From NCBI GenBank assembly GCA_003576905.1, contig QEVG01000005.1, positions 62,001 to 126,000 on the forward strand: a stretch of 64,000 bases of DNA, given 5' to 3'. Position numbers and translations under genes: made by a program. This stretch comes from Planctomycetota bacterium. Lineage in GTDB: Bacteria > Planctomycetota > Phycisphaerae > UBA1845 > UTPLA1. Positions 1 through 64,000 of this stretch are shown here, piece by piece. Below the pieces are notes generated by a model. It did not search any database and had not been told where the DNA came from. It saw only the letters and a program-made list of their open reading frames with translations. Position 1 is the stretch's first letter. Each line of letters opens with the position of its first letter.

Positions 1-402
1 AGGGAGTACGCCGCTACGAGACTGCCCGCCACAACGCGGTGACCTGCCAGCCATTCCAGAACCCGGAGGGCCGTAGGTGCCGCCGGCGCGTACTGCGCTG
101 AAGCCACATTGCCGTCCGCCGTGTCCGATTGCGACATTCCGCCAGAGTACAGAATGTGCCCCGCCACCCGCAACCGCAGTTTCCAAGAAGAGAGGACCTT
201 GGCCGGGCACGGCATGGTCCCCGTCCGCGAAAGCACGGCCCGCCGATGCCGTTCTCCCTTTTTGAGCCGTCGCCCTCGTGCAGGACGGTCCTCGCCCTCG
301 TGGCCCGGCGGCGCGCGACTCGTCGTATTCGGCAGGGGTACTCGCGCCGGGCCGATCGTTTCGTTCACAGGTTTCAAGGCCAATCGAGAAGGAGCAGCCC
401 GG
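1..402. other. Non-coding or unresolved left edge
   Basis: No frame in this stretch looks like a real gene. The open frames are short and GC-driven, and none has a convincing start. The last 20 bases hold the ribosome-binding site (GAGAAGGAG) of the next gene. A tail of a gene entering from the left cannot be excluded: one forward frame stays open to about base 110, but it shows no recognisable motif. Confidence 0.4.
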
Positions 403-1785
403 ATGTACGCGTTATCCCGATTCTCTCGTCAGTTCAGCGCCGCGGCTGCGGCGTCTGTATTTCTCTTCGCGGGACTCTCTCCCGCCTCGGGCGACGAACT
501 CCGCCGCCGCGGCATGGTCGGCGTAATGCTTGCTCCGGTCCCGCAGCCCGAGGGCGCGGAGGGCGAGGCCCCGAAAGGCGCGCTCATTCAGAGCGTCGTG
601 CCGGGCGGGGCCGCGGAGAAGGCCGGCCTCAAGGGTGGCGACATTGTGATCCGGATCGGCGAGACCGATCTCGCGGCGGTGCCCGACTTCATGACGGGCA
701 TGCGCAAGTACTTCGCCGGCGACAAGGTGCCCTTCACGGTCAAGCGCGGTGAGGAAGTAATCAAGGTTGAAATCACGCCGATCGAGCGCCCGCGCGAAAC
801 TTCGACTGAGTACGACGTGATCTACGAACATGTGGAGGTCAACGGGCTGAAGCTCCGGTCCTACATTACGCGCCCGAAGGCCGAAGGAAAGCGGCCCGCC
901 TTTCTTATCATCCCGAGTCCAACCCCCTCGCCGGTGGAACTCGGTCCGCAGATGGCCAACCACCCCTACAAAAAGCTCATCGACGGCCTCACCAAGGCAG
1001 GTTTCGTGACAATGCGCGTGGACCGCATTGGCGTCGGCGACAGCGAGGGAGGCAATCCCAATGACACCACTCTGGCGATGGACGGTGACACGTTCCGCTC
1101 CGCCGCGAAGAAGCTCCGCACATACGACTACGTCGACCCGGACCGCGTGTTCATCTACGCCATGGGAATGGGAAGCGCCATCACTCCGCTCGCCGCGGCG
1201 GATTCGGGCGTGCGCGGCGTCGCGCTGTACGGCAGCACCATCGCCCGCGCGCCGTCCGTCAGCCTGTCCGAGGCATTGAACCGAATGTGGACCCTGCACA
1301 ATCCCGATGACGAGAAGATCGACGCGAATACGAAGCTGCTGGCCCAGTACGTCGCCCTGTGCGAAAAGGGGGAAAAACCGGGCGAGGCGATGAACAAGTG
1401 CAAGGGCCTGCGAGAAGCCCTATCTCCCTTCGGCCCGCAGGGCGATGACAACGTCCTTGGCATTCCGCTTAAGTACTTCATGGACATCGCGGGAATGGAC
1501 TATGCAAAGGCCTGGGGCCGCGTCAGTGCCGATGTTCTGGCTCTCTGGGGCGAGGCCGATTACCAGGCCAATCGCGGCGACACCGAGTTCATCGCCGAGG
1601 CCGTCAACAAGGGCGGCGCCGGCAAGGCTGTCTTCAAGTCCGTCCCGCAGTGCGACCACGTTTGCAACAAGGCCGACGACCCCGAAGACAGCTTCCTCTC
1701 CGGCTATGGCGCGGGCGAGTTCAACCCCGTCATCATCGAGACGCTCGCCGCATGGGTCGAAAAGGCGGGCAACAAGAAGGCCTAG
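403..1785 (+). CDS. Secreted PDZ-domain protein with alpha/beta-hydrolase fold, nucleophile apparently replaced
   Basis: 460 residues. The start at 403 is chosen because GAGAAGGAG lies just upstream and a signal peptide follows (about residues 1-29, ending SPASG). Residues 35-125 read as a PDZ domain (GALIQSVVPGGAAEKAGLKGGD and so on, ligand loop near 60). Residues 140-455 read as an alpha/beta hydrolase of the S9/dienelactone-hydrolase kind. The acid (LWGEAD, D386) and the histidine (CDHVC, H419) are in place. The nucleophile elbow, normally G-x-S-x-G, reads A-M-G-M-G-S, with Gly255 where serine is expected and a serine three residues later. It may be inactive, or the serine may be shifted. 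The four cysteines near 320-421 would suit an exported protein. The next gene converges from the other strand. Confidence 0.75.
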   Translation: MYALSRFSRQFSAAAAASVFLFAGLSPASGDELRRRGMVGVMLAPVPQPEGAEGEAPKGALIQSVVPGGAAEKAGLKGGDIVIRIGETDLAAVPDFMTGMRKYFAGDKVPFTVKRGEEVIKVEITPIERPRETSTEYDVIYEHVEVNGLKLRSYITRPKAEGKRPAFLIIPSPTPSPVELGPQMANHPYKKLIDGLTKAGFVTMRVDRIGVGDSEGGNPNDTTLAMDGDTFRSAAKKLRTYDYVDPDRVFIYAMGMGSAITPLAAADSGVRGVALYGSTIARAPSVSLSEALNRMWTLHNPDDEKIDANTKLLAQYVALCEKGEKPGEAMNKCKGLREALSPFGPQGDDNVLGIPLKYFMDIAGMDYAKAWGRVSADVLALWGEADYQANRGDTEFIAEAVNKGGAGKAVFKSVPQCDHVCNKADDPEDSFLSGYGAGEFNPVIIETLAAWVEKAGNKKA

Positions 1786-1825
1786 ATTGCACGCAACTGT
1801 GGCCGGGGCTCCTGAGATTCGGCGG

Positions 1826-3631
1826 CTATCTGTTCACCGCCCCCGTCGGCGCGCCGCCGCGTGACTCAAGCCGCGCGAGCTGACGGCGGATCATGGCCAG
1901 CTTTGATGGGTCCTTTTTCATCGCGTCGGCCTCCGCCGCTTTGAAGTGCCGATAGGCCGCTTCGCGCTGCCCGCGCTTCAGAAAGAGCCGGCCCAGGTTG
2001 TAGTGCGCCATGTGAAAATCCTTGCGCCCTTGCAGCGACATCCGGTAGTGCCGCTCCGCCCCGTCCAGATCTCCGCGCGAAAAAAGCATGTTTCCCAGGT
2101 CGACATTCGCCTCGGGGTATGTTGGCCACAGTTCAATCGCGCGCCGGTAAAGCCGCTCCGCTTCGGCGAGGTCGCTGTTCGCCTTGTACCTCTTCGCCAG
2201 GTTGTAATAGCCCATCTGCCACTCGGGATTGCGGTCGATCATGGCCTGCCACAGGCGGATCGAATCCCGCCAGACGCCGCATTGCCGCCACGTCATCACG
2301 GACAATGCGATCGCCGCCGACGCCACCGCCGTCCCCAGGAGCCGCCCAGGCCGCTTGCGCGCCGATGCCGCGTCGTGCGTAGACACCGCAAACGCGCACA
2401 GTCCGCCGACAAGCGCCAGTAACGGAAGGCACCCCAGGTAACTGTACCGGTCCGCCGCGAGCTGTCCGCCGTGCCGAACGTAACCCGCGACCGGGAGTAT
2501 CAAAGCGACATACGTCAGCCATGCGGCAAGCAGCCACGGTCTCCGTCGCCGCATCCAGGCGGCGACGAGACTCATCGCAATGACGCCCGCGAATGCCGCG
2601 ATGTACCACGGGTCGGACGTGATTCCGTCGATCGGCTGCGGCCGCGCGTAGTATGGAGCGATTCCGATCGGGGCAATCGTAAGCACCGTGTAGAACACCA
2701 GGCAGTACGACGTGATCAGCGCGCGGACCACTTCCGGATCCGGTCGGTAGGATCGGTTCTCCGCCGTTGCCCAGACGGCGAGCCACACCGCCGCCGCCGT
2801 GAGGGCCGCGTAGGGGAGCTTTTCGAGGATGAGCCGACCGATGGTGTCGGCCCTCCAGCCTGCCGAGCCGCCCACGCGCCGGAGCGGATACCAGTCCAGA
2901 ACGAGGAGCACCGCCACGAGCGGAACGGCAATCGCCTTGCACAGAAGCGAGCCGGCACAGGCGAGCACGGCCAGTGCCTGCCACATGACTCTCCGTATCG
3001 GCTGCGACCATGCCTTCAGGTAGCAGGCAACGCACAGCAGGCAGAGCACCGCCGACAGAAGGTAGGGCTGCCCCGAGGCCCAGGCCACGACCTCCGCCCG
3101 CTGCGGGTGTACCGCGAACCATGCCGCGGCGACCGCCGCCCCGATGCGGGGCGCGGATTCGCACGCTCGCGCCGCTTCCGGCCGGGCCAGTTGGATCAGC
3201 CGCAGGGCCACGACGTACCAGAGCATCGTCGCGATGGCGTGCAGCCCGATGCTGACGATCTGCATGCCGATCCGAAACGACTGCATGTTTTCGCCGCTGA
3301 AGAGCCGATACTCAAGCGCGGTGATCAGCCACGTCAACGGCTGCCATACGCCCATGAGGTGGGCCGTCAGCATCCAGCGAATGGACGCGCCGTCCAGCGT
3401 GCGAATGTGCGGATTCTCGACGTAGTTGGGGTAGTCATCCCAGTGGACAAACTCGCCGCGGAGCGCGGGCCAGAAGACAACCAGCACCGTCACCCCGAGC
3501 AGGAACATGACCGCCGCGTCCCCGCGCGACAGGGGCGGAAATGAAGCGCCGTTCGGCGCGGCGCGCTCCGGACCGGCCGGCGTCTGTCGGCCGGTGTCAG
3601 CGGCCTCACGTCGCGTATTCCCAAGGGACAT
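1826..3631 (-). CDS. TMTC-like polytopic membrane protein with C-terminal TPRs
   Basis: 601 residues. After a polar N-terminus of about 40 residues come roughly ten hydrophobic segments, then a C-terminal stretch (about 470-590) of tetratricopeptide repeats (WQMGYYNLAKRYKANSDLAE, YPEANVDLGNMLFSRGDLDG, HMAHYNLGRLFLKRGQREA). The first large loop has HWDDYPNYVENPHI. This W-D-D-x-x-Y-x-x-x-N-P signature is typical of TMTC-like proteins, a group related to GT-C glycosyltransferases that use lipid-linked sugars. A role in envelope protein glycosylation is inferred from the fold only. It is divergent from a paralogue starting at 3692, with only 60 bp between the starts, so the two probably share a control region. 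Confidence 0.75.
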   Translation of the reverse strand: MSLGNTRREAADTGRQTPAGPERAAPNGASFPPLSRGDAAVMFLLGVTVLVVFWPALRGEFVHWDDYPNYVENPHIRTLDGASIRWMLTAHLMGVWQPLTWLITALEYRLFSGENMQSFRIGMQIVSIGLHAIATMLWYVVALRLIQLARPEAARACESAPRIGAAVAAAWFAVHPQRAEVVAWASGQPYLLSAVLCLLCVACYLKAWSQPIRRVMWQALAVLACAGSLLCKAIAVPLVAVLLVLDWYPLRRVGGSAGWRADTIGRLILEKLPYAALTAAAVWLAVWATAENRSYRPDPEVVRALITSYCLVFYTVLTIAPIGIAPYYARPQPIDGITSDPWYIAAFAGVIAMSLVAAWMRRRRPWLLAAWLTYVALILPVAGYVRHGGQLAADRYSYLGCLPLLALVGGLCAFAVSTHDAASARKRPGRLLGTAVASAAIALSVMTWRQCGVWRDSIRLWQAMIDRNPEWQMGYYNLAKRYKANSDLAEAERLYRRAIELWPTYPEANVDLGNMLFSRGDLDGAERHYRMSLQGRKDFHMAHYNLGRLFLKRGQREAAYRHFKAAEADAMKKDPSKLAMIRRQLARLESRGGAPTGAVNR

Positions 3632-3691
3632 GGCGCGATTTTAACGCCGTCGGCGCGCGCGGCGAGTGCCGGCGGAGGCGTCCGGCTCGAC

Positions 3692-5437
3692 ATGGCACAT
3701 GCCTTGATGAACAATAGCGCCGTGGGTCAAAGGAACTGGCACAGGTCGAGCGAAAAAACGCCGGAACGGCGGGCGGCGCAGCCGATCCTGCCCGCGACGG
3801 TCGTCTCGTTGCGAAACAAGTTCATTCTGTGCGCCGTCATCGCGGGCGCGGCGATCCTCTCCTATCTCAATTCGATGAACTGCGGCTACGTACGATGGGA
3901 TGACACCGGGTACTACCGCAACAATCCGCTCGTCGCCGGAGACGGCGGACTCGGCGCGATCTGGGTCGACGGCTTCCGCGAGAAGCCCACCAAGCACTAT
4001 TACCCGCTCGTCTGGACCAGCTACTGGATCGAGTATCAGCTATTTGGAGACAGCCCGAAAGCGCTTCATACCACCCAGATGATCCTGCACGCCGCGGCGT
4101 CCGTGGCGGTGTTGCTGGCACTGCTCGCCCTGGGCGCTCCCGTCCTGGCCGCCGGCGCGGCCGCGGCCGTGTTCGCAGTGCATCCGATCAACGTCGCGTC
4201 GGTCACCTGGCTCGCCGAGCGAAAGAACACTCTTTCGGCCGTGTTTTTCTGGCTGTCGCTTCTCGTCTATGTGCAATTCCGCCGCAAAGGATCGGGTGGG
4301 CGTTATGCCGTGTCAGTCGCCTGTTATCTGCTGGCGCTTCTCGCCAAGACCGCGTGCGTTGTCCTCGCACCCCTGGTCGTGATAACCGATCGAGTCCTGG
4401 ACGGCCGGTGGTCGCGGCGTTCGCTTCTTCGCGCCATGCCGTTCTTTGTCATCGGTCTGTTCATGGGCCTGCTCACCGCCCGCTCCGAAGCAATACATGC
4501 CAAGAGCGGCAAGCCGATCGACCCTGCCCTTCGCCCACTCGTGGCCGCGGCGGCCGTGGTTCACTACGTCCAGAAGTCCGTGCTCCCGGTTGAATTGGTT
4601 CCCATTTATCCCCGATGGCCCGAGTCATTTGCTGCGCCGCGTTACTGGATTTCTCTTGCGCTGGTCGTGCTCACGGGCGGACTACTCTTGAAGGTGCGCC
4701 GTCGGCTCAGTCCCCTGGTGGGCTGGGCGATAGCCCTCTTCCTGCTCGGGTTGTTCCCGGTGCTCGGATTCATGCATTTCAACTTTCTCCAGTTCTCTTT
4801 CGTCTCCGATCACTTCATGTACCTGTCGCTCGTGGGATTGTGCCTCCTGTTTGGTCTTTGTATCTCCGCGTTGGGGGCCCGGGGCGGGTCCCGGACGGAT
4901 AGCGCCGCCGCCGTCGATCAGCCGTCGTCCATTCCGCGGTGCGCCGCAATCGCTCTTGTCGTCGTCATCTGCGCGGCCCTGTCGTACCGAACCAACCGCC
5001 AGAATCAGGTCTGGTCCGATCCAGTCACCTTCTGGGAGTACACGCTCGCCCGGAACCCCGACTGTTTCCCCGGTCACTTCAATCTCGGCAACCTGTATTT
5101 CCGCGACAAGGACTACGAAAAGGCCCTCGCGCACTTCGAGCAGTCGGTCCGAATCGACCCGTCGCTCGTCGTCAACAGCCGCGCCTGCGCCAGATGTTGC
5201 AAGGCCCTCGACAAATCCGCCGCCGCCATCGCCCATTACGAGCGGGCGGTCGCCGTGGAAAAGTCCAAGAACGCACGAAACATTTCGACGCGCCTGGAGT
5301 TCGCCGAGTATCTTCGCGCGCTGGGGCTGCCCGATCGCGCAACTCCTCTTTACAAAGAGGTGCTGGCCGTGGATCCGAAGAACCCGCTCGCCGTCCGGGC
5401 CCTTGCCGGGGCGCAAAGTCCTTCCGAAGCCCGCTGA
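3692..5437 (+). CDS. TMTC-like polytopic membrane protein with C-terminal TPRs (paralogue)
   Basis: 581 residues, a diverged paralogue of the gene on the other side of the 60-bp divergent spacer. It has the same architecture: a first membrane helix near residue 45, a luminal-type loop with VRWDDTGYYRNNPLV, eight to ten further hydrophobic segments, and TPRs from about residue 460 (FPGHFNLGNLYFRDKDYEK and following). HPINVASVTWLAERKN matches a loop common in TMTC-like and O-GlcNAc-type bacterial proteins. The likely role is as a lipid-linked sugar transferase or a scaffold at the membrane. An ATG five codons in (3707) is an alternative start. The pair suggests an old tandem or inverted duplication. 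Confidence 0.75.
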   Translation: MAHALMNNSAVGQRNWHRSSEKTPERRAAQPILPATVVSLRNKFILCAVIAGAAILSYLNSMNCGYVRWDDTGYYRNNPLVAGDGGLGAIWVDGFREKPTKHYYPLVWTSYWIEYQLFGDSPKALHTTQMILHAAASVAVLLALLALGAPVLAAGAAAAVFAVHPINVASVTWLAERKNTLSAVFFWLSLLVYVQFRRKGSGGRYAVSVACYLLALLAKTACVVLAPLVVITDRVLDGRWSRRSLLRAMPFFVIGLFMGLLTARSEAIHAKSGKPIDPALRPLVAAAAVVHYVQKSVLPVELVPIYPRWPESFAAPRYWISLALVVLTGGLLLKVRRRLSPLVGWAIALFLLGLFPVLGFMHFNFLQFSFVSDHFMYLSLVGLCLLFGLCISALGARGGSRTDSAAAVDQPSSIPRCAAIALVVVICAALSYRTNRQNQVWSDPVTFWEYTLARNPDCFPGHFNLGNLYFRDKDYEKALAHFEQSVRIDPSLVVNSRACARCCKALDKSAAAIAHYERAVAVEKSKNARNISTRLEFAEYLRALGLPDRATPLYKEVLAVDPKNPLAVRALAGAQSPSEAR

Positions 5438-5475
5438 CTCCCGGGAATCCGTGCGCCTTCGCCACGCCCATCCTG

Positions 5476-6519
5476 TCAGAACAGCGCTTCGGGATCGACC
5501 ACCGTGGAGATGCCGAAGCCATTGGCTCCGGCCGTCGCCGCGGTCGGCACCGAAAACGCCCCGGCCGGCACATCGCCGCCGTCGCCACCCGCACCGGCGC
5601 CGGGTCCGCCGCCGCCTCCGCCGAATCGAGCCACCGCGCTGACGCCCGGTCCGATAGCCCCGGCCGACCCGCCTCCGACCGAAAGCGTCCCGACCGAGAT
5701 CGTCGGCGCCAGCAGGTGAACAAGTCCTCCTCCGCCTCCGCCGCTCGGGGCCTGGTTGCTGTCACCGTCCTCGCCGTCGCCCCCGGTCGCCGAAACCGTG
5801 CCTTCGTTGCGAACCTCCGTCGATGATGCCATTATTACGACACCCCCTCCGCCGCCTCCGCCGCGGCCTCCCTCACCGTCCGCGCGAATGGCTGCTCCGG
5901 CGCCGTTCGCGATGGACCCGGCCGCCAGAATCCGCACCGAACCACCGCCCGCCGAGCCCGAGATCTCCGTCACGCCCGATGAGCTGTCCGACCCGGCCGT
6001 TGCCCCGCCGCCCCCGCCCGGCACGGCCACAGCCAGAACTTGCCGTGCCTCGAACTCGCTGATGCCGAACCCGCCGCGCCCGCCGAGACGCGCCGAGCTG
6101 TCGTCACCCGACTCGCCCGCCTGCGCCGCCAGGGTTCCGATGCCCGCGCCCGGCGGAACGGCTTCCGATGAAAAATCTCCGCCGCTTCCCGTCTGCCCGG
6201 CGAAGCCGCCTTCGACACCCGGAAGCACGATGATCGTCCCGTTGTTCGTGAAGGCGCCCGTGCATCGCAGCGTGATTCCGCTCGGCAGCGTGAGCGTGAC
6301 TCCGGAATTGATCGTCAGATCGGTGAACTGGAGATTGCCCGGAAAGCCCTCCGCGCTGTTCCAGTTCTCGTCGACGCTGATAACCCTGGCGCCCGCGGTT
6401 CCGTTTCCATACGCCGTCGGCGGCAGCATGTTGCCCATATCCGTCTGACATCCTGCAACCAGCACGATACCCGTCGCCAGCGCCGCAGCTCTTCGGACAA
6501 TGTCCATCGCATTGCACAT
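5476..6519 (-). CDS. Glycine-rich lipoprotein
   Basis: 347 residues. The start at 6519 is favoured by GGAGAGG six bases upstream; a second ATG lies four codons in. The lipoprotein signal ends at LVAGC (Cys24). The rest is very rich in Gly, Ala and Ser, with runs of four to seven glycines and repeated short blocks such as INSGVTLTLPSG and NNGTIIVLPG. These resemble beta-helical, right-handed repeats of surface proteins that follow a polymorphic-outer-membrane-like pattern. No catalytic motif is seen. It probably sits on the outer face of a membrane. A proline-rich open frame on the other strand is the mirror of the glycine codons and is not a gene. Confidence 0.7.
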   Translation of the reverse strand: MCNAMDIVRRAAALATGIVLVAGCQTDMGNMLPPTAYGNGTAGARVISVDENWNSAEGFPGNLQFTDLTINSGVTLTLPSGITLRCTGAFTNNGTIIVLPGVEGGFAGQTGSGGDFSSEAVPPGAGIGTLAAQAGESGDDSSARLGGRGGFGISEFEARQVLAVAVPGGGGGATAGSDSSSGVTEISGSAGGGSVRILAAGSIANGAGAAIRADGEGGRGGGGGGGVVIMASSTEVRNEGTVSATGGDGEDGDSNQAPSGGGGGGLVHLLAPTISVGTLSVGGGSAGAIGPGVSAVARFGGGGGGPGAGAGGDGGDVPAGAFSVPTAATAGANGFGISTVVDPEALF

Positions 6520-6607
6520 GATTAACCTCTCCTGGATGGATCGCGAGATGACAGCATGCTACTCGCTCCCTCGCGATCTCGCAGCCGAATTTATCCCCAG
6601 ACAAACC

Positions 6608-6640
6608 GAGGGCCGGAAGCGCCGATGCGCTCCGGCCCTC
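6608..6640 (-). terminator. Strong GC hairpin after the metalloprotease gene
   Basis: GAGGGCCGGA (6608-6617) pairs with TCCGGCCCTC (6631-6640). Inside, GCGC/GCGC closes a CGAT loop with one bulged A, giving about 14 bp. On the minus strand it is followed by GGTTTGTC rather than a clean T run, so termination is likely but not textbook. Confidence 0.55.
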
Positions 6641-6658
6641 GTGGGCACGGGACCTCGA

Positions 6659-9133
6659 TCAGTGATTCACCCGCCGGCGGCCGATACCCAGACCGCACAG
6701 CCCGAGCAGGCCCGCCATCATCGGCATGCCGGCGCCGATGCCGCAAAGCCCTGCGTTCTCCTCTTCGGGAGCGTCCGGCGGTGGAAGCGGATTACCGCCC
6801 ACTTCCGGATCGGTCGGGTCCGCGTCAAGGCAGTCGGGCGTGCCGTCGCCGTCGGAATCGAGGCGATCGTCCTGGCCCTGGCACACGTCGCAGTCGTCGA
6901 TGACGCCGTCCGTGTCGCCGTCGGCCTCGCACTCATCGGGCGTGCCGTTGGTGTTGCAGTCCTCGCTCGTAGTGCCGGCGATGTCCTGGGCATCCTCCAC
7001 GCCGTTGGTGTTGCAGTCGGTGATCTGCACCTGCGGCTGCACGCTGTTGGCCGTCAGGTCCGCTTGGTACGGGCTGGTTGCGCTGTTGTTGTAGATGCGG
7101 AGCTTCGTCGTCCGCGCGCCCTCCGCCGCCGGCGTTGTCGTAACCGTCAGTGAGGCGCTGGCGCCCGGGGCGATGTTCGCCTGTGTCAGGTTGGTGAGAA
7201 ACTCGGCGGCGTTTCCGCCGAAGAAGATCACGTTCGTGACGTTCAGCGGCGCATTGCCCGTGTTGAAGATCTCGACCGTCGCCGTGCCGCTGGAGCCCAG
7301 CTCGATGTCGCCGAAGTCCGCCTGCCCGTTGTGCGCGACTTCGAAGGCGTTCACCCGCACGATCATCACCGGGGCCGCTGGAACGACGCCCGTACCCGTA
7401 AGGATGAGGCTGAAGTTCGGCTGGTCGGGGTCGTTGCTCGGAATCGTCATCACGGCCTGCCGCAGTCCCGCCGCGCTGGGGTTGAACGCGACGACCAGCG
7501 AGGCGTTCGCGCCCTCCGCGACAGGGTTTCCGATCAGCGAGAATGTGTAGTCCGATGCGCCGGGACCGGCCAGTGAGATCTGTCCGATTTCCAGAAGGCC
7601 GGGTCCGCCGTTGATGAGCCAGAGCGTCACAGGGCTCGAATTGCCGGTATTCACCTGGCCGAATTGAACCGACGATCCGTCGCTAATTTGCTGTCCGCCG
7701 GTGGTCATGTTGTACACGGTCATCGACGCCGGTTCGACCGGGGCTTCGATCGCGCTGTTGCTGAGGGTCAGCTCGTATCGCTGCGGCTCGTTCACGCTGT
7801 CGTTCGCGTAAACTTCGACCAACATATAGCCTGCCGTCGTGTAGGGAATGGGGGGGTGATATTCCGACTCGCCCGCCGCATTGAAGTCAATCTGCGCGAC
7901 GAGTTGAATCTGGTTGGTCTGGGCCGAGACGCGCCGCCACAGACGCAGGCCGAGGTTGCGGACCGCACCGGCGTCGACCGTCGTCGTTGCATTTGGATTG
8001 GATTCCGGCGCGTACGCGTACGTCGTGCCGACCGGGTCCACGCGAATCGCGATGGGCGCCATGGCGAACGCGGTGAATCCATACCAGTCCGACTCGCCGC
8101 TGCGTTCGAGCGACACGTTCTCCACCTTTATGACCTGTGTACCGCCGGTGGCCACGTCGCGGATCGGGCCGCCGATGAATTCCTCGTCACCGATGCCGCT
8201 GTTCGGCTCGGCCCGGTCGCCGTACATGAACTGCGCTCCGCGGATGTCATCTTCCTGCGGGCCGTCAAAGCCGGTATTCAGAAACGGCTCCATGAGCTTC
8301 GTGCCGTCCGTCGGAAGGACATGCATCAGGCCGATCCCGTGGCCGTGCTCGTGTGTCAGGACGTTCCGCAGCGAGCGGAAGTCATTCGCCGTGTTGACGA
8401 AGTCGCTTATGTCCTCGCTGTCCAGCACCATGTCGCCGCCGAATTGCGGGTAGTAATTGACCGCGAGGGGGTCGCCGAGCTGCCGCATGGCGATTCGGAC
8501 GTCGCCGCGTGAACCGAGGACGCCGGGACTCGCCGGAAACGCCGCACCGTCGTCGGACACTTCGACATACGTGATATTGAGCAGCCCGCCCCACTGGTTC
8601 AGCGCCTGTGCGAACTTCGCCTTCCACGCGGCGCGCCCGCCGGGAAAGGTGGCGTCAAGTTCGGCGAACAGCGTACTGCCCGGCGAACCCGTGTAGCCCG
8701 ACACGGTGATGGGCGTGCCGTCCGGTACGAAGCTGTAGGTGATCGTCATGGCCTGCCCCTGGGAGACGGCGCCGTTCGTCGCCGTCGTGGTCCAGCGGCT
8801 GCCCTGAGGCAGAAACGCCGCGAAGAGTTCCTCGTCGGACAGACCGTCGAGGACCTCGTACATCCCCTGTTCCGTCGTGTCGGAATCGAACAGGATGCTC
8901 ATCTGCGGCAGGCTCACGCAACGTGAGCCGTCGGAGTGGTCGTGGCTGTCGTCGGCGGCATGGTTGTGAACCGGTGCAGCGATCCCGCCGCCAAGGAGCT
9001 CCGCGATCCGTGCCGCGCGGGCCGACGCCGATTCGGCCACCGGCTGGGCCACGACGGGGCGGCAGAGTGCCGCGACGAGCACGGCGGCGACCGCCAGTCT
9101 TTCAACCGTGCGATGATTTCGCTTCGTGGTCAT
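6659..9133 (-). CDS. Secreted metzincin protease with choice-of-anchor and calcium-binding repeats, C-terminal sorting tail
   Basis: 824 residues. The start at 9133 has AAGGGAGAA upstream and is followed by a signal peptide (about 1-30, ending VVAQ). The zinc site is H261-E-H-G-H265-G-I-G-L-M-H271 with a Met-turn KLMEP (Met281), which is the metzincin signature and closest to matrixins (M10). From about residue 480 come two choice-of-anchor-D or ASPM/Hydin-type beta domains (SNDPDQPNFSLILTGTG). Then come Asp-rich thrombospondin-type-3 calcium repeats (DCNTNGVED, DSDGDGTPD). The end is LCGIGAG, a hydrophobic helix and GRRR. This is a three-part sorting signal like MYXO-CTERM, so it is probably anchored and processed at the envelope. 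The substrate is unknown. Confidence 0.85.
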   Translation of the reverse strand: MTTKRNHRTVERLAVAAVLVAALCRPVVAQPVAESASARAARIAELLGGGIAAPVHNHAADDSHDHSDGSRCVSLPQMSILFDSDTTEQGMYEVLDGLSDEELFAAFLPQGSRWTTTATNGAVSQGQAMTITYSFVPDGTPITVSGYTGSPGSTLFAELDATFPGGRAAWKAKFAQALNQWGGLLNITYVEVSDDGAAFPASPGVLGSRGDVRIAMRQLGDPLAVNYYPQFGGDMVLDSEDISDFVNTANDFRSLRNVLTHEHGHGIGLMHVLPTDGTKLMEPFLNTGFDGPQEDDIRGAQFMYGDRAEPNSGIGDEEFIGGPIRDVATGGTQVIKVENVSLERSGESDWYGFTAFAMAPIAIRVDPVGTTYAYAPESNPNATTTVDAGAVRNLGLRLWRRVSAQTNQIQLVAQIDFNAAGESEYHPPIPYTTAGYMLVEVYANDSVNEPQRYELTLSNSAIEAPVEPASMTVYNMTTGGQQISDGSSVQFGQVNTGNSSPVTLWLINGGPGLLEIGQISLAGPGASDYTFSLIGNPVAEGANASLVVAFNPSAAGLRQAVMTIPSNDPDQPNFSLILTGTGVVPAAPVMIVRVNAFEVAHNGQADFGDIELGSSGTATVEIFNTGNAPLNVTNVIFFGGNAAEFLTNLTQANIAPGASASLTVTTTPAAEGARTTKLRIYNNSATSPYQADLTANSVQPQVQITDCNTNGVEDAQDIAGTTSEDCNTNGTPDECEADGDTDGVIDDCDVCQGQDDRLDSDGDGTPDCLDADPTDPEVGGNPLPPPDAPEEENAGLCGIGAGMPMMAGLLGLCGLGIGRRRVNH

Positions 9134-9487
9134 GATCGTTTCTCCCTTGCTGGTTCGAGGTCTCGGTTCGTACCCGCCGGCACCGGGCGGTCCGTGAAGC
9201 GTCGGGCTCTTACAAGCGCTTGCACGGGTCCGCCGCGATGGCCGGCTACCCTTGTCACGAACGAGTCGCGGCCGCGGACCGCGAACCGGGCAGAAAAATT
9301 CGCTCGCCGGAGGGTGGATGGCGGCGGCGAGTTGTAACACATTGATTTGCAGACAGTTATGGGAGGCCGCGTGTGGCCTTTTCCCGGCGGAGGCGGGCGA
9401 GACTTCGGTTATGCTTCACGCCCCGCGGTGTCGATGGGGCGGCCCGCCGAGTCCTGCGGCACTGCGGGGAGTCGGAGACACACGAAC

Positions 9488-10213
9488 ATGACCGAACTGC
9501 TGACGACGGAAAATCTCATCGCGCTGGTCACGCTGACCGGGCTGGAAATCGTGCTGGGGATCGACAACGTGGTCTTCATCGCGATCCTTGCGGCGAAGCT
9601 TCCGGCGGCGCAGCAGGCGAAGGCACGGACGATCGGCCTCATGCTGGCAATGATCACGCGTATCGCCCTCCTGTTCGCGATCGGCTGGATCGCGCGGCTC
9701 ACATCGGAGCTGTTCAGCGTCGTCGGGCACGGCGTCTCGGGGCGCGATCTCATCATGCTCCTGGGCGGGCTTTTTCTCATCGGCAAGGCGACATACGAGA
9801 TTCATCACAAGCTGGAGGGCCCGGATCCGAAGGAGGCCGGCCGCGCGGTGCCGGCGGCGTTCGGGGCGGTCATTTTTCAGATCGTCATGATCGACATCGT
9901 GTTTTCGCTGGATTCCGTCATTACCGCCGTCGGCATGGCGCGCAGCATCGTCGTGATGGTCGTGGCCGTGGTCGCGGCCGTGGGAATCATGCTCGCGGCG
10001 GCGGGGCCGATCTCCTCCTTTGTCGAGCGGCACCCGACGATGAAGATGCTTGCCCTGTCGTTTTTGCTGCTGATCGGCGTGATGCTGGTCGCCGACGGCT
10101 GCGGTCAGCACATCCCGAAGGGGTACATTTATTTTGCCATGGCCTTCTCGCTCGTGGTCGAACTGCTCAATCTCCGCGTGCGCAGGGTCTACGATCGGAC
10201 CGCCCGCGGCTGA
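9488..10213 (+). CDS. TerC-family integral membrane protein
   Basis: 241 residues with about seven hydrophobic helices. The family hallmarks are present: GIDNVVF near residue 25 and FSLDSVITAVG near 140, with acidic residues buried in membrane helices. TerC proteins are linked to tellurite resistance and to metal (manganese) export to exported enzymes. The specific substrate here is not visible. ATG 9488 is chosen because the family normally starts a few residues before this first helix; GGAG lies about ten bases upstream. The gene stands alone, divergent from the secreted protease. Confidence 0.85.
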   Translation: MTELLTTENLIALVTLTGLEIVLGIDNVVFIAILAAKLPAAQQAKARTIGLMLAMITRIALLFAIGWIARLTSELFSVVGHGVSGRDLIMLLGGLFLIGKATYEIHHKLEGPDPKEAGRAVPAAFGAVIFQIVMIDIVFSLDSVITAVGMARSIVVMVVAVVAAVGIMLAAAGPISSFVERHPTMKMLALSFLLLIGVMLVADGCGQHIPKGYIYFAMAFSLVVELLNLRVRRVYDRTARG

Positions 10214-10790
10214 CGGGCTCGCTTACATGTCGACGGCCGCGCCAGGGGATCGAATAATTAATAAGAAGGACGAATTTGCCTGAATCCGCCAGAATCCCCC
10301 TGAAGCTCCGTCGGGCGGGTGGCCATGGTAATCGCTGCGTTCGTCGCCGCCCTCGATCTTCCAAGCTTGCCCGGCGCTCGCGCGCAACGTCGGGGATTCC
10401 GCGGAGAGAAAGTCGGGCGGTCGTCAGCTATGGGGATGTCGCCCGGCGAAGTGGGTGGCGGGTGGTTTCCGCTCCGGGGTATCCGTCGCATGCGTCCCAA
10501 CAGCGTCCCGGGGCTTCCCACTCGCGAAATCCACAATCGAGGGTGCTTTCGGCCTGTATCGGCCTCTTGCCCCCAAGGCCACATACCGCCCGCGGCATCC
10601 CCATCAAGCGCGTGACTGCCGCCGCCTTCTCCGTCCGCCTGGAGACGCCGGCTCGGGCAGCTTGAAATCGCCGTTGCACTCCATGTAGAGTAGATCGCTG
10701 GAGAGAGTTTCCTTTCGATCTGCCGCCGACGCCAGCCAAAGGGCCCATGGCGTCTTTGCGGGGGCCTCAGCGCCCTGGGGAGGGCCGGTC
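10214..10790. other. Intergenic region without a gene
   Basis: About 580 bp with no convincing frame or RNA gene. It contains a good promoter for the next gene near its right end and an A/T-rich patch around 10250. The open frames seen on both strands lack ribosome-binding sites and recognisable protein features. Confidence 0.5.
10662..10691 (+). promoter_or_regulatory. Sigma-70-like promoter
   Basis: TTGAAA, an 18-bp spacer, then TAGAGT. It lies about 100 bp upstream of the cadherin-like-repeat lipoprotein gene at 10791. Confidence 0.5.
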
Positions 10791-12167
10791 ATGTCGCGAT
10801 TTTCACATGGTTCCGTGTGCCGCAGGGCGACGGCTGTTCTCTGTGTTGTCCTCACATTGAATCTCTCGGTGCTTACATCCGGCTGCGGAGTGTCCCCGAC
10901 GCCCGCCGCGGCCGGCGAGAATCTGAGTGTCATTGCATTGACTCCGGATCATCCGCTTGCCCAGGCCCTTCGCGGCACGGCCTTCGAGGGCGCGACCGCG
11001 ATGGAGGTTGACCGCGCCACCGGCGCGTTCCGGTTCATCTTCCCCGGCGCGGATCGAAGCCTGTCCGGCCGCGCCGTCGTGCACGAGGAGCGCTGGGAGA
11101 TTGCCGAGTTCAGTTTTGCCTCCGGCGGGCTCTCGGCGGATATGAAACTCGACCCCGCGACGCGGCAGGTCATTTCGATCGGTACGTCGTTCGGGCACTT
11201 CTGGGAGGCGGCCAAGGAGGATAGGATCACCACGCGGCCGCGCGGCGACACCGAGCTGGACAGTTTCCTCGCGGCGAATTCGGCGCTGATCGCCGTCACA
11301 AATCCAACGGCGAAGAGCAGCTCTTCCTTTGCCCTGCTCATTCCCATCGCCGCGTTCATCATGATCATCTGGGCGATCTGTGCGGACGGCCTGCTGCCGC
11401 TCTGCCCCGGGTTTCCGATTCTCTTCGCAGTGCTCGTGACGATCCTTGGCCTCATGCCGCCGCCGCCGGGCGGAAATGAGCCTCCCCCGGAGAATAATCC
11501 GCCGGTGGCGCAGAACGACGCCTTCACGACTCCGGAAAACACGGTGCTGACCGGAAACGTGCTAAATGACAACGGCGGCGGGGCGGACAGCGATCCGGAC
11601 GGCGACGCGCTTTCGACCAGCCTCCTGGGCGGTACGGCCAACGGCACCGTCGTGCTTCAGCCCAGCGGGGACTTTGCTTATACACCCAACGCGAATTTCG
11701 AAGGGACGGATACCTTTTCCTATTCGCTGTCGGACGGCCGGGGAGCAAGCGACGACGCGACCGTCACGATCACCGTGACGCGCGTGAACCAGCCCCCGGA
11801 CGCACGGGATGATTTCTTCCCGTCCTTCTTCCCCGGTGCGCCGATTCCCATTGAGCCGCTGGCCCCGCGCGGCGGCAAGGGCGGACCGAACATCCTGACC
11901 GGCAATGTCTTCGACGACAACGGAAGCGGCGCGGACAGCGACCCGGACGGCGACACATTCATGGTCGTCGCGGTGGAGGGCTCTGCGGCGAACGTGGGCG
12001 TCCCGACAGCCCTGGCGACCGGCGGCACGGTGACGGTCATGCCGGACGGCTCGTTCGAGTTCTTTACGACCGATACCGACTTCCAGGACGAGACGTTCAC
12101 CTACACCATCGCGGACTCCGGCGGCCTTACCGACACCGCGACGGTGACCATCGACATCATCGACTAG
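10791..12167 (+). CDS. Lipoprotein with tandem cadherin-like (tandem-95 type) repeats
   Basis: 458 residues. The start has GGGGAGGG about seven bases upstream. The lipoprotein signal ends LTSGC (Cys32). Residues 40-165 form an unrecognised N-terminal domain. Then comes a hydrophobic segment of about 45 residues (LLIPIAAFIMIIWAI and FAVLVTILGLMPPPPG), unusual in the middle of a lipoprotein. From about residue 235 there are two bacterial Ig/cadherin-like repeats (NPPVAQNDAF...GNVLNDNG...SDPDGD and a second copy with DSDPDGD), which bind calcium in known families and serve adhesion or spacing. It is probably a surface protein. The central membrane segment may form a hairpin that anchors it a second time. 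Confidence 0.75.
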   Translation: MSRFSHGSVCRRATAVLCVVLTLNLSVLTSGCGVSPTPAAAGENLSVIALTPDHPLAQALRGTAFEGATAMEVDRATGAFRFIFPGADRSLSGRAVVHEERWEIAEFSFASGGLSADMKLDPATRQVISIGTSFGHFWEAAKEDRITTRPRGDTELDSFLAANSALIAVTNPTAKSSSSFALLIPIAAFIMIIWAICADGLLPLCPGFPILFAVLVTILGLMPPPPGGNEPPPENNPPVAQNDAFTTPENTVLTGNVLNDNGGGADSDPDGDALSTSLLGGTANGTVVLQPSGDFAYTPNANFEGTDTFSYSLSDGRGASDDATVTITVTRVNQPPDARDDFFPSFFPGAPIPIEPLAPRGGKGGPNILTGNVFDDNGSGADSDPDGDTFMVVAVEGSAANVGVPTALATGGTVTVMPDGSFEFFTTDTDFQDETFTYTIADSGGLTDTATVTIDIID

Positions 12168-12223
12168 CGGCCGGTGCGCGCAGGCAGCCGGCACGGCCGG
12201 GCGTTGAAGCGGGACTATGGGCT

Positions 12224-13249
12224 CTACGGGGTGGGGAGGCCCTCGCGCCACGCGGCCCACCGCGCCTCCCAGCGCGGCAGCTCCTTGTCGGTGATGATCT
12301 CGGCCGGGATGTACGTCTCGCGGGTCATGTCGCTGATTTCCCCGCGCGCCACGCGGATGGCGCGAAACATCGCCTCTTCGATCGCGACCTGCACGTCATA
12401 TCCGATCAGCGCCTGAAACTGCCCGTCGCGGAGCCGATTCCAGTGCCGCGGCTCGGCGTCGCACAGCACCATCGTCACGCCAAGCGGCAACAACCGCTCC
12501 GCATCGCCGATGGTGCGCAAGGGCCAGTCATCCAGCAGCACCCAGCAGCCGATGCGGGGATACCTCCTGGCTTCCGCCTTCATGAGCCTGAACGAGCGCA
12601 TCGCGTCATTGTGCCCGTTGATGTCGCGGAGAATCTCGATCGGGCCGTGGAGGCGCGTGCTCTCGCGGAACCCGAGCAGCCGCGCGCCATAGACCGGGTG
12701 CTCCTCGCCGGCGTGCAGCAGCATCACCGTCTTTGAGCGGCGCTCGAGGATTTGGCCGCAGGCCGCGGCGCACTTGCGGCCGATGTCGAGTTCGGAGGGC
12801 CCGCAATAAACGTCGCGCCGCGCGCCGGGAATGTCGGTTCCAACGGTGATCACCGGAATGCCGGACAGCGAGAGGTTGGAGACGATCGGCTGCACCGCCG
12901 CGGGATCATTGGGCATGATGCATACGACGTTGGCCTCGCGTGTCCGGGCCGCGTTGAGCAGGTCCTGCTGAATCTTCGGTGACCGCGTGCCGGGTGCGTC
13001 CACGTCGATAGCCGTGAGCGGGTACTTTTCCGCGAAACGCTTTGCGGTGGCCTGCACAACGGGCCAGGTGGGGTCGTCCTTGGCGGACGCGATGAACAGC
13101 ACGCGGACAAACTGGGACATGCGAGGGTTCTGTGTGGGTCGGCTGTCGCAACCGCCTGCCGCAAGGCAGGCCAGGGCGCCGAGCAAAACTGCGGCGGGTC
13201 GCAATCGGTGATTTGCACAGGGACTTCGGGAGGTGGAAGGGTGAACCAT
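12224..13249 (-). CDS. Sugar-type periplasmic-binding lipoprotein (type 1 PBP fold)
   Basis: About 341 residues from the ATG at 13249. The lipoprotein signal ends LAAGGC (Cys34). The mature part follows the RbsB/LacI-like periplasmic-binding fold: VRVLFIASAKDDPTWPVV at the N-lobe start, DLLNAARTREANVVCIMPNDP, and GIPVITVGTDIPGARRDVYCG. This form normally binds a sugar or autoinducer for an ABC importer, but no ABC subunits are adjacent. The start is uncertain: an upstream ATG at 13312 would overlap the end of the VanZ gene by eight bases. Convergent with the gene ending at 12167. Confidence 0.75.
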   Translation of the reverse strand: MVHPSTSRSPCANHRLRPAAVLLGALACLAAGGCDSRPTQNPRMSQFVRVLFIASAKDDPTWPVVQATAKRFAEKYPLTAIDVDAPGTRSPKIQQDLLNAARTREANVVCIMPNDPAAVQPIVSNLSLSGIPVITVGTDIPGARRDVYCGPSELDIGRKCAAACGQILERRSKTVMLLHAGEEHPVYGARLLGFRESTRLHGPIEILRDINGHNDAMRSFRLMKAEARRYPRIGCWVLLDDWPLRTIGDAERLLPLGVTMVLCDAEPRHWNRLRDGQFQALIGYDVQVAIEEAMFRAIRVARGEISDMTRETYIPAEIITDKELPRWEARWAAWREGLPTP

Positions 13250-13304
13250 TGGATGAGACGATCGTTGATTCGCGCCTGCCGCCGCGGGGTGATTTCGGCG
13301 CGGG

Positions 13305-13709
13305 TTACGCATTTCGCCGCGATGCCTTCGCGTCGTATCGCATGCAGGCAAGGCACACGAGCATGCCGACGAGTCCACCCACGCAATCGGCGAGCCAGTC
13401 CGACCATTCAAACGAGCGGCCGACGAGCTCCTGAGTGCCTTCATCGAAGATACCGTACAGGACGAGGAACAGGTACCAGCCGAGCAGCAGGGAAAGCGTG
13501 ATTCGCCTCTGGCCTTCGCCGAGCCGCCAGGCTGTCAAGAGGCCGAGCACGCCGAAGCCGACGAAGTGGAGGATCTTGTCGTTGATGATCATCGGCGCCG
13601 GCCGGGGGGGCGGCGGCATGTGGGTGGCGATGAAGGCGCACATCAGGCACACCGCCCAAAGTGCAGTGCGCGAGAAGTACCAGGGTCGAGTTGGCGTTTG
13701 CACCAGCAT
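13305..13709 (-). CDS. VanZ-family membrane protein
   Basis: 134 residues from ATG 13709. Four hydrophobic segments. The family pattern is clear: NDKILHFVGFGVLG in helix 2, then FDEGTQELVGRSFEWSDWLADCVGG, i.e. the D-E-x-x-Q and R-x-x-x-x-x-D-x-x-x-D/N-x-x-G signature. VanZ-like proteins are small membrane proteins; one member gives low-level teicoplanin resistance, but most have no known role. It lies just upstream of the substrate-binding lipoprotein and may be co-transcribed with it (55 bp gap, or overlap if the earlier start is used). No strong ribosome-binding site precedes the chosen start. Confidence 0.75.
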   Translation of the reverse strand: MLVQTPTRPWYFSRTALWAVCLMCAFIATHMPPPPRPAPMIINDKILHFVGFGVLGLLTAWRLGEGQRRITLSLLLGWYLFLVLYGIFDEGTQELVGRSFEWSDWLADCVGGLVGMLVCLACMRYDAKASRRNA

Positions 13710-13799
13710 GGTTCGCTTCGGAGAGGAAAACGCCGATCGGTAAGCCCATTTGCCGGGACGTGCCGGCGGCTGTCGCACTGTGGCAATCGCATTTCTGCC

Positions 13800-14744
13800 C
13801 TAGCTCACGACCTTTGCGGGGGCCGGGGCGGCCTGCGGCGGCGTCCTGGGAATCGGCGGAGCCGTCTCCATGCGACGTATGGCCGGTTCGGGCGCGACGG
13901 CCTCCGCGGCGGGGGCAGCGCCCTCCACGACCTCGGATGGATTGTCACACTGCCCATTCAAAAGGGCAAGTACTTCGTCGGCGAGGGCGAGGTAGTCGAG
14001 GGCGCCGTTGCTGCGCGGGGCATATTCAAAGATGGACTGCCCATAGCTGGGGCTTTCGGCGAGCTTCACGTTTCGGCGGATGCGGGTCTGCATGATGCGG
14101 GCGCTGCGCCAGGGCACCGGGGTCTCCCGTGCGGCATCGAGAAAAGCGGAAAGATCGTCGATGACCTCGCCTGCGAGCCGCGTGCCGGTTTCGTACATGG
14201 AGATGACCATGCCGGCGACGCTGATGCGGGGGTTGATTCGCCTCGAAACAAGGAGGACGGTTTCGAGCAGCTTGCCGACGCCCTGGAGCGCGAGGAAATG
14301 CGGCTGAAGGGGAATGAGCACGCGCGTCGCGGTGGCGAGGGCATTGAGCGTGAGGACGCCGAGCGACGGGGGGCAGTCGATGACGACGATGTCATAGGGC
14401 CAGGCCGCGCCGTACAGGGCGTCGCGAAGGATAACTTCACGGCCGACGACACTGACGAGTTCCATTTCCGCCGCCGCGAGGTCGATCTGCGCCGGAACGA
14501 CGGAGACGTTCGCCGAGCAGGGATGAATCGCGGATTCGAGCGGGAGGTTCGAGGTCAGAACTTCGTAAATGCCGGCGCCTTTCGCGTGGCTGTCGAGGCC
14601 GAGATGCGTGGTGAGATGGCCCTGGGGATCAAGATCGATCAGAAGCATGCGCTTTCCGCGCTCGGCAAGCGCAACGCCGAGGTTGACCGACGTTGCGGTC
14701 TTACCGACGCCGCCCTTCTGATTGATGATGGCGATGCACTCCAT
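13800..14744 (-). CDS. ParA/Soj-type ATPase (orphan)
   Basis: 314 residues. The start at 14744 is chosen because the family begins immediately before the P-loop: IAIINQKGGVGKTA with the deviant Walker A lysine, LLIDLDPQGHLT (Walker A'), VVIDCPPSLG (Walker B). These ATPases form dimers on DNA and move chromosomes, plasmids or other cargo. The usual partner ParB is not next to it. The last 60 residues are rich in Pro, Ala and Glu and look disordered. It could be the chromosomal ParA with a distant parB or a positioning ATPase for another cargo. The final residue of the Walker A motif is Ala instead of the usual second Thr, which is common in the family. Confidence 0.85.
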   Translation of the reverse strand: MECIAIINQKGGVGKTATSVNLGVALAERGKRMLLIDLDPQGHLTTHLGLDSHAKGAGIYEVLTSNLPLESAIHPCSANVSVVPAQIDLAAAEMELVSVVGREVILRDALYGAAWPYDIVVIDCPPSLGVLTLNALATATRVLIPLQPHFLALQGVGKLLETVLLVSRRINPRISVAGMVISMYETGTRLAGEVIDDLSAFLDAARETPVPWRSARIMQTRIRRNVKLAESPSYGQSIFEYAPRSNGALDYLALADEVLALLNGQCDNPSEVVEGAAPAAEAVAPEPAIRRMETAPPIPRTPPQAAPAPAKVVS

Positions 14745-15010
14745 TGCGCGATGCGATCCTTCGAGCCGGCAGGAGATTATCCGGCGGTCGCCGGAAATTA
14801 TAAGCGGGCGGGTGCGGCCGTGGGAAGCGTGCACCGGCGGGATAGTGAGCGGGCTGTGAGTTTCTCAGGTATTGGAGCGGGCAGGCTGTTCGGGAGTTGT
14901 TGAGACCAAAACGCCACGCGGAGGAAGAAACCACCATGGCGGCAGGGGCGTCACGGCTTGGGGGCGGCGGGTGGATCCGGTGACGAAAAGCGGGGAGGTC
15001 TGATCATGCG

Positions 15011-15054
15011 CAAAAAAATATGGAAGGTGCCGCCGTGGCATGAGCACCTTCCAT
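15011..15054 (-). terminator. Intrinsic terminator of the small Lys/Ala-peptide unit
   Basis: An 11-bp perfect stem (15020-15030 with 15044-15054) with a 13-base loop, followed on the minus strand by A and seven T residues (complement of 15012-15018). Textbook rho-independent terminator. Confidence 0.85.
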
Positions 15055-15151
15055 TCGTTTGTTGTCTTCACCGGTGTGAAGACCGGGGCGTCTTATGTGT
15101 TGACGAAACGCGTTGCGTTCGTCGCGACGCCCGCATTTTGGTGGCTGCTAG

Positions 15152-15220
15152 CTACTTCTTCCGCTTCTTCGCGGCCTTCTTGCCAGCCTTCTTGGCGGCT
15201 TTCTTCTTGCGCTTAGCCAT
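15152..15220 (-). CDS. 22-residue Lys/Ala-rich basic peptide
   Basis: A tiny open frame of 22 codons plus TAG, reading MAKRKKKAAKK at its start and KKAAKKRKK at its end; 13 of its 22 residues are Lys and two are Arg. The ribosome-binding site is ideal: AAAGGAGGTGA, with six bases to the ATG. Upstream is a strong promoter and downstream a strong terminator, so it is an independent transcription unit of about 230 nt. The sequence resembles the tails of histone-H1-like and HU-like bacterial proteins; binding to DNA, RNA or the ribosome is an inference. Between stop and terminator lie two more hairpins (15064-15083 and about 15101-15122). The transcript could also act as a structured RNA. Confidence 0.7.
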   Translation of the reverse strand: MAKRKKKAAKKAGKKAAKKRKK

Positions 15221-15246
15221 CAGCGTCACCTCCTTTCATTGAGAAA

Positions 15247-15274
15247 AGTCTAGGGTGCCCTCAAGCTTTGTCAA
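15247..15274 (-). promoter_or_regulatory. Strong promoter of the small basic peptide
   Basis: On the minus strand: TTGACA (15269-15274), 16-bp spacer, TAGACT (15247-15252). The predicted start of transcription is only about 20 bases before the peptide's start codon. A weaker plus-strand TTGTCA overlaps the -35 box and could serve the divergent phosphatase gene. Confidence 0.75.
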
Positions 15275-15327
15275 CAGAAAACTTTACCGGAGCACAATTG
15301 TTTTTTCGGCGCGCGGGGGTGGATATC

Positions 15328-16059
15328 ATGATTCAAATCATGGTCGACGGCACTTCCACACCTCCGACAAGACCTCTGCACGCGCTGATTTTTGATCTCG
15401 ACGGCACGCTCGTCGACTCCCTCGACGACATTTGCAACGCGCTCAATTCCGGTCTGCGCACCATGCACAGGTCACCCGCGCCGCGTGATTCCGTGCGCGA
15501 ATGGGTCGGGGACGGACTGCCGACGTTGTGTCGCCGCGCGTGGCCCGACGCGTCGAACGACGCGCTTTCGCGTCTCACGGAGACGGCGCAGACGGCCTAC
15601 CACGCGGCCTGCGTGGTGCACACCCGTCCGTACGACAACATCTTGAAACTACTGGACTTATTAATCGCGGAAGGAATCGCGCTCGCCGTCCTGTCGAACA
15701 AGCCGCACGAACTTGCGTGCCGGGTTATCGACGAACTCGACCTGCGCCGGTACTTCCAGGACGTGCGCGGTTATGTCAGCGAGGACGAGAAGAAGCCTTC
15801 GCCCCAAGTCGCGCTGAACATGGCGCGGCGGCTGGGTGTTCCGCCCGATCGGGTCGGGCTGGTGGGCGATTCCATCGTGGACATTCTCACGGCGCGGAAC
15901 GGGGGCATGAAATCAATCGCGGTGACATGGGGATTCCAGCCGGCATCGATGCTGGCATCGGAGATGCCGGACTGGCTGGTCTCCCGTCCGATGGAAATTT
16001 TTGTCGTTGCGGCGGGTCGCCGGGCGCAAATGGGTGACTCGGGCGGGGCGGCGCGATGA
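15328..16059 (+). CDS. HAD-family phosphatase, phosphoglycolate-phosphatase-like
   Basis: 243 residues from ATG 15328 (GGGGGTGGA upstream). All HAD motifs are present: motif I LIFDLDGTLVDS near residue 17, motif II AVLSNKP, motif III K in EKKPSPQ, motif IV GLVGDSIVDILTA. The cap is helical (C1 type) as in Gph and PpaX. The likely reaction is removal of phosphate from 2-phosphoglycolate or a similar small phosphate ester. Substrate cannot be told from sequence alone. It is divergent from the small basic peptide unit. Confidence 0.8.
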   Translation: MIQIMVDGTSTPPTRPLHALIFDLDGTLVDSLDDICNALNSGLRTMHRSPAPRDSVREWVGDGLPTLCRRAWPDASNDALSRLTETAQTAYHAACVVHTRPYDNILKLLDLLIAEGIALAVLSNKPHELACRVIDELDLRRYFQDVRGYVSEDEKKPSPQVALNMARRLGVPPDRVGLVGDSIVDILTARNGGMKSIAVTWGFQPASMLASEMPDWLVSRPMEIFVVAAGRRAQMGDSGGAAR

Positions 16060-16088
16060 CGCACCGTGCGGCGCGCCGGCGGACGAGG

Positions 16089-17018
16089 CTACAGGTCCCA
16101 GCGAACGCGGTCGCCGAGAAAGACGGGGCCCTCGGTGCAGCACAGCGCATAGCGCCAGCCGGATTCGCGCGAGGCATCGTGAACAGGAATGACGCAGGAC
16201 TGGCAGGTGCCCATGCCGCAGGCCATGACGCGCTCCATGGCCAACTCGCAGACGACGCCGTGCCGCGCGCACAGGGCGGCGACGGCGCGAAGCATCGGTT
16301 CCGGGCCGCACGCGAAGACGCGCGGATGCGCGGCAGGTCGTCCGGACCTGAGCAGCGGTTCAAGGGCATCGGTGACGCGGCCGCGCAGGCCGCATGTTCC
16401 GTCATCGGTCGTGACGGCGAGCGGCACGCCGTGCCCCGAAAACTCTTCCGCGCAGAACGTCGGCGTGCCCGCGGAACTTGGCGATTCCACGAGGGAAATG
16501 GGCAACAGATCGCGCGACTGCGCGCCGACGACGGCGACGGCACTCACGCCGCGATGGGCCAGGATTTCGGCCTGCCAGCGGATCGGCGGCAGGCCGATGC
16601 CGCCGGCGACAAGGATCGCCAAGTGCCCTGACGATGGCATTGAGAACGGCCGGCCCAGCGGGCCGAGAAGGTCCACGCGGTCGCCCGGACGGCGTGCATC
16701 CAGAAAGGCGGTACCTGGTCCGACGACCCGGCCCAGGATGTCGATTTCGACGGCGCGGCCGGGCCGGCGCAGGCCGCCGATGCTGAACGGGCGGCGAAGC
16801 ATGGGTGCTTCGGCCGGACACGCGCGGGCGAATTCGGGTGAAGCGGCGGCGATATCCGTGCGGGCGGGCTCGCGGCAGAGAACCTGGAGAAACTGTCCGG
16901 GGGCGGCGTGGGGAAATTCCGGGACGGAAAGAGTCAGTTCGAAATGCGCACGGCACAGGGTGTGCCGGCGGCGGACTTCTGCGAGAAAGATGCCCTTGTC
17001 ACGGGGGTGGTGAGTCAT
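16089..17018 (-). CDS. pyrK: Dihydroorotate dehydrogenase electron-transfer subunit (PyrK-like)
   Basis: 309 residues. N-terminal ferredoxin-reductase-like barrel with the FAD motif RRPFSIGG, a nucleotide-binding domain (LVAGGIGLPPIRWQAE, CGPEPMLRAV), and a C-terminal 2Fe-2S site C-G-M-G-T-C-Q-S-C...C-C. This order is that of PyrK, which passes electrons from dihydroorotate dehydrogenase (PyrD type 1B) to NAD+ in pyrimidine synthesis. No pyrD is in the window. The start at 17018 has no clear ribosome-binding site. Another in-frame ATG exists at 17105. A putative promoter with an inverted repeat lies about 100 bp upstream. Confidence 0.8.
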   Translation of the reverse strand: MTHHPRDKGIFLAEVRRRHTLCRAHFELTLSVPEFPHAAPGQFLQVLCREPARTDIAAASPEFARACPAEAPMLRRPFSIGGLRRPGRAVEIDILGRVVGPGTAFLDARRPGDRVDLLGPLGRPFSMPSSGHLAILVAGGIGLPPIRWQAEILAHRGVSAVAVVGAQSRDLLPISLVESPSSAGTPTFCAEEFSGHGVPLAVTTDDGTCGLRGRVTDALEPLLRSGRPAAHPRVFACGPEPMLRAVAALCARHGVVCELAMERVMACGMGTCQSCVIPVHDASRESGWRYALCCTEGPVFLGDRVRWDL

Positions 17019-17119
17019 GCGCGGCGGGGTCCGGAACGAATGGTGAGCCTTCGTCGGCGGGTGCGCGGAAGATACTTCGCGGCGCGCCAGCGGAGGTATG
17101 TTCATGCAGGACGGGGCAC

Positions 17120-17153
17120 ATTCACAATAGGTGAAAGGCTACGTGTTGTGAAT
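17120..17153 (-). promoter_or_regulatory. Promoter with overlapping inverted repeat, upstream of pyrK
   Basis: Minus-strand TTCACA (17147-17152), 17-bp spacer, TATTGT (17124-17129). A perfect 8-bp inverted repeat, ATTCACAA (17120-17127) and TTGTGAAT (17146-17153), falls on both promoter boxes. This is what an operator for a dimeric or tetrameric repressor would look like. Confidence 0.45.
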
Positions 17154-17169
17154 CAGCGGCGCGTTCGGG

Positions 17170-17288
17170 AAAAAAAATCCTCCGGAGCAAAGCCGTGCTT
17201 CGATCCGGAGGAGCGCCACGGCTTTAACAGCCGTACCTGTGGCGATAAGCCTCGAATTGAATGTGTCGCACGCATGATCCATGCAACG
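17170..17288 (-). ncRNA. Structured small RNA or transcription attenuator, unknown family
   Basis: A minus-strand unit of about 119 nt with its own promoter and ending in a bipartite hairpin (TCCTCCGGA 17178-17186 with TCCGGAGGA 17204-17212, plus inner AAGC/GCTT) and eight T residues (17170-17177). An upstream hairpin (CGCCAC...GTGGCG, inner ACGGC/GCCGT) lies at about 17213-17245. Its 3' arm AAAGCCGTG is perfectly complementary to the terminator loop CACGGCTTT (17189-17197). The two structures can therefore exclude one another, as in attenuators and riboswitches. No small frame with a ribosome-binding site is seen. It lacks the GGAAG-AGC loop expected of SRP RNA although it sits beside ffh. 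Confidence 0.6.
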
Positions 17289-17294
17289 TGGAGG

Positions 17295-17323
17295 AATGTA
17301 GCATGATGAAAAAGGCGTGTCAA
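17295..17323 (-). promoter_or_regulatory. Promoter of the structured small RNA
   Basis: Minus strand: TTGACA (17318-17323), exactly 17 bp, TACATT (17295-17300). Perfect -35 box in an A/T-rich region. Predicted transcription start near 17288. Confidence 0.65.
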
Positions 17324-17359
17324 CGAAACAATCCGAGGAATAGATTTCGTTCTAAATAG

Positions 17360-17527
17360 TTGTCATTAATAATGTCGTTGCGATTATAATCACAGTGCCG
17401 GCAAGTGCTTTGCGGACCGGGGGATGGGCGGGAACACCCCGTTTTCAAGGGATTTCCGATAGTTTTTGCGGAAAAATCCGCAATTTGTGCCATATTGGCA
17501 GTATATCGTCGTAATTACATGCCAATA
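17360..17527 (+). promoter_or_regulatory. A/T-rich control region upstream of ffh
   Basis: Contains TTGTCA (17360-17365), 19 bp, perfect TATAAT (17385-17390). A 7-bp perfect hairpin TTGCGGA/TCCGCAA lies at 17466-17483. The palindrome TGCCATATTGGCA lies at 17488-17500. TATTGGCA (17493-17500) is repeated in inverted form as TGCCAATA (17520-17527). The repeated half-site suggests a protein-binding site. If the TATAAT promoter serves ffh, the leader would be about 340 nt. A second -10-like TACACT at 17719-17724 would instead give an almost leaderless ffh transcript. Confidence 0.4.
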
Positions 17528-17733
17528 CGAAGGTTGCGCGCAGATCATGTGCGGGGCCCCACGCGATTCTGGATTACGTACTGAACGGTCGTACCTTCCT
17601 TTCAGACGTTGGTGCCCGCGCCTCATCCGGTCGGCTGCCCACACAGGTTGCTCGATGATAACGGCAGAGGGCTGGTCGGCAGGTGGAGCGCGGCAGGGCC
17701 GGTCCAAATCGAATGTGATACACTTCGCCACCT

Positions 17734-19176
17734 ATGTTCGACGCACTATCTGATCGTTTCAGCGACGTATTCCGCAAGCTGCGCGGCCGTGGCCGCATCA
17801 CGGAAGAAAACATCAGCGAGGCGATGCGCGACGTGCGCACCGCTATGCTCGAGGCCGACGTTCACTTGGATGTGGTGAAACAGTTCTGCGCCGAGGTGCA
17901 GCAGAAGGCGATCGGGGCGGAGGTCATCAAGACGCTTCACCCCGAGCAGGTGATGGTCAAGATCGTGCACGACGAGCTCGTCGGCCTCATGGGGCCCGTG
18001 GATTCGCGCATCCCCTGGGTGGCAAACGCCCCGACGGTGATTCTCATGGCGGGGCTTCAGGGTTCGGGAAAGACGACCACCTGCGGCAAGCTGGCGAAAT
18101 ACTGCATGGATCGCGGCAAGAAGCCGCTCCTTGTGGCGGCGGACCTGAAACGCCCGGCGGCCATCGATCAGCTTGAAGTGCTCGGCCAGCAGCTAGGTGT
18201 TGCGGTGCATGCCGAGCGAGATCATCAGAACCCGGTCAAGGTCTGCCGCAACGGCGTGTCGCTGGCCCAGCGCCAGCTCAAGGACGTCGTGATTCTCGAC
18301 ACGGCGGGCCGGCTGGCGATCGACGAAGAATTGATGCAGGAGGTGGCCAACGTCGCCCAGGCGGTATCGCCGCACCAGATTTACCTCGTGCTCGATGCCA
18401 TGACCGGCCAGGACGCCGTGAACACGGCGAAGAGCTTCAACGAGCGGCTCGAACTCGACGGCGTGATCTTCACGAAGTTCGACTCGGACACGCGCGGCGG
18501 CGCCGTGCTGTCCGTAAAAAACGTGACCGGTAAGCCGGTGAAGTTCATCGGCGTCGGCGAGAAGCTGGACCGGCTCGAGGAGTTTCACGCCGAGCGCATG
18601 GCAGGCCGCATCCTGGGCATGGGCGACATCGTTTCGCTGGTGGAGCATGCCCAGCAACAGGTGGATGTTGAGGAGGCGGCCCGGCTGGAAGCGAAGATGA
18701 AGAAGGGCCAGCTTTCGCTGGACGACTTCATCGGCCAGATGGAAAAGGTGATGGGCGGGCGCTCGCTCAAGGACATGCTCAAGATGATCCCGGGCGTCGG
18801 GAGCATGATGCGCCAGACGGAGATGGAGATTGACGAGGGGGAGATCAAGCGGATGAAGGCGATCGTGCAGTCCATGACGCCGGCCGAGCGGGCCAATCCG
18901 AAGATCCTCGACGCCTCGCGGCGGCGGCGAATCGCCCGGGGCAGCGGGACAGACCCGGAGGACGTCAGCGGCCTGTGCAAGCAGTTCCTCCAGGCCCGTG
19001 AGATGATGAAACACATGGCGGGCATGTCGATGATGGACCGGATGAAATTCGGGTCTCAGATGGCGAACCTGTCGATGGCCGGCGGGAAGCTGCCGCAGTT
19101 CAAATCGGCGAGCAAGCCGAAGTACCAGCCGAGCAAGAAGGACAAGCGGCGCGACCGAAAGCGCAAGAGCCGGTAG
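17734..19176 (+). CDS. ffh: Signal recognition particle GTPase Ffh (SRP54)
   Basis: 480 residues. The N domain (1-90), the G domain with GLQGSGKTTT (107-115), DTAGR, TKFD and GGAVLS, and the methionine-rich M domain with the RNA-binding segment ending SGTDPEDVSGLCKQF are all present. Ffh with SRP RNA binds signal sequences on the ribosome and docks with FtsY at the membrane. The extreme C-terminus is strongly basic (KKDKRRDRKRKSR), which is longer than in most Ffh proteins. The SRP RNA gene was not found nearby. Confidence 0.97.
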   Translation: MFDALSDRFSDVFRKLRGRGRITEENISEAMRDVRTAMLEADVHLDVVKQFCAEVQQKAIGAEVIKTLHPEQVMVKIVHDELVGLMGPVDSRIPWVANAPTVILMAGLQGSGKTTTCGKLAKYCMDRGKKPLLVAADLKRPAAIDQLEVLGQQLGVAVHAERDHQNPVKVCRNGVSLAQRQLKDVVILDTAGRLAIDEELMQEVANVAQAVSPHQIYLVLDAMTGQDAVNTAKSFNERLELDGVIFTKFDSDTRGGAVLSVKNVTGKPVKFIGVGEKLDRLEEFHAERMAGRILGMGDIVSLVEHAQQQVDVEEAARLEAKMKKGQLSLDDFIGQMEKVMGGRSLKDMLKMIPGVGSMMRQTEMEIDEGEIKRMKAIVQSMTPAERANPKILDASRRRRIARGSGTDPEDVSGLCKQFLQAREMMKHMAGMSMMDRMKFGSQMANLSMAGGKLPQFKSASKPKYQPSKKDKRRDRKRKSR

Positions 19177-19247
19177 AGACGTCGAAACGACGACCCTTTG
19201 ATGGGCTTTTCGGTGCGTGCCGGGGGGGCGCTGAGGTTGCCCGGCAA

Positions 19248-20138
19248 ATGGCTGACCCGGATTCGAGCCAGATTCACATGCCTGCGCCGACGGCCGGCCG
19301 TTCGACGGGACGTCACCTCGTCGACGAACTGATTTACTGTCCGGTCTGCAATTACAACCTCACGGGTGTCCTGTCAGGCCGCTGCCCGGAGTGCGGGAGC
19401 TATTTTCACCGGGAGGCGCTGTTTGCCGCGCAGCGGGCCAGCGACATCACGCTGATCCCCTGGGATGATCCCGATCCGATGCCCCTCCTGTCGCGGCTTA
19501 GCCAGACCCTTCGCGTCAGCCTGTTTGATCCGCGCCGCTTCGCATTTGCTTTCAGCGTGGTGCCGCAGCGCACACGGGCGGTTCAGTTTGCGGGCCTCGT
19601 GCTCATCCTCACCTGGCCGGCGCTGGCCGCGCCGGTAGGGGTGGGGTGGCTCCTGGCCGCGCGAATGCCGCGGTCGGTGATGCTCGCGCGGCTTGGCGAC
19701 ATCCTCGGCATCGGGCTGATTGCGTCGTTTCTGCTGACGGTGTTCACCGGATTGATGATTCCCCTCTTTGCCGGGGTGCTCTATGTGTTGTGCACGCACT
19801 ACGACGGGCAGCCTCATTTCAAGCCGTGGCTGTCGATCAGCGCTTACGCGACGGCGCATTTTCTGCTGGCCCCGGTGTCACTCCCGCTGATGTTCGTGTT
19901 TACCCTCTTCAGCGGCGGGGAAGCGCTCCTGGCCTATGGGGCCGCAATGTCGGTCGTGATTCTCGGCTGCGGACTCCTCGCGGTGTTCACGTTGCGGGGC
20001 GTGATCTCCCTGCGAACCGCGCCCGGGCCGGGTCCGCGCCTTGCGGTCGTTCTTCTTTTTCTTTTATGTCTCGGGCTTGGGTTCTTCGGTACCGGCCTGG
20101 CCATGTACGTCGCGTCCGAGGTGTGGTACGCGATGTAA
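19248..20138 (+). CDS. Zinc-ribbon membrane protein, unknown function
   Basis: 296 residues. Near the N-terminus there is a four-cysteine zinc ribbon, C-P-V-C-N-Y-N-L-T-G then C-P-E-C-G (about residues 31-50), followed by five or six hydrophobic helices (from about residue 120 to the end). Proteins with this CPxCxYxL ribbon plus membrane helices are, to my knowledge, common in planctomycetes but have no assigned role. GAGG lies about ten bases upstream of the start; an ATG ten codons in is an alternative. It follows ffh on the same strand with a 71-bp gap and might be co-transcribed with it. Confidence 0.65.
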   Translation: MADPDSSQIHMPAPTAGRSTGRHLVDELIYCPVCNYNLTGVLSGRCPECGSYFHREALFAAQRASDITLIPWDDPDPMPLLSRLSQTLRVSLFDPRRFAFAFSVVPQRTRAVQFAGLVLILTWPALAAPVGVGWLLAARMPRSVMLARLGDILGIGLIASFLLTVFTGLMIPLFAGVLYVLCTHYDGQPHFKPWLSISAYATAHFLLAPVSLPLMFVFTLFSGGEALLAYGAAMSVVILGCGLLAVFTLRGVISLRTAPGPGPRLAVVLLFLLCLGLGFFGTGLAMYVASEVWYAM

Positions 20139-20218
20139 AGTCGTCGGCGTGACGCAGGTTTTCCATGTCGGCCATGAGTGTTCGCCGGCAGAGGCGTTGC
20201 AGCCGGCGGCGAGGGGGA

Positions 20219-20247
20219 TTGTCGGCCATGCGGACCGCGACTAGACT
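20219..20247 (+). promoter_or_regulatory. Sigma-70-like promoter
   Basis: TTGTCG (20219-20224), 17 bp, TAGACT (20242-20247), 70 bp upstream of the small membrane-protein gene at 20317. Same -10 box as the promoters at 15247 and 50379. Confidence 0.6.
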
Positions 20248-20316
20248 GACGATGCGTATCCGGCCGGGATACCCGATGGGCAGGGGTGGCCGGCCCGCCG
20301 CCCGTGAGGATTCGAC

Positions 20317-20697
20317 GTGAACCAAACGCCCGCCACAGCCTGTGATCGCGCCGCGCGGCGATTCGCCCTGACGGGCATCGTCTTAGGGACGGTCGCGCTG
20401 CTGGGCGTGGACCTGGCTTTTTCGATGAAGGGCGCCGGTCGGCAGCATCGTTCGGCGGCGGCGGCGGTGCGAATCGTAAGCGCCGCGGACAGCGCGGTTC
20501 TGGGCGGCGTCCCGGCGGTCACGAGCATGGCGCTGGTCCTTGCCCTGCTGTTGTGGCTGGGGCGGCGGTCGATGGATCGCGTCCCGCACGCGCTGCCGGA
20601 ACGAGCCGCGTCGCTGCGGACGGCGCCGGGCTGGACCGACGCGTCTCGCGCGGATCATTCCATTTCCTATCACACCGGCGGGCTTTACGGTCCATAG
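20317..20697 (+). CDS. Small two-helix membrane protein, unknown
   Basis: 126 residues from a GTG start with GAGGA six bases upstream. Two hydrophobic segments (about residues 17-35 and 62-82) separated by a basic loop; polar C-terminus. No motif recognised. A promoter with matched boxes lies upstream and secA follows 125 bp downstream on the same strand, so it might be part of the secA transcript. Composition is ordinary for the window. Confidence 0.5.
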   Translation: MNQTPATACDRAARRFALTGIVLGTVALLGVDLAFSMKGAGRQHRSAAAAVRIVSAADSAVLGGVPAVTSMALVLALLLWLGRRSMDRVPHALPERAASLRTAPGWTDASRADHSISYHTGGLYGP

Positions 20698-20821
20698 CGA
20701 TACTCCTTTCGCGACATTCGCTTCTCCGCGCGGTCTCGTCCTTTGGGCGGCCCGTGCGCGTCTTCAGGCCCTTTCCGTTTCGTCCAATTGAAATGATCAA
20801 TTCCGCTTCCTCGGTGATTAC

Positions 20822-24829
<4,008 letters not shown>

Positions 24830-24911
24830 CGCATTGCGCGCCGCGAATTCTGAACAAGATCGCGCATGGCGCACCGACGCGGCGGCGTCCTGCGCGATTG
24901 CCGTTCTGACC

Positions 24912-26225
24912 TTATCCCTGGAAGACCCACTTGACGATTTCCGTGGGCTTCGGCGGCTTGCCCTGCATAAGCAGGCCGATGCGGAAGACGCGCCCGGCCG
25001 CCCAGACGAACAGAAGCGTCGTCAGGATCGTGCCCAGGATGCCGGCGGCGATTTGCCAGGCCGGTACGCCGGGGGCCATCGACATGCGGACCATCAGCAC
25101 CATCGGCGTCGCGGGCGGGAAGAGCGACAGGGCGGTGGCAAAGCCGCTTGTCGGGTGCTCCAGCACGGTTCCGAGGGTGAACATGGGGATTAGGAGCAGG
25201 AGCCAGATCGGCATGACGAGGTTCTGCGCCTCTTTGAGGTCGTTGCAGCAGGCGCCGGCGGCGAGAAAAAGGGCCCCGTACATGAAGATCGCCAGGGCCA
25301 TGAAAACGATGAACCATCCGGCCAGGTGCATCGGAATGACGTCCGACATGTCGTTGTAGTTGGCGACGGCCCATCCGCCGATCATGTAGATGCCGACGAG
25401 CGTGATGGCGACGCCGACGTAACCGACCAGCTTGCCCATCATGAGGTCGAAGGGGGCGATCGAGCCGAGCAGGACCTCGGAGATTTTCTGCATCTTCTCC
25501 TCGATGACGCCGCTCAGGATCGGCTGCGTGGTCATCATCAGGGCCATCCACATTAGCATGATGATGCCCAGCGGAACGAAGAAGACCTGGAGCCGATTGA
25601 CGCGCTCGGCCGCCTTTATTTCTCCGGTGGCGGTGCGCTCCAGCAGGCCGAGGTTGTCCACGGACACAGGGACCATCGCCTTCTCGACGACGGCGCGGTC
25701 GATGCCGGCAGCGGCGAGCCGGGCGCTGCGCACCTTGTCGTTGATTACGCGGGAGAGCCATCGCGTGATGTTGTCGTAGGTCGGCTGGTTAGAGTGATAG
25801 CGGATCGCCGGCTCGGACGATTTCGCCTCGGCGTCGACGACCTCCGGCGCGACCTCGATGAAGGCGAAAAGTTCCTTCGAGCGGATCCGGTCGGAAATCT
25901 CGAGCCGCTGCGCGTCGATGCGCTGTTCCTCGACCGGTACGCGCTCGAAGACATAAGGCGAGTCGGTGAGCTTTCCGGAGTCGTCCTTGATGTCCTCGGC
26001 GTTGCGCTTGGCGGCGGCCTCGGCCAGGAACTCGAACAGCCGGTCGGACCGGTCGAGGACGGCGATCTTCTTCGGGTCGTTGTCGATGCGCCCGCGCGTC
26101 AGGGCCTGAACCCCGATTCCGCCGAACATGAAGATCGGCACGAGAAAAATGGCGATGACAAAGGCCTTGGTCCGCACCGTGGCGCGGTACTCGCGGCGGG
26201 CAACGACCCACATCTTTCGGCTCAT
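24912..26225 (-). CDS. ABC-2 type exporter permease (NatB-like)
   Basis: 437 residues. First membrane helix near residue 25, a large external domain of about 150 residues, then five or six helices from about residue 215 on. ABC-2 family patterns: MTTQPILSGVIEEKMQKISEVLLGSIAPFDLMMGKL (the first elbow of the transmembrane domain) and later GACCNDLKEAQNLVMPI. NatB-type permeases pair with a NatA-type ATPase for Na+ or drug efflux; the substrate here is not known. The start overlaps the end of the ATPase gene by four bases (ATGA), so translation is coupled. Confidence 0.85.
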   Translation of the reverse strand: MSRKMWVVARREYRATVRTKAFVIAIFLVPIFMFGGIGVQALTRGRIDNDPKKIAVLDRSDRLFEFLAEAAAKRNAEDIKDDSGKLTDSPYVFERVPVEEQRIDAQRLEISDRIRSKELFAFIEVAPEVVDAEAKSSEPAIRYHSNQPTYDNITRWLSRVINDKVRSARLAAAGIDRAVVEKAMVPVSVDNLGLLERTATGEIKAAERVNRLQVFFVPLGIIMLMWMALMMTTQPILSGVIEEKMQKISEVLLGSIAPFDLMMGKLVGYVGVAITLVGIYMIGGWAVANYNDMSDVIPMHLAGWFIVFMALAIFMYGALFLAAGACCNDLKEAQNLVMPIWLLLLIPMFTLGTVLEHPTSGFATALSLFPPATPMVLMVRMSMAPGVPAWQIAAGILGTILTTLLFVWAAGRVFRIGLLMQGKPPKPTEIVKWVFQG

Positions 26226-27136
26226 GATGCGACCTCCTGCGCGGCGGGACCGGCGATGCGGACGAAAATATCGTGCAAAGATGGCTGCGTCACCTCAAAG
26301 TGCTTTACGCGGGCCCGCCCGGCGAGCTGCTGGAGTATCGCCTGCGGGTCGGCCTGCTTGTCGATGCGAAGCTCCTGGAAGCGGCCGTAGTCGTTGACGC
26401 GCTGCACGCCGGGCAGCTCGTGAAAAGACACGCCGTTGCCGTCGAGTCGCACGCGCAGCGTGTCGGCTCCGTACTTTTCCTTGATCGATTCCAGCGTGCC
26501 GTCGAGAACCTTCTGGCCCTTGAAGATCATGAAGACGAAGTCGCACATCTTCTCGGCGACGTCCATGTCGTGCGTCGAGAAGATCACCGTCGCGCCGTTC
26601 TTCTTCAACTCCAGCACGGCGTCCTTGATGACGTCCATGTTGACCGGGTCGAGTCCGCTGAAGGGCTCGTCGAGAATCACCAGTTCGGGCCGGTGCAGCA
26701 CCGTCGCGATGAACTGAATCTTCTGGGCCATGCCCTTCGACATCGCCTCGACCTTTTTCTTTTCCACGCCCGGCAGTTGCAGGCGGTCGAGCCAGCGGCG
26801 GATGTCTTCGCGGGCGTTTCGCAGGCCCTTGAGCCCGGCATAGAATTCGAGCACTTCGCCGACGAGCATCTTGCGGTAAAGCCCGCGCTCCTCGGGCAGA
26901 TAGCCGATCCGGTCGTTGGCTGCGTCACCGGCGGTGGCGTCTTCTCCCAGGACGCGGATGCGGCCGCTGTCCGGGTGAATGATGCGGAGGATCATGCGCA
27001 GGGTCGTGGTCTTGCCGGATCCATTGGGGCCGATGAAGCCGTACACGGTTCCGCGCGGCACGGTCAGCGAGAGGTTGTCCACGGCCCTGAGCGTGCCGAA
27101 GGTTTTGCAGATGGAGTCGATTTCAACAGCGGACAT
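26222..27136 (-). CDS. ABC exporter ATP-binding subunit (NatA-like)
   Basis: 304 residues. ATG 27136 has GAGGA six bases upstream. Walker A GPNGSGKTTT, signature MSKGMAQKI in the variant form common to NatA/YhaQ proteins, Walker B VILDEPFSGLDP, H-switch STHDMD. The C-terminal 80 residues form the accessory domain often found in this subclass. It energises the permease encoded just downstream. The gene pair is on the minus strand, 220 bp from recQ, which also points that way. Confidence 0.92.
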   Translation of the reverse strand: MSAVEIDSICKTFGTLRAVDNLSLTVPRGTVYGFIGPNGSGKTTTLRMILRIIHPDSGRIRVLGEDATAGDAANDRIGYLPEERGLYRKMLVGEVLEFYAGLKGLRNAREDIRRWLDRLQLPGVEKKKVEAMSKGMAQKIQFIATVLHRPELVILDEPFSGLDPVNMDVIKDAVLELKKNGATVIFSTHDMDVAEKMCDFVFMIFKGQKVLDGTLESIKEKYGADTLRVRLDGNGVSFHELPGVQRVNDYGRFQELRIDKQADPQAILQQLAGRARVKHFEVTQPSLHDIFVRIAGPAAQEVAS

Positions 27137-27359
27137 AGACGTTCCTCGGTGCTGGCCAAGGTGCGCAAACACGAACGGTCGGAAAAGCGGCGACGAGCGG
27201 CCGTGCGGAGAGATCCTCGCGCGCGGCCCAAAGACAGGTGGCTCGCCTGCTCCTCCCCCGGGCAGAGTTTAACGGCTTCGCGGGGTCAAGTTAACGCCCT
27301 CGGTTCGTGTGATCGGCAGATTGGGCCGTGAGCGGTTCGGTTTGAACATCTCCGTCAGG

Positions 27360-29567
27360 TCAGCGAGAAGGTATCCCCACGTACGCGATATGCGCGGAGA
27401 CGATGCGGATCGTATCGTACGGGTATTTCTCGCCAAGACGCTCAAAGATCGGCCGCAGGGGCCGTGGGCCCAATACGCTAATCACCGAGGCGATCTCGCG
27501 GTACTCGGCGGAATTCACCCAGGGCTCGACGGATTCGGGCCGGTCGCGCTCGATGTACTCGGCGAGATACTGGGTCGTGGTGCTGACCGCGCGACCGATG
27601 ACCGCGGCGACCTCTGAAATCGCGGCGCCGCCGCCAAACAACTCGAACGCCTTGAGCTTGGCCATGCCGGGTGCTCCGCTTCGCGGCGGCGATACGTCGC
27701 CGTCATTCGATTGATCAAGCGGCACTCCCGCCTTTTCACAGTGTGCCCGGATGCAGGAAAGAAAATCGCCGCCATACTCGGCGATCTTTCGCTCGCCGAG
27801 CCCGCGAATGCGTTTGAGAGCCTGCGCGGAGCCGGGTCGCGCCCTGGCCATGTCGCGAAGAACGGTATCGCCGCAGATCGTGTACGCGGGCACATGGCGC
27901 CGGGCCGCCAGGTCCAGCCGCAGTTTGCGGAGTTCCTCGAAGAGTTCGGCGTCGACTCCCGACCATGCGTCTTCGTCGTGGCGCGTCTTGCGTACGCCGG
28001 TTTCCTTCGGCTTGAAGAGGCGCACGGTGCGCCGGCCGCGCAGGACCTCCCAGGATGCCTCATTGAGTTTGAGGATCGGACGGTCCCCCGCGGTGCGAAC
28101 CAGGACGCCGGCATCTACAAGCTGATAAACAAGATTGCCAAGGGCCTTTCGGTCCGTGCCCCTGAGCAGCCCGTACGTGCTCAGCTTGTCGTGTCCGAAC
28201 GAGCGAATCAGTTCCGTGTCCGCACCAACCAGCACTTCCGTCACATGCTTTGCGCCGAAGCGCTGATCCACGCGGGCGATGCAGGAGAGTATTTTCTGGG
28301 CCAGGACCGTGGAGTCGGCCACTTCCTCCGTCTCGCCCAGGCACACATCGCATGCCTCGCAGTTTTCCCTGGCGTAAGGCTGGCCAAAGTGCTCGACGAG
28401 GCGCCGATGCCGGCACTGCATCGATGCGGCGTAGCGCTGAACCAGGTCGAGCTGGGCCTTCATGGCGGAAGAGACTTCATCCGGCCGGGTCGCCTCGCCG
28501 GCGCTCCTGGCGATCAATTCCTCCCACCGAATCACGTCGGAAGCCGAGTAAAACAGGACGCACTCGGCGGGCAGGCCGTCGCGCCCCGCGCGGCCGGTCT
28601 CCTGCTGATAGTGCTCGATGCTCTTGGGCAGGGCGGCGTGGATGACGCAGCGCACGTTGCTTCGGTCGATGCCCATGCCGAAGGCCACCGTCGCCACGAC
28701 GACGTCGATCCGCTCGTCGGCGAAAGAGTCCTGCGCGCGCCGGCGGTCCGCCGGGTCCATGCCCGCGTGGTAATGCGTCACCTTAACGCCTGCGCCGGCG
28801 AGGTGAGCGGACATCGACTCCGTGTCCCGCCGACTGACGCAGTAGACGATGACCGCTTCGTTCGCGTGGCGACGGATGACTTCAAGCGTCTGCGCGTACA
28901 CGTCGAGGCGCGGGAAAACGCGGTAGGTCAGGTTCGGCCGGTCGAAATCGCCAACAAGAACAGCGGGGTCCTTGAGTCGAAGCTGGTGGACGATGTCCTC
29001 CCGCACGCGCTTCGTGGCCGTCGCGGTAAAGGCATGAAAGCTGGCATTAGGAAATGACTGCCGGATTTCGGCGAGGCGGCGATACTCGGGACGGAAGTCG
29101 TGTCCCCAGTGACTGATGCAGTGAGCTTCATCGATGGCGAAGGCGCGGACGTCGGCTTGTTGAAGCATGCCCAGGCACTGGGTTGTGAGCAGCCGTTCGG
29201 GAGCGACAAAGATCAGGCGAAACTTCCCCGCCGCGATGCCCTTAAACGATGCCTGAATCTCGGAGGAGCTCATGCCGCTGTGCAGCGAGGCGGCGGGATA
29301 CCCGCACTGGCGCAGGTTATCCACCTGATCTTTCATGAGGGCGATCAGCGGAGAGACAACGACGTCGGTGCGCTGGGCCAGGATCGGCGGAACCTGGTAG
29401 CACAGCGACTTCCCGCTCCCGGTCGGCATGACCAGCAGGCTGTCGCGGTTTTCGAGCCCGGCGGCGATCGCCTCGGCCTGAAGCGGGCGCAGCGCGTCAA
29501 ACCCCCAGTATCGGCGCGTAACATCCGTAATCCGGCTGGTTCGCGTGTCGTAGCCTGCCGTCGTCAT
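27360..29567 (-). CDS. recQ: ATP-dependent DNA helicase RecQ
   Basis: 735 residues from ATG 29567. Helicase motifs: MPTGSGKSLCYQ (I), DEAHCISHWGHDFRPEYRRL (II plus the RecQ aromatic-rich loop), FTATAT (III), QETGRAGRDG (VI). A C-terminal zinc site (M-Q-C-R-H...NCEACDVC), a winged-helix RQC region and an HRDC domain (about 530-610) follow. The last 110 residues look like the helix-turn-helix domain seen at the end of many RecQ proteins. RecQ unwinds DNA with 3'-5' polarity in recombination and repair. It starts 180 bp from the start of tsaD, which is divergent. Confidence 0.95.
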   Translation of the reverse strand: MTTAGYDTRTSRITDVTRRYWGFDALRPLQAEAIAAGLENRDSLLVMPTGSGKSLCYQVPPILAQRTDVVVSPLIALMKDQVDNLRQCGYPAASLHSGMSSSEIQASFKGIAAGKFRLIFVAPERLLTTQCLGMLQQADVRAFAIDEAHCISHWGHDFRPEYRRLAEIRQSFPNASFHAFTATATKRVREDIVHQLRLKDPAVLVGDFDRPNLTYRVFPRLDVYAQTLEVIRRHANEAVIVYCVSRRDTESMSAHLAGAGVKVTHYHAGMDPADRRRAQDSFADERIDVVVATVAFGMGIDRSNVRCVIHAALPKSIEHYQQETGRAGRDGLPAECVLFYSASDVIRWEELIARSAGEATRPDEVSSAMKAQLDLVQRYAASMQCRHRRLVEHFGQPYARENCEACDVCLGETEEVADSTVLAQKILSCIARVDQRFGAKHVTEVLVGADTELIRSFGHDKLSTYGLLRGTDRKALGNLVYQLVDAGVLVRTAGDRPILKLNEASWEVLRGRRTVRLFKPKETGVRKTRHDEDAWSGVDAELFEELRKLRLDLAARRHVPAYTICGDTVLRDMARARPGSAQALKRIRGLGERKIAEYGGDFLSCIRAHCEKAGVPLDQSNDGDVSPPRSGAPGMAKLKAFELFGGGAAISEVAAVIGRAVSTTTQYLAEYIERDRPESVEPWVNSAEYREIASVISVLGPRPLRPIFERLGEKYPYDTIRIVSAHIAYVGIPSR

Positions 29568-29748
29568 GGTGGGGCATTTTAGGTATCTGTTAGGACGATG
29601 CAAGTGGCGTGTCAGGGGGGAGTCGGGCGCGCGTGGCATGTGCGACCGGCGACGCTGCGATTGCCCTTCCGATTGCCGGTCTTGCCCTCGGATTTTCGGC
29701 GGCGGCGGATCGCTTGCTTCCCGGCCGGGGGGAGGCTCAAATCTGGCG

Positions 29749-30774
29749 ATGACCGCGATTCTGGGGATAGAAACTTCCTGCGACGAGACCTCCGTTGCCG
29801 TCGTGGATGACGGGCGGCGTGTCCGGTGCAACCTGACCGCCACCCAGTTCGACCTGCACGCCAAGTACGGTGGCGTCGTGCCGGAAATCGCCTCGCGGGC
29901 GCATATCGAGCGGCTCGATGCCCTCGTCGAGGAGGCCCTGACGCAGGCGACCTGCCAGCCGGACGAGATTGATGCGATCGCCGTGACTCAGATGCCGGGG
30001 TTGATCGGATCGCTGCTGGTCGGGGTTACAGCAGCGAAGACGCTGGCCTGGGCCTGGGACAAGCCGCTCGTCGGCGTGAATCATATTCACGCCCATGCGA
30101 CCAGCGCCGCGATCGACCTGCCGCATGATCCCTGGCCGGCAGTGGCGCTGGTGGTCTCCGGAGGTCACACGTCGCTCTATCTTGTCCGCGACTACGATGA
30201 CATTCGCCTCCTTGGCGCGACGATCGACGATGCCGCCGGGGAGGCATTCGACAAAGTGGCGAGCATCCTGAAACTCGGTTTCCCCGGCGGGCCGATCGTC
30301 GACAAGCGAGCCGCACAGGGAAATCCGAACCGGGTGAAGCTGCCGCGCACGATGCTGGGCGAGGTCTCGCTTGATTTTTCCTTCTCCGGTCTCAAGACGG
30401 CGGTGCTCTACCACGTGCATGGACCGGGCCGGACGACCGGCGGACTTGAACGCCTGGGCGAATCGGACATCAACGACATCTGCGCGTCGTTCAGCGCCGC
30501 GGTTATCGATGTCCTCGTGGAAAAGACCCTCGCCGCCGCCCGTGGTTTCGGGGTGAAAACGGTCGTCGTCGGGGGAGGCGTCGCCGCGAATTCGATGTTG
30601 CGCGCCCGGCTGGGCGAACGCTGCGCGAAGGACGGGCTCGCGCTGCACCTGACGCCGATGAAGTTTTGCACCGACAATGGGGCGATGATCGCGGCGCTGG
30701 GGTATCACCTTTTTTCCCGCGGACGGCGCGACGACCTGTCCCTGTCGGCTCGCGCAAGTATCGGCCTGGCCTGA
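29749..30774 (+). CDS. tsaD: tRNA threonylcarbamoyladenosine synthase subunit TsaD
   Basis: 341 residues. Begins ILGIETSCDETSVAVVD; the metal-binding H-I-H-A-H motif appears as NHIHAHATSA, with VVSGGHTSLY and the ASKHA core DDAAGEAFDKVA further on. Near the end GGGVAANSMLR and FCTDNGAMIAALGY are present. TsaD acts with TsaB and TsaE to put the t6A modification on A37 of ANN-reading tRNAs. The window contains neither partner. GGGGGGAGG lies about 14 bases before the ATG at 29749; no other start fits the family. Confidence 0.96.
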   Translation: MTAILGIETSCDETSVAVVDDGRRVRCNLTATQFDLHAKYGGVVPEIASRAHIERLDALVEEALTQATCQPDEIDAIAVTQMPGLIGSLLVGVTAAKTLAWAWDKPLVGVNHIHAHATSAAIDLPHDPWPAVALVVSGGHTSLYLVRDYDDIRLLGATIDDAAGEAFDKVASILKLGFPGGPIVDKRAAQGNPNRVKLPRTMLGEVSLDFSFSGLKTAVLYHVHGPGRTTGGLERLGESDINDICASFSAAVIDVLVEKTLAAARGFGVKTVVVGGGVAANSMLRARLGERCAKDGLALHLTPMKFCTDNGAMIAALGYHLFSRGRRDDLSLSARASIGLA

Positions 30775-30810
30775 CCAACCGCGCGCCAAGTCCCGCTACA
30801 ATCCTCACGC

Positions 30811-31623
30811 ATGAGCAGAGAACCCGTCTCCATCATCGTTCCGACGTACAAGGAAGCCCTGAACATTCCGATTCTGACGCGCCGGCTGTTTGACGCGCTG
30901 GGCCGCGCGGGGATTCCCGGAGAGATGATCTTCGTTGACGACAACAGCCAGGATGGGTCGGAAAAGATCGTGGCGGAGTTGGCCGCAGAGTTTCCCGTGC
31001 GCATCATCGTACGCACGAACGAGCGCGGGCTTTCGTCGGCGGTTGTTCGAGGATTCCGGGAGGCGAAGCACGACATTCTGCTCTGCATGGACGCGGACCT
31101 CTCGCACCCGCCGGAGTCCGTGCCGGATGTCATCGCCCCGATCGCCGAGAACCGGGCGGATTTCTGTGTGGGTTCGCGTTATGTCGCCGGCGGTCGAACA
31201 AAGGACGACTGGGGGTTCCTGCGCTGGCTCAATTCAATGGTGGCGACGCTGTTGGCCCGGCCCCTGACCCCTGTCAGGGACCCGATGGCGGGGTTCTTCT
31301 GCCTTCGCCGGGCGACGCTACAGGTCGCCGAGGCATCGGGATTGAGCCCGATCGGCTACAAGATCGCCCTGGAGGTGATGATCAAGTCGCGCTGCCGGCG
31401 GGTTGAAGAGATCCCCATCGAGTTTTCCGACCGGCTGCACGGCAAGAGCAAACTGACGTTCCGGCAACAGGTGGAATACCTCCAACACCTGGGGCGGCTT
31501 TACCGATTTCGGTACCCGGCGCTAGCGCCATTGCTGATCGCGGCGTTCCTTGGGGCTATGGCGGCGGCGGTTTGGTGGATGTTCCGTGGCAGCGCCGACC
31601 TCGCCACGCCCGCCGGGCCGTAG
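30811..31623 (+). CDS. Polyprenyl-phosphate glycosyltransferase (DPM1-like, GT2)
   Basis: 270 residues. GT-A fold: SIIVPTYKEALN, IFVDDNSQDGS, MDADLSHPPE (metal-binding D-x-D), GSRYVAGG, and an acceptor loop near KLTFRQQVEYL, as in dolichol-phosphate mannose synthase. One C-terminal hydrophobic helix (about 235-258) anchors it in the membrane. It would make a lipid-linked sugar usable by the GT-C enzymes in this window (TMTC-like and GT39-like proteins). A TACAAT box at 30797-30802 is only eight bases upstream of the ATG, so the mRNA may be nearly leaderless. Confidence 0.85.
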   Translation: MSREPVSIIVPTYKEALNIPILTRRLFDALGRAGIPGEMIFVDDNSQDGSEKIVAELAAEFPVRIIVRTNERGLSSAVVRGFREAKHDILLCMDADLSHPPESVPDVIAPIAENRADFCVGSRYVAGGRTKDDWGFLRWLNSMVATLLARPLTPVRDPMAGFFCLRRATLQVAEASGLSPIGYKIALEVMIKSRCRRVEEIPIEFSDRLHGKSKLTFRQQVEYLQHLGRLYRFRYPALAPLLIAAFLGAMAAAVWWMFRGSADLATPAGP

Positions 31624-32095
31624 TCTTCGAAGGGTGCGGTTGCCGGCGGCCGAGGCGGGGCTGTGAAGCGTTCAGCGGGGAAAAAGCCGGGCATCCAGCG
31701 ACGAAATCTAACACGCACGACGGGGCGGCTTAAAACATCGTAACTAATTTATTATGAACAGGTTATGCTCACAGGCCGCCGCGCGTTGGTGGACCGGGAG
31801 GTCCGATCATTTTTAACTTGAATACCCCCCTTCGCCCGATATCCTTACTGACGGCCAGGGCTTCGGCGCCCCGCGTGTTTCCCCCCAGCACGCACCCGAA
31901 CCCTGGCCATTTTTCTGCGCAGGGATTTGCCGGCCTGGACCAACGCATTGTAGCGCCCGCGTTTGTCGGTACGCTTCATACGATTCATACAAACCGCAGG
32001 TTTTATCGTTTGATTCTCATGAAGCCGGTCGCGGCGGCTGGTCGGAGTGGCAGTTCGCTTCTATGCTAAGGGGTCTACAGGGAGAAACAGCCTCA
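31624..32095. other. Intergenic region, A/T-rich, one candidate promoter
   Basis: About 470 bp with no gene seen. It includes an A/T-rich stretch around 31735-31760, a small hairpin GGACC-GGGA-GGTCC at about 31793-31806, and TTGAAT (31818-31823), 16 bp, TATCCT (31840-31845) on the plus strand. If that promoter serves the next gene, its leader would be about 240 nt. Confidence 0.4.
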
Positions 32096-33139
32096 ATGAG
32101 CGCTACCGCCAGCCGCCCGGCCTCGGGCGAAAGCCGACCGAATCTCCGCCCCCGCCCCGATTTTCTGGAGTCGCTGCGAGCCGTGAAATCTCCGCTGATC
32201 GCGGGGCACGTCACGCCGGACGCGGACTGCCTGGGATCGACGTTTGGTCTGGCAATGGCGATGCGCGAGTACGGTATCGACGCGCGCGTCGGGCTGCCCC
32301 CGGGCTGCGTGGCGAACAAGATCGCGTTCATGCTGGACCTGGGGGCGGACGTGCCACGGGTGATGGAGTGGGATCCGTCGGGCCCGCAGGATTCGATCAT
32401 CGTGATCGATACGGCGGCCGAGAAGCGGATCAACCTTCAGCCGCCTCCGCCGCTGGCCGGGCCCGTCCCCAGCTTCAACATCGATCACCACATCACGAAT
32501 ACGGACTTCGGGGCGAACAACTGGGTCGATCCACACGCGTCGAGCAGTTGCGAAATGATCGCGGTGCTGCTCGACAGCCTCGGCTGGCAGGCGTCATCGC
32601 GCGTGGCCTCGCTGCTCTATGCGGGGATATACGGCGACACGGGCGGGTTCTCGCTCCCGTGCACGAGCGCCGAGTCGCTGCGTGTCGCCGCGGAGCTGGT
32701 GCGCGGAGGCGCCGACGTGGCCCACATCGGCGAACAGCTTTGCCGGTCGCAGAACCGCAGCGATTTCGAGCTGCTTCGGCGCGTCTATGACCACACGACG
32801 GTCGTGGCCGACGGCCGCATCGCCTACAGCCACCTGTCGTACAGGGACATCACGGACGCCGGGTGCCGGGCTGATGACATTGACGACCAGGTGTCCATTC
32901 CACGGGCCTTGAAGGGTGTCGTGCTGGCGATGCTCTTCTCCGAGGGCGAGCCGGGCGTGATCCGCGTGAACCTGCGCGGCGAGGGCCGGGTGACGGTGGT
33001 GGAGCTTGCCCAGAAATTCGGCGGGGGAGGCCATTCCCAGTCGGCGGGCGTAAAGATGAAGAACAAGTCGATGGATCAGGCCATCGCCGAGGTCGTCGCC
33101 GCGGCGACGGAGCATCTCAGGAACTCAGGCGTTCTCTGA
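32096..33139 (+). CDS. nrnA: DHH-family nanoRNase/pAp phosphatase (NrnA-like)
   Basis: 347 residues. DHH motifs in order: GHVTPDADCLGS (H-x-x-P-D-x-D), IVIDTA, FNIDHHITN (the DHH signature), DTGGF. The DHHA1 domain ends with FGGGGHSQSAG. NrnA degrades 2-5-nucleotide RNA oligomers and removes the 3' phosphate from pAp. GGGAGAAAC is about ten bases upstream of ATG 32096. The polar N-terminal 25 residues are not conserved and may be disordered. Convergent with the AMP nucleosidase gene. Confidence 0.9.
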   Translation: MSATASRPASGESRPNLRPRPDFLESLRAVKSPLIAGHVTPDADCLGSTFGLAMAMREYGIDARVGLPPGCVANKIAFMLDLGADVPRVMEWDPSGPQDSIIVIDTAAEKRINLQPPPPLAGPVPSFNIDHHITNTDFGANNWVDPHASSSCEMIAVLLDSLGWQASSRVASLLYAGIYGDTGGFSLPCTSAESLRVAAELVRGGADVAHIGEQLCRSQNRSDFELLRRVYDHTTVVADGRIAYSHLSYRDITDAGCRADDIDDQVSIPRALKGVVLAMLFSEGEPGVIRVNLRGEGRVTVVELAQKFGGGGHSQSAGVKMKNKSMDQAIAEVVAAATEHLRNSGVL

Positions 33140-33166
33140 GCCGCGCGCTGCCGGGGGAGACCGGGA

Positions 33167-33976
33167 CTAATACTTGAAATGCCGGATCGGCTCGCCCTGG
33201 CGGTCGATGTGCGTCATGGCATCGATGCCGATCTGAAGGTGCAGTTCACTCCATTTGCGCGTCACCATGGCATCGCTTTCCTCCGTCTTGATGCCGTCCG
33301 GCGTAATGGGGACATCGGAAACCAGCAGCAGGGCTCCGCGCGAGATCTCATTCTTGTGCCCCACGATGAAAATGGTGGCCGTCTCCATGTCGATGCCGAT
33401 GGCGGTTACTTCGCGCAGACGCTGCTGAAACGCCTCGTCGTGCTCCCACACGCGCCGGTTGGTCGTGTAGATGACGCCGGTGCGGTAATCCAGCCCGCAC
33501 GCCACGATCCTTTCCGAAACGAATTTGTGCAGTTTGAAGGACGGCAGGGCGGGAACTTCCGGCGGGAAATAGTCGTCCGAGGTTCCTTCGCCGCGAATGG
33601 CCGCGATTGGCAGGATGAAATGGCCGATCTCGGTCGTGTGCTTGAGCCCGCCGCACTTGCCGAGGAACAGCACGCCCTTGGGCGCGCGGGCGGTCAACAG
33701 GTCCATGATGATCGCCGCGTTGGGCGAGCCGATGCCGAAGTTGACGATGGTCAGCCCGTCGCCGTTGGTGCTGGCCTGCATGGGCCGCCCTTCGCCGCAG
33801 ATGTCGCACGCGAACTGCTCTGCGAACTTGACGACGTAGTGCGAGAAGTTGGTCAGCAGAATGTAATCGCCGAACCGGTTGATCGGCATGCCGGTGTAGC
33901 GCGGCAGCCAGTTCCGGGCAATGTCGAGCTTGGTGGGCAAAGGACGCACACTCCGTCTCCGGGCCTGATCCATCAT
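33167..33976 (-). CDS. amn: AMP nucleosidase, short form
   Basis: 269 residues from ATG 33976 (an adjacent ATG at 33973 is equivalent). WLPRYTG near residue 24, then NFGIGSPNAAIIMDLL, LFLGKCGGLKHTTEIG, RGEGTSDDYFPPEVPALPSF, GVIYTTNRRVWEHDE and IDMETATIF, as in the short AMP nucleosidases of Bacteroidetes and related groups. It splits AMP into adenine and ribose 5-phosphate and helps set the AMP pool; E. coli Amn has an extra N-terminal domain that is absent here. The reading frame continues upstream of the chosen start but that part lacks coding character. Confidence 0.9.
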   Translation of the reverse strand: MMDQARRRSVRPLPTKLDIARNWLPRYTGMPINRFGDYILLTNFSHYVVKFAEQFACDICGEGRPMQASTNGDGLTIVNFGIGSPNAAIIMDLLTARAPKGVLFLGKCGGLKHTTEIGHFILPIAAIRGEGTSDDYFPPEVPALPSFKLHKFVSERIVACGLDYRTGVIYTTNRRVWEHDEAFQQRLREVTAIGIDMETATIFIVGHKNEISRGALLLVSDVPITPDGIKTEESDAMVTRKWSELHLQIGIDAMTHIDRQGEPIRHFKY

Positions 33977-34469
33977 ACCCGATCCGGGTGCGGCGAGGGC
34001 AGGGCGGCAAGCGGTGGCAGAGGTTTCCGGGCGCGCAGGGACAGCCCCCGCGCCATGGGCGGACGCGGGGGCCTGTGGGAACGGGTGCAAGAAACGGAGG
34101 ATGGATACGGGCCTGGCGGCCGGACGCCGGGCGGCGCGTCGCGCGGCCGCGGCATGTACGGTGTCGTCCGGCTGCGCCGGGGTCGTCATTCCGTTCCGGC
34201 CGGATCGGAGTTGGACGCGTCGCCGGGGCCGGGGTTGCCCCGGCGACGACGCCGTCCTCACCGACCCGATCGGCAATTGCTCGAATGAAGTCGCTCGGTT
34301 TCGGTTGCCCTGTCCGGCCCGCGTTGTGCCAGATGCGGGCCGCGGACGGGAGCGGCGGTTCGTTCGTCTTCCGTGCCGAGTCAATCTCGGCCTCATCAAA
34401 CAGGGAGAGCGCCGTTCGAGGGGGATTCCGGCGAGCGAAAATCGAAAAAAAGCTCGCCGCGCGACCTGG
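33977..34469. other. GC-rich spacer with one strong hairpin
   Basis: About 490 bp between amn and the sigma-factor gene. No gene is supported. An 11-bp perfect inverted repeat, CGTCGCCGGGG (34218-34228) and CCCCGGCGACG (34238-34248), separated by nine bases, could end transcription of the sigma-factor gene, but it has no T run. Confidence 0.45.
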
Positions 34470-35120
34470 TTAGTCGTGGCTGCTGAGAAACCGCGAGGCG
34501 CTGCGCATGCACTCCGCGAGGCGCTCGACGGCGCGCGAGACAAGCCTTCGGACCGCGTCTTCCGAGCGGCCCATGTCGGACGCCACGGCGCCGAGCGGCT
34601 CCTGGTCGAGGTGCACGCGCTGGACGGCGATGCGCCAATCATCGGGCAGCTTGGCGATGCACGTCATCAGGGCGTTGACGGCGTCTTCGCGGCGCAGCGC
34701 GCGGCTTGGTGTGGCGGTGTCGCGAAGGTGGCTGGCGAGGAACGATTCGTGACGCGACACCGAGCGGGGCGATCCCTGAATCTCGCGCGCGACATCGCGC
34801 TTCTTGCGCCGCAGTGCCCGCACGCGGTCGATGAAGCGGTGCTCGATGAGGCGCGTCGCCCAGCGGTAGAAGGAGTCCTCGTTTTCCGCCTTGAACCTGG
34901 CGATGCCGGTGAAGATGTCGATGTACGCGTCCTGAAGGATGTCGTCGGGGTCGATGACACCTTGCCAGTCCGGCCCGATCTTCCGCCGGGCAAAGCCCCA
35001 GAGCCGCCCGCGATGAGCCCAGATCAGTGTTTCGAGGGCGGCAATATCCCCCTCGGCGGCGCTGCGACAAAGGGCGAGCACGTCGATGGGCTGATCCGGC
35101 GGCGTTTCTTCGGCCCGCAT
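34470..35120 (-). CDS. ECF-like RNA polymerase sigma factor
   Basis: 216 residues. Region 2 (DDILQDAYIDIFTGIARFKAENEDSFYRWATRLIEHRFIDRVRALRRKK, about 58-108) and region 4 (LGAVASDMGRSEDAVRRLVSRAVERL, about 174-200) are clear, separated by a variable linker. No anti-sigma factor gene is adjacent. It belongs to the planctomycete ECF type often found next to Ser/Thr kinases, and here a PknB-like kinase starts 66 bp away in the opposite direction. The kinase may replace an anti-sigma factor in control, which is an inference from the arrangement. Confidence 0.88.
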   Translation of the reverse strand: MRAEETPPDQPIDVLALCRSAAEGDIAALETLIWAHRGRLWGFARRKIGPDWQGVIDPDDILQDAYIDIFTGIARFKAENEDSFYRWATRLIEHRFIDRVRALRRKKRDVAREIQGSPRSVSRHESFLASHLRDTATPSRALRREDAVNALMTCIAKLPDDWRIAVQRVHLDQEPLGAVASDMGRSEDAVRRLVSRAVERLAECMRSASRFLSSHD

Positions 35121-35186
35121 GACGCAGTATCATACCCGATAACGACGGGTCGTGACCATTTCGCCGCACGCACATCGGAAAGGTCG

Positions 35187-37307
35187 ATGAAGCCCTCATC
35201 CGAGGAGTTGGTCAATCGAATCGTGGCCCGGTTCCTCGAGCGCCGGTCGGGGGCGCCACGGACCCAGATTGACGACGTGCTGAAGGAGTTTCCGTCGCTG
35301 GAAAACGTCCGCGAGATTCGCGAGGCGTCGCTGCACCGCATCGCGGAGCGACGGCGCGCGACGCTCACCGGCCCGGCCGCCAGCGCATGCGAGCGTCGAG
35401 AAGCGTCGCCGGCAACGGACGAATTGCCCGAACTGGATGGATACCACATCATTGACTGCATCGGCCGCGGGGGCATGGGCAGCGTCTTTGAGGCGTATCA
35501 GCAGTCAACCGGCCGGCGCGTGGCCGTCAAGTTCATGCTCGCGCCGCTGATGGCGTCGGAGACGCTGCGGCGGCGGTTCGAGCGCGAAGTCGAACTCGTC
35601 GCCCGGCTTCAACATCCCAACATCGTGAGCGTGCTGGACTCGGGCATCCAGGCCGGACGGTACTTTTTTGTCATGGAGTATGTCGACGGGCGGACGCTCG
35701 ATGCGGCGCTGGGTCCGGGGGTGTGCGACATCCCCTCGGCCCTGCGCATGATTCGCCAGGTGGCGCATGCCGTCGATTACGCCCATCAGCGCGGCGTGCT
35801 CCACCGCGACCTGAAGCCCTCGAACATTCTGATTGATTCGCACATGCAGCCGCACCTGCTCGACTTCGGCCTTGCCAAGGCACTCGACGACAGCCTCTCG
35901 GGCGGCGGCGAGGCGTCGATCTCGCGGCCGGGCGACCTCGTCGGAACGCTCGGCTACATGTCGCCGGAGCAGTCGCGCGGAGTGGCGGCGGACGTAAGCG
36001 TGCGCAGCGACGTGTATTCACTTGGGGCGATTGCCTACGAATTGGTCACCGGCCGCCTGCCGGTGGGCATCGACGGGCCGCTGGTGGACGTGCTCAATCG
36101 CATCAGCGCTCGCGAGCCGCAGCGGGCCTCGGCGGTGCGGCGGCAGTGCGACGCCGACCTGGACGCCATCCTGCTGAAGGCCCTGTCCAAGTCGCCGGAG
36201 CATCGTTACGCGACGGCGGGCGAGTTCGCGGACGACCTGGAGCGCTACCTTGCGCATCGGCCGATCGTCGCGCGGCGCATCGGCGCGGCGGCCCGCGCCT
36301 GGAGGTGGGTGCGGCGTCATCGGGCCGTTTCGGCAATCTCCGCCGCTGCGCTCATCGTCATCGTATCGACGGTCGCGGTGTCCTTTGTGCGTATTAGCTC
36401 GGCGCGCTATCGGGCCGAGGCGATCAACGCAATGATGCGCAAGCTCTTCGCGCAGGTCGATCCCGATGCCGCCGGCGGACAGGAAATCACGGTGCGGAAC
36501 TACCTCGACCAGGTCGCGTCCTGGCTCGAGAGCGAAAAGGGAAACCCCCCGGATGTCGAGGCGGAAGTGCGCGAAACGCTGGGGACGATGTATCTGAAGT
36601 TGGGTCAGGCCGAGTCGGCAAAGAAGGCCGAGGAGCAGTTTCGTGTCGCTCTTGAACTGCACACGGCCGAATCGCCGGAGGGGGCCGGGGTCGCGCGGGC
36701 GACGATGTGGCTTGGCGCGGCCTGGTGGAACGAGCGGCGCTTTGGAGAGGCCGAGGCCCAGTATCGCCGCGCGCTGGACATGCGTTTGCGGCTTTTTCCG
36801 GAGGAGAGCATCGAGGTGGCCGAATGCCGACACCATCTCGCGGCTTGCCTCGACAGCATGGGCAGGCACCGCGAGGCCGAACCGCTCTTTCGCTCGGCCT
36901 TGGCGACGCGGACTCGACTCCTCGGCGACGATCACGAGGAGACGGCCAGCACGCGCATCTTTTACGGAATCTGCCTTGAAAACTCCGGTCAATTCGAAGA
37001 GGCGATCGCCCAGACCGAGAGGTCGCTCGCGACGGTGGAGTCCATCTACGGCCCGATGCACTGGCGCGTGGTGCGCGCGGTGCGGCGACTGGCCCGCCTG
37101 CTCCAGAAAAAGGGCGATCTCGCCGGCGCGGAGGCGCACTGGCGTCGCGCGCTCGTGGGGTTTACCCGGCTCTACGGAGATCGACACGCGATGACCGAAA
37201 GCGCGCGACGCGAACTCGCCGTTGTCCAGGAGGCGTTGAACGCGAAGGGAAGTCTACCGGCGGACGGGGCGGCGGCGCACCAGCGCGCCGCAGGCGGTGA
37301 GAAGTAG
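35187..37307 (+). CDS. PknB-type Ser/Thr protein kinase with transmembrane helix and TPR domain
   Basis: 706 residues. ATG 35187 has GGAAAGG upstream. Residues 85-350 are the kinase: GRGGMGSVFEAY (P-loop, 93-104), AVKFM (Lys115), HRDLKPSN (catalytic Asp208), DFGLAKA (226-232), GYMSPEQSRG. A membrane helix lies near residues 390-412 (ISAAALIVIVSTVAVSFV). The rest (about 440-690) is tetratricopeptide repeats, predicted outside the cytoplasm. This is a typical planctomycete sensor kinase. It is divergent from an ECF sigma factor gene and its last 54 bases overlap the PEP-CTERM gene on the other strand. Confidence 0.93.
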   Translation: MKPSSEELVNRIVARFLERRSGAPRTQIDDVLKEFPSLENVREIREASLHRIAERRRATLTGPAASACERREASPATDELPELDGYHIIDCIGRGGMGSVFEAYQQSTGRRVAVKFMLAPLMASETLRRRFEREVELVARLQHPNIVSVLDSGIQAGRYFFVMEYVDGRTLDAALGPGVCDIPSALRMIRQVAHAVDYAHQRGVLHRDLKPSNILIDSHMQPHLLDFGLAKALDDSLSGGGEASISRPGDLVGTLGYMSPEQSRGVAADVSVRSDVYSLGAIAYELVTGRLPVGIDGPLVDVLNRISAREPQRASAVRRQCDADLDAILLKALSKSPEHRYATAGEFADDLERYLAHRPIVARRIGAAARAWRWVRRHRAVSAISAAALIVIVSTVAVSFVRISSARYRAEAINAMMRKLFAQVDPDAAGGQEITVRNYLDQVASWLESEKGNPPDVEAEVRETLGTMYLKLGQAESAKKAEEQFRVALELHTAESPEGAGVARATMWLGAAWWNERRFGEAEAQYRRALDMRLRLFPEESIEVAECRHHLAACLDSMGRHREAEPLFRSALATRTRLLGDDHEETASTRIFYGICLENSGQFEEAIAQTERSLATVESIYGPMHWRVVRAVRRLARLLQKKGDLAGAEAHWRRALVGFTRLYGDRHAMTESARRELAVVQEALNAKGSLPADGAAAHQRAAGGEK

Positions 37308-37946
37308 GAGCCCGCTGGCCGGTTCAGGAACGCCCACGACGCATTCCAGGCGGATGCTGTAATGCCCGATGTCGCCATCGCCGGTCCAGTCGATGATGGG
37401 CAGCGGCGCGCCCGGCCCGTCAGGGCCTGAAATCTCATCGGGAAGCACTTGGTTGAAGATCGGGCCGGCCATGCTCAGCGGATCGTTGTTGAAGCCGGTG
37501 ATGGCGAGATAGTAAAGACCCGCGCCCGGGAAGGGCTGCAGCGTGGCGTCCGTGGCCGGGAAGGTGATGAACGACTGCGGCACGCCGAGCGCCGCGTCGT
37601 CGTTTCCGAGCAGGCCCCGTCCGGTGCTGTCAAACAGCCAGAGCTGCGTGTTGAAGTCATTGATTCCGCCCGGCTGAACGTTCCAACTGGTGCTGGCGCT
37701 GAAAGGCCGACCGCACTCGTCTTGCGATTGGATGCGGATGAGATACATGTCTTCAAAGTCCGGCGATTCCGCACCGCGAAGCAGCGTGCCGGAGAGCGAG
37801 CCGTTGATAAACATGATCGAACCGCCCAATACGGTCTCGGCCGTCGCAGGTACCCTGCCGGCCGCGGCCTCCGGCCAGATGGGGCCGGCGACGGCAAACG
37901 ACGCGCATGATGCGGACACGATTATGTAGATGCCGATGCGAAACAT
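37254..37946 (-). CDS. PEP-CTERM sorted exported protein
   Basis: 230 residues. ATG 37946 has GGGAGGGAGAGG upstream. Signal peptide (about 1-21, ending FAVAG), then a beta-rich domain with FNTQLWLFDSTGRGLLGNDDA and LYYLAITGFNNDPLS, resembling the DVUA0089-like or pre-peptidase-type domain of many exported proteins. It ends VPEPASG, hydrophobic helix, RRRPVRR, the PEP-CTERM signal read by exosortase. No exosortase gene is in the window. A promoter lies about 60 bp upstream. The tail of the gene overlaps the end of the kinase gene. Confidence 0.85.
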   Translation of the reverse strand: MFRIGIYIIVSASCASFAVAGPIWPEAAAGRVPATAETVLGGSIMFINGSLSGTLLRGAESPDFEDMYLIRIQSQDECGRPFSASTSWNVQPGGINDFNTQLWLFDSTGRGLLGNDDAALGVPQSFITFPATDATLQPFPGAGLYYLAITGFNNDPLSMAGPIFNQVLPDEISGPDGPGAPLPIIDWTGDGDIGHYSIRLECVVGVPEPASGLLLLTACGALVRRRPVRR

Positions 37947-38008
37947 CGCCTCTCCCTCCCGGAACAGACGCGAACACCCTGGTGCCGGATTCAGATATGG
38001 CGGCATCC

Positions 38009-38038
38009 AGTATAGCGAATGGGGGGAAAGCGTTCCAA
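38009..38038 (-). promoter_or_regulatory. Promoter of the PEP-CTERM gene
   Basis: Minus strand: TTGGAA (38033-38038), 18 bp, TATACT (38009-38014), about 60 bp upstream of the start codon. It lies immediately downstream of the tRNA-Glu gene. Confidence 0.6.
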
Positions 38039-38067
38039 GCGTGGCCGCGGGAGAAGTGGCGAAAAAA

Positions 38068-38140
38068 CACCCCCAAGGGGATTCGAACCCCTGTCGCCGA
38101 CATGAAAAGCCGGTGTCCTAGTCCACTAGACGATGGGGGC
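38068..38140 (-). tRNA. tRNA-Glu (anticodon TTC)
   Basis: 73 nt with a full cloverleaf. Acceptor stem GCCCCCA with TGGGGGT (first pair G-U), D-arm TCTAGTGGACTAGGAC, anticodon stem CCGGC/GTCGG with loop TTTTCAT and anticodon TTC, T-arm GGGGTTCGAATCCCC, discriminator G. CCA is not encoded. Six T residues follow directly (38062-38067 on the other strand) and probably end the transcript. A promoter with TTGACA lies about 21-50 bp upstream. Confidence 0.97.
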
Positions 38141-38160
38141 GGCTCGCAAATCGCCGGGAG

Positions 38161-38189
38161 AGTATTAGGACGCCCTCGTCGGTTGTCAA
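38161..38189 (-). promoter_or_regulatory. Promoter of tRNA-Glu
   Basis: Minus strand: TTGACA (38184-38189), 17 bp, AATACT (38161-38166), 21 bp before the 5' end of the tRNA. Confidence 0.65.
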
Positions 38190-38239
38190 CACGGCCTCGG
38201 CCAGGCCGCGCCCCTCTCCCGTCGCCGGCGGCAGGACAC

Positions 38240-38431
38240 AAAAAAAGCGCTGCGCCAGACATCCCGTCGAGCGCAGCGCGTGTGCCGCAGTCGATTGGGC
38301 GCTCGACCGCGGCGGGGCATTGAAGGCAGGGCATGAAGCCCGGCCTTGCGGGGGGTACGTGGATACTGGACAACGGACCGCAATCGACTGGCGTCTCTGG
38401 GTGCCTTCACGGACGCCGTCCCCCCCGATTC
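38240..38431 (-). ncRNA. Candidate small RNA of about 190 nt, unknown family
   Basis: The minus strand has an intrinsic terminator (GCGCTGCGC 38247-38255 with GCGCAGCGC 38271-38279, then seven T residues, 38240-38246) that no known gene uses, because no minus-strand gene lies upstream until 39812. Before it lies a closed domain: CAGTCGATTG (38288-38297) pairs perfectly with CAATCGACTG (38381-38390), and inside it AAGGC-GGGC/GCCC-GCCTT forms a hairpin at about 38322-38346. A possible promoter is at 38438-38467. The length is like that of 6S RNA but I do not see its signature clearly enough to name it. No ORF with a ribosome-binding site. Confidence 0.5.
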
Positions 38432-38437
38432 CATTAG

Positions 38438-38467
38438 ACCTTACGCAGCCGATCGGAGCGGAGTCAA
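38438..38467 (-). promoter_or_regulatory. Possible promoter of the 190-nt RNA
   Basis: Minus strand: TTGACT (38462-38467), 18 bp, TAAGGT (38438-38443). Good -35, weak -10. Confidence 0.4.
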
Positions 38468-38706
38468 TTCGGGGCGGCGAATTCACCGGGGGTCCCAGAT
38501 TTCGGGGGTCGGCGGGCCAGTGCCTCGATCTTATCGGGTCGGCTGGCTGGGCATTGTTTGGCCAGACGGGGCCGGCTGCCTTGCCGGAAAGGCTACTGCC
38601 GGGGTCCGGCAATGCTCCGCTAACCCTGCGAATCCGCCCGTGTCTTATCGTGCATTGCCCGTGCGAAGCGTGTGGCGGAGCCGGGCCCGGCACGTGGAGG
38701 AGTCCC

Positions 38707-38925
38707 ATGAAAAGCGCACTGAAAAGACTGATCTGTTCGTTGATGATTCTGACCCTGCCGATGCTTTCGACAGGCTGTGACGTAGAGATTGACGATGACT
38801 TTTTTGAAGAGGGCTACCTGACCGAGGCGATCTACGCCACGGGTGACGCGATCTCTCAGATTATCGTGGTCAGCGGCGCCGTCTGGGGCCCGTGCTGCGG
38901 TCAGCCGTACCCCACGCCGCATTGA
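38707..38925 (+). CDS. Small acidic lipoprotein, unknown
   Basis: 72 residues. GGAGGAG five bases upstream fixes the start. The lipoprotein signal ends LSTGC (Cys24). The mature part is only 49 residues, strongly acidic just after the cysteine (DVEIDDDFFEEG), and ends with a CC pair (WGPCCGQPYPTPH). No family recognised. The long leader (about 38480-38706) contains several GC-rich inverted repeats. Confidence 0.65.
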   Translation: MKSALKRLICSLMILTLPMLSTGCDVEIDDDFFEEGYLTEAIYATGDAISQIIVVSGAVWGPCCGQPYPTPH

Positions 38926-39103
38926 CGGCGAAGCGAAAATCAGTGCGCCCCTCCTCTGGTCCCCCCGGCGTGCGGGGGGATCGAGGACCGGGCGCATGCC
39001 AGGCTCCTGTGCGGCCCCGGAATTGCGACGATTCCGGGGTCGTCCTGTTTTTGGGCCGCCCGGTGTTTGCGGATGCGCGGGCATTTCGGTGAAACTCCTT
39101 ACC

Positions 39104-39679
39104 ATGACGCGGCTTCCTCCCAAACTGCTTATCTCCGCCTATCTCCAGGGCATTTTTCCGATGGGAGTGGACGGGCGCATCGAGTGGTTCTCGCCCGATC
39201 CGCGGGTGATCCTCCCGCTCGAAGCGTTTCACGCGCCGCGCACGCTGCGCCAGCTCGTCCGCCAGCGGCGGTTTGACGTTGAGATCAACAAGTCGTTCCG
39301 CGCGGTGATGGAGGCGTGCGCGGACCGCGAGGACGGAACATGGATCTCGCGCGAGATCATCCGCGCATACACGGAGCTGCACCGGCTGGGACTGGCGCAC
39401 AGCGTGGAGGCCTGGAAGGACGGCCGGCTCGCGGGAGGGCTTTACGGCGTTTCCATCGGCGGGGCCTTTTTCGGCGAGAGCATGTTCCATGCCGCGCGCG
39501 ATGCCAGCAAGGTGGCCCTCGTCGCGCTCGTGGAGCGGATGCGCGACCGGGGCTTCGCGCTGCTCGACGTGCAGTTCATGACGACGCACCTGCGGCGCTT
39601 CGGGGCGGTGGAGATTCCGCGCGAGGACTACCTGACGCGGCTGGCGAATGCCGTGGAGCTGCCGGTTACATTCGTGTAA
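39104..39679 (+). CDS. aat: Leucyl/phenylalanyl-tRNA-protein transferase
   Basis: 191 residues (family usually 200-240). Family motifs: YLQGIFPMG, WFSPDPRVILPLE, WISREIIRAYTELHRLGLAHSVEAW, GGLYGVSIGGAFFGESMFH, LDVQFMTTHLRRFGAVEIPR. The enzyme adds Leu or Phe to proteins with N-terminal Arg or Lys and so marks them for ClpAP (N-end rule). No clear ribosome-binding site precedes ATG 39104; an in-frame GTG at 39089 is an alternative. Convergent with the HU gene, from which a terminator separates it. Confidence 0.92.
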   Translation: MTRLPPKLLISAYLQGIFPMGVDGRIEWFSPDPRVILPLEAFHAPRTLRQLVRQRRFDVEINKSFRAVMEACADREDGTWISREIIRAYTELHRLGLAHSVEAWKDGRLAGGLYGVSIGGAFFGESMFHAARDASKVALVALVERMRDRGFALLDVQFMTTHLRRFGAVEIPREDYLTRLANAVELPVTFV

Positions 39680-39697
39680 GGCGGGGAGCGTTTCGGT

Positions 39698-39739
39698 AAA
39701 AAGAACAACGCCCCGACGATGGGTCGCATCTCCGGGGCG
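39698..39739 (-). terminator. Terminator of the first HU gene
   Basis: CGCCCCG (39709-39715) pairs with CGGGGCG (39733-39739). On the minus strand it is followed by TTGTTCTTTTT. Confidence 0.65.
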
Positions 39740-39811
39740 CTTGCATCAAAGGCTTGTTGCCAATGCTGTCGTGCCGTGGCGCTCACGGGCAGACATCGCT
39801 CGGACGCACGA

Positions 39812-40102
39812 TTACTTCTTACCGGTAAGAATCGCGTCCTTGGCGGCCTTTGCCACGCGGAACTTCACGACCTTCTTGGCCGGAATCTTGATCGCCTCGC
39901 CGGTCGCGGGGTTTCGGCCCATGCGCGCCTTGCGATTGACCAGGACCAGCTTGCCCACGCCGGGCAGCGTGAAGCCGTTCTTCGCCTGCTTGTACGCGGT
40001 GTCAACCAGCGTATCCATGAAGGCGATCACCTGCTTGCGCGTCATCTCGTTCTGTTCGGCCAGATGACTGATCAACGCCGACTTGCTCATTGCCTTGGCC
40101 AT
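39812..40102 (-). CDS. hup: HU-family DNA-binding protein (copy 1)
   Basis: 96 residues from ATG 40102, with AAAGGAGTG upstream. Dimeric HU fold: helical start SALISHLAEQNEMTRKQV, then LPGVGKLVLVNRKARMGRNPATGEAI (the DNA-binding arm has the family GRNPATGE signature) and a basic C-terminus (KKVVKFRVAKAAKDAI). It bends and compacts DNA. A close paralogue is at 55409; the arm and C-terminal half are nearly identical, the N-terminal helices less so. The strong promoter suggests abundant expression. Confidence 0.93.
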   Translation of the reverse strand: MAKAMSKSALISHLAEQNEMTRKQVIAFMDTLVDTAYKQAKNGFTLPGVGKLVLVNRKARMGRNPATGEAIKIPAKKVVKFRVAKAAKDAILTGKK

Positions 40103-40167
40103 CGTCACTCCTTTGTGTCATGGTGTACTTCCATCGGGCCGCACCTCCACGGCCCTTACGGGGGCGA

Positions 40168-40196
40168 AATCTACAGCCGCCCGGCAGGGATGACAA
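40168..40196 (-). promoter_or_regulatory. Promoter of HU copy 1
   Basis: Minus strand: TTGTCA (40191-40196), 17 bp, TAGATT (40168-40173). About 60-95 bp upstream of the start codon. Confidence 0.65.
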
Positions 40197-40371
40197 GCAG
40201 AAAAGCCTTGTTTTTCAAGGGTTTCTTGAATCGTCCGGCCGGCGCACCGGCGGCATACCCCGGCGCGGCGGCGAGGGACCGCGCTGCATGCGAAAGGCGC
40301 CCGGCCCGCCGTGCCCGACAAGGATACGCAGAAACCCCTTAAAATCAGGGCTTTTTGACGCACCCGGCCGG

Positions 40372-42114
40372 TCAATCACGCCGCGCATAAACCCAGCCGA
40401 CAGCGAGCCGTCCACGGCGGACCGAATGAACGACCTCGAACCGGGCGGCGAGAAGCTCGGGCGGGGGCCAGTCCGGGGGCAGATCGCCGTAGCCGAGCAG
40501 GTTGTTGATATGCAGCAGGACGAAGTCCGCGCTGTCGATCGACGGGGCCGGCGGCACGGTCGCGCTGTCCGGCGTGACACCGCGGGGAACAAAGATGAAA
40601 TGCGGTTCGGCCGGCATGACGCCGCGGATGATCCGCTCCTCCCAGAGGTAACTGACGACGCGATCGCCGCGCTTTACCTTCCCGCCGTCCGTGCACCAGC
40701 GCACAAGCGATTCGACGCCGTCGCTCGGCGTCTGGATAAGGTTGCGATAGCCGCGCGACTCGGCCCCAAGCCAGCGGTCGCCGACCGTGTCGTACCCGTA
40801 CAGGTGATACCACGGAAACTCCGAGCGGGCCCGCCAGCCCAGATGACAGACCATCGTCACCACGACAACCACCCAGGCAGGGGCCGCCCGGGCGCTGCGG
40901 GCGCGCAGCCAGCGGTGGATTTCGACCGATAGCGCGGCGGTCAGGACGATGATCGCCGGATAAACCCCCATGAGGTAAAAGGTCTGCCGAAGCGGTAGAA
41001 GGCAGATGATGACGACATAAAAGACGAAGGAAAGGACACATGCCCGCCAGCGCCCGTCATCGCGCTCACGGAAGGCGGCGAACACGAGCGCGATGCAGGT
41101 TACGATGCCGAGCGGCACGGTGAGCTTGACGAGGAGTATTCCCGCGTACAGGCGCAAATGGTCGTCCCACAGCGCCAGCGGAAACGAATTGTCCCAGCGA
41201 AGCAGGCGCCGGAGGATCTCGCGCGCGATCTGGTGATCGGTAATGTGCACGGGCATCAGCACGCAGCAGGAGACGAGCGCGAAAGCAGTCAGCGAGAGGA
41301 ATCGCGGCCACGGCCCGGCGGCGTCGACGCGGCTGCGCAGCGCCCCGCGGATCGACATGCACCACAGCGCCGCAAGCGCGAGCCACCCGAAAACGGCGGC
41401 GGTCCGGGAGAACCACGCGAGACCCGCGGTCGCGACCAAGACGGCGAGCTGAAGAGCAAGAAGGCGATACAGCCAAAGCGTATCGGGCGACTTTTCCGCC
41501 GCTTCGCGCGCCGGCCGCGCGCCGGCCGCGAGCATCATTACGCCGCTGACGGGTATGAGAAAAATCGCGAAGAGCTTCGAGCCCACGGCGCACGCCAGCA
41601 GGAGCCCGGTCAGAAGCCAGGTCCGCGGCGAGGGGGCGTGCAGGTGCCGCACCAGCGCCCAGAGGGCGAGCGTCGAAAAGCAGGCAAAGAACACATCGCC
41701 CTCGGTCATGGAGATGCGGCCGAAGGAAATGAAGTAGGGCGAGAGGGCCAGCAGGACGACGGCGAGACCGGCGGCCATCGGGCCGAAGCAGGCGCGGGCC
41801 AGGGCCCCGGTCGCGATGATCGTCACGGCGCCGACCACGAGGCTGATGCATCGGGCGGTCTTCAGGTCGTCGCGGCCGGTGACGCCGAATACTGCGGCGC
41901 AGACATACATCGGCAGCCGCATCTGCGAGGCGTCGAGCGTGGGAGCGCTCCCGGCAATCGGGTGGCGCATGAGATCGACCGCGATGTCGTGATCGACCGC
42001 TTCGTCCCAGAGCGTTTCGAGGTCTCGAGAGGAGTTCCATCCGATGGCGGCGAAGAGCAGCGCGGCGGCGATGCTCACTGCGATGGATAGTCTGTCGGCC
42101 GCCTCACGGGTCAT
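40372..42114 (-). CDS. GT39/ArnT-like membrane glycosyltransferase
   Basis: 580 residues with ten or more hydrophobic helices. The first loop carries LWDEAVDHDIAVDLM, with the acidic D-E pair typical of the catalytic loop of PMT/ArnT GT-C enzymes. FGRISMTEGDVFFACFSTLALWALVRHL matches the family's second luminal loop and helix. The C-terminal part (about 440-580) is soluble. Such enzymes move sugars from polyprenyl phosphate to protein or lipid. It could use the product of the DPM1-like enzyme at 30.8 kb. Substrate and acceptor are unknown. Confidence 0.8.
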   Translation of the reverse strand: MTREAADRLSIAVSIAAALLFAAIGWNSSRDLETLWDEAVDHDIAVDLMRHPIAGSAPTLDASQMRLPMYVCAAVFGVTGRDDLKTARCISLVVGAVTIIATGALARACFGPMAAGLAVVLLALSPYFISFGRISMTEGDVFFACFSTLALWALVRHLHAPSPRTWLLTGLLLACAVGSKLFAIFLIPVSGVMMLAAGARPAREAAEKSPDTLWLYRLLALQLAVLVATAGLAWFSRTAAVFGWLALAALWCMSIRGALRSRVDAAGPWPRFLSLTAFALVSCCVLMPVHITDHQIAREILRRLLRWDNSFPLALWDDHLRLYAGILLVKLTVPLGIVTCIALVFAAFRERDDGRWRACVLSFVFYVVIICLLPLRQTFYLMGVYPAIIVLTAALSVEIHRWLRARSARAAPAWVVVVVTMVCHLGWRARSEFPWYHLYGYDTVGDRWLGAESRGYRNLIQTPSDGVESLVRWCTDGGKVKRGDRVVSYLWEERIIRGVMPAEPHFIFVPRGVTPDSATVPPAPSIDSADFVLLHINNLLGYGDLPPDWPPPELLAARFEVVHSVRRGRLAVGWVYARRD

Positions 42115-42264
42115 TGAGTATGAATCGGAAGAAGACGGATACCCCGTGCACGTGCGCGGCGAATGTTTGTCGCGGTGTTCGAACTTTGGCTACCGGCATT
42201 TTTCGGGCGGGCCGTCGAGGCATCGACCGAAGTCCTGAAGGGCCGAAGCGCTGAATTCGCGCGG

Positions 42265-43020
42265 TCAGGGCCGGGAAGCAATCGCCTGCGCCAGCGGATT
42301 GACCACGAGGGGGGCGATCTTCGTCGTCGCCCACTCCTCGGCGCGCTCGGAAAGCTCGCGGTGGGCATCGACGAGGCTCTCGTTGGGCTGAAAGCCCCAG
42401 TACCTGCGAAAAGTCAGGAACACGCTCAGAGGCTGGGCGTCGTAATGCCCGGTGCGAACCTCGTACGTGGAAGTTCGGCTCTTGATTTCGACGTATGCCT
42501 GGGTGTCGCAGGAGTCGGTGAGGGCGAGTCCAAGGAATGGCTGGGCGTCAATGGTCTGCATCGCGGCATCGTGCGAGAGCAGGCCCGCGAGGGGCCCCTC
42601 GGAAAAAAAAGTATCGGCGACGAGCTGGTCGTGATTGCCGCGGTACTCAAGGTCAAACCCGATGACCACTTCGAGGTGGTCGTAGTCGAGCTCGCCGAGC
42701 GTCAGGTGGTACGGGGCCATTTTAAGGACGACCTGGGCAAGGCGGTCGGCCTCCTCGATGGCGGGCGGGTTGAAGTGGCCGAGGCGAATGGCCGATGGGT
42801 CGAGCCGGAGCCACCGTTTGGCGCCCTCTTCGTTTTCATCCTCTTCGAGCAGGAGGGACGCGTCCTCGCGCTTGCGGAGCTTTCGAAGACCGGGGAACTC
42901 CTTGCGGACGCTGTCGAAGAAATGCAGCACGGTCTCGCGTTCGAGGCCGAGTTCGAGCTTCAGGAACAACCGCGTGGCGATGTGGAAGTCGTCACAGTGC
43001 GCGCCGAATGCAACGCTCAT
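42265..43020 (-). CDS. Conserved-looking hypothetical protein
   Basis: 251 residues. ATG 43020 has GGAGGAA upstream and a good promoter at 43071-43099, so expression is likely. No signal peptide or membrane helix; soluble, slightly acidic, with aromatic-rich segments (YHLTLGELDYDHLEVVIGFDLEYRGNHDQLV, FRRYWGFQPNESLVDAHRELSERAEEW). I do not recognise the family. Codon use and coding bias agree with the neighbours. It precedes the GT39-like gene by 150 bp on the same strand. Confidence 0.65.
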   Translation of the reverse strand: MSVAFGAHCDDFHIATRLFLKLELGLERETVLHFFDSVRKEFPGLRKLRKREDASLLLEEDENEEGAKRWLRLDPSAIRLGHFNPPAIEEADRLAQVVLKMAPYHLTLGELDYDHLEVVIGFDLEYRGNHDQLVADTFFSEGPLAGLLSHDAAMQTIDAQPFLGLALTDSCDTQAYVEIKSRTSTYEVRTGHYDAQPLSVFLTFRRYWGFQPNESLVDAHRELSERAEEWATTKIAPLVVNPLAQAIASRP

Positions 43021-43070
43021 CGCTTTGTTCCTCCATGATGGTGCGCGGTCCCTCGCGCCGCCGTAAATGG

Positions 43071-43099
43071 ATTATGCAGAAGTTGCCGCCGCAGTTCAA
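43071..43099 (-). promoter_or_regulatory. Promoter of the hypothetical gene at 42265
   Basis: Minus strand: TTGAAC (43094-43099), 17 bp, CATAAT (43071-43076), 50 bp before the start codon. The rest of the 313-bp spacer up to the protease gene at 43335 shows nothing else. Confidence 0.6.
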
Positions 43100-43334
43100 C
43101 CTTTTGAGGCGAAGGTTGCCGCGCGGCTCAGCGGATTCATTTCTCCGCGATGGTCAAATATCAAATGGCGCGGCCGTCGTTTCAATATCGGCGGTGGCCA
43201 CGCGGAGCGAACATCCGCGCTCCGAGGGGCATTTCGTCGCGAGCGCGCGAGCCTCAAGTTGACGCCATGTGCCCCCACGGCGACAATCCGCGCTCCGAAC
43301 CACTTCGTCCGGGCACACCCGGCAGGGAGACCTC

Positions 43335-44783
43335 ATGCCCAAGCGCAATCTCGCATGGATCCTCGTGATTGCGATGATCACTCTGCTGATGTGGCAGCTT
43401 CCGCAGACCATCGCGGGGCGGGACGCGGTCTATAAGGCGTTCGGCGCGCTGGCCGACGTAAAGGCCCAGATTCGCAAGCGATTCGTGGAGGATGTCGACG
43501 ACGAGGCGCTGACCCGCGCGGCAGTGGAGGCCGGGATTCGCGCCATGGTCCGACAGCTTCATGACCCGTACGCGATTTACCTGAACAGGGCCGAGTATGA
43601 ACGCTTCAAGAGCCGGACGGACGGACTGTTCGGGGGCATCGGTGTGGATGTCTGGGCAACGCCGCTGGGGCTGGAGGTGCTCAGCCGTGATCCGAATTCG
43701 CCCGCGGCGGAGGCGGACATTCTGCCCGGCGACATCATTACAAGGGTAAACGGCGAGGACGTGTCGAAGATGCCGCTGGTGGAGGCGGTGAACAATCTGC
43801 TGAACGGCCCGCCGGGGACGCCGGTGACGCTGGTGCTTCTGCGCCCGCGCGAGGGGGAGCTCGGCGAGCCGCGCGAGCTCACGCTGGAACGTTCAGTGAT
43901 TCACCTCGATCCAATCCGAGGCTGGTCGCGGTCCGCGGAGGGCGGCTGGCGCTTCATGCTCGACACCGAGCAGCGGATCGGCTACGTGCGGCTGACCAAG
44001 TTCACCCATGACGCGGCGCAGCGCCTGGACGAGGCCGCGCAGCGGCTGATCTCGGCCGGAATGCGCGGACTGATTCTGGATCTGCGTGAAAACACGGGCG
44101 GTCTGCTCGACAGCGCTCGCGAGGTGGCCGACCGTTTTCTCGAGACGGGCCTGATCGTACGTGTCAGCGGCCGCCGCGCGGATGAAAAGCAGTGGTTCGC
44201 AATGCGTGACGGCACGTACCCGGACCTTCCGATGGTCGTGCTGATAAACGGTTCGAGCGCCAGCGCCGCGGAGATCGTCGCCGGCGCGCTGCGCGACAAC
44301 GGTCGGGCGGCGGTCGTCGGCGAACGCTCCTACGGCAAGGGCAGCGTCCAGGAAGTGGTCGAGCTTGACGACGACAGCGGCGCCATCAAGCTCACGACGG
44401 CGTATTACTACCTTCCAAGCGGCCAGTGCATCAACCGCACGCCGAAGGCGGAAGAAAAGGACACATGGGGCGTCGAGCCGACCGTCGTCGTGCCGATGAA
44501 CGACGACGAACGCCGCAGGTGGCTCGCCATCTGGCGCGAAGTGGGGCGCGAAGTCGCCCAGGCGCCGACCACCCGCGAAAAGGAGCCCCTCGATGCGGCG
44601 TCGGACGAGGCCGATCCCGAGCGCGCGGCGGCGGCGCGGATCGTGCTGGAGGGAGACACGCAGCTTCGCGCCGCGGTCGATATTCTGCTCAGGCGGCTCG
44701 CGCCGAAGGGCGAGGGCCGCGATGCGGAGATGCCCGCCAGCGCGGCCCGAACGGGCGGCAGACCGACCGCGGCCGGCAAATAG
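43335..44783 (+). CDS. C-terminal processing peptidase (S41, CtpA-like)
   Basis: 482 residues. AGGGAGA upstream fixes ATG 43335. An N-terminal signal anchor (about 7-28), the S41 N-terminal helical region, a PDZ domain (about 95-190: GGIGVDVWAT, ILPGDIITRVNGEDV), then the catalytic domain with GYVRLTKFTHDA, LDLRENTGGLLDSA, INGSSASAAEIVAGAL (Ser308) and ERSYGKGSVQ (Lys335), the Ser-Lys dyad. It cleaves C-terminal tails of exported proteins. The last 80 residues are Ala- and Glu-rich and probably disordered. Confidence 0.93.
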   Translation: MPKRNLAWILVIAMITLLMWQLPQTIAGRDAVYKAFGALADVKAQIRKRFVEDVDDEALTRAAVEAGIRAMVRQLHDPYAIYLNRAEYERFKSRTDGLFGGIGVDVWATPLGLEVLSRDPNSPAAEADILPGDIITRVNGEDVSKMPLVEAVNNLLNGPPGTPVTLVLLRPREGELGEPRELTLERSVIHLDPIRGWSRSAEGGWRFMLDTEQRIGYVRLTKFTHDAAQRLDEAAQRLISAGMRGLILDLRENTGGLLDSAREVADRFLETGLIVRVSGRRADEKQWFAMRDGTYPDLPMVVLINGSSASAAEIVAGALRDNGRAAVVGERSYGKGSVQEVVELDDDSGAIKLTTAYYYLPSGQCINRTPKAEEKDTWGVEPTVVVPMNDDERRRWLAIWREVGREVAQAPTTREKEPLDAASDEADPERAAAARIVLEGDTQLRAAVDILLRRLAPKGEGRDAEMPASAARTGGRPTAAGK

Positions 44784-44915
44784 CCCTCATCAATCTACTA
44801 GGCGAAGGAGGAAGTTCAACCACCCTCGCCCGCGACGGCCGGCGACATTGATTCGTTCATTCGAATCGGACCGGCTGCGCACGTGCGCGTGGACCGTCGC
44901 GTGTCGCGCGACGAA

Positions 44916-45923
44916 TCAGGGGAAATGCAACTCGACGACGTTTTTGTCGGTCAGCACATGGGTGGCGTGTACCTGCTGGCCGTCGTGGACGGTTCCTCCC
45001 CAGATGCGGGCGCTCTTGAGCTTTTCGGCCAGCTCCCGGTGAACGAGGTGCGCCATGTCGTGGACTGTCGCCTCCGCCGGCAGAATGAACGGCGCGTCGC
45101 GATCGACGGGCTTGCCGGGCTTCTTGGCATAAACCCGGATCACGTTCAATAACTCGAACAGCGCCGCCATCATCTCCGGGAGGCCCTGGCCGGTCTTCGC
45201 TGAGATCGGAACAATGCGGAGCTCCGTGCCGCAAAGTTCCTGAAGCCCGGCCAGGTTGTCGGCCGCGCTGGGCGTATCGAGCTTGTTGGCGGCGACGAGC
45301 AGGCGTTTGGGAAGGGCCGCGGACTCGTCCTCGTCGAACTCCAACGTGGCCCGCGAGACGGGCTTGACGTTGTGTTCGCGCAGCCAGGCAAGCGGACGTT
45401 CGTACTGGTCGATCAACTCGATCGCGGACAGGTCGATGACATGCAATATGACATCGGCGGCGCGGATTGGGGCGATCATGCCGGGTTGGGCGTGCCCGAC
45501 CATGAGCGGGGGCATGTCGACAAGCTGAATGGGCACGTCTTCGTGGTGGGCCATGCCGGGAATCGCGGCGTGGGTGCTGTAGGGGAAGTCCGCGACTTCG
45601 ACTTTTGCGGAGGTCAGCGCGGCGAGGATGCTGCTCTTTCCGGTGTTGGGTTCGCCGAGCAGGACGACCTGCCCTGCGCCCTGGCGCGGAACCTGGAGCG
45701 GGTCGTGATGTCCGCCGCCGGCGTGTTTCGCGTGGCCCTTCTGCATTTCCTCGCGGGCGGTCTTGAGCTTCTGCTTGAGGGCGGCCTGGAGTTTTTCGCT
45801 CGCCTTGTGCTTGGGCACGAGCCGCAGCATCTCTTCCAGCGCGGCCACCTTTTCAGCGGGCGAAGCGGCCGAGCGGTATCGCTCCTCGGCCTTCTGGTAC
45901 ATGGGGGACTGGTTGACGGCCAT
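44916..45923 (-). CDS. OBG/DRG-like GTPase with C-terminal TGS domain
   Basis: 335 residues. N-terminal helical region (1-75), G1 GEPNTGKSS (about 90), G3 read as VDMPP instead of the usual D-x-x-G, G4 NKLD (about 217), and a C-terminal TGS domain (PAEATVHDMAHLVHRELAE..., about 275-335). Related GTPases bind ribosomes. Loss of the G3 glycine is seen in some TGS GTPases and may mean slow or altered GTP hydrolysis. TTGCCG, 18 bp and TATCCA lie just upstream. Divergent from radA with 85 bp between the starts. Confidence 0.8.
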   Translation of the reverse strand: MAVNQSPMYQKAEERYRSAASPAEKVAALEEMLRLVPKHKASEKLQAALKQKLKTAREEMQKGHAKHAGGGHHDPLQVPRQGAGQVVLLGEPNTGKSSILAALTSAKVEVADFPYSTHAAIPGMAHHEDVPIQLVDMPPLMVGHAQPGMIAPIRAADVILHVIDLSAIELIDQYERPLAWLREHNVKPVSRATLEFDEDESAALPKRLLVAANKLDTPSAADNLAGLQELCGTELRIVPISAKTGQGLPEMMAALFELLNVIRVYAKKPGKPVDRDAPFILPAEATVHDMAHLVHRELAEKLKSARIWGGTVHDGQQVHATHVLTDKNVVELHFP

Positions 45924-46008
45924 GGTGAGTTCTCGCGGATGGATACTCGGCCAACATGATACACGGCAACCTGTCGCTTGCGAGCCAACAGGGGCGTATC
46001 ATGCCGGT

Positions 46009-47394
46009 GTGGCACGGAAGCACACACAATTCATCTGCGAAAACTGCGGCCGGGTGCATGCCCAGTGGATGGGAAAGTGCCCCGATTGCGGCGAGTGGAA
46101 CAGCCTCGTCGAGCAGGTCGTACAGGGCGCGGCCGAAGACAAGCACCGCCCGGCAATCGAAGGCGTGCCGATAGGGAGGGAAGACTCCGACGAAATACTC
46201 ATCCCGATTTCAAAGGTGCAGCCGGATTCGACGCGCCGATACGTAACCGGCATCGGCGAGTTCGACCGCGTCCTCGGCGGGGGGATCGTGCCCGGCTCGG
46301 CGATCCTCATCGGCGGCGATCCGGGCATCGGGAAATCGACGCTGCTGCTTCAGGTGGGTCACGCCCTTGCGACCGCTGGCCGCAAGACGATCTACATCAG
46401 CAGCGAGGAATCGCTCGGTCAGGTGCGGCTTCGGGCGGCGCGGCTGGGCGGCGACCGCTCGTCCATGCTGGCCGCGGCCCAGTCGAATCTCGACATTATC
46501 TGCAACCTTCTCCACAACCAGCGGCCCGAGGTCGTCGTAGTAGACTCGGTGCAGATGGTCTATCGCCCCGACATGACCGCCGCGCCGGGCTCGGTGACGC
46601 AGCTCCGCGATGCCGCCGCCCGGCTGATCTGGCTGGCCAAGCGGCTCAACTTCGCACTGCTGCTCGTGGGCCACGTCACCAAGGAGGGCGCTATCGCGGG
46701 GCCGATGATCCTCGAACATCTCGTGGACTGCGTGGCCTACTTCGAGGGCGACCGGTTTCACACGCATCGCCTCGTTCGCGCCGTGAAGAACCGCTTCGGC
46801 TCGACGGATGAGCTGGGCATTTTTGAAATGACAGACGCCGGGCTGCTTCCCGTGGAGGACCCGTCGAAGCTCTTCCTTCAGAATCAGAAGGATTCCCGGC
46901 CGGGCAGCGTCATCCTCGCGGCGTGCGAGGGGAGCCGTACGCTCCTTGTCGAGGTGCAGGCCCTGTGCGCGCAGTCCGTGTTCGGCGCGGCCAAGCGCAA
47001 GGCCACCGGCGTGGACGCAGGCCGGGTCGCGATGATCCTTGCGGTGCTCGAAAAGCACGCCCAGTGCGTCCTCGGCGATCAAGACGTTTTCGTGAACGTG
47101 GTCGGCGGGGTGCGCGTGCACGAACCGGCCGCCGACCTCGCAATCGCGCTGGCGGTGCTCGGTACGCTGACCGGCCGCGCCCTGCCCACCGGGGTCGTGG
47201 TCTGCGGAGAACTCGGGTTGGGCGCGGAGTTGCGGCCCGTGCATCATCAGCGGCAGCGGCTCTCCGAGGCGGCCCGGGTCGGTTTTCGCGGCTTCATCCT
47301 GCCGAAATCGTCGTCCCCCGCCGCGAAGGCGCCCGCCGGAATCGACCTGTTTTCCTGCGAAAGCCTTGAGCATGCCATCCGACACCTTGGTTGA
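46009..47394 (+). CDS. radA: DNA repair protein RadA/Sms
   Basis: 461 residues from a GTG start. Zinc finger C-E-N-C-G (10-13) and C-P-D-C-G (24-27), P-loop GGDPGIGKSTLLLQ, the RadA signature KNRFG, and a C-terminal Lon-like domain (GGVRVHEPAADLAIALAVLG). RadA is a RecA-like ATPase that helps branch migration in recombination. The start was placed at the GTG because it directly precedes the zinc finger, as in the family. The next gene overlaps its end by 23 bp, so translation is probably coupled. Confidence 0.96.
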   Translation: MARKHTQFICENCGRVHAQWMGKCPDCGEWNSLVEQVVQGAAEDKHRPAIEGVPIGREDSDEILIPISKVQPDSTRRYVTGIGEFDRVLGGGIVPGSAILIGGDPGIGKSTLLLQVGHALATAGRKTIYISSEESLGQVRLRAARLGGDRSSMLAAAQSNLDIICNLLHNQRPEVVVVDSVQMVYRPDMTAAPGSVTQLRDAAARLIWLAKRLNFALLLVGHVTKEGAIAGPMILEHLVDCVAYFEGDRFHTHRLVRAVKNRFGSTDELGIFEMTDAGLLPVEDPSKLFLQNQKDSRPGSVILAACEGSRTLLVEVQALCAQSVFGAAKRKATGVDAGRVAMILAVLEKHAQCVLGDQDVFVNVVGGVRVHEPAADLAIALAVLGTLTGRALPTGVVVCGELGLGAELRPVHHQRQRLSEAARVGFRGFILPKSSSPAAKAPAGIDLFSCESLEHAIRHLG

Positions 47395-50299
47395 AGCCGG
47401 CGACGGGCGAAGCCGCGCGGAGCATGAAGCCTCGCGCGTGCTCGCCTGTGTCGCCATCGTGGCCCTGGCCGGAAACTGCCTGCTGAACTGCCCCTCGCGC
47501 TTTTCCGAGAAGCACCTCGCCGATACATCGCTTCTTCGGCCGGTCGTCGATCTGCTTGGCCTCTGGGGAAGGTTTCCGACCCCACGCGGGCTCGAGATTC
47601 GCAATCTCGTCTTTTACCTCGGCGCGGCCGCCCTCGCGGTCATTGCCGGGCTCCGTCTGGCCCTCGCCTATACCAGGCCGCGGCACTCGCTCGACGACCT
47701 GCTCGATGCCCGCGCGCGAGCGGCAAGCCCCTATCTGTGGTGGCTCCTGCTCATCGCCGTCAGTTGGCTCAGTTCGACCTTTTCACACGCCCCGGAAGTC
47801 TGCCAGGGGCAGACGATCGCGCGCATGCTGCACCTTTCTTGGTGGTGGCCCCTTGCCGCGATGCTTGCGCCGTCCGGTGCGAGGCTTCTTTCCGCGGGCC
47901 TGGTGGCGATTCTCACCGTCACCGCCGGCATCGGCATCTGGTATCACGTCGCGCGTGTACTGCCCGATCTGCCCGGCGCGCGACTTCAGTACCCGATCGG
48001 CAACGAGCTTTGGTTTGCCGCGTGCCTTCTTCCCGCCGCCTTGGTCGGCGCAGGGCTGGTGGTTGGCGGCTGGAAGCAGCCCGCCCCTCGCGTCTCGGAA
48101 AAAGCGGCGCAGTCGCCCGGCTGGCGGTCGGCGGCACGCGTGGCGGTGATGCTGCTCGGCGTCGGCATCCTCTTCGCCGCGCTGGCGCTGACGCGATCGC
48201 GCTCGGCCGCGGCGGGCTTGATCTGCGGCATCTTCCTCGTGGTCGCCCTGCAGACGCCCAGGTCGCGCCGCCTTCCGGTCGTGCTGATCATGCTCCTGGT
48301 CGGCATCGGCGGCGCGCTTCTGCTTCAGTCCTGGCGAACGACCGGTTCCACGGGCCTTCGCGCCCATTCCATCCGCGCCCGGCTTGACTACGAATGGCCC
48401 TACGCGATTCGCCTGTTTCTCGAAAAGCCCATCGCCGGAAATGGCGATGGGGCCTACGCCCTCCTGGCAGGGCAGTTCGGACGCGAGGACCAGCTCGACG
48501 ACCCCAACGTCATGCGGTTCGACGAGCGAAGCTGGCCGGCCCACGCGCACAACGAGTTTCTTGAGCTTCTCTCGGACGTCGGACTTGTCGGCGCGGCGGC
48601 CTTCATGCTGGCACTGCTCATTCCCCTGTACCGGGCCGTTCAATACTGCGACCGGCGCAGGGGCGATGCCGCGGCCGCGGCCGATCGCTGGCTGGTGATC
48701 GGCCTGGCGGGCGCGCTGGCGGCCTCCATCGTCGAGGCGTGCGGGACGCCGTCGATCCGTGAGCCGGGCGCGATGCCGATTCTCCTGACAGTCTGGGCGT
48801 GTCTCTGGGCGATGGTCCGCCGCGATGCCCCCGTGCCCGTGCCCGTGGCGGACGAGAAACCGCTGGCCGCCGCGACGATACGGCTCTTTGGCGCGTGCGT
48901 GTGTGTCGCGGCGCTGGCCCTGGGATATCGCGGCGCGCAGGACTGGCGGGCGATGCGGGCGCGCTTCGAGGCGGGGCGGATGATGGACTCGGGGGCCTAC
49001 GGCGAGGCGGCCCGCCAGGCCGATTTCGCGAGCCGCGCCGCCCTCGATCCATTTCAGCAGGCGCTGGCCCGGATGATCTCCGTGTGGGCTCGCTCGCTCG
49101 AGATTGACCATGCGATGGCCGCGCAGGACGGGCCGCCGCCGGCGGACGTCATCGACAGGTCGGCCCAGGCGCTGGCGCGCCTCGGCCGGCTCAAGTTCGT
49201 GGCCCCCCGTTTTCTGCGCGTCGCACGGCTGGAGGCGGACATCGAGCTGAACCGCGCCCGGGCCTATGAACGGCGCGGCGAGCCGGCCAACGTCGCGCAT
49301 TGCCAGGAGCGCTTTGTTCTCGCCCTTCGGCAGGCGCGCGCGGATGACCCGTTCCTCGTTGAGCGCGTGGAACAGATATGGGTCATTGACGGCGCCGCCG
49401 GCGTTCAGGATCGTCTGCTCTGGCTGCGCTGCCTCCTGCGCGGCGGCGAGGTGGACCACCGCGTCGTCGCCATGGTTCGCCAGCTCTCCGGCGTGCCCGG
49501 TTTCGGTGATGCGGTGCAGGCCGGCGTTTCGCTCGCGCTGCAATCCGAGGACGCCGAACCGCGCGAGTGGCCCGATCGACTCGCTCCCGAGAGCTGCCGC
49601 ATCGCCGCGCTGGCGGCGCAGCTCGCCGGCCGGACCGATGACGCCTGCGCGCTCCTCGCGACGGCGCGATCGCTCTATGAAAGGGCCGGCCCGCGGCTCT
49701 TCGCCGGACATTCCGCGGCGCTGCATGAGGAAGCGCGGTACCGGTTCGCGGCGCAGCCGTTCGACCGGACGGGCGAGGTCCTGGACCTTCTCGCCAGGGC
49801 GTACGCCGTGGCCTACGGGCCGGCGGATCGCGAGACGGTGCTGCACGACGTGACGCTGGGGCGGACGCGCGCTGCGGTGCTGCTCGCCGAGGGAAAGGAA
49901 AAGTCCGCCGGCGCGCAACTCAAGGCGATTCTCGGCGCCAATCAGCCCGATGAATCGGCCCTGCTGGCCGTCGCCTACGTGGACCTCGCGCGGTCCTTCA
50001 TCGCGAAAAAGGAAAATGCGGAAAGGGTTATTGACTGGCTCGGACGGGCACAGGAACTATACCCCCTGGACCCGCGCGCGCTCGTCCTGTGGGCCGAGGC
50101 GTACCTGGTGACCGGCGATCACCGGCTCGCGCTCAACGTGCTCGAGCGCGCGTTCAGCTTGTCGAGGCCCGTGGATTGGGTGGAACTCACGCGAAGGCTC
50201 CGTGCCCGGTACCCGGACTCGCCGGCCTGGGCCGAACTGGTGCGAAGACACCCCGACGCGGCGATTGATGCGGCCGCGACGCGCCCCGCCGACGGTTAG
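47372..50299 (+). CDS. O-antigen-ligase-like membrane protein with TPR tail
   Basis: 975 residues. Twelve or so hydrophobic helices in the first 520 residues. LYEW...NGDGAYALLAGQFG and HAHNEFLELLSDVGLVGAAAFMLAL, with the essential-type histidine loop, match the Wzy_C/O-antigen-ligase family. The C-terminal 430 residues are soluble, helical and TPR-like (AVRYVDLARSFIAKKENAERVIDWLGRAQELYPLDPRALVLWAEAYLVTGDHRLA). The role would be transfer or polymerisation of a lipid-linked glycan. The start ATG 47372 lies within the end of radA. It is the third membrane glycan enzyme of the window with a TPR tail. Confidence 0.82.
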   Translation: MPSDTLVEAGDGRSRAEHEASRVLACVAIVALAGNCLLNCPSRFSEKHLADTSLLRPVVDLLGLWGRFPTPRGLEIRNLVFYLGAAALAVIAGLRLALAYTRPRHSLDDLLDARARAASPYLWWLLLIAVSWLSSTFSHAPEVCQGQTIARMLHLSWWWPLAAMLAPSGARLLSAGLVAILTVTAGIGIWYHVARVLPDLPGARLQYPIGNELWFAACLLPAALVGAGLVVGGWKQPAPRVSEKAAQSPGWRSAARVAVMLLGVGILFAALALTRSRSAAAGLICGIFLVVALQTPRSRRLPVVLIMLLVGIGGALLLQSWRTTGSTGLRAHSIRARLDYEWPYAIRLFLEKPIAGNGDGAYALLAGQFGREDQLDDPNVMRFDERSWPAHAHNEFLELLSDVGLVGAAAFMLALLIPLYRAVQYCDRRRGDAAAAADRWLVIGLAGALAASIVEACGTPSIREPGAMPILLTVWACLWAMVRRDAPVPVPVADEKPLAAATIRLFGACVCVAALALGYRGAQDWRAMRARFEAGRMMDSGAYGEAARQADFASRAALDPFQQALARMISVWARSLEIDHAMAAQDGPPPADVIDRSAQALARLGRLKFVAPRFLRVARLEADIELNRARAYERRGEPANVAHCQERFVLALRQARADDPFLVERVEQIWVIDGAAGVQDRLLWLRCLLRGGEVDHRVVAMVRQLSGVPGFGDAVQAGVSLALQSEDAEPREWPDRLAPESCRIAALAAQLAGRTDDACALLATARSLYERAGPRLFAGHSAALHEEARYRFAAQPFDRTGEVLDLLARAYAVAYGPADRETVLHDVTLGRTRAAVLLAEGKEKSAGAQLKAILGANQPDESALLAVAYVDLARSFIAKKENAERVIDWLGRAQELYPLDPRALVLWAEAYLVTGDHRLALNVLERAFSLSRPVDWVELTRRLRARYPDSPAWAELVRRHPDAAIDAAATRPADG

Positions 50300-50355
50300 G
50301 CGGCGACGGCAGCGGGCGGCGCGAGACGTTCGATCCGCGAGCCTGGGACGGCGGC

Positions 50356-50384
50356 TTGCGGCGGGAATCGGCCCCGGTTAGACT
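50356..50384 (+). promoter_or_regulatory. Promoter of guaB
   Basis: TTGCGG (50356-50361), 17 bp, TAGACT (50379-50384), 23 bp before the start codon. Leader of about 17 nt, containing the ribosome-binding site AGGGAAA. Confidence 0.65.
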
Positions 50385-50407
50385 CCGCCTGACCAGGGAA
50401 ACCGGTC

Positions 50408-51928
50408 ATGCATCACAAGATTCTCGGCGACGCGATCACCTTCGATGATGTCCTCCTTGTTCCGGCGCGCAGCAGCGTCGTTCCCCGTGACGCCGACGTT
50501 CGCACACTCCTCACCCGCAACATCCCGCTGAACATTCCCCTTGTTTCCGCCCCGATGGACACCGTGACCGAGGCGAGCCTTGCCATCGCGCTCGCCCAGG
50601 AGGGCGGCATTGGGATCATTCACAAGAACCTGAGCGTCGAAACACAGTGCCGCGAGGTCGACAAGGTCAAACGCAGCGCCAACGGCGTCATCGTCGATCC
50701 GGTTACGCTTCGGCCGACCGACACCGTCGAGCAGGCCGCCGAGCTGATGCGCCTGCACAACGTGTCGGGCGTTCCGATCACGCTTGAAGACGGCTCGCTC
50801 GTCGGCATCCTGACGCGCCGCGATCTGAAGTTCATGGAGCACTGGCCCAAGGAAGGCCCCAAGAGTACCGGTCCCAGGTCGGCGCGGCAGGGCGGCATGC
50901 TGGTGGATGAGGTCATGACCAAGGAGAACCTCGTCACCGCGCCGCCGAACACGTCGCTCGACGAAGCCGACCGGATCCTCCAGCGCCACAAGGTCGAAAA
51001 GCTGCTCCTCGTGGACCCCCAGAACAAGCTCGCCGGGCTCATCACCATCAAGGACATCGACAAGAACCGCCAGTTCCCGAACAGCTGCCGGGATCAGCGC
51101 GGCCGCCTGCGCGTCGGCGCGGCCGTCGGCGTGCACGACTACGACCGCGTCGCGGCGCTCATCGAAAACGGCGTCGACGTCATTTCCGTCGACAGCGCCC
51201 ACGGGCACAGCGAAAACGTCATTCAGACCGTCCGGAAAATCCGAGCGACCTATGACATCGATATCATCGCCGGCAACATCGCCACGGCGGACGCCGCCCG
51301 GGAGCTTATTGACGCCGGGGCGGACGCCCTCAAGGTCGGCATCGGGCCCGGCTCGATCTGTACGACCCGGATCGTGTCCGGGGTGGGCATGCCGCAGGTC
51401 ACGGCCATATTCAATGTCGGGGCCGTGGCCGAGGAGGCGGGAATCCCGGTCATCGCCGACGGCGGCGTGCGGTTTTCAGGGGACATCACCAAGGCTATTG
51501 CCGCCGGCGCTCATTGTGTCATGATGGGGTCGCTTTTTGCCGGGCTGGAAGAAAGCCCCGGCAGCGTGATCTACTGGAAAGGCCGGCGTTTCAAGGAATA
51601 CCGCGGAATGGGCTCCCTCGGGGCCATGGTTTCCGGCAGCGCCGACCGATACAGTCAGAAGGGAGAAACCCCCCGCGACAAGCTCGTCCCCGAAGGGGTC
51701 GAGGGTCGCGTTCCGTATCGCGGACGCCTGGCGGAGCTTACGTACCAGCTCGTCGGCGGACTTCGCGCGGGCATGGGTTACTGCGGCGCGGCCTCTATCG
51801 AGGACCTCCGCCGCGATGCAAGATTCGTGCGCGTTTCAGGCGCGGGAATGGTCGAATCGCACCCGCACAACCTGTACATCACAGAGGAAGCTCCGAACTA
51901 TGCGGCAGAACATATCGTCGAAGTGTGA
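50408..51928 (+). CDS. guaB: IMP dehydrogenase
   Basis: 506 residues. The TIM barrel starts [13 protein letters not shown]; two CBS domains (about 95-215, the Bateman insert) follow; then [28 protein letters not shown] with the catalytic Cys318, [12 protein letters not shown] and the flap region [10 protein letters not shown]. It oxidises IMP to XMP, the committed step of GMP synthesis, in the cytoplasm. With purC, and with amn on the AMP side, it makes a scattered purine group. The lipoprotein gene that follows starts inside its last 29 bases. Confidence 0.98.
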
Positions 51929-52607
51929 GATGCGAAGAATCAGCGGAAGTCGGCGGGTCGGGGTGGCGCTGTGCGCGGCGCTCGGCATGGCGCTCGGCTC
52001 GGGCTGCGCGCAATTGAACGATCCGTGGAAGGACTCAAGCGCCGCCATTGATGCCGATATGACGACACCCAGCACCAACGCCTACGAATCGAAGCCGGGC
52101 ACCAGCGCCAATCCGCGCCGGACATGGGAATCGTCAAACGTCACCTATGCCAACGGCGTCGTCACGCACTGGCCCCTTTGGTGGGAGGATCCGTTTGAGG
52201 ACAAGGGCAATCGCGACAAACCTCCGGCCGACGGCAATGAGAGCGCGCCCGACAACGTCTTCGCATGGAACTGGGTGGATTATCTGCACATGCCCTATGG
52301 GCCGGCCCGTTACTTTCTGAACACGGTCGGCTTCCCGGTCAGCGCGGTCGTCACGCCGCCGGGCACACTGATGGAAAGCGACGGCAAGATCTCGAAGCAG
52401 TTCCTGGGATATGACCACGACGCCCAGCGGTCCGATTCGGCCCTGCGCGAGCCGCCCGACGTCGACATCCTCGACCGGCGGGCGTTTATCGACGAAACAC
52501 CCACCGACGAGGAATTCCAGCCCGTGGAAGGTGAGAATGCTCCGCCACCCGCGGGGGAGCCTGCGCCTCCGGCCGGCGTGGGCCAGATGGTCCCGACCAA
52601 ATCCTAG
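51900..52607 (+). CDS. Lipoprotein, unknown, downstream of guaB
   Basis: About 235 residues from ATG 51900, which has GAGGAAG nine bases upstream and lies within guaB; an ATG at 51930 just after the guaB stop is the alternative (225 residues). The lipoprotein signal ends LGSGC. The mature protein has an acidic, Pro-rich character with a conserved-looking core ([50 protein letters not shown]). I do not recognise the family but expect it to be restricted to this phylum. Translation is coupled to guaB. Confidence 0.6.
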
Positions 52608-52653
52608 CGCGCGGCCTCGCGTCGAACCCGCCCGGGGTCGATGTCGGACACGG

Positions 52654-54087
52654 CTACCGCCGTCCGCCGGAGTGGTCCGCGCCGGCGAATCGCGCGACCA
52701 CGGCCTTCCAGACGACATACAGCACCGCCAGCGCCGTTAAAAGCGCGAGCGTCATTAGACTGTCCCGGCTACCGGTGCGGAGGTCGGAGCTGATGATGCT
52801 CGCGCCGATCGCCAGCTCGATCACGATGAGCAGCCCGGCGACTGCCATCCCGAAGGGCGTACGAAACACGTTCGAAGGAAACGCCCGGCCCTCCCTTCGA
52901 TCACGCAGCCGAAACACGATCATGCTGGCGTAGGTCAGACCGAATAGCAGCGCGCTGGCCAGGAAGTAGATCCGGAGAATGTCCTCGAAGCGCCGATTGA
53001 CCACGAAGGCGCACGCCAGTACCGCGCCGACAACCAGCGAGGCGACCGGCGCTTGCTTCGCGCTCATGCGGCCCAGGGCGCGAAACGTCAGTCCGTCGCG
53101 GGCCATCGCATAGGTCACGCGAATGTTGGCGAGAAACGTGCTGCTAAGCGCCCCGAGACAGACCAGCGCGCTGGCGATAAGGATCATCTCGTTGACGGGG
53201 TACCCGGTGAGCGGGGCGAAGATCATGGCCGGCACGCTCCGCACGCCGGCCATCTGATCCGGCCGCGCGGCGCACAGCAGCGCGTAGTTGTAAAAGCAGT
53301 ACACCGCCGTGAGCACGGTCACCGTCGCGAGCAGGGCGCGCGGCAGCGCCCGATTTACGTCGCGCGTCTCCTCGGCGAGCTTTGCCGAGTCGTTCGCGCC
53401 CGAATACGACCAGAACGCGGGCAGCAGCGCGAGAAGGTACGACTCCAGCGTCGCGCCGCCCGTCGGGGCGGCTGCCTGCGCCGCGGGCACTGCCCGGCGC
53501 GCCATGAGCAGCGCCCCGACGGCAATCGCCACGACGGCGGAAGTCTTCAGGAATGTGAGGAGGTTCTGGGTGACGGCCCCGGTACGAAGGCCAAGGGCGT
53601 TGACCGTGGTGACCGCCGCGATGGCCGCGCAGCCGAAGAGCGGCGCGGACCAAGGCTGATCCATCACGAGCAGCTCGGCGATGAACTCCCCGAAGGCCGC
53701 GGCGATCGTGCCCGCTCCGCCGCCGACAATGAAAATGGTGAACGACCAGCCGAAGAAAAACGCCGCAAAATCGCCGTAGGCTTCGCGGAGAAACTGGTAT
53801 TCCCCTCCGGCCCGCGGAAACCGCGTGGCCAGCTCGGCGGTGACAAAGCTCTGCAGGAGCGTGACAAAGCCGGCGACGACCCAGATCGATAACAGGGCTC
53901 CCGGACTGTGCAGATGTTTCGCCGCTTCCCCCGGCGTCGCGAAGATACCGGAGCCGATCGCCACGCCGACGCCGACGCAGGCCACGCTGACCGGGCCGAG
54001 TATCCGCCGCAGCGGCGCCCCAGGGCCGCCCACCGGTTCCGAAGAAACGTGTCGGGCATCGGCGGCTGGCTGCGATCCGTCGTCCAT
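52654..54087 (-). CDS. APC-superfamily amino-acid permease
   Basis: 477 residues, twelve hydrophobic helices. First helix motif GVGVAIGSGIFATPGEAA (the G-S-G-I-F signature), then RAGGEYQFLREAYGDF in helix 2-3, and a conserved cytoplasmic loop MSAKQAPVASLVVGAVLA. APC transporters move amino acids or polyamines by exchange or proton symport; the substrate cannot be predicted. It is next to purC on the same strand (33 bp) and might be co-transcribed. Confidence 0.88.
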   Translation of the reverse strand: MDDGSQPAADARHVSSEPVGGPGAPLRRILGPVSVACVGVGVAIGSGIFATPGEAAKHLHSPGALLSIWVVAGFVTLLQSFVTAELATRFPRAGGEYQFLREAYGDFAAFFFGWSFTIFIVGGGAGTIAAAFGEFIAELLVMDQPWSAPLFGCAAIAAVTTVNALGLRTGAVTQNLLTFLKTSAVVAIAVGALLMARRAVPAAQAAAPTGGATLESYLLALLPAFWSYSGANDSAKLAEETRDVNRALPRALLATVTVLTAVYCFYNYALLCAARPDQMAGVRSVPAMIFAPLTGYPVNEMILIASALVCLGALSSTFLANIRVTYAMARDGLTFRALGRMSAKQAPVASLVVGAVLACAFVVNRRFEDILRIYFLASALLFGLTYASMIVFRLRDRREGRAFPSNVFRTPFGMAVAGLLIVIELAIGASIISSDLRTGSRDSLMTLALLTALAVLYVVWKAVVARFAGADHSGGRR

Positions 54088-54120
54088 CCGCGCGGTTATA
54101 TCGTGCGATCGGTGCCGCCG

Positions 54121-55026
54121 CTATGCCGCGAAGCGCTCCCTTGTAATGCGTTCGTATGCTTCAACATATCGCGCGCGGGTCGCCTCGATCACGTCCTCGG
54201 GAAGCGCCGGACCGGGCGGCGTCTTGTCCCATTTGCCCTCGGCACACAACCGCTCGAGGTAGTCGCGGACATATTGCTTGTCGAAGCTCTGCTGCGCGCG
54301 GCCCGGCGCATACCGGTCCGCCGGCCAGAACCTGCTTGAATCGGGCGTAAGTACTTCGTCAATCAGGATGATGCCCTCGGCGGTCCGGCCGAACTCGAAC
54401 TTCGTGTCTGCGACAAGGATTCCGCGCTCTGCGGCGTAGGACGCAGCTTCGCGGTACAGGGTCAGCGTCTTGTCACGCAGTTCGCGCATTACGTCCTCGC
54501 CGACATGCCGGCACGCCGTCTCAAATGAGATATTCTCATCGTGTCCGGTCTCGGCCTTGGTCGCCGGTGTAAAAATCGGCTCCGGCAGTCGCTCGCATTC
54601 GCGCAGACCCGGGGGAAGCCGGATGCCGCAGACGGTGCCATATGCCTGGTACTCCTTCCATCCGCTCCCCGCCAGGTAGCCTCGGGCGACGCACTCAATC
54701 GGAATCACCTCGGCCTTGCGGCACAGCATCGCGCGGCCGCGCAGTTCCTCGGCGGCGGCCTCAAAACCCGCGGGGACCGTGGCGTCAATCACCTCGACAA
54801 GATGGTGGGGGCAGCGGCCCGCGAAGCGATTGAACCAGAACCGCGAAAGCGCCGTGAGGACGCGTCCCTTGTGTGGAATGGGATCCGGCAGCACCACGTC
54901 GAACGCACTGAGCCGGTCGGTCGTGACGATGAGCAGCCGGTCGCCCAGATCGTAGATGTCGCGTACCTTGCCGCGCCGCACGCTGTGCCCGCGGACAGTG
55001 GTCTCCCAAAGCGTTTGCGTCGCCAT
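54121..55026 (-). CDS. purC: Phosphoribosylaminoimidazole-succinocarboxamide synthase
   Basis: 301 residues. ATG 55026 has AAGGAGG upstream. SAICAR synthetase motifs: RGKVRDIYDLG, VTTDRLSAFDVVLPDPIPHKGRVLTALS, IPIECVARGYLAGSGWKEY, DTKFEFGR, DEVLTPDSSRFWPA, SFDKQYVRDYL. It joins CAIR with aspartate in purine synthesis. The length and the insert around residues 145-160 are those of the longer bacterial/eukaryote-like form. Divergent from HU copy 2 with 380 bp between the starts. Confidence 0.97.
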   Translation of the reverse strand: MATQTLWETTVRGHSVRRGKVRDIYDLGDRLLIVTTDRLSAFDVVLPDPIPHKGRVLTALSRFWFNRFAGRCPHHLVEVIDATVPAGFEAAAEELRGRAMLCRKAEVIPIECVARGYLAGSGWKEYQAYGTVCGIRLPPGLRECERLPEPIFTPATKAETGHDENISFETACRHVGEDVMRELRDKTLTLYREAASYAAERGILVADTKFEFGRTAEGIILIDEVLTPDSSRFWPADRYAPGRAQQSFDKQYVRDYLERLCAEGKWDKTPPGPALPEDVIEATRARYVEAYERITRERFAA

Positions 55027-55076
55027 GTCCCGCCCTCCTTGGAGGAACTGCCCGGACGCGCCGGAGCGGTCCTCGG

Positions 55077-55107
55077 AAAGTAGGCGGCCGACGCGCGAGC
55101 CTGTCAA
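55077..55107 (-). promoter_or_regulatory. Possible promoter of purC
   Basis: Minus strand: TTGACA (55102-55107), 19 bp, TACTTT (55077-55082). Perfect -35, slightly long spacer. About 50 bp before the start codon. Confidence 0.45.
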
Positions 55108-55300
55108 GGATTCGAGGGCTCCTCCGGCGCCGCGATCCGTGGAAGACGCAGACTGGCTCGGCTGTTTGCCCGCGTTTTCGGGTTTCGACCGCCGCAGCCT
55201 GCCCGGCCGGACCGACCGCCCGGCGGACCTTTCGCCTGCGGTCGGCCCCGATTTTGCACGCCGGCTTGCATTTTTTTACGGTTTCCGCGCCGGGGAGGGA

Positions 55301-55329
55301 TTGATTCCGGGCGGGGGGGTCGCTATTTT
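55301..55329 (+). promoter_or_regulatory. Promoter of HU copy 2
   Basis: TTGATT (55301-55306), 17 bp, TATTTT (55324-55329). The leader to ATG 55409 would be about 73 nt. Confidence 0.6.
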
Positions 55330-55408
55330 GTCCATCCCTGTCGGCGTGAAAGCCGGCTTGAATGGTCCTGGTACAGCAGCAATAAGCATCGCAAGCGAAG
55401 GAGTGAAC

Positions 55409-55717
55409 ATGGCTGCCGGAATGAGCAAGAGCGCGTTGATTCGACACCTGGCCGAGAAAAATGAGCTGACCCGCGCGCAGGTCGTCCAGTTCCTCGACAC
55501 CCTCGTCAACACCGCCTACAAGGAGGCCAAGAACGGCTTCATGATGCCGGGCCTGGGCAAGCTGGTTCTGGTGAACCGCAAGGCGCGCATGGGCCGAAAC
55601 CCCGCGACCGGCGAAGCGATCAAGATTCCCGCGAAGAAGGTCGTCAAGTTCCGCGTGGCCAAGGCCGCGAAGGACGCGATCCTCGGTGGCGGCGGCGCAA
55701 AGAAGAAGGGCAAGTGA
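55409..55717 (+). CDS. hup: HU-family DNA-binding protein (copy 2)
   Basis: 102 residues; AAGGAGTG upstream of the ATG. Same fold and arm motif (GRNPATGEAIKIPAKKVVKF) as copy 1 at 39812. It differs in the first helices and has a glycine-lysine tail (GGGGAKKKGK), a short extension which copy 1 lacks. Two HU copies permit homo- and heterodimers, as HupA/HupB do in enterobacteria. Own promoter and own terminator: a single-gene unit. Confidence 0.93.
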   Translation: MAAGMSKSALIRHLAEKNELTRAQVVQFLDTLVNTAYKEAKNGFMMPGLGKLVLVNRKARMGRNPATGEAIKIPAKKVVKFRVAKAAKDAILGGGGAKKKGK

Positions 55718-55741
55718 TTCTTTCCCGGTCGCGGAATTGAT

Positions 55742-55809
55742 CAGGCGATGACGGCGTGGCCCTGAGCGAATGCCCGGTTCGGCGACGCCCTCATCGCCTG
55801 TGCCTTTTT
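55742..55809 (+). terminator. Terminator of HU copy 2
   Basis: CAGGCGATGA (55742-55751) pairs perfectly with TCATCGCCTG (55791-55800); an inner GGCGT/ACGCC extends the stem. It is followed by TGCC and five T residues (55805-55809). Confidence 0.75.
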
Positions 55810-55971
55810 CCTGACGGACGCCCCCTCCCGCGAAAGTCGCGTGACCTATGTGAAGGGCGTCCGTAAACATGGAAAACACCGTTCGCGGAAGACTATCATC
55901 GCAGATGGACCGGGTGTCCGACCCGGCGGAATCGCAATCGTGTGGGCCTCATGACTTTCTGGCTTGCTTTT

Positions 55972-56001
55972 TTGCTTGACGGAAAGGGGCCCGGATATCA
56001 T
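55972..56001 (+). promoter_or_regulatory. Possible promoter of the DksA-like gene
   Basis: TTGCTT (55972-55977), 18 bp, TATCAT (55996-56001), about 70 bp before ATG 56070. Confidence 0.45.
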
Positions 56002-56069
56002 TCTTTTTCCTCCCGCCGGCCGGCAGGGCCGGTGGCACGAGGCTCTTGCCCACCAGGGAATCGCGAGTA

Positions 56070-56717
56070 ATGGCCAAACCCACGAAGAGCGCCGCAAAGA
56101 AAAGCACTCCGGCTAAGTCTTCCGCCGCGAAGGCCAAGACCAAGGCAGCCGCCAAGGCTCCGGCGCCGAAGGCCAAACCGCCGGAGAAGACCGCGAAGTC
56201 CAAGCCGCTTTCCAAGGCGAAAGCGCCGCGCGAGGCCGTGCCCGAAATGCCCGCCGCCGCGAAGCGCGGCGCGGCCCGGGAGCATCGCGAGGAAGCGGTG
56301 GAAAAGCCGGTCGTGCCCGCCAAGCCGCTGGTCGACAGCGAGTTCACCACGAGCATGCGCGATGCCCTCGCGGCGCAGCGGCAGCGGCTCCTTGCCGTGG
56401 TGCAGACGACCCAGGCCCAGATGGCCGAGAAATCCGGTGATCTCGCCGACCTGAGCGATCGCGCGTCCGAAGGCTTTGAGGACGAACTTGACATGGGACT
56501 TATGGCCATCGAGGCGGCGCAGCTCGAGGACATCGAAGCCGCGATCCAGCGCATCGACGAAGGCAGCTACGGCCTCTGCGTCGATTGCGCCAAGGCGATT
56601 CCGCGCAAACGGCTGGAAGTCCTCCCGTTCGCGCGGCGCTGCCTCGCCTGCGAAGGCCAGGCTGAGCGGCGCATGAAAGTCGTCGAAGAAGAGGCGGAAG
56701 AAGAGGACTTCGACTAG
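56070..56717 (+). CDS. DksA/TraR-family zinc-finger protein with histone-H1-like N-terminal tail
   Basis: 215 residues. The first 75 are Lys/Ala/Pro-rich (KPTKSAAKKSTPAKSS, KAKTKAAAKAPAPKAK and so on), like the tail of histone H1. From about residue 90 comes the DksA/TraR coiled coil (SMRDALAAQRQRLLAVV...) with DELDMGLMAIEAAQLEDIEAAIQRIDEGSYGLC and the zinc finger C-V-D-C...C-L-A-C. DksA proteins enter the RNA-polymerase secondary channel and, with ppGpp, tune transcription. The conserved acidic coil-tip motif of DksA (D-x-x-D-x-A) appears as DLSDRASEGFEDE. The basic tail would allow DNA binding. Whether it is a functional DksA is not certain. Confidence 0.85.
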   Translation: MAKPTKSAAKKSTPAKSSAAKAKTKAAAKAPAPKAKPPEKTAKSKPLSKAKAPREAVPEMPAAAKRGAAREHREEAVEKPVVPAKPLVDSEFTTSMRDALAAQRQRLLAVVQTTQAQMAEKSGDLADLSDRASEGFEDELDMGLMAIEAAQLEDIEAAIQRIDEGSYGLCVDCAKAIPRKRLEVLPFARRCLACEGQAERRMKVVEEEAEEEDFD

Positions 56718-56861
56718 GTTCCCCTCCTCCGCGCTGGGCCGTTCATCTATTTCGAAGCATCGGCACAGGATTCCCCAGCGTGGGCGCGCGCTTTCACCGC
56801 CGGGTTAGCTTGGGTCGCGCGCTCTCGGCGAGTTTCCCGTTCGACGCCGGAGGACGTCGCG

Positions 56862-57218
56862 CTATTTCTTTTTGAGCTGCTGCTTCGCACCGTCGTGGCG
56901 AAGCTCCAGGGTCGGGCCCATCATCATGTAAGTCGCCCCGTACTTGCGCTCCGGCTTGCCGGGCGTCTTCAGGACCAGGTTGAATCCGTCGAACTCGTAC
57001 TTGCCGGCGAGCCGGACCGTCTCGGTCCCGTTTAACGCCGTGGCGACGTAGGTGCCGTCATCCTTGAACGTGGCATTGTTGATGACGAATCCGGACTCGT
57101 CGGCCTTTGGATCGGCGTTCTCCCAGGAGCCGACCAGCGAGGAACTGCATCCGGCGGACCAGAAGCCGACCGCGACCAGGCACGACAGGCAGATACCGCG
57201 AACATTTGTTCGATTCAT
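56862..57218 (-). CDS. Small lipocalin-like lipoprotein, unknown
   Basis: 118 residues. GGAG upstream of ATG 57218. The lipoprotein signal ends WSAGC (Cys24). The mature part begins SSSLVGSWEN and contains FKDDGTYVATALNG, LAGKYEFDGFNLVLKTPG, a pattern of the small lipocalin-like or META-type beta-barrel domains that often start G-x-W. It ends KKK. The promoter lies just upstream (57286-57314). Function unknown. Confidence 0.7.
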   Translation of the reverse strand: MNRTNVRGICLSCLVAVGFWSAGCSSSLVGSWENADPKADESGFVINNATFKDDGTYVATALNGTETVRLAGKYEFDGFNLVLKTPGKPERKYGATYMMMGPTLELRHDGAKQQLKKK

Positions 57219-57285
57219 GTTGACTCCTCTCGATCGATGGGATGACTGGGGACCCTGCTTGCCAAATACCCTGCCCCCGCCGCGC

Positions 57286-57314
57286 ACACTAAATCTGGGC
57301 GGTTGGACTGTCAA
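57286..57314 (-). promoter_or_regulatory. Promoter of the small lipoprotein
   Basis: Minus strand: TTGACA (57309-57314), 17 bp, TAGTGT (57286-57291). Confidence 0.65.
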
Positions 57315-57409
57315 CGCGGCGCCCATTCCGCGTGGCCGAGCGAGGTTCGGACTGCAATCAGGCGCCGCGCCGCTCACCCTGCCGTCGGTGCCGTTCGGCG
57401 CTTGCCGAG

Positions 57410-57438
57410 TTGTCGGGCCGGGCGTGGACGGTTAGAAT
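57410..57438 (+). promoter_or_regulatory. Promoter of infA
   Basis: TTGTCG (57410-57415), 17 bp, TAGAAT (57433-57438). The leader to the infA ATG would be about 145 nt and contains no frame. Confidence 0.6.
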
Positions 57439-57590
57439 ATGGCCGGATCGGCTTTGCCGCGCGCGAGCCGTTTTCAGCCCTGTCCGCCGGGTTTTGTATC
57501 AGGGGGGTACCATCGGATTCGACTTGTGGGGTCGATCTGACCGATAGGACGCCAGCGGGGGCTGCCCGTGCGCCGGCCCAATGGAGACGT

Positions 57591-57815
57591 ATGTCGAAGA
57601 CGGAAACGATCGAAGTCGAAGCCCAGGTGGTTCAGGCCCTGCCGAACACGATGTTCCGGTGCGAGTTCGAACTCGCCGGGAAAAAGCACCTCGTGCTCGG
57701 CCACATCTCCGGACGCCTGCGCAAGAACTTCATCCGCATCCTGCCCGGCGACATGGTCCGCGTCGAGCTTTCTCCCTACGACCTCACGCGCGGTCGGATC
57801 ACCCGGCGCCTGTAG
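57591..57815 (+). CDS. infA: Translation initiation factor IF-1
   Basis: 74 residues, usual length 70-75. The OB-fold matches inf[61 protein letters not shown]-1 binds the A site during initiation. TGGAGA five bases upstream. It is not near rpmJ or secY here, unlike in many bacteria. The family's usual K/R-rich loop is intact. Confidence 0.97.
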
Positions 57816-57871
57816 CCGGATCCATCCTTCGCGCCGCGCCGATCGGCGGGGCGGTGAATCAATTCTGATTA

Positions 57872-58822
57872 TCAGATGCGCGTTTTGCTGATGCGGTCGG
57901 CGTACGCCTGCACGATGCGGCTGACAAGCTTGTGGCGGACGATGTCCACTTCGGTGAGACGGACCACGGCGATACCTTCGACATGTGAAAGCCGCCGCAC
58001 CGCGTCCGAAAGCCCGCTCGCCCCGTGGTGTTCGAGATCGGACTGGCTGTCATCGCCGGTGATGATCATCTTGCTGTGCTCGCCGAGACGGGTCAGGAAC
58101 ATGAGCATCTGCTGAACGGTCGCGTTCTGGGCTTCATCCAGAATGATCGCTGCGTTGTTGAGCGTCCGCCCGCGCATGAAAGCGAGCGGGATCACCTCGA
58201 TCGCATCGTTCGCGATGAAGCGCTTGATCTGCTCGAACTCCATCATGTCGTGCATCGCGTCGAACAGCGGCCGCAGGTACGGATTCACCTTGGCCTGCAT
58301 GTCGCCGGGAAGATAGCCGAGCTTTTCGCCAGCCTCGACGGCGGGCCGGGCGAGGACGATCCGCTTGAGCCGTCCGACTTTCAGCAGAGACAGGGCCATG
58401 GCCACGGCGAGGTAGGTCTTGCCCGTGCCGGCGGGGCCGAGGCAGAAGCACAGATCGTTCTCCGCCATGGCGCGAACATACGCCTCCTGCCCCGGCGTCT
58501 TGGGGCGGATGTTCGCCGACTGCCGGAATACCCGGATGACGCTGCTGTCGTTTTCAACCTGGCGCGCGGCCAGCTCGACAAGGGCGTCGGCAAGGTCGTT
58601 CTGATCGAGGTGCGAACGGCGGCGAAGTTTTTCCTGAAGCGAGTCGATCACCGCGGCGGCCTTGTTGACCGCCTCGCTTTCGCCGACCAGCTTGAGGGTC
58701 GAGTCGCGTGCAAAAATCTTGACACCCAGCGCCTCGCGCAGCGCCCGAAGATTGCAGTCCGCCGGACCGAAGAGCGAGATGCGCTGATCCAGCGGCAGAT
58801 CGAGTGTGATGACCAATTCCAA
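57872..58822 (-). CDS. PhoH-family ATPase
   Basis: 316 residues if the TTG at 58822 (GGGAG upstream) is the start. A PhoH N-terminal domain and an ATPase core: GPAGTGKTYLAVA (Walker A, about 127-139), ILDEAQNATVQQM (Walker B), then ITGDDSQSDL. RNA-binding-like KH character in the first 80 residues (LFGPADCNLRALREALGVKI). PhoH/YbeZ works with YbeY in rRNA and RNA metabolism in other bacteria. No ybeY is in the window. Next to cdsA. Confidence 0.88.
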   Translation of the reverse strand: MELVITLDLPLDQRISLFGPADCNLRALREALGVKIFARDSTLKLVGESEAVNKAAAVIDSLQEKLRRRSHLDQNDLADALVELAARQVENDSSVIRVFRQSANIRPKTPGQEAYVRAMAENDLCFCLGPAGTGKTYLAVAMALSLLKVGRLKRIVLARPAVEAGEKLGYLPGDMQAKVNPYLRPLFDAMHDMMEFEQIKRFIANDAIEVIPLAFMRGRTLNNAAIILDEAQNATVQQMLMFLTRLGEHSKMIITGDDSQSDLEHHGASGLSDAVRRLSHVEGIAVVRLTEVDIVRHKLVSRIVQAYADRISKTRI

Positions 58823-58903
58823 GGGGCTCGCGACTCCCGGTCGTGGACGCGGCTGTCGGGGTCGGGCGCTTCGACGCTCGGCCGTCCGACATGACCGTCC
58901 CTG

Positions 58904-59815
58904 TTATCTTAGCAGCAGCAGGCACGCGACGGGAGCGGTAAGAAGGATGGAATCAAGAATATCCAGCACTCCGCCGAACGCCGGAATCGCCGAGGCGGAG
59001 TCCTTCGACTGCGCGTCCCGCTTTATCAGCGACTCGAAAAGATCGCCCGCCTGCCCGACGAGGGCCATGACCAGTCCGAAAACCGCGCCGTGCACCGGCG
59101 GCGGAAAACCATGCGTGGCGTGCGTCGGCGTTGACGTCGCTGAACTCCCGAAGGCCCAGGAGAGTCCCGCCGCGCACGCCGCCGACGCGACGACGCCCCC
59201 GGCCAGACCCTCCCAGGTCTTCTTCGGACTCAGCCACCGGATCAGCTTCGTGCGGCCGAGGGCCAGCCCGGTGAAATACGCGCCGATGTCGCTCGCCTTC
59301 ACGGTCGCGACGAAGTAAATCAGAAGCGCGATGCCCCCGTGAAACCGCAGCGTCACCACGAACTGCGCCAGCAGCCCGATGTAGATTACGCAGAGGAGGC
59401 TCGTCGCCATGTCGCCTGCCGCCCGTTCCGTCCGCCGCCGGGCGGCCACACCGGCAAACGTGCCGAAAACGGCGGCGACGAGCATTGCCACGGTCAACTC
59501 AGCCACGCCGACGTCACCCAGCCCGGCCATCCAGAGCAGCCCTGAATGATACGCGAAGGGCACAAGGACAAGGCCGATCGACACGATCGCCGGCCACAGA
59601 AATAGCGGCGCGTGCCCGGCGGGGCGCAGAAGCCGGGCGAGTTCCAATGTACCCAGGTAGGCCAGCGCGCCGACGACCAGGGTCACGACCGCGCCGTCAA
59701 ATCGCGGTCCTGTCTCCTGTGCAGCCAGCCAGGCGGGAAGCCGGCTGTCGACATACAACAGCCCGAGCAGGGCGGCGATGAGCAGGGCGCCGAAGAAAAG
59801 ACGCTGGGAAAGCAT
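58904..59815 (-). CDS. cdsA: Phosphatidate cytidylyltransferase CdsA
   Basis: 303 residues, about seven hydrophobic helices. Family signature near the C-terminus: SPKKTWEGLAGG, then GDLFESLIKRDAQSKDSASAIPAFGGVLDILDSILLTAP. Makes CDP-diacylglycerol from phosphatidic acid and CTP, the branch point for phospholipid synthesis. The position after phoH is different from the usual uppS-cdsA-dxr cluster. Confidence 0.93.
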   Translation of the reverse strand: MLSQRLFFGALLIAALLGLLYVDSRLPAWLAAQETGPRFDGAVVTLVVGALAYLGTLELARLLRPAGHAPLFLWPAIVSIGLVLVPFAYHSGLLWMAGLGDVGVAELTVAMLVAAVFGTFAGVAARRRTERAAGDMATSLLCVIYIGLLAQFVVTLRFHGGIALLIYFVATVKASDIGAYFTGLALGRTKLIRWLSPKKTWEGLAGGVVASAACAAGLSWAFGSSATSTPTHATHGFPPPVHGAVFGLVMALVGQAGDLFESLIKRDAQSKDSASAIPAFGGVLDILDSILLTAPVACLLLLR

Positions 59816-59859
59816 GAACGAAGATTATCCGGGTCGGGCGGCGGACACCAGCGACCGGG

Positions 59860-61221
59860 TCAGGGGGCCGGCGCGGGCGGTGCCCCGTCGAGAATCGATC
59901 GCACGTCGAACGTGACCGGCTTGTTCTCCGGCGCGGCACGATCGGGCGTTGAAAAGGCCGCGTGCATGCGGCCGAAATTCGGCTCGAACACGACGCTGTG
60001 ATAGGTCTGGATGCGCTCGCGCGGACCGGAACGGCAGGCCACCATGCGCAGGATGTCCCATCCGTCGGCGACGGTCATAAGCTGGCCGCTGCGGGCGATC
60101 TCTTTCATCCGGCGGTCGATCTTCTCATAGCGATCGCAGGACTCGGCGCTGGCCCGTTTGCGATAATGATTCGTGCAGGGGAGGTACGCGGTCGCATCGC
60201 CAGCGCTACCGCTGCGCTGGGCGCGGCGGACCGTTACGCCGACGCCGTTGGTCAAGTCTCCGTCGTACTCGAACACGACGGCCGACTCCTTGTTGCCGCC
60301 GCGGTAGGGAAAGGAGATCGGCACATTGTTGCCCACGGCGGCGATGCGCCCGCGCAGGACGGCGAGGACATCCTTCCCGGCCGTGGCGGCATGGGCGGTC
60401 TCTACGGCGTCGCGCAGGGCGAAGCCTCTCGGCGTGAATCCCAGCGGGGCGGTCGGGGGGCCGGCAAACACGTCATGCATCGCGACCGTCACGCCCTCCG
60501 AGTTCATCCCGGTCAGGCAACCGATGTAGCCGGGCCAAGTAACCGAAAGCCACCCGAGACGGCCATCCTCTGGGCCGGGGGCATAGGCGACGACCATCTG
60601 CCCGGACTGAAGCGCGTTCAGCCGGTGCCAGTCGAGGTTGCGCCCGCTGATCGTATGGCCGTCCGCCGTCAGCGGTCCCCACGCGGCAAAGGACGAACAG
60701 CCGATTCGCGCCAGTTCGGGAATGCACGCGACGGCCACGAGATCGTCCAACGCGATCTGGCGGTCGAGTGTTTCGATGCGCGCGGCGTCGCCGAGACGGC
60801 GCACGACGCCCGCATGCATGCCGCGCAGTTCATCAAGGTAGCGCGGGGCGAAGTTCATCGCCTTGAGATGGCGGCGCGCCGTCGTTTCGAAGTTTTCAAT
60901 CGCCTCTGCCCCGCGGACGGTTTCGCGCAGGTAGCCGTCGAACAGCCCGACGATCTTTTCCGCGAGAAGATAGCCATGCGTGAAGCCGCGCTCGTATTGA
61001 GTGCCCCAGAGGACAAGCAGCGGGACGCCATCGACTTCGCTCAGCCTTCCGGTGAGCGATACATCCGCCCCGACGTGCGGCGACGCCGCCACCGGCGGAG
61101 ACGTTAAGGGCTTCGCCGAAGGGGAACCGCCGGAGTCGCCGGCGCGCAGCCCCGCAGGGGCGACAAGAACGATCGCGCAGAGTCCCGCGGCTCCGGCCAT
61201 CAATCGGCGGCGCTGAAACAT
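59860..61221 (-). CDS. Exported C45-type N-terminal-nucleophile hydrolase
   Basis: 453 residues. The ATG at 61221 has GAGG seven bases upstream. A signal peptide with RRRLMAG (possible Tat type) precedes residue 28. The C45 family pattern is present: GTQYERGFTHGYLLAEKI (about 73-90) and the nucleophile region IGCSSFAAWGPLTADGHTISGRNLDWH (Cys175), which in the family becomes the N-terminal Cys after self-cleavage. Related enzymes are acyl-CoA:6-APA acyltransferase and phospholipase-B-like proteins; substrate unknown. It is three bases from the recA stop, so it is likely co-transcribed with recA, an unusual pairing. Confidence 0.82.
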   Translation of the reverse strand: MFQRRRLMAGAAGLCAIVLVAPAGLRAGDSGGSPSAKPLTSPPVAASPHVGADVSLTGRLSEVDGVPLLVLWGTQYERGFTHGYLLAEKIVGLFDGYLRETVRGAEAIENFETTARRHLKAMNFAPRYLDELRGMHAGVVRRLGDAARIETLDRQIALDDLVAVACIPELARIGCSSFAAWGPLTADGHTISGRNLDWHRLNALQSGQMVVAYAPGPEDGRLGWLSVTWPGYIGCLTGMNSEGVTVAMHDVFAGPPTAPLGFTPRGFALRDAVETAHAATAGKDVLAVLRGRIAAVGNNVPISFPYRGGNKESAVVFEYDGDLTNGVGVTVRRAQRSGSAGDATAYLPCTNHYRKRASAESCDRYEKIDRRMKEIARSGQLMTVADGWDILRMVACRSGPRERIQTYHSVVFEPNFGRMHAAFSTPDRAAPENKPVTFDVRSILDGAPPAPAP

Positions 61222-61224
61222 CAA

Positions 61225-62385
61225 TTACCTCGCCGCCGCGGCGACCTTTTTCCCGGGAAGGGCGGTCTTGCCCTTCGCCGGGGTCGATGTCTTGCCGCCG
61301 GGAGCGTCCACTTTCACCTTGGCTTCATCCTTGCCGACCACCCGGGCGTCCTTGGCAGCCTCGGTCTTTGCGCCGGGCACCAGCAGAAGCCCGTTGACTT
61401 CGAGAATCTTGCGGCGGATTTCCTCGTAGAGGTCGGGGTTGTCCTTGAGGAAGACCTTGGCGTTTTCCTTGCCCTGGCCAAGCTGGACATCGCCGTAGCG
61501 CAGCCAGGCGCCCTGCCGCTCGATCAGGGTATGCTTCGTGGCGAGTTCGATCAGATCGCCCTCGCGGCTGATGCCGCTGTCGAACATGATGTCAAACAGG
61601 GTTTCGCGGAAGGGCGGGGCGACCTTGTTCTTCACGACGCGGGCTTTCACCTGGCTGCCGGTGACACGTTCGCCTTCCTTGATCGAGGCGATGCGCCGGA
61701 TGTCAATGCGTATGGAACTGTAAAACTTCAGCGCCCGTCCGCCCGGCGTCGTCTCCGGATTGCCGAACATGACGCCGATCTTCTCGCGAATCTGGTTGAT
61801 GAAGATGACAATGGTCTTGCTCTTGGCAATGCCGGCCGTGAGCTTCCGCATGCCTTGGCTCATGAGCCGGGCTTGAACGCCGACGGAGGCCTGCCCCATT
61901 TCGCCTTCCAGTTCGCTCTTAGGCGTCAGGGCGGCGACGGAGTCCACCACGATGACATCGACCGCGTTCGACCGGACCAGCATGTCCGTGATTTCCAGCG
62001 CCTGCTCGCCGCAGTCCGGCTGGCTGACCAGCAGCGTTTCCGGGTTCACGCCGCACCGCTTCATCCACGCTGGGTCGAGGGCGTGTTCCGCGTCGACAAA
62101 GGCGGCCACGCCGTCTCCGCGCTGCGCCGAAGCGACAATGTGCAGGGCCAGCGTCGTCTTGCCGCTGGACTCGGGGCCGAAGATCTCCACAATGCGCCCG
62201 CGCGGCACGCCGAAGCCGCCCAGGGCGATATCCAGCGAAAGCGCCCCGGTGCTGATTCCGTCCATGGACGGCGCGGCGTTGGCATCGAGCTGCATGATGG
62301 AGCCTTTGCCGTATGCCTTTTCGATCTGCTGTAGCGCCCGGTCGAGCGCCTGCTGGCGCTTGCTGTCTGCCTGAGGTGTGGACAT
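61225..62385 (-). CDS. recA: Recombinase RecA
   Basis: 386 residues; ATG 62385 with AGGAGAC upstream. Core as usual: GPESSGKTT (70-78), [40 protein letters not shown] (loop L2 region). RecA forms filaments on single-stranded DNA and promotes strand exchange and SOS induction. The last 50 residues (after VNGLLLVPG) are basic and Ala/Lys/Pro-rich ([20 protein letters not shown]) rather than the acidic tail common in Proteobacteria. Promoter at 62478-62506, and a direct repeat GTTC-N7-GTTC further upstream. Confidence 0.98.
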
Positions 62386-62477
62386 CGAGCCGTCTCCTGG
62401 AAGACTTGTTCGGTTGTGCTTTCGCGCTGCCTGGGGTCGCCGGCGGACGGACGTGGCCACGTCCCGCGACTTTCCAT

Positions 62478-62506
62478 ATCATGACACGATATCGGCGGGC
62501 AGGCAA
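62478..62506 (-). promoter_or_regulatory. Possible promoter of recA
   Basis: Minus strand: TTGCCT (62501-62506), 17 bp, CATGAT (62478-62483), about 95 bp before the start codon. Confidence 0.45.
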
Positions 62507-62534
62507 GCGGTTTTTTAGGAAAATGTTAGGTATT

Positions 62535-62549
62535 GTTCGGACCCTGTTC
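62535..62549. promoter_or_regulatory. GTTC-N7-GTTC direct repeat upstream of recA
   Basis: GTTC at 62535-62538 and again at 62546-62549, exactly seven bases between. This is the form of the LexA box known from alphaproteobacteria. It lies between recA and the divergent RCK-protein gene, about 30 bp beyond the proposed recA -35 box, further than usual for a repressor site. Confidence 0.35.
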
Positions 62550-62657
62550 GGGGCCGGCCCGCCGAGGCGAAGACTTGTGCCTAACTCCCTGTGGATTCAC
62601 GGCTAAGCGACGGGCGGCGAACGGGCGTCCCGGCGGATCGCGTGCCAGCGAGGTCAA

Positions 62658-63752
62658 TTGAACCGGCTCCACGTGCATCGGATTCGTGGTCCCCTCCGTC
62701 GGCCCCATCCGCTTCGATCGCGGTGGCGCCGCGAGTGGTGCTTCGTCCGCGCCGCGGCGAAGCACCTGCGAAACCGCGTCATCCTGATGGCGGCCATACT
62801 CATCGGGGGCGGCCTGTCGTTTCAGTACCTTGAGCCGGAGAAACAGCACACGCTTCCCCGGGCGACCTATTACGCCTGGTCCCTCGTGTTCGGTGAAGCC
62901 CCCGAGGAGTTCCCCAACTCACCGTTTCTTCAGTTGCTCTTTTTCCTCGTGCCCGTGCTGGGGCTTACGGTCATCATCGAGGGCATCGTCGACCTGGCCC
63001 TGATGCTGCGCGATCGGCGGAGATACGAAAGGAGCTGGTGTGTCATGATGGCGGCATCTCTTTCCGACCACATCGTCCTCGTCGGCCTGGGCAAGCTCGG
63101 CTTTCGCACCTATCGCCTGCTTCACCAGCTCGGCGAGCCCGTCGTCGTCATCGAGCGGAATCCCGATTGCCAGTTTCTCGAAGAAATCCGCCGTGACGGG
63201 ACTCCGGTCCTGATCGGCGACGCCCGGCGCGAGTTGCTCCTCAACGATGCCAACGTGGCCAGGGCCAAAAGCATCGTCCTCGCGACCGACGACGACCTCG
63301 CCAACCTGGAGATCGCCCTCGACGCCCGCAAGCTGTCCCACGACATTCGCGTCGTCCTGCGCATGTTCGACCAGAACATGGCCGACAAGATCCGCGAAGG
63401 GTTCAACATCCACATCGCCATGAGCCAGTCGGCGATCAGCGCCCCGGCCTTCGCCGTCGCGGCCATCGAATCCTCCATCGTCGGAAGCTTCGTCGTCGGC
63501 GAGCAGCTCGTCGTCATGCAGAACTGGGAGGTCTGGGAGTCCGGGCGGCTCGCCTTTCGCACCGTGGGGCAGGTCATGTCTGGACACGGCATTTGCATCA
63601 TCGAGCGCCGCCCCGCAGGAAGCGCGGGCAGTCCGCAACTATTCCCGCCACCGGACACCCAGCTTCAGCCTGGCGACATGCTTCTGATTCAGGCGCCCTA
63701 TGAAAAGATCCAGTCGCTCAGGGTTCAGAAAGACGCCGCCCCGGTGCGATGA
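62658..63752 (+). CDS. RCK/TrkA-N domain membrane protein lacking a potassium selectivity filter
   Basis: 364 residues if the TTG start at 62658 is used; GTG 62673 and ATG 62787 are alternatives. An Arg-rich N-terminus, one membrane helix (about 40-58), a loop where potassium channels carry TVGYG but here reading AWSLVFGEAPEEFPN, a second helix (about 90-112), then a TrkA-N (RCK-N) Rossmann domain (HIVLVGLGKLGFRTYRLL, VVIERNPDCQFLEEI, IGDARRELLL) and an RCK-C-like end. It resembles a two-helix ligand-gated ion channel, but the missing filter means potassium selectivity is doubtful. Confidence 0.8.
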   Translation: MNRLHVHRIRGPLRRPHPLRSRWRREWCFVRAAAKHLRNRVILMAAILIGGGLSFQYLEPEKQHTLPRATYYAWSLVFGEAPEEFPNSPFLQLLFFLVPVLGLTVIIEGIVDLALMLRDRRRYERSWCVMMAASLSDHIVLVGLGKLGFRTYRLLHQLGEPVVVIERNPDCQFLEEIRRDGTPVLIGDARRELLLNDANVARAKSIVLATDDDLANLEIALDARKLSHDIRVVLRMFDQNMADKIREGFNIHIAMSQSAISAPAFAVAAIESSIVGSFVVGEQLVVMQNWEVWESGRLAFRTVGQVMSGHGICIIERRPAGSAGSPQLFPPPDTQLQPGDMLLIQAPYEKIQSLRVQKDAAPVR

Positions 63753-63797
63753 CGCCTATGCGCGTGCTGGTTGGCCCCTCAGATTCAAGATGAAAGA

Positions 63798-63825
63798 GCG
63801 GGGCGACCCATCAAAGTCGTCCCGC
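63798..63825. terminator. Hairpin between convergent genes
   Basis: A 10-bp stem with one G-U pair, GCGGGGCGAC (63798-63807) with GTCGTCCCGC (63816-63825). On the minus strand it is followed by a T-rich stretch (TCTTTCATCTT), so it may serve the partial gene at the right edge. Confidence 0.45.
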
Positions 63826-63862
63826 CCATTGCTTAGCCCCTGAGGACCGCGGCTCCAGACAG

Positions 63863-64000
63863 TCAGCGACGTACCTGTACCACGAGGATGATCGACTGCC
63901 CCTCGGCGAGGCCGGCCGGCGATCCGCCCACGACGTAATACTCTCCCGAATTCATTGTGAGCCGTGTTTCGATTTCAAACGACCCGCTGAGTGACTGCTG
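63863..64000 (-). CDS. C-terminal fragment of a probably exported protein
   Basis: The last 45 residues plus TGA of a gene running off the right edge on the minus strand. The fragment has alternating hydrophobic residues (SFEIETRLTM, EYYVVGGSPAGL, SIILVVQVRR), typical of beta-strands in exported or secretin-like proteins. It is too short to name. Confidence 0.5.
   Translation of the reverse strand, partial: QQSLSGSFEIETRLTMNSGEYYVVGGSPAGLAEGQSIILVVQVRR

Follow-up and report, generated by a model that had tools for sequence, protein, structure and literature searches.

A short unit on the minus strand of the window

The window, i.e. the whole stretch of 64,000 nucleotides analysed here (a Planctomycetota bacterium, contig QEVG01000005.1, positions 62,001 to 126,000), carries a small unit that, as read directly from the sequence, lies entirely on the minus strand between positions 15274 and 15012 (Table 1). 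Direct reading bore out the near-consensus promoter that had been reported in the initial annotation (TTGACA, a 16-nt spacer and TAGACT), and the transcript probably starts near 15240. The encoded peptide, MAKRKKKAAKKAGKKAAKKRKK, has the 22 codons and two Arg first described, with 12 Lys rather than the 13 originally counted. Seven T residues indeed follow the terminator, whose stem is not the plain 11-bp helix described before: it consists of 12 pairs (one of them U-G) with a 3-nt 5' bulge, topped by two G-C pairs and the loop CACG. The two further hairpins that had been noted were both recovered in the minimum-energy fold, which holds hairpins A and B together with the terminal hairpin (z = -4.85; none of 200 shuffles folds as well). 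Hairpin A is absent from the consensus fold of ten sequences from family f1 (f, G and L are codes for the families, genomes and loci of the compared set), and hairpin B shows changes on both sides at three of its nine consensus pairs in the same ten sequences.

Table 1. Features of the unit, in positions of the window.
Feature	Position	Strand	Basis and remarks
-35 hexamer TTGACA	15269..15274	-	Direct reading and promoter scan
-10 hexamer TAGACT	15247..15252	-	Direct reading and promoter scan; 16-nt spacer from TTGACA
Extended Shine-Dalgarno sequence GAAAGGAGGTGA	15226..15237	-	Complementary over 12 nt to the 3' end of 16S (TCACCTCCTTTC)
ORF MAKRKKKAAKKAGKKAAKKRKK	15152..15220	-	22 codons and stop, ATG at 15220 to TAG at 15152; conserved frame
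Hairpin A, 3' UTR	15086..15132	-	Single-sequence fold only
Hairpin B, GUCUUCAC-ACCG-GUGAAGAC	15064..15083	-	Minimum-energy fold and f1 consensus
Terminal hairpin	15020..15054	-	Fold; 12-bp stem, 3-nt 5' bulge, GC(CACG)GC tip
Apical GCCACGG, nearly invariant	15033..15039	-	Hairpin alignment
Terminator T7 tract	15012..15018	-	Direct reading

A scan of 19.9 kb returned eight promoters including TTGACA-16-TAGACT, compared to a mean of 2.7 in shuffled sequence, and the promoter alone is therefore weak evidence. The original view that the signals exceed chance expectation is supported by the Shine-Dalgarno (SD) sequence and only weakly by the promoter by itself; it is conservation over the class that constitutes the strong evidence that the unit is real. 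By a loose rule, a -35-like string (TTGACN/TTGTCA/TTTACA type) was found 5' of 48 of 54 homologous frames.

The ribosome-binding site had been called ideal, and the sequences agree. In each of the nine genomes read, the window's own included, GGATCACCTCCTTTCTA closes the 16S gene, so that GAAAGGAGGTGA can pair over 12 nt with the presumed exact mature end. The 4.71-Mb genome of the window holds a single AAAGGAGGTGA-N3-9-ATG, with no occurrence of the reversed control pattern. When 60 loci were scored separately (L060 entering with a wrong internal start), 54 had the frame, and the SD match extended over at least 11 nt in 40 of these; complementarity to the 16S 3' end spanned 12–15 nt in 32 and 13 nt or more in 21. 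Locus L193 (G001:C1:3002329) holds a second small basic frame, of 46 aa (MAKNEKSSKKLASLAGKVLKGK...), with GAAAGGAGGTGA just 5' of it, and in L160 (G299:C140) two related frames, of 79 and 81 aa, lie in tandem; their starts resemble those of lipoproteins and their SD regions are nearly identical.

Next to the unit in the window lies a gene for a ParA-type ATPase (13800-14834; AAA_31, with a Pro/Ala-rich tail), whose start lies about 180 nt or more past the terminator. A co-oriented gene of this type follows the unit in the window as well as in 13 of 60 loci, which belong to f1, f12, f13, f15 and f17, and a gene for a HAD phosphatase (Pfam HAD_2 for that of the window) is divergent upstream in 14 f1 loci. 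The adjacency to HAD-phosphatase or ParA genes, proposed at the outset as a way to find relatives, is not constant among the 60 loci: an MnmE-type GTPase gene precedes the unit in seven loci (f2 and f5), eight loci of f21, f23, f25, f28 and f29 have upstream a gene for a nucleotidyltransferase (Pfam CTP_transf_like), which we take to be nadD, and what is presumably a CTP-synthase-like gene lies downstream in six loci of f21, f25, f28 and f29. Since mnmE and parA usually adjoin the replication origin, the ancestral site of the unit was possibly origin-proximal. Further along the window, positions 10791-12167 encode a protein in which bacterial Ig (Big_9) and cadherin-like (Cadherin_4) domains occur.

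Conservation of the lysine-rich frame in Phycisphaerae

When the 321-nt unit was used as a DNA query, genomes of the same family and the same order matched strongly (best non-self E-value 8e-58); at E up to 1 all 61 genomes were matched, many of these matches being short and probably due to chance. Of 20 loci read, 19 shared a common anatomy consisting of an SD sequence, a Lys-rich frame starting with MAK, a hairpin at 64–110 nt from the stop codon and a T tract, where the hairpin either took the form GGAAGGTGCT..GCCACGGC..CACCTTCC or had a stem in which paired positions had changed together; the exception was L022 of G030. The terminal hairpin was cast as a covariance model (R1) from 19 relatives, with the frame left out. 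At E up to 0.01 this model matched 127 of the 298 class genomes, usually a single time in each, and gave no match in the other 171. Upstream of the matched hairpin, a Lys-rich frame was present in 85 of the 104 R1-matched genomes examined. An independent signal pattern, SD followed by ATG-GCN-AAR-[AC][AG] (encoding MAK[K/R]), was found in 103 of the 298 genomes, compared to four for the reversed control, and 74 genomes were common to both sets. Genome G012, from the window's own family, had neither the R1 match nor the SD pattern.

At the level of the phylum, a search of 392 genomes with a model R2 gave ten matches at E up to 0.001, of which four, including that of the window's genome, lie in the class; the six outside it were plain terminators lacking GCCACGG and were rejected as chance. 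The class genomes G269, G123 and G192, with neither frame nor loop, were likewise taken as chance matches. Scanning named genomes with a narrow hairpin pattern returned 23 records, 22 of them titled Planctomycetota, Phycisphaerae, Phycisphaerales or planctomycete; the remaining one, L093 (JANQQE010000024.1), carries the hairpin under the title Alphaproteobacteria, which looks wrong. The pattern had no match in viral contigs. On the strength of these titles the class is read as Phycisphaerae, and the gene is conserved in many of its families.

Protein searches fared poorly. The 22-aa peptide matched two of 61 genomes at E up to 10, one being its own, and a 78-aa homologue matched one of 12 genomes (G062, family f10); as known carriers such as G010 and G043 were missed, both searches are uninformative for absence. 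Gene finders and filtered searches easily drop low-complexity frames of 15–40 codons.

The set examined for frame and loop comprised 133 genomes, all chosen by their hairpin or SD signal: 129 of the 156 in the union of the R1 and SD-pattern sets, and four other relatives. Three of the 27 union genomes outside the set (G299, G252 and G255) were omitted since their pattern match was another type of gene, and the other 24 were not retrieved or not tabulated. A Lys-rich frame was present in 114 of the 133 genomes, in 20 families, with the SD sequence conserved as well, so that the conserved frame anticipated in relatives was found. The frames encode 15–147 aa (median 35) and start with MAK in 103 of 114 cases, with little else fixed. 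Their composition (4917 residues) is 56.6% K, 21.6% A, 8.7% T, 5.0% R and 4.3% V, acidic residues (D+E) amounting to 0.06%. The ratio of synonymous to nonsynonymous change, the other check suggested early on, also came out in favour of a coding frame: pN/pS was 0.16 over 23 pairs in which each frame was used once (232 synonymous and 153 non-synonymous differences), a value that is indicative and biased downwards because the frames were picked for their Lys content, and synonymous sites were well diverged (pS 0.49). L066 (f9), with a 17-aa frame and a hairpin unlike the rest, is a doubtful member and was counted as a frame without the loop. The only Lys-rich frame met in f24, L181 (G273), encodes about 145 aa of nearly perfect KKATR repeats and has an SD sequence.

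When compared to protein families, none of 13 proteins scored at any Pfam cut-off. HC2 (PF07382, cut-off 40 bits) was matched below its cut-off by two of them (best 29.6 and 18 bits) and the extensin model by one, also below cut-off. None of five proteins reached an NCBIfam cut-off, and the one sub-threshold protein was closest to an H1-like family.

The terminal hairpin and its loop

Each of the 12 outer pairs has changed on both sides within an alignment of 56 terminal hairpins. Pairing extends to 97.3% of cells compared to 83.3% in shuffles, none of 500 shuffles reaches any of the measures, and no more than 57% of cells stay paired when the hairpin arms are slid against each other. At the top of the stem, U-G is the most frequent pair, which argues for an RNA structure rather than a DNA palindrome. 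All 56 hairpins have a 5' bulge of 2–6 nt below the tip, and the bulge and many stem columns vary while the tip stays constant: the seven columns of GCCACGG have near-zero entropy, five never varying and two missing once, although this loop identity was partly selected by the model, all R1 training sequences having had GCCACGG. Four control loop motifs formed no hairpin at terminators in the same 133 loci, with 2, 1, 4 and 1 elsewhere.

Genomes found without the hairpin model show how far the loop accompanies the peptide. Among 25 genomes with a Lys-rich frame and no R1 match, the script placed the loop at the terminator in four and elsewhere in two, and GCCACGG was seen by eye just past the stop codon in L157 and L158, beyond the script count; the remaining 17 lack it. 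In all seven f23 genomes searched, the best genome-wide R2 match was the terminator of the gene itself, with another loop. Five f21 genomes without the loop were searched with R2, of which four gave no match and G103 one weak match, and G076 (f19) gave three weak matches genome-wide. As GCCACGG is missing in 19 of 28 f21 and f23 genomes, the loop is not required with the peptide. Conversely, six genomes have two GCCACGG hairpins past the stop codon (L015, L039, L062, L064 and L065 from f8, and L046 from f1), one of the two sitting away from the terminator.

Frame and hairpin also occur apart. The frame together with the loop hairpin at the terminator was found in 82 of the 133 genomes, in 16 families. 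Another 32 genomes have the frame without such a terminal loop (two of these have the loop elsewhere, and L058 and L092 carry one-letter variants of it), 16 have the hairpin without a Lys-rich frame, and three have neither; each part thus occurs without the other. These 16 comprise G030 and every one of the 15 sampled f4 genomes, with the T tract of G050 (f4) not scored by the script. In the f4 genomes, both hairpin arms and GCGCCACGGC are nearly identical and the stretch before the hairpin is poorly conserved, with no Lys-rich frame within 520 nt upstream of the hairpin, where other short frames may exist; only G025 matches the SD and MAK[K/R] pattern, elsewhere in its genome. In G030 (L022, 1402-1470), the hairpin and GAGGTGACG are kept next to a 22-codon GTG frame, (M)AWACGKTGRNMAIIKASRKKQ, which is not Lys-rich and is possibly decaying or re-purposed. 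That one family kept the hairpin after loss of the peptide points to one transcript with two jobs. The initial suggestion of a nucleoid, RNA or ribosome-associated peptide, or of a dual-function RNA, is supported by the conserved frame and, for the RNA half, by this separation, the covariation and the nearly invariant loop; the inconstant HAD and ParA neighbours and the 171 class genomes with no hairpin match speak against it, and the function itself is proposed from sequence.

In the window, the only Rfam match at the gathering score was a tRNA at 38068-38140, and a search at E up to 10 over 14900-15400 gave one match far below the cut-off and outside the unit. No description of the unit was found in the literature searched, whose coverage misses most subscription journals; the unit may be identical to the Rhodopirellula-1 motif of PMC2864571, for which no Rfam number is given in the passage that describes it. 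Pairing of the loop with ribosomal RNA was considered and rejected: CCGTGGC, sought downstream of the 16S gene in seven genomes, occurred once in four of them, and the site in the window's own genome had no homologous stretch in the others; the stretches searched downstream of the 16S gene may lack the 23S gene.

Possible roles of the unit and its relation to known systems

We consider it rather probable that a strongly translated, H1-tail-like peptide and an independently selected 3' RNA element are combined here in a dual-function transcript. Under this model, the unit would be a single-gene unit of Phycisphaerae, transcribed and strongly expressed as an abundant RNA of about 230 nt with two separable products. 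The first would be a heavily translated, unstructured polycation of 15–147 aa made of Lys/Ala(Thr/Val) repeats and comparable to a histone H1 or chlamydial Hc2 tail that stands on its own; it would most likely bind nucleic acid through its charge, coating or compacting the nucleoid or RNA, with a repeat number that drifts and a composition that is kept. The second would be the 3' hairpin, predicted to end transcription and to present the GC(CACG)GC tip above the 5' bulge, most likely for recognition in trans by a protein or RNA, whereby the 3' end would act as a regulatory RNA or regulatory 3' UTR. More tentatively, and with somewhat less than even confidence, we propose an undescribed, deeply conserved dual-function RNA whose tip acts in trans with a partner of its own, which encodes a micro-histone-like polycation and which has become purely non-coding in one family. 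In a bolder form, the basic peptide could conceivably recognise the bulged hairpin of its own mRNA, by analogy with Tat/TAR.

SgrS and RNAIII are dual-function sRNAs that also encode a small protein, and the unit is like them in that one short predicted transcript carries both a small ORF and an RNA part conserved in its own right. In contrast to that type, it is the terminator hairpin that forms this conserved RNA part, and any Hfq site, target or pairing of the unit is at most putative. On the protein side, the peptides share with chlamydial Hc2 (HC2, PF07382; hctB) and Bordetella BpH1 the Lys-rich Ala/Thr/Val repeats and repeat-driven size variation, and with H1-like proteins the Lys-rich repeats and near lack of acidic residues; Hc2 binds both DNA and RNA, its size varying by Lys-rich repeats, according to PMC2848022. 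Unlike Hc2 and BpH1, the peptides are mostly short, have no other domain and are carried with a conserved RNA hairpin. AlgP is much longer than these peptides, and we know of no link between it and structured RNA. It resembles them as an H1-like protein in a bacterium, being described as such for Pseudomonas in PMC9239181. The tip has the same tetraloop letters as the YNMG/UNCG-like c(CACG)g tetraloop but crowns the stem of a bacterial terminator, with a 5' bulge beneath it, and is fixed across families. The c(CACG)g tetraloop has a closing C-G pair.

A title cited in PMC5311481 names a CACG tetraloop UNCG-like, and the invariance of the tip may hence be partly structural. This would fit an ordinary gene for an H1-like polycation with a strong terminator, its CACG tip kept only as a very stable tetraloop, and so would the plain terminator function, the similar stems with other loops in f23 and the other terminators in several f21 genomes. 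We regard this reading as rather unlikely, and stability alone does not explain the bulge below the tip in every aligned hairpin, the second, non-terminal copies of the loop in f8 or the f4 form, in which the hairpin is kept without a Lys-rich frame. With its extreme basic charge, its tiny size and an extended SD string that stands before an ATG once in the genome, the peptide might also associate with ribosomes or RNA, as small basic ribosomal proteins do, and not be a nucleoid protein; the tenfold range of lengths, the low complexity and the near absence of fixed residues beyond MAK make this quite improbable.

A leader peptide with an attenuator controlling the downstream parA is suggested by the position of the ParA-type ATPase gene in the window and 13 further loci, but what follows the unit in most of the 60 loci is a different gene or one in the opposite orientation, and the f4 hairpin comes without a Lys-rich peptide. 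The varied neighbours make a leader peptide unlikely, and we give this explanation very little credence. Similarly, the ability of 32 of 54 members to pair with the 16S 3' end over 12–15 nt could mean that a non-coding RNA captures 30S subunits or 16S rRNA through its extended SD sequence and that the frame is incidental; the purifying selection on amino acids and the open frames of very different length leave this scarcely credible.

The RNA and signal patterns found carriers that the protein search missed, and a gene retained in many families within a bacterial class could go unnoticed by gene finders and filtered searches. PMC5397173 places Planctomycetes among the phyla in which SD genes make up a small fraction; should the dual role hold, Planctomycetota, low in such genes, would gain a case of very long SD pairing. 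The RNA-only or peptide-only families would then be natural experiments that separate the two functions.
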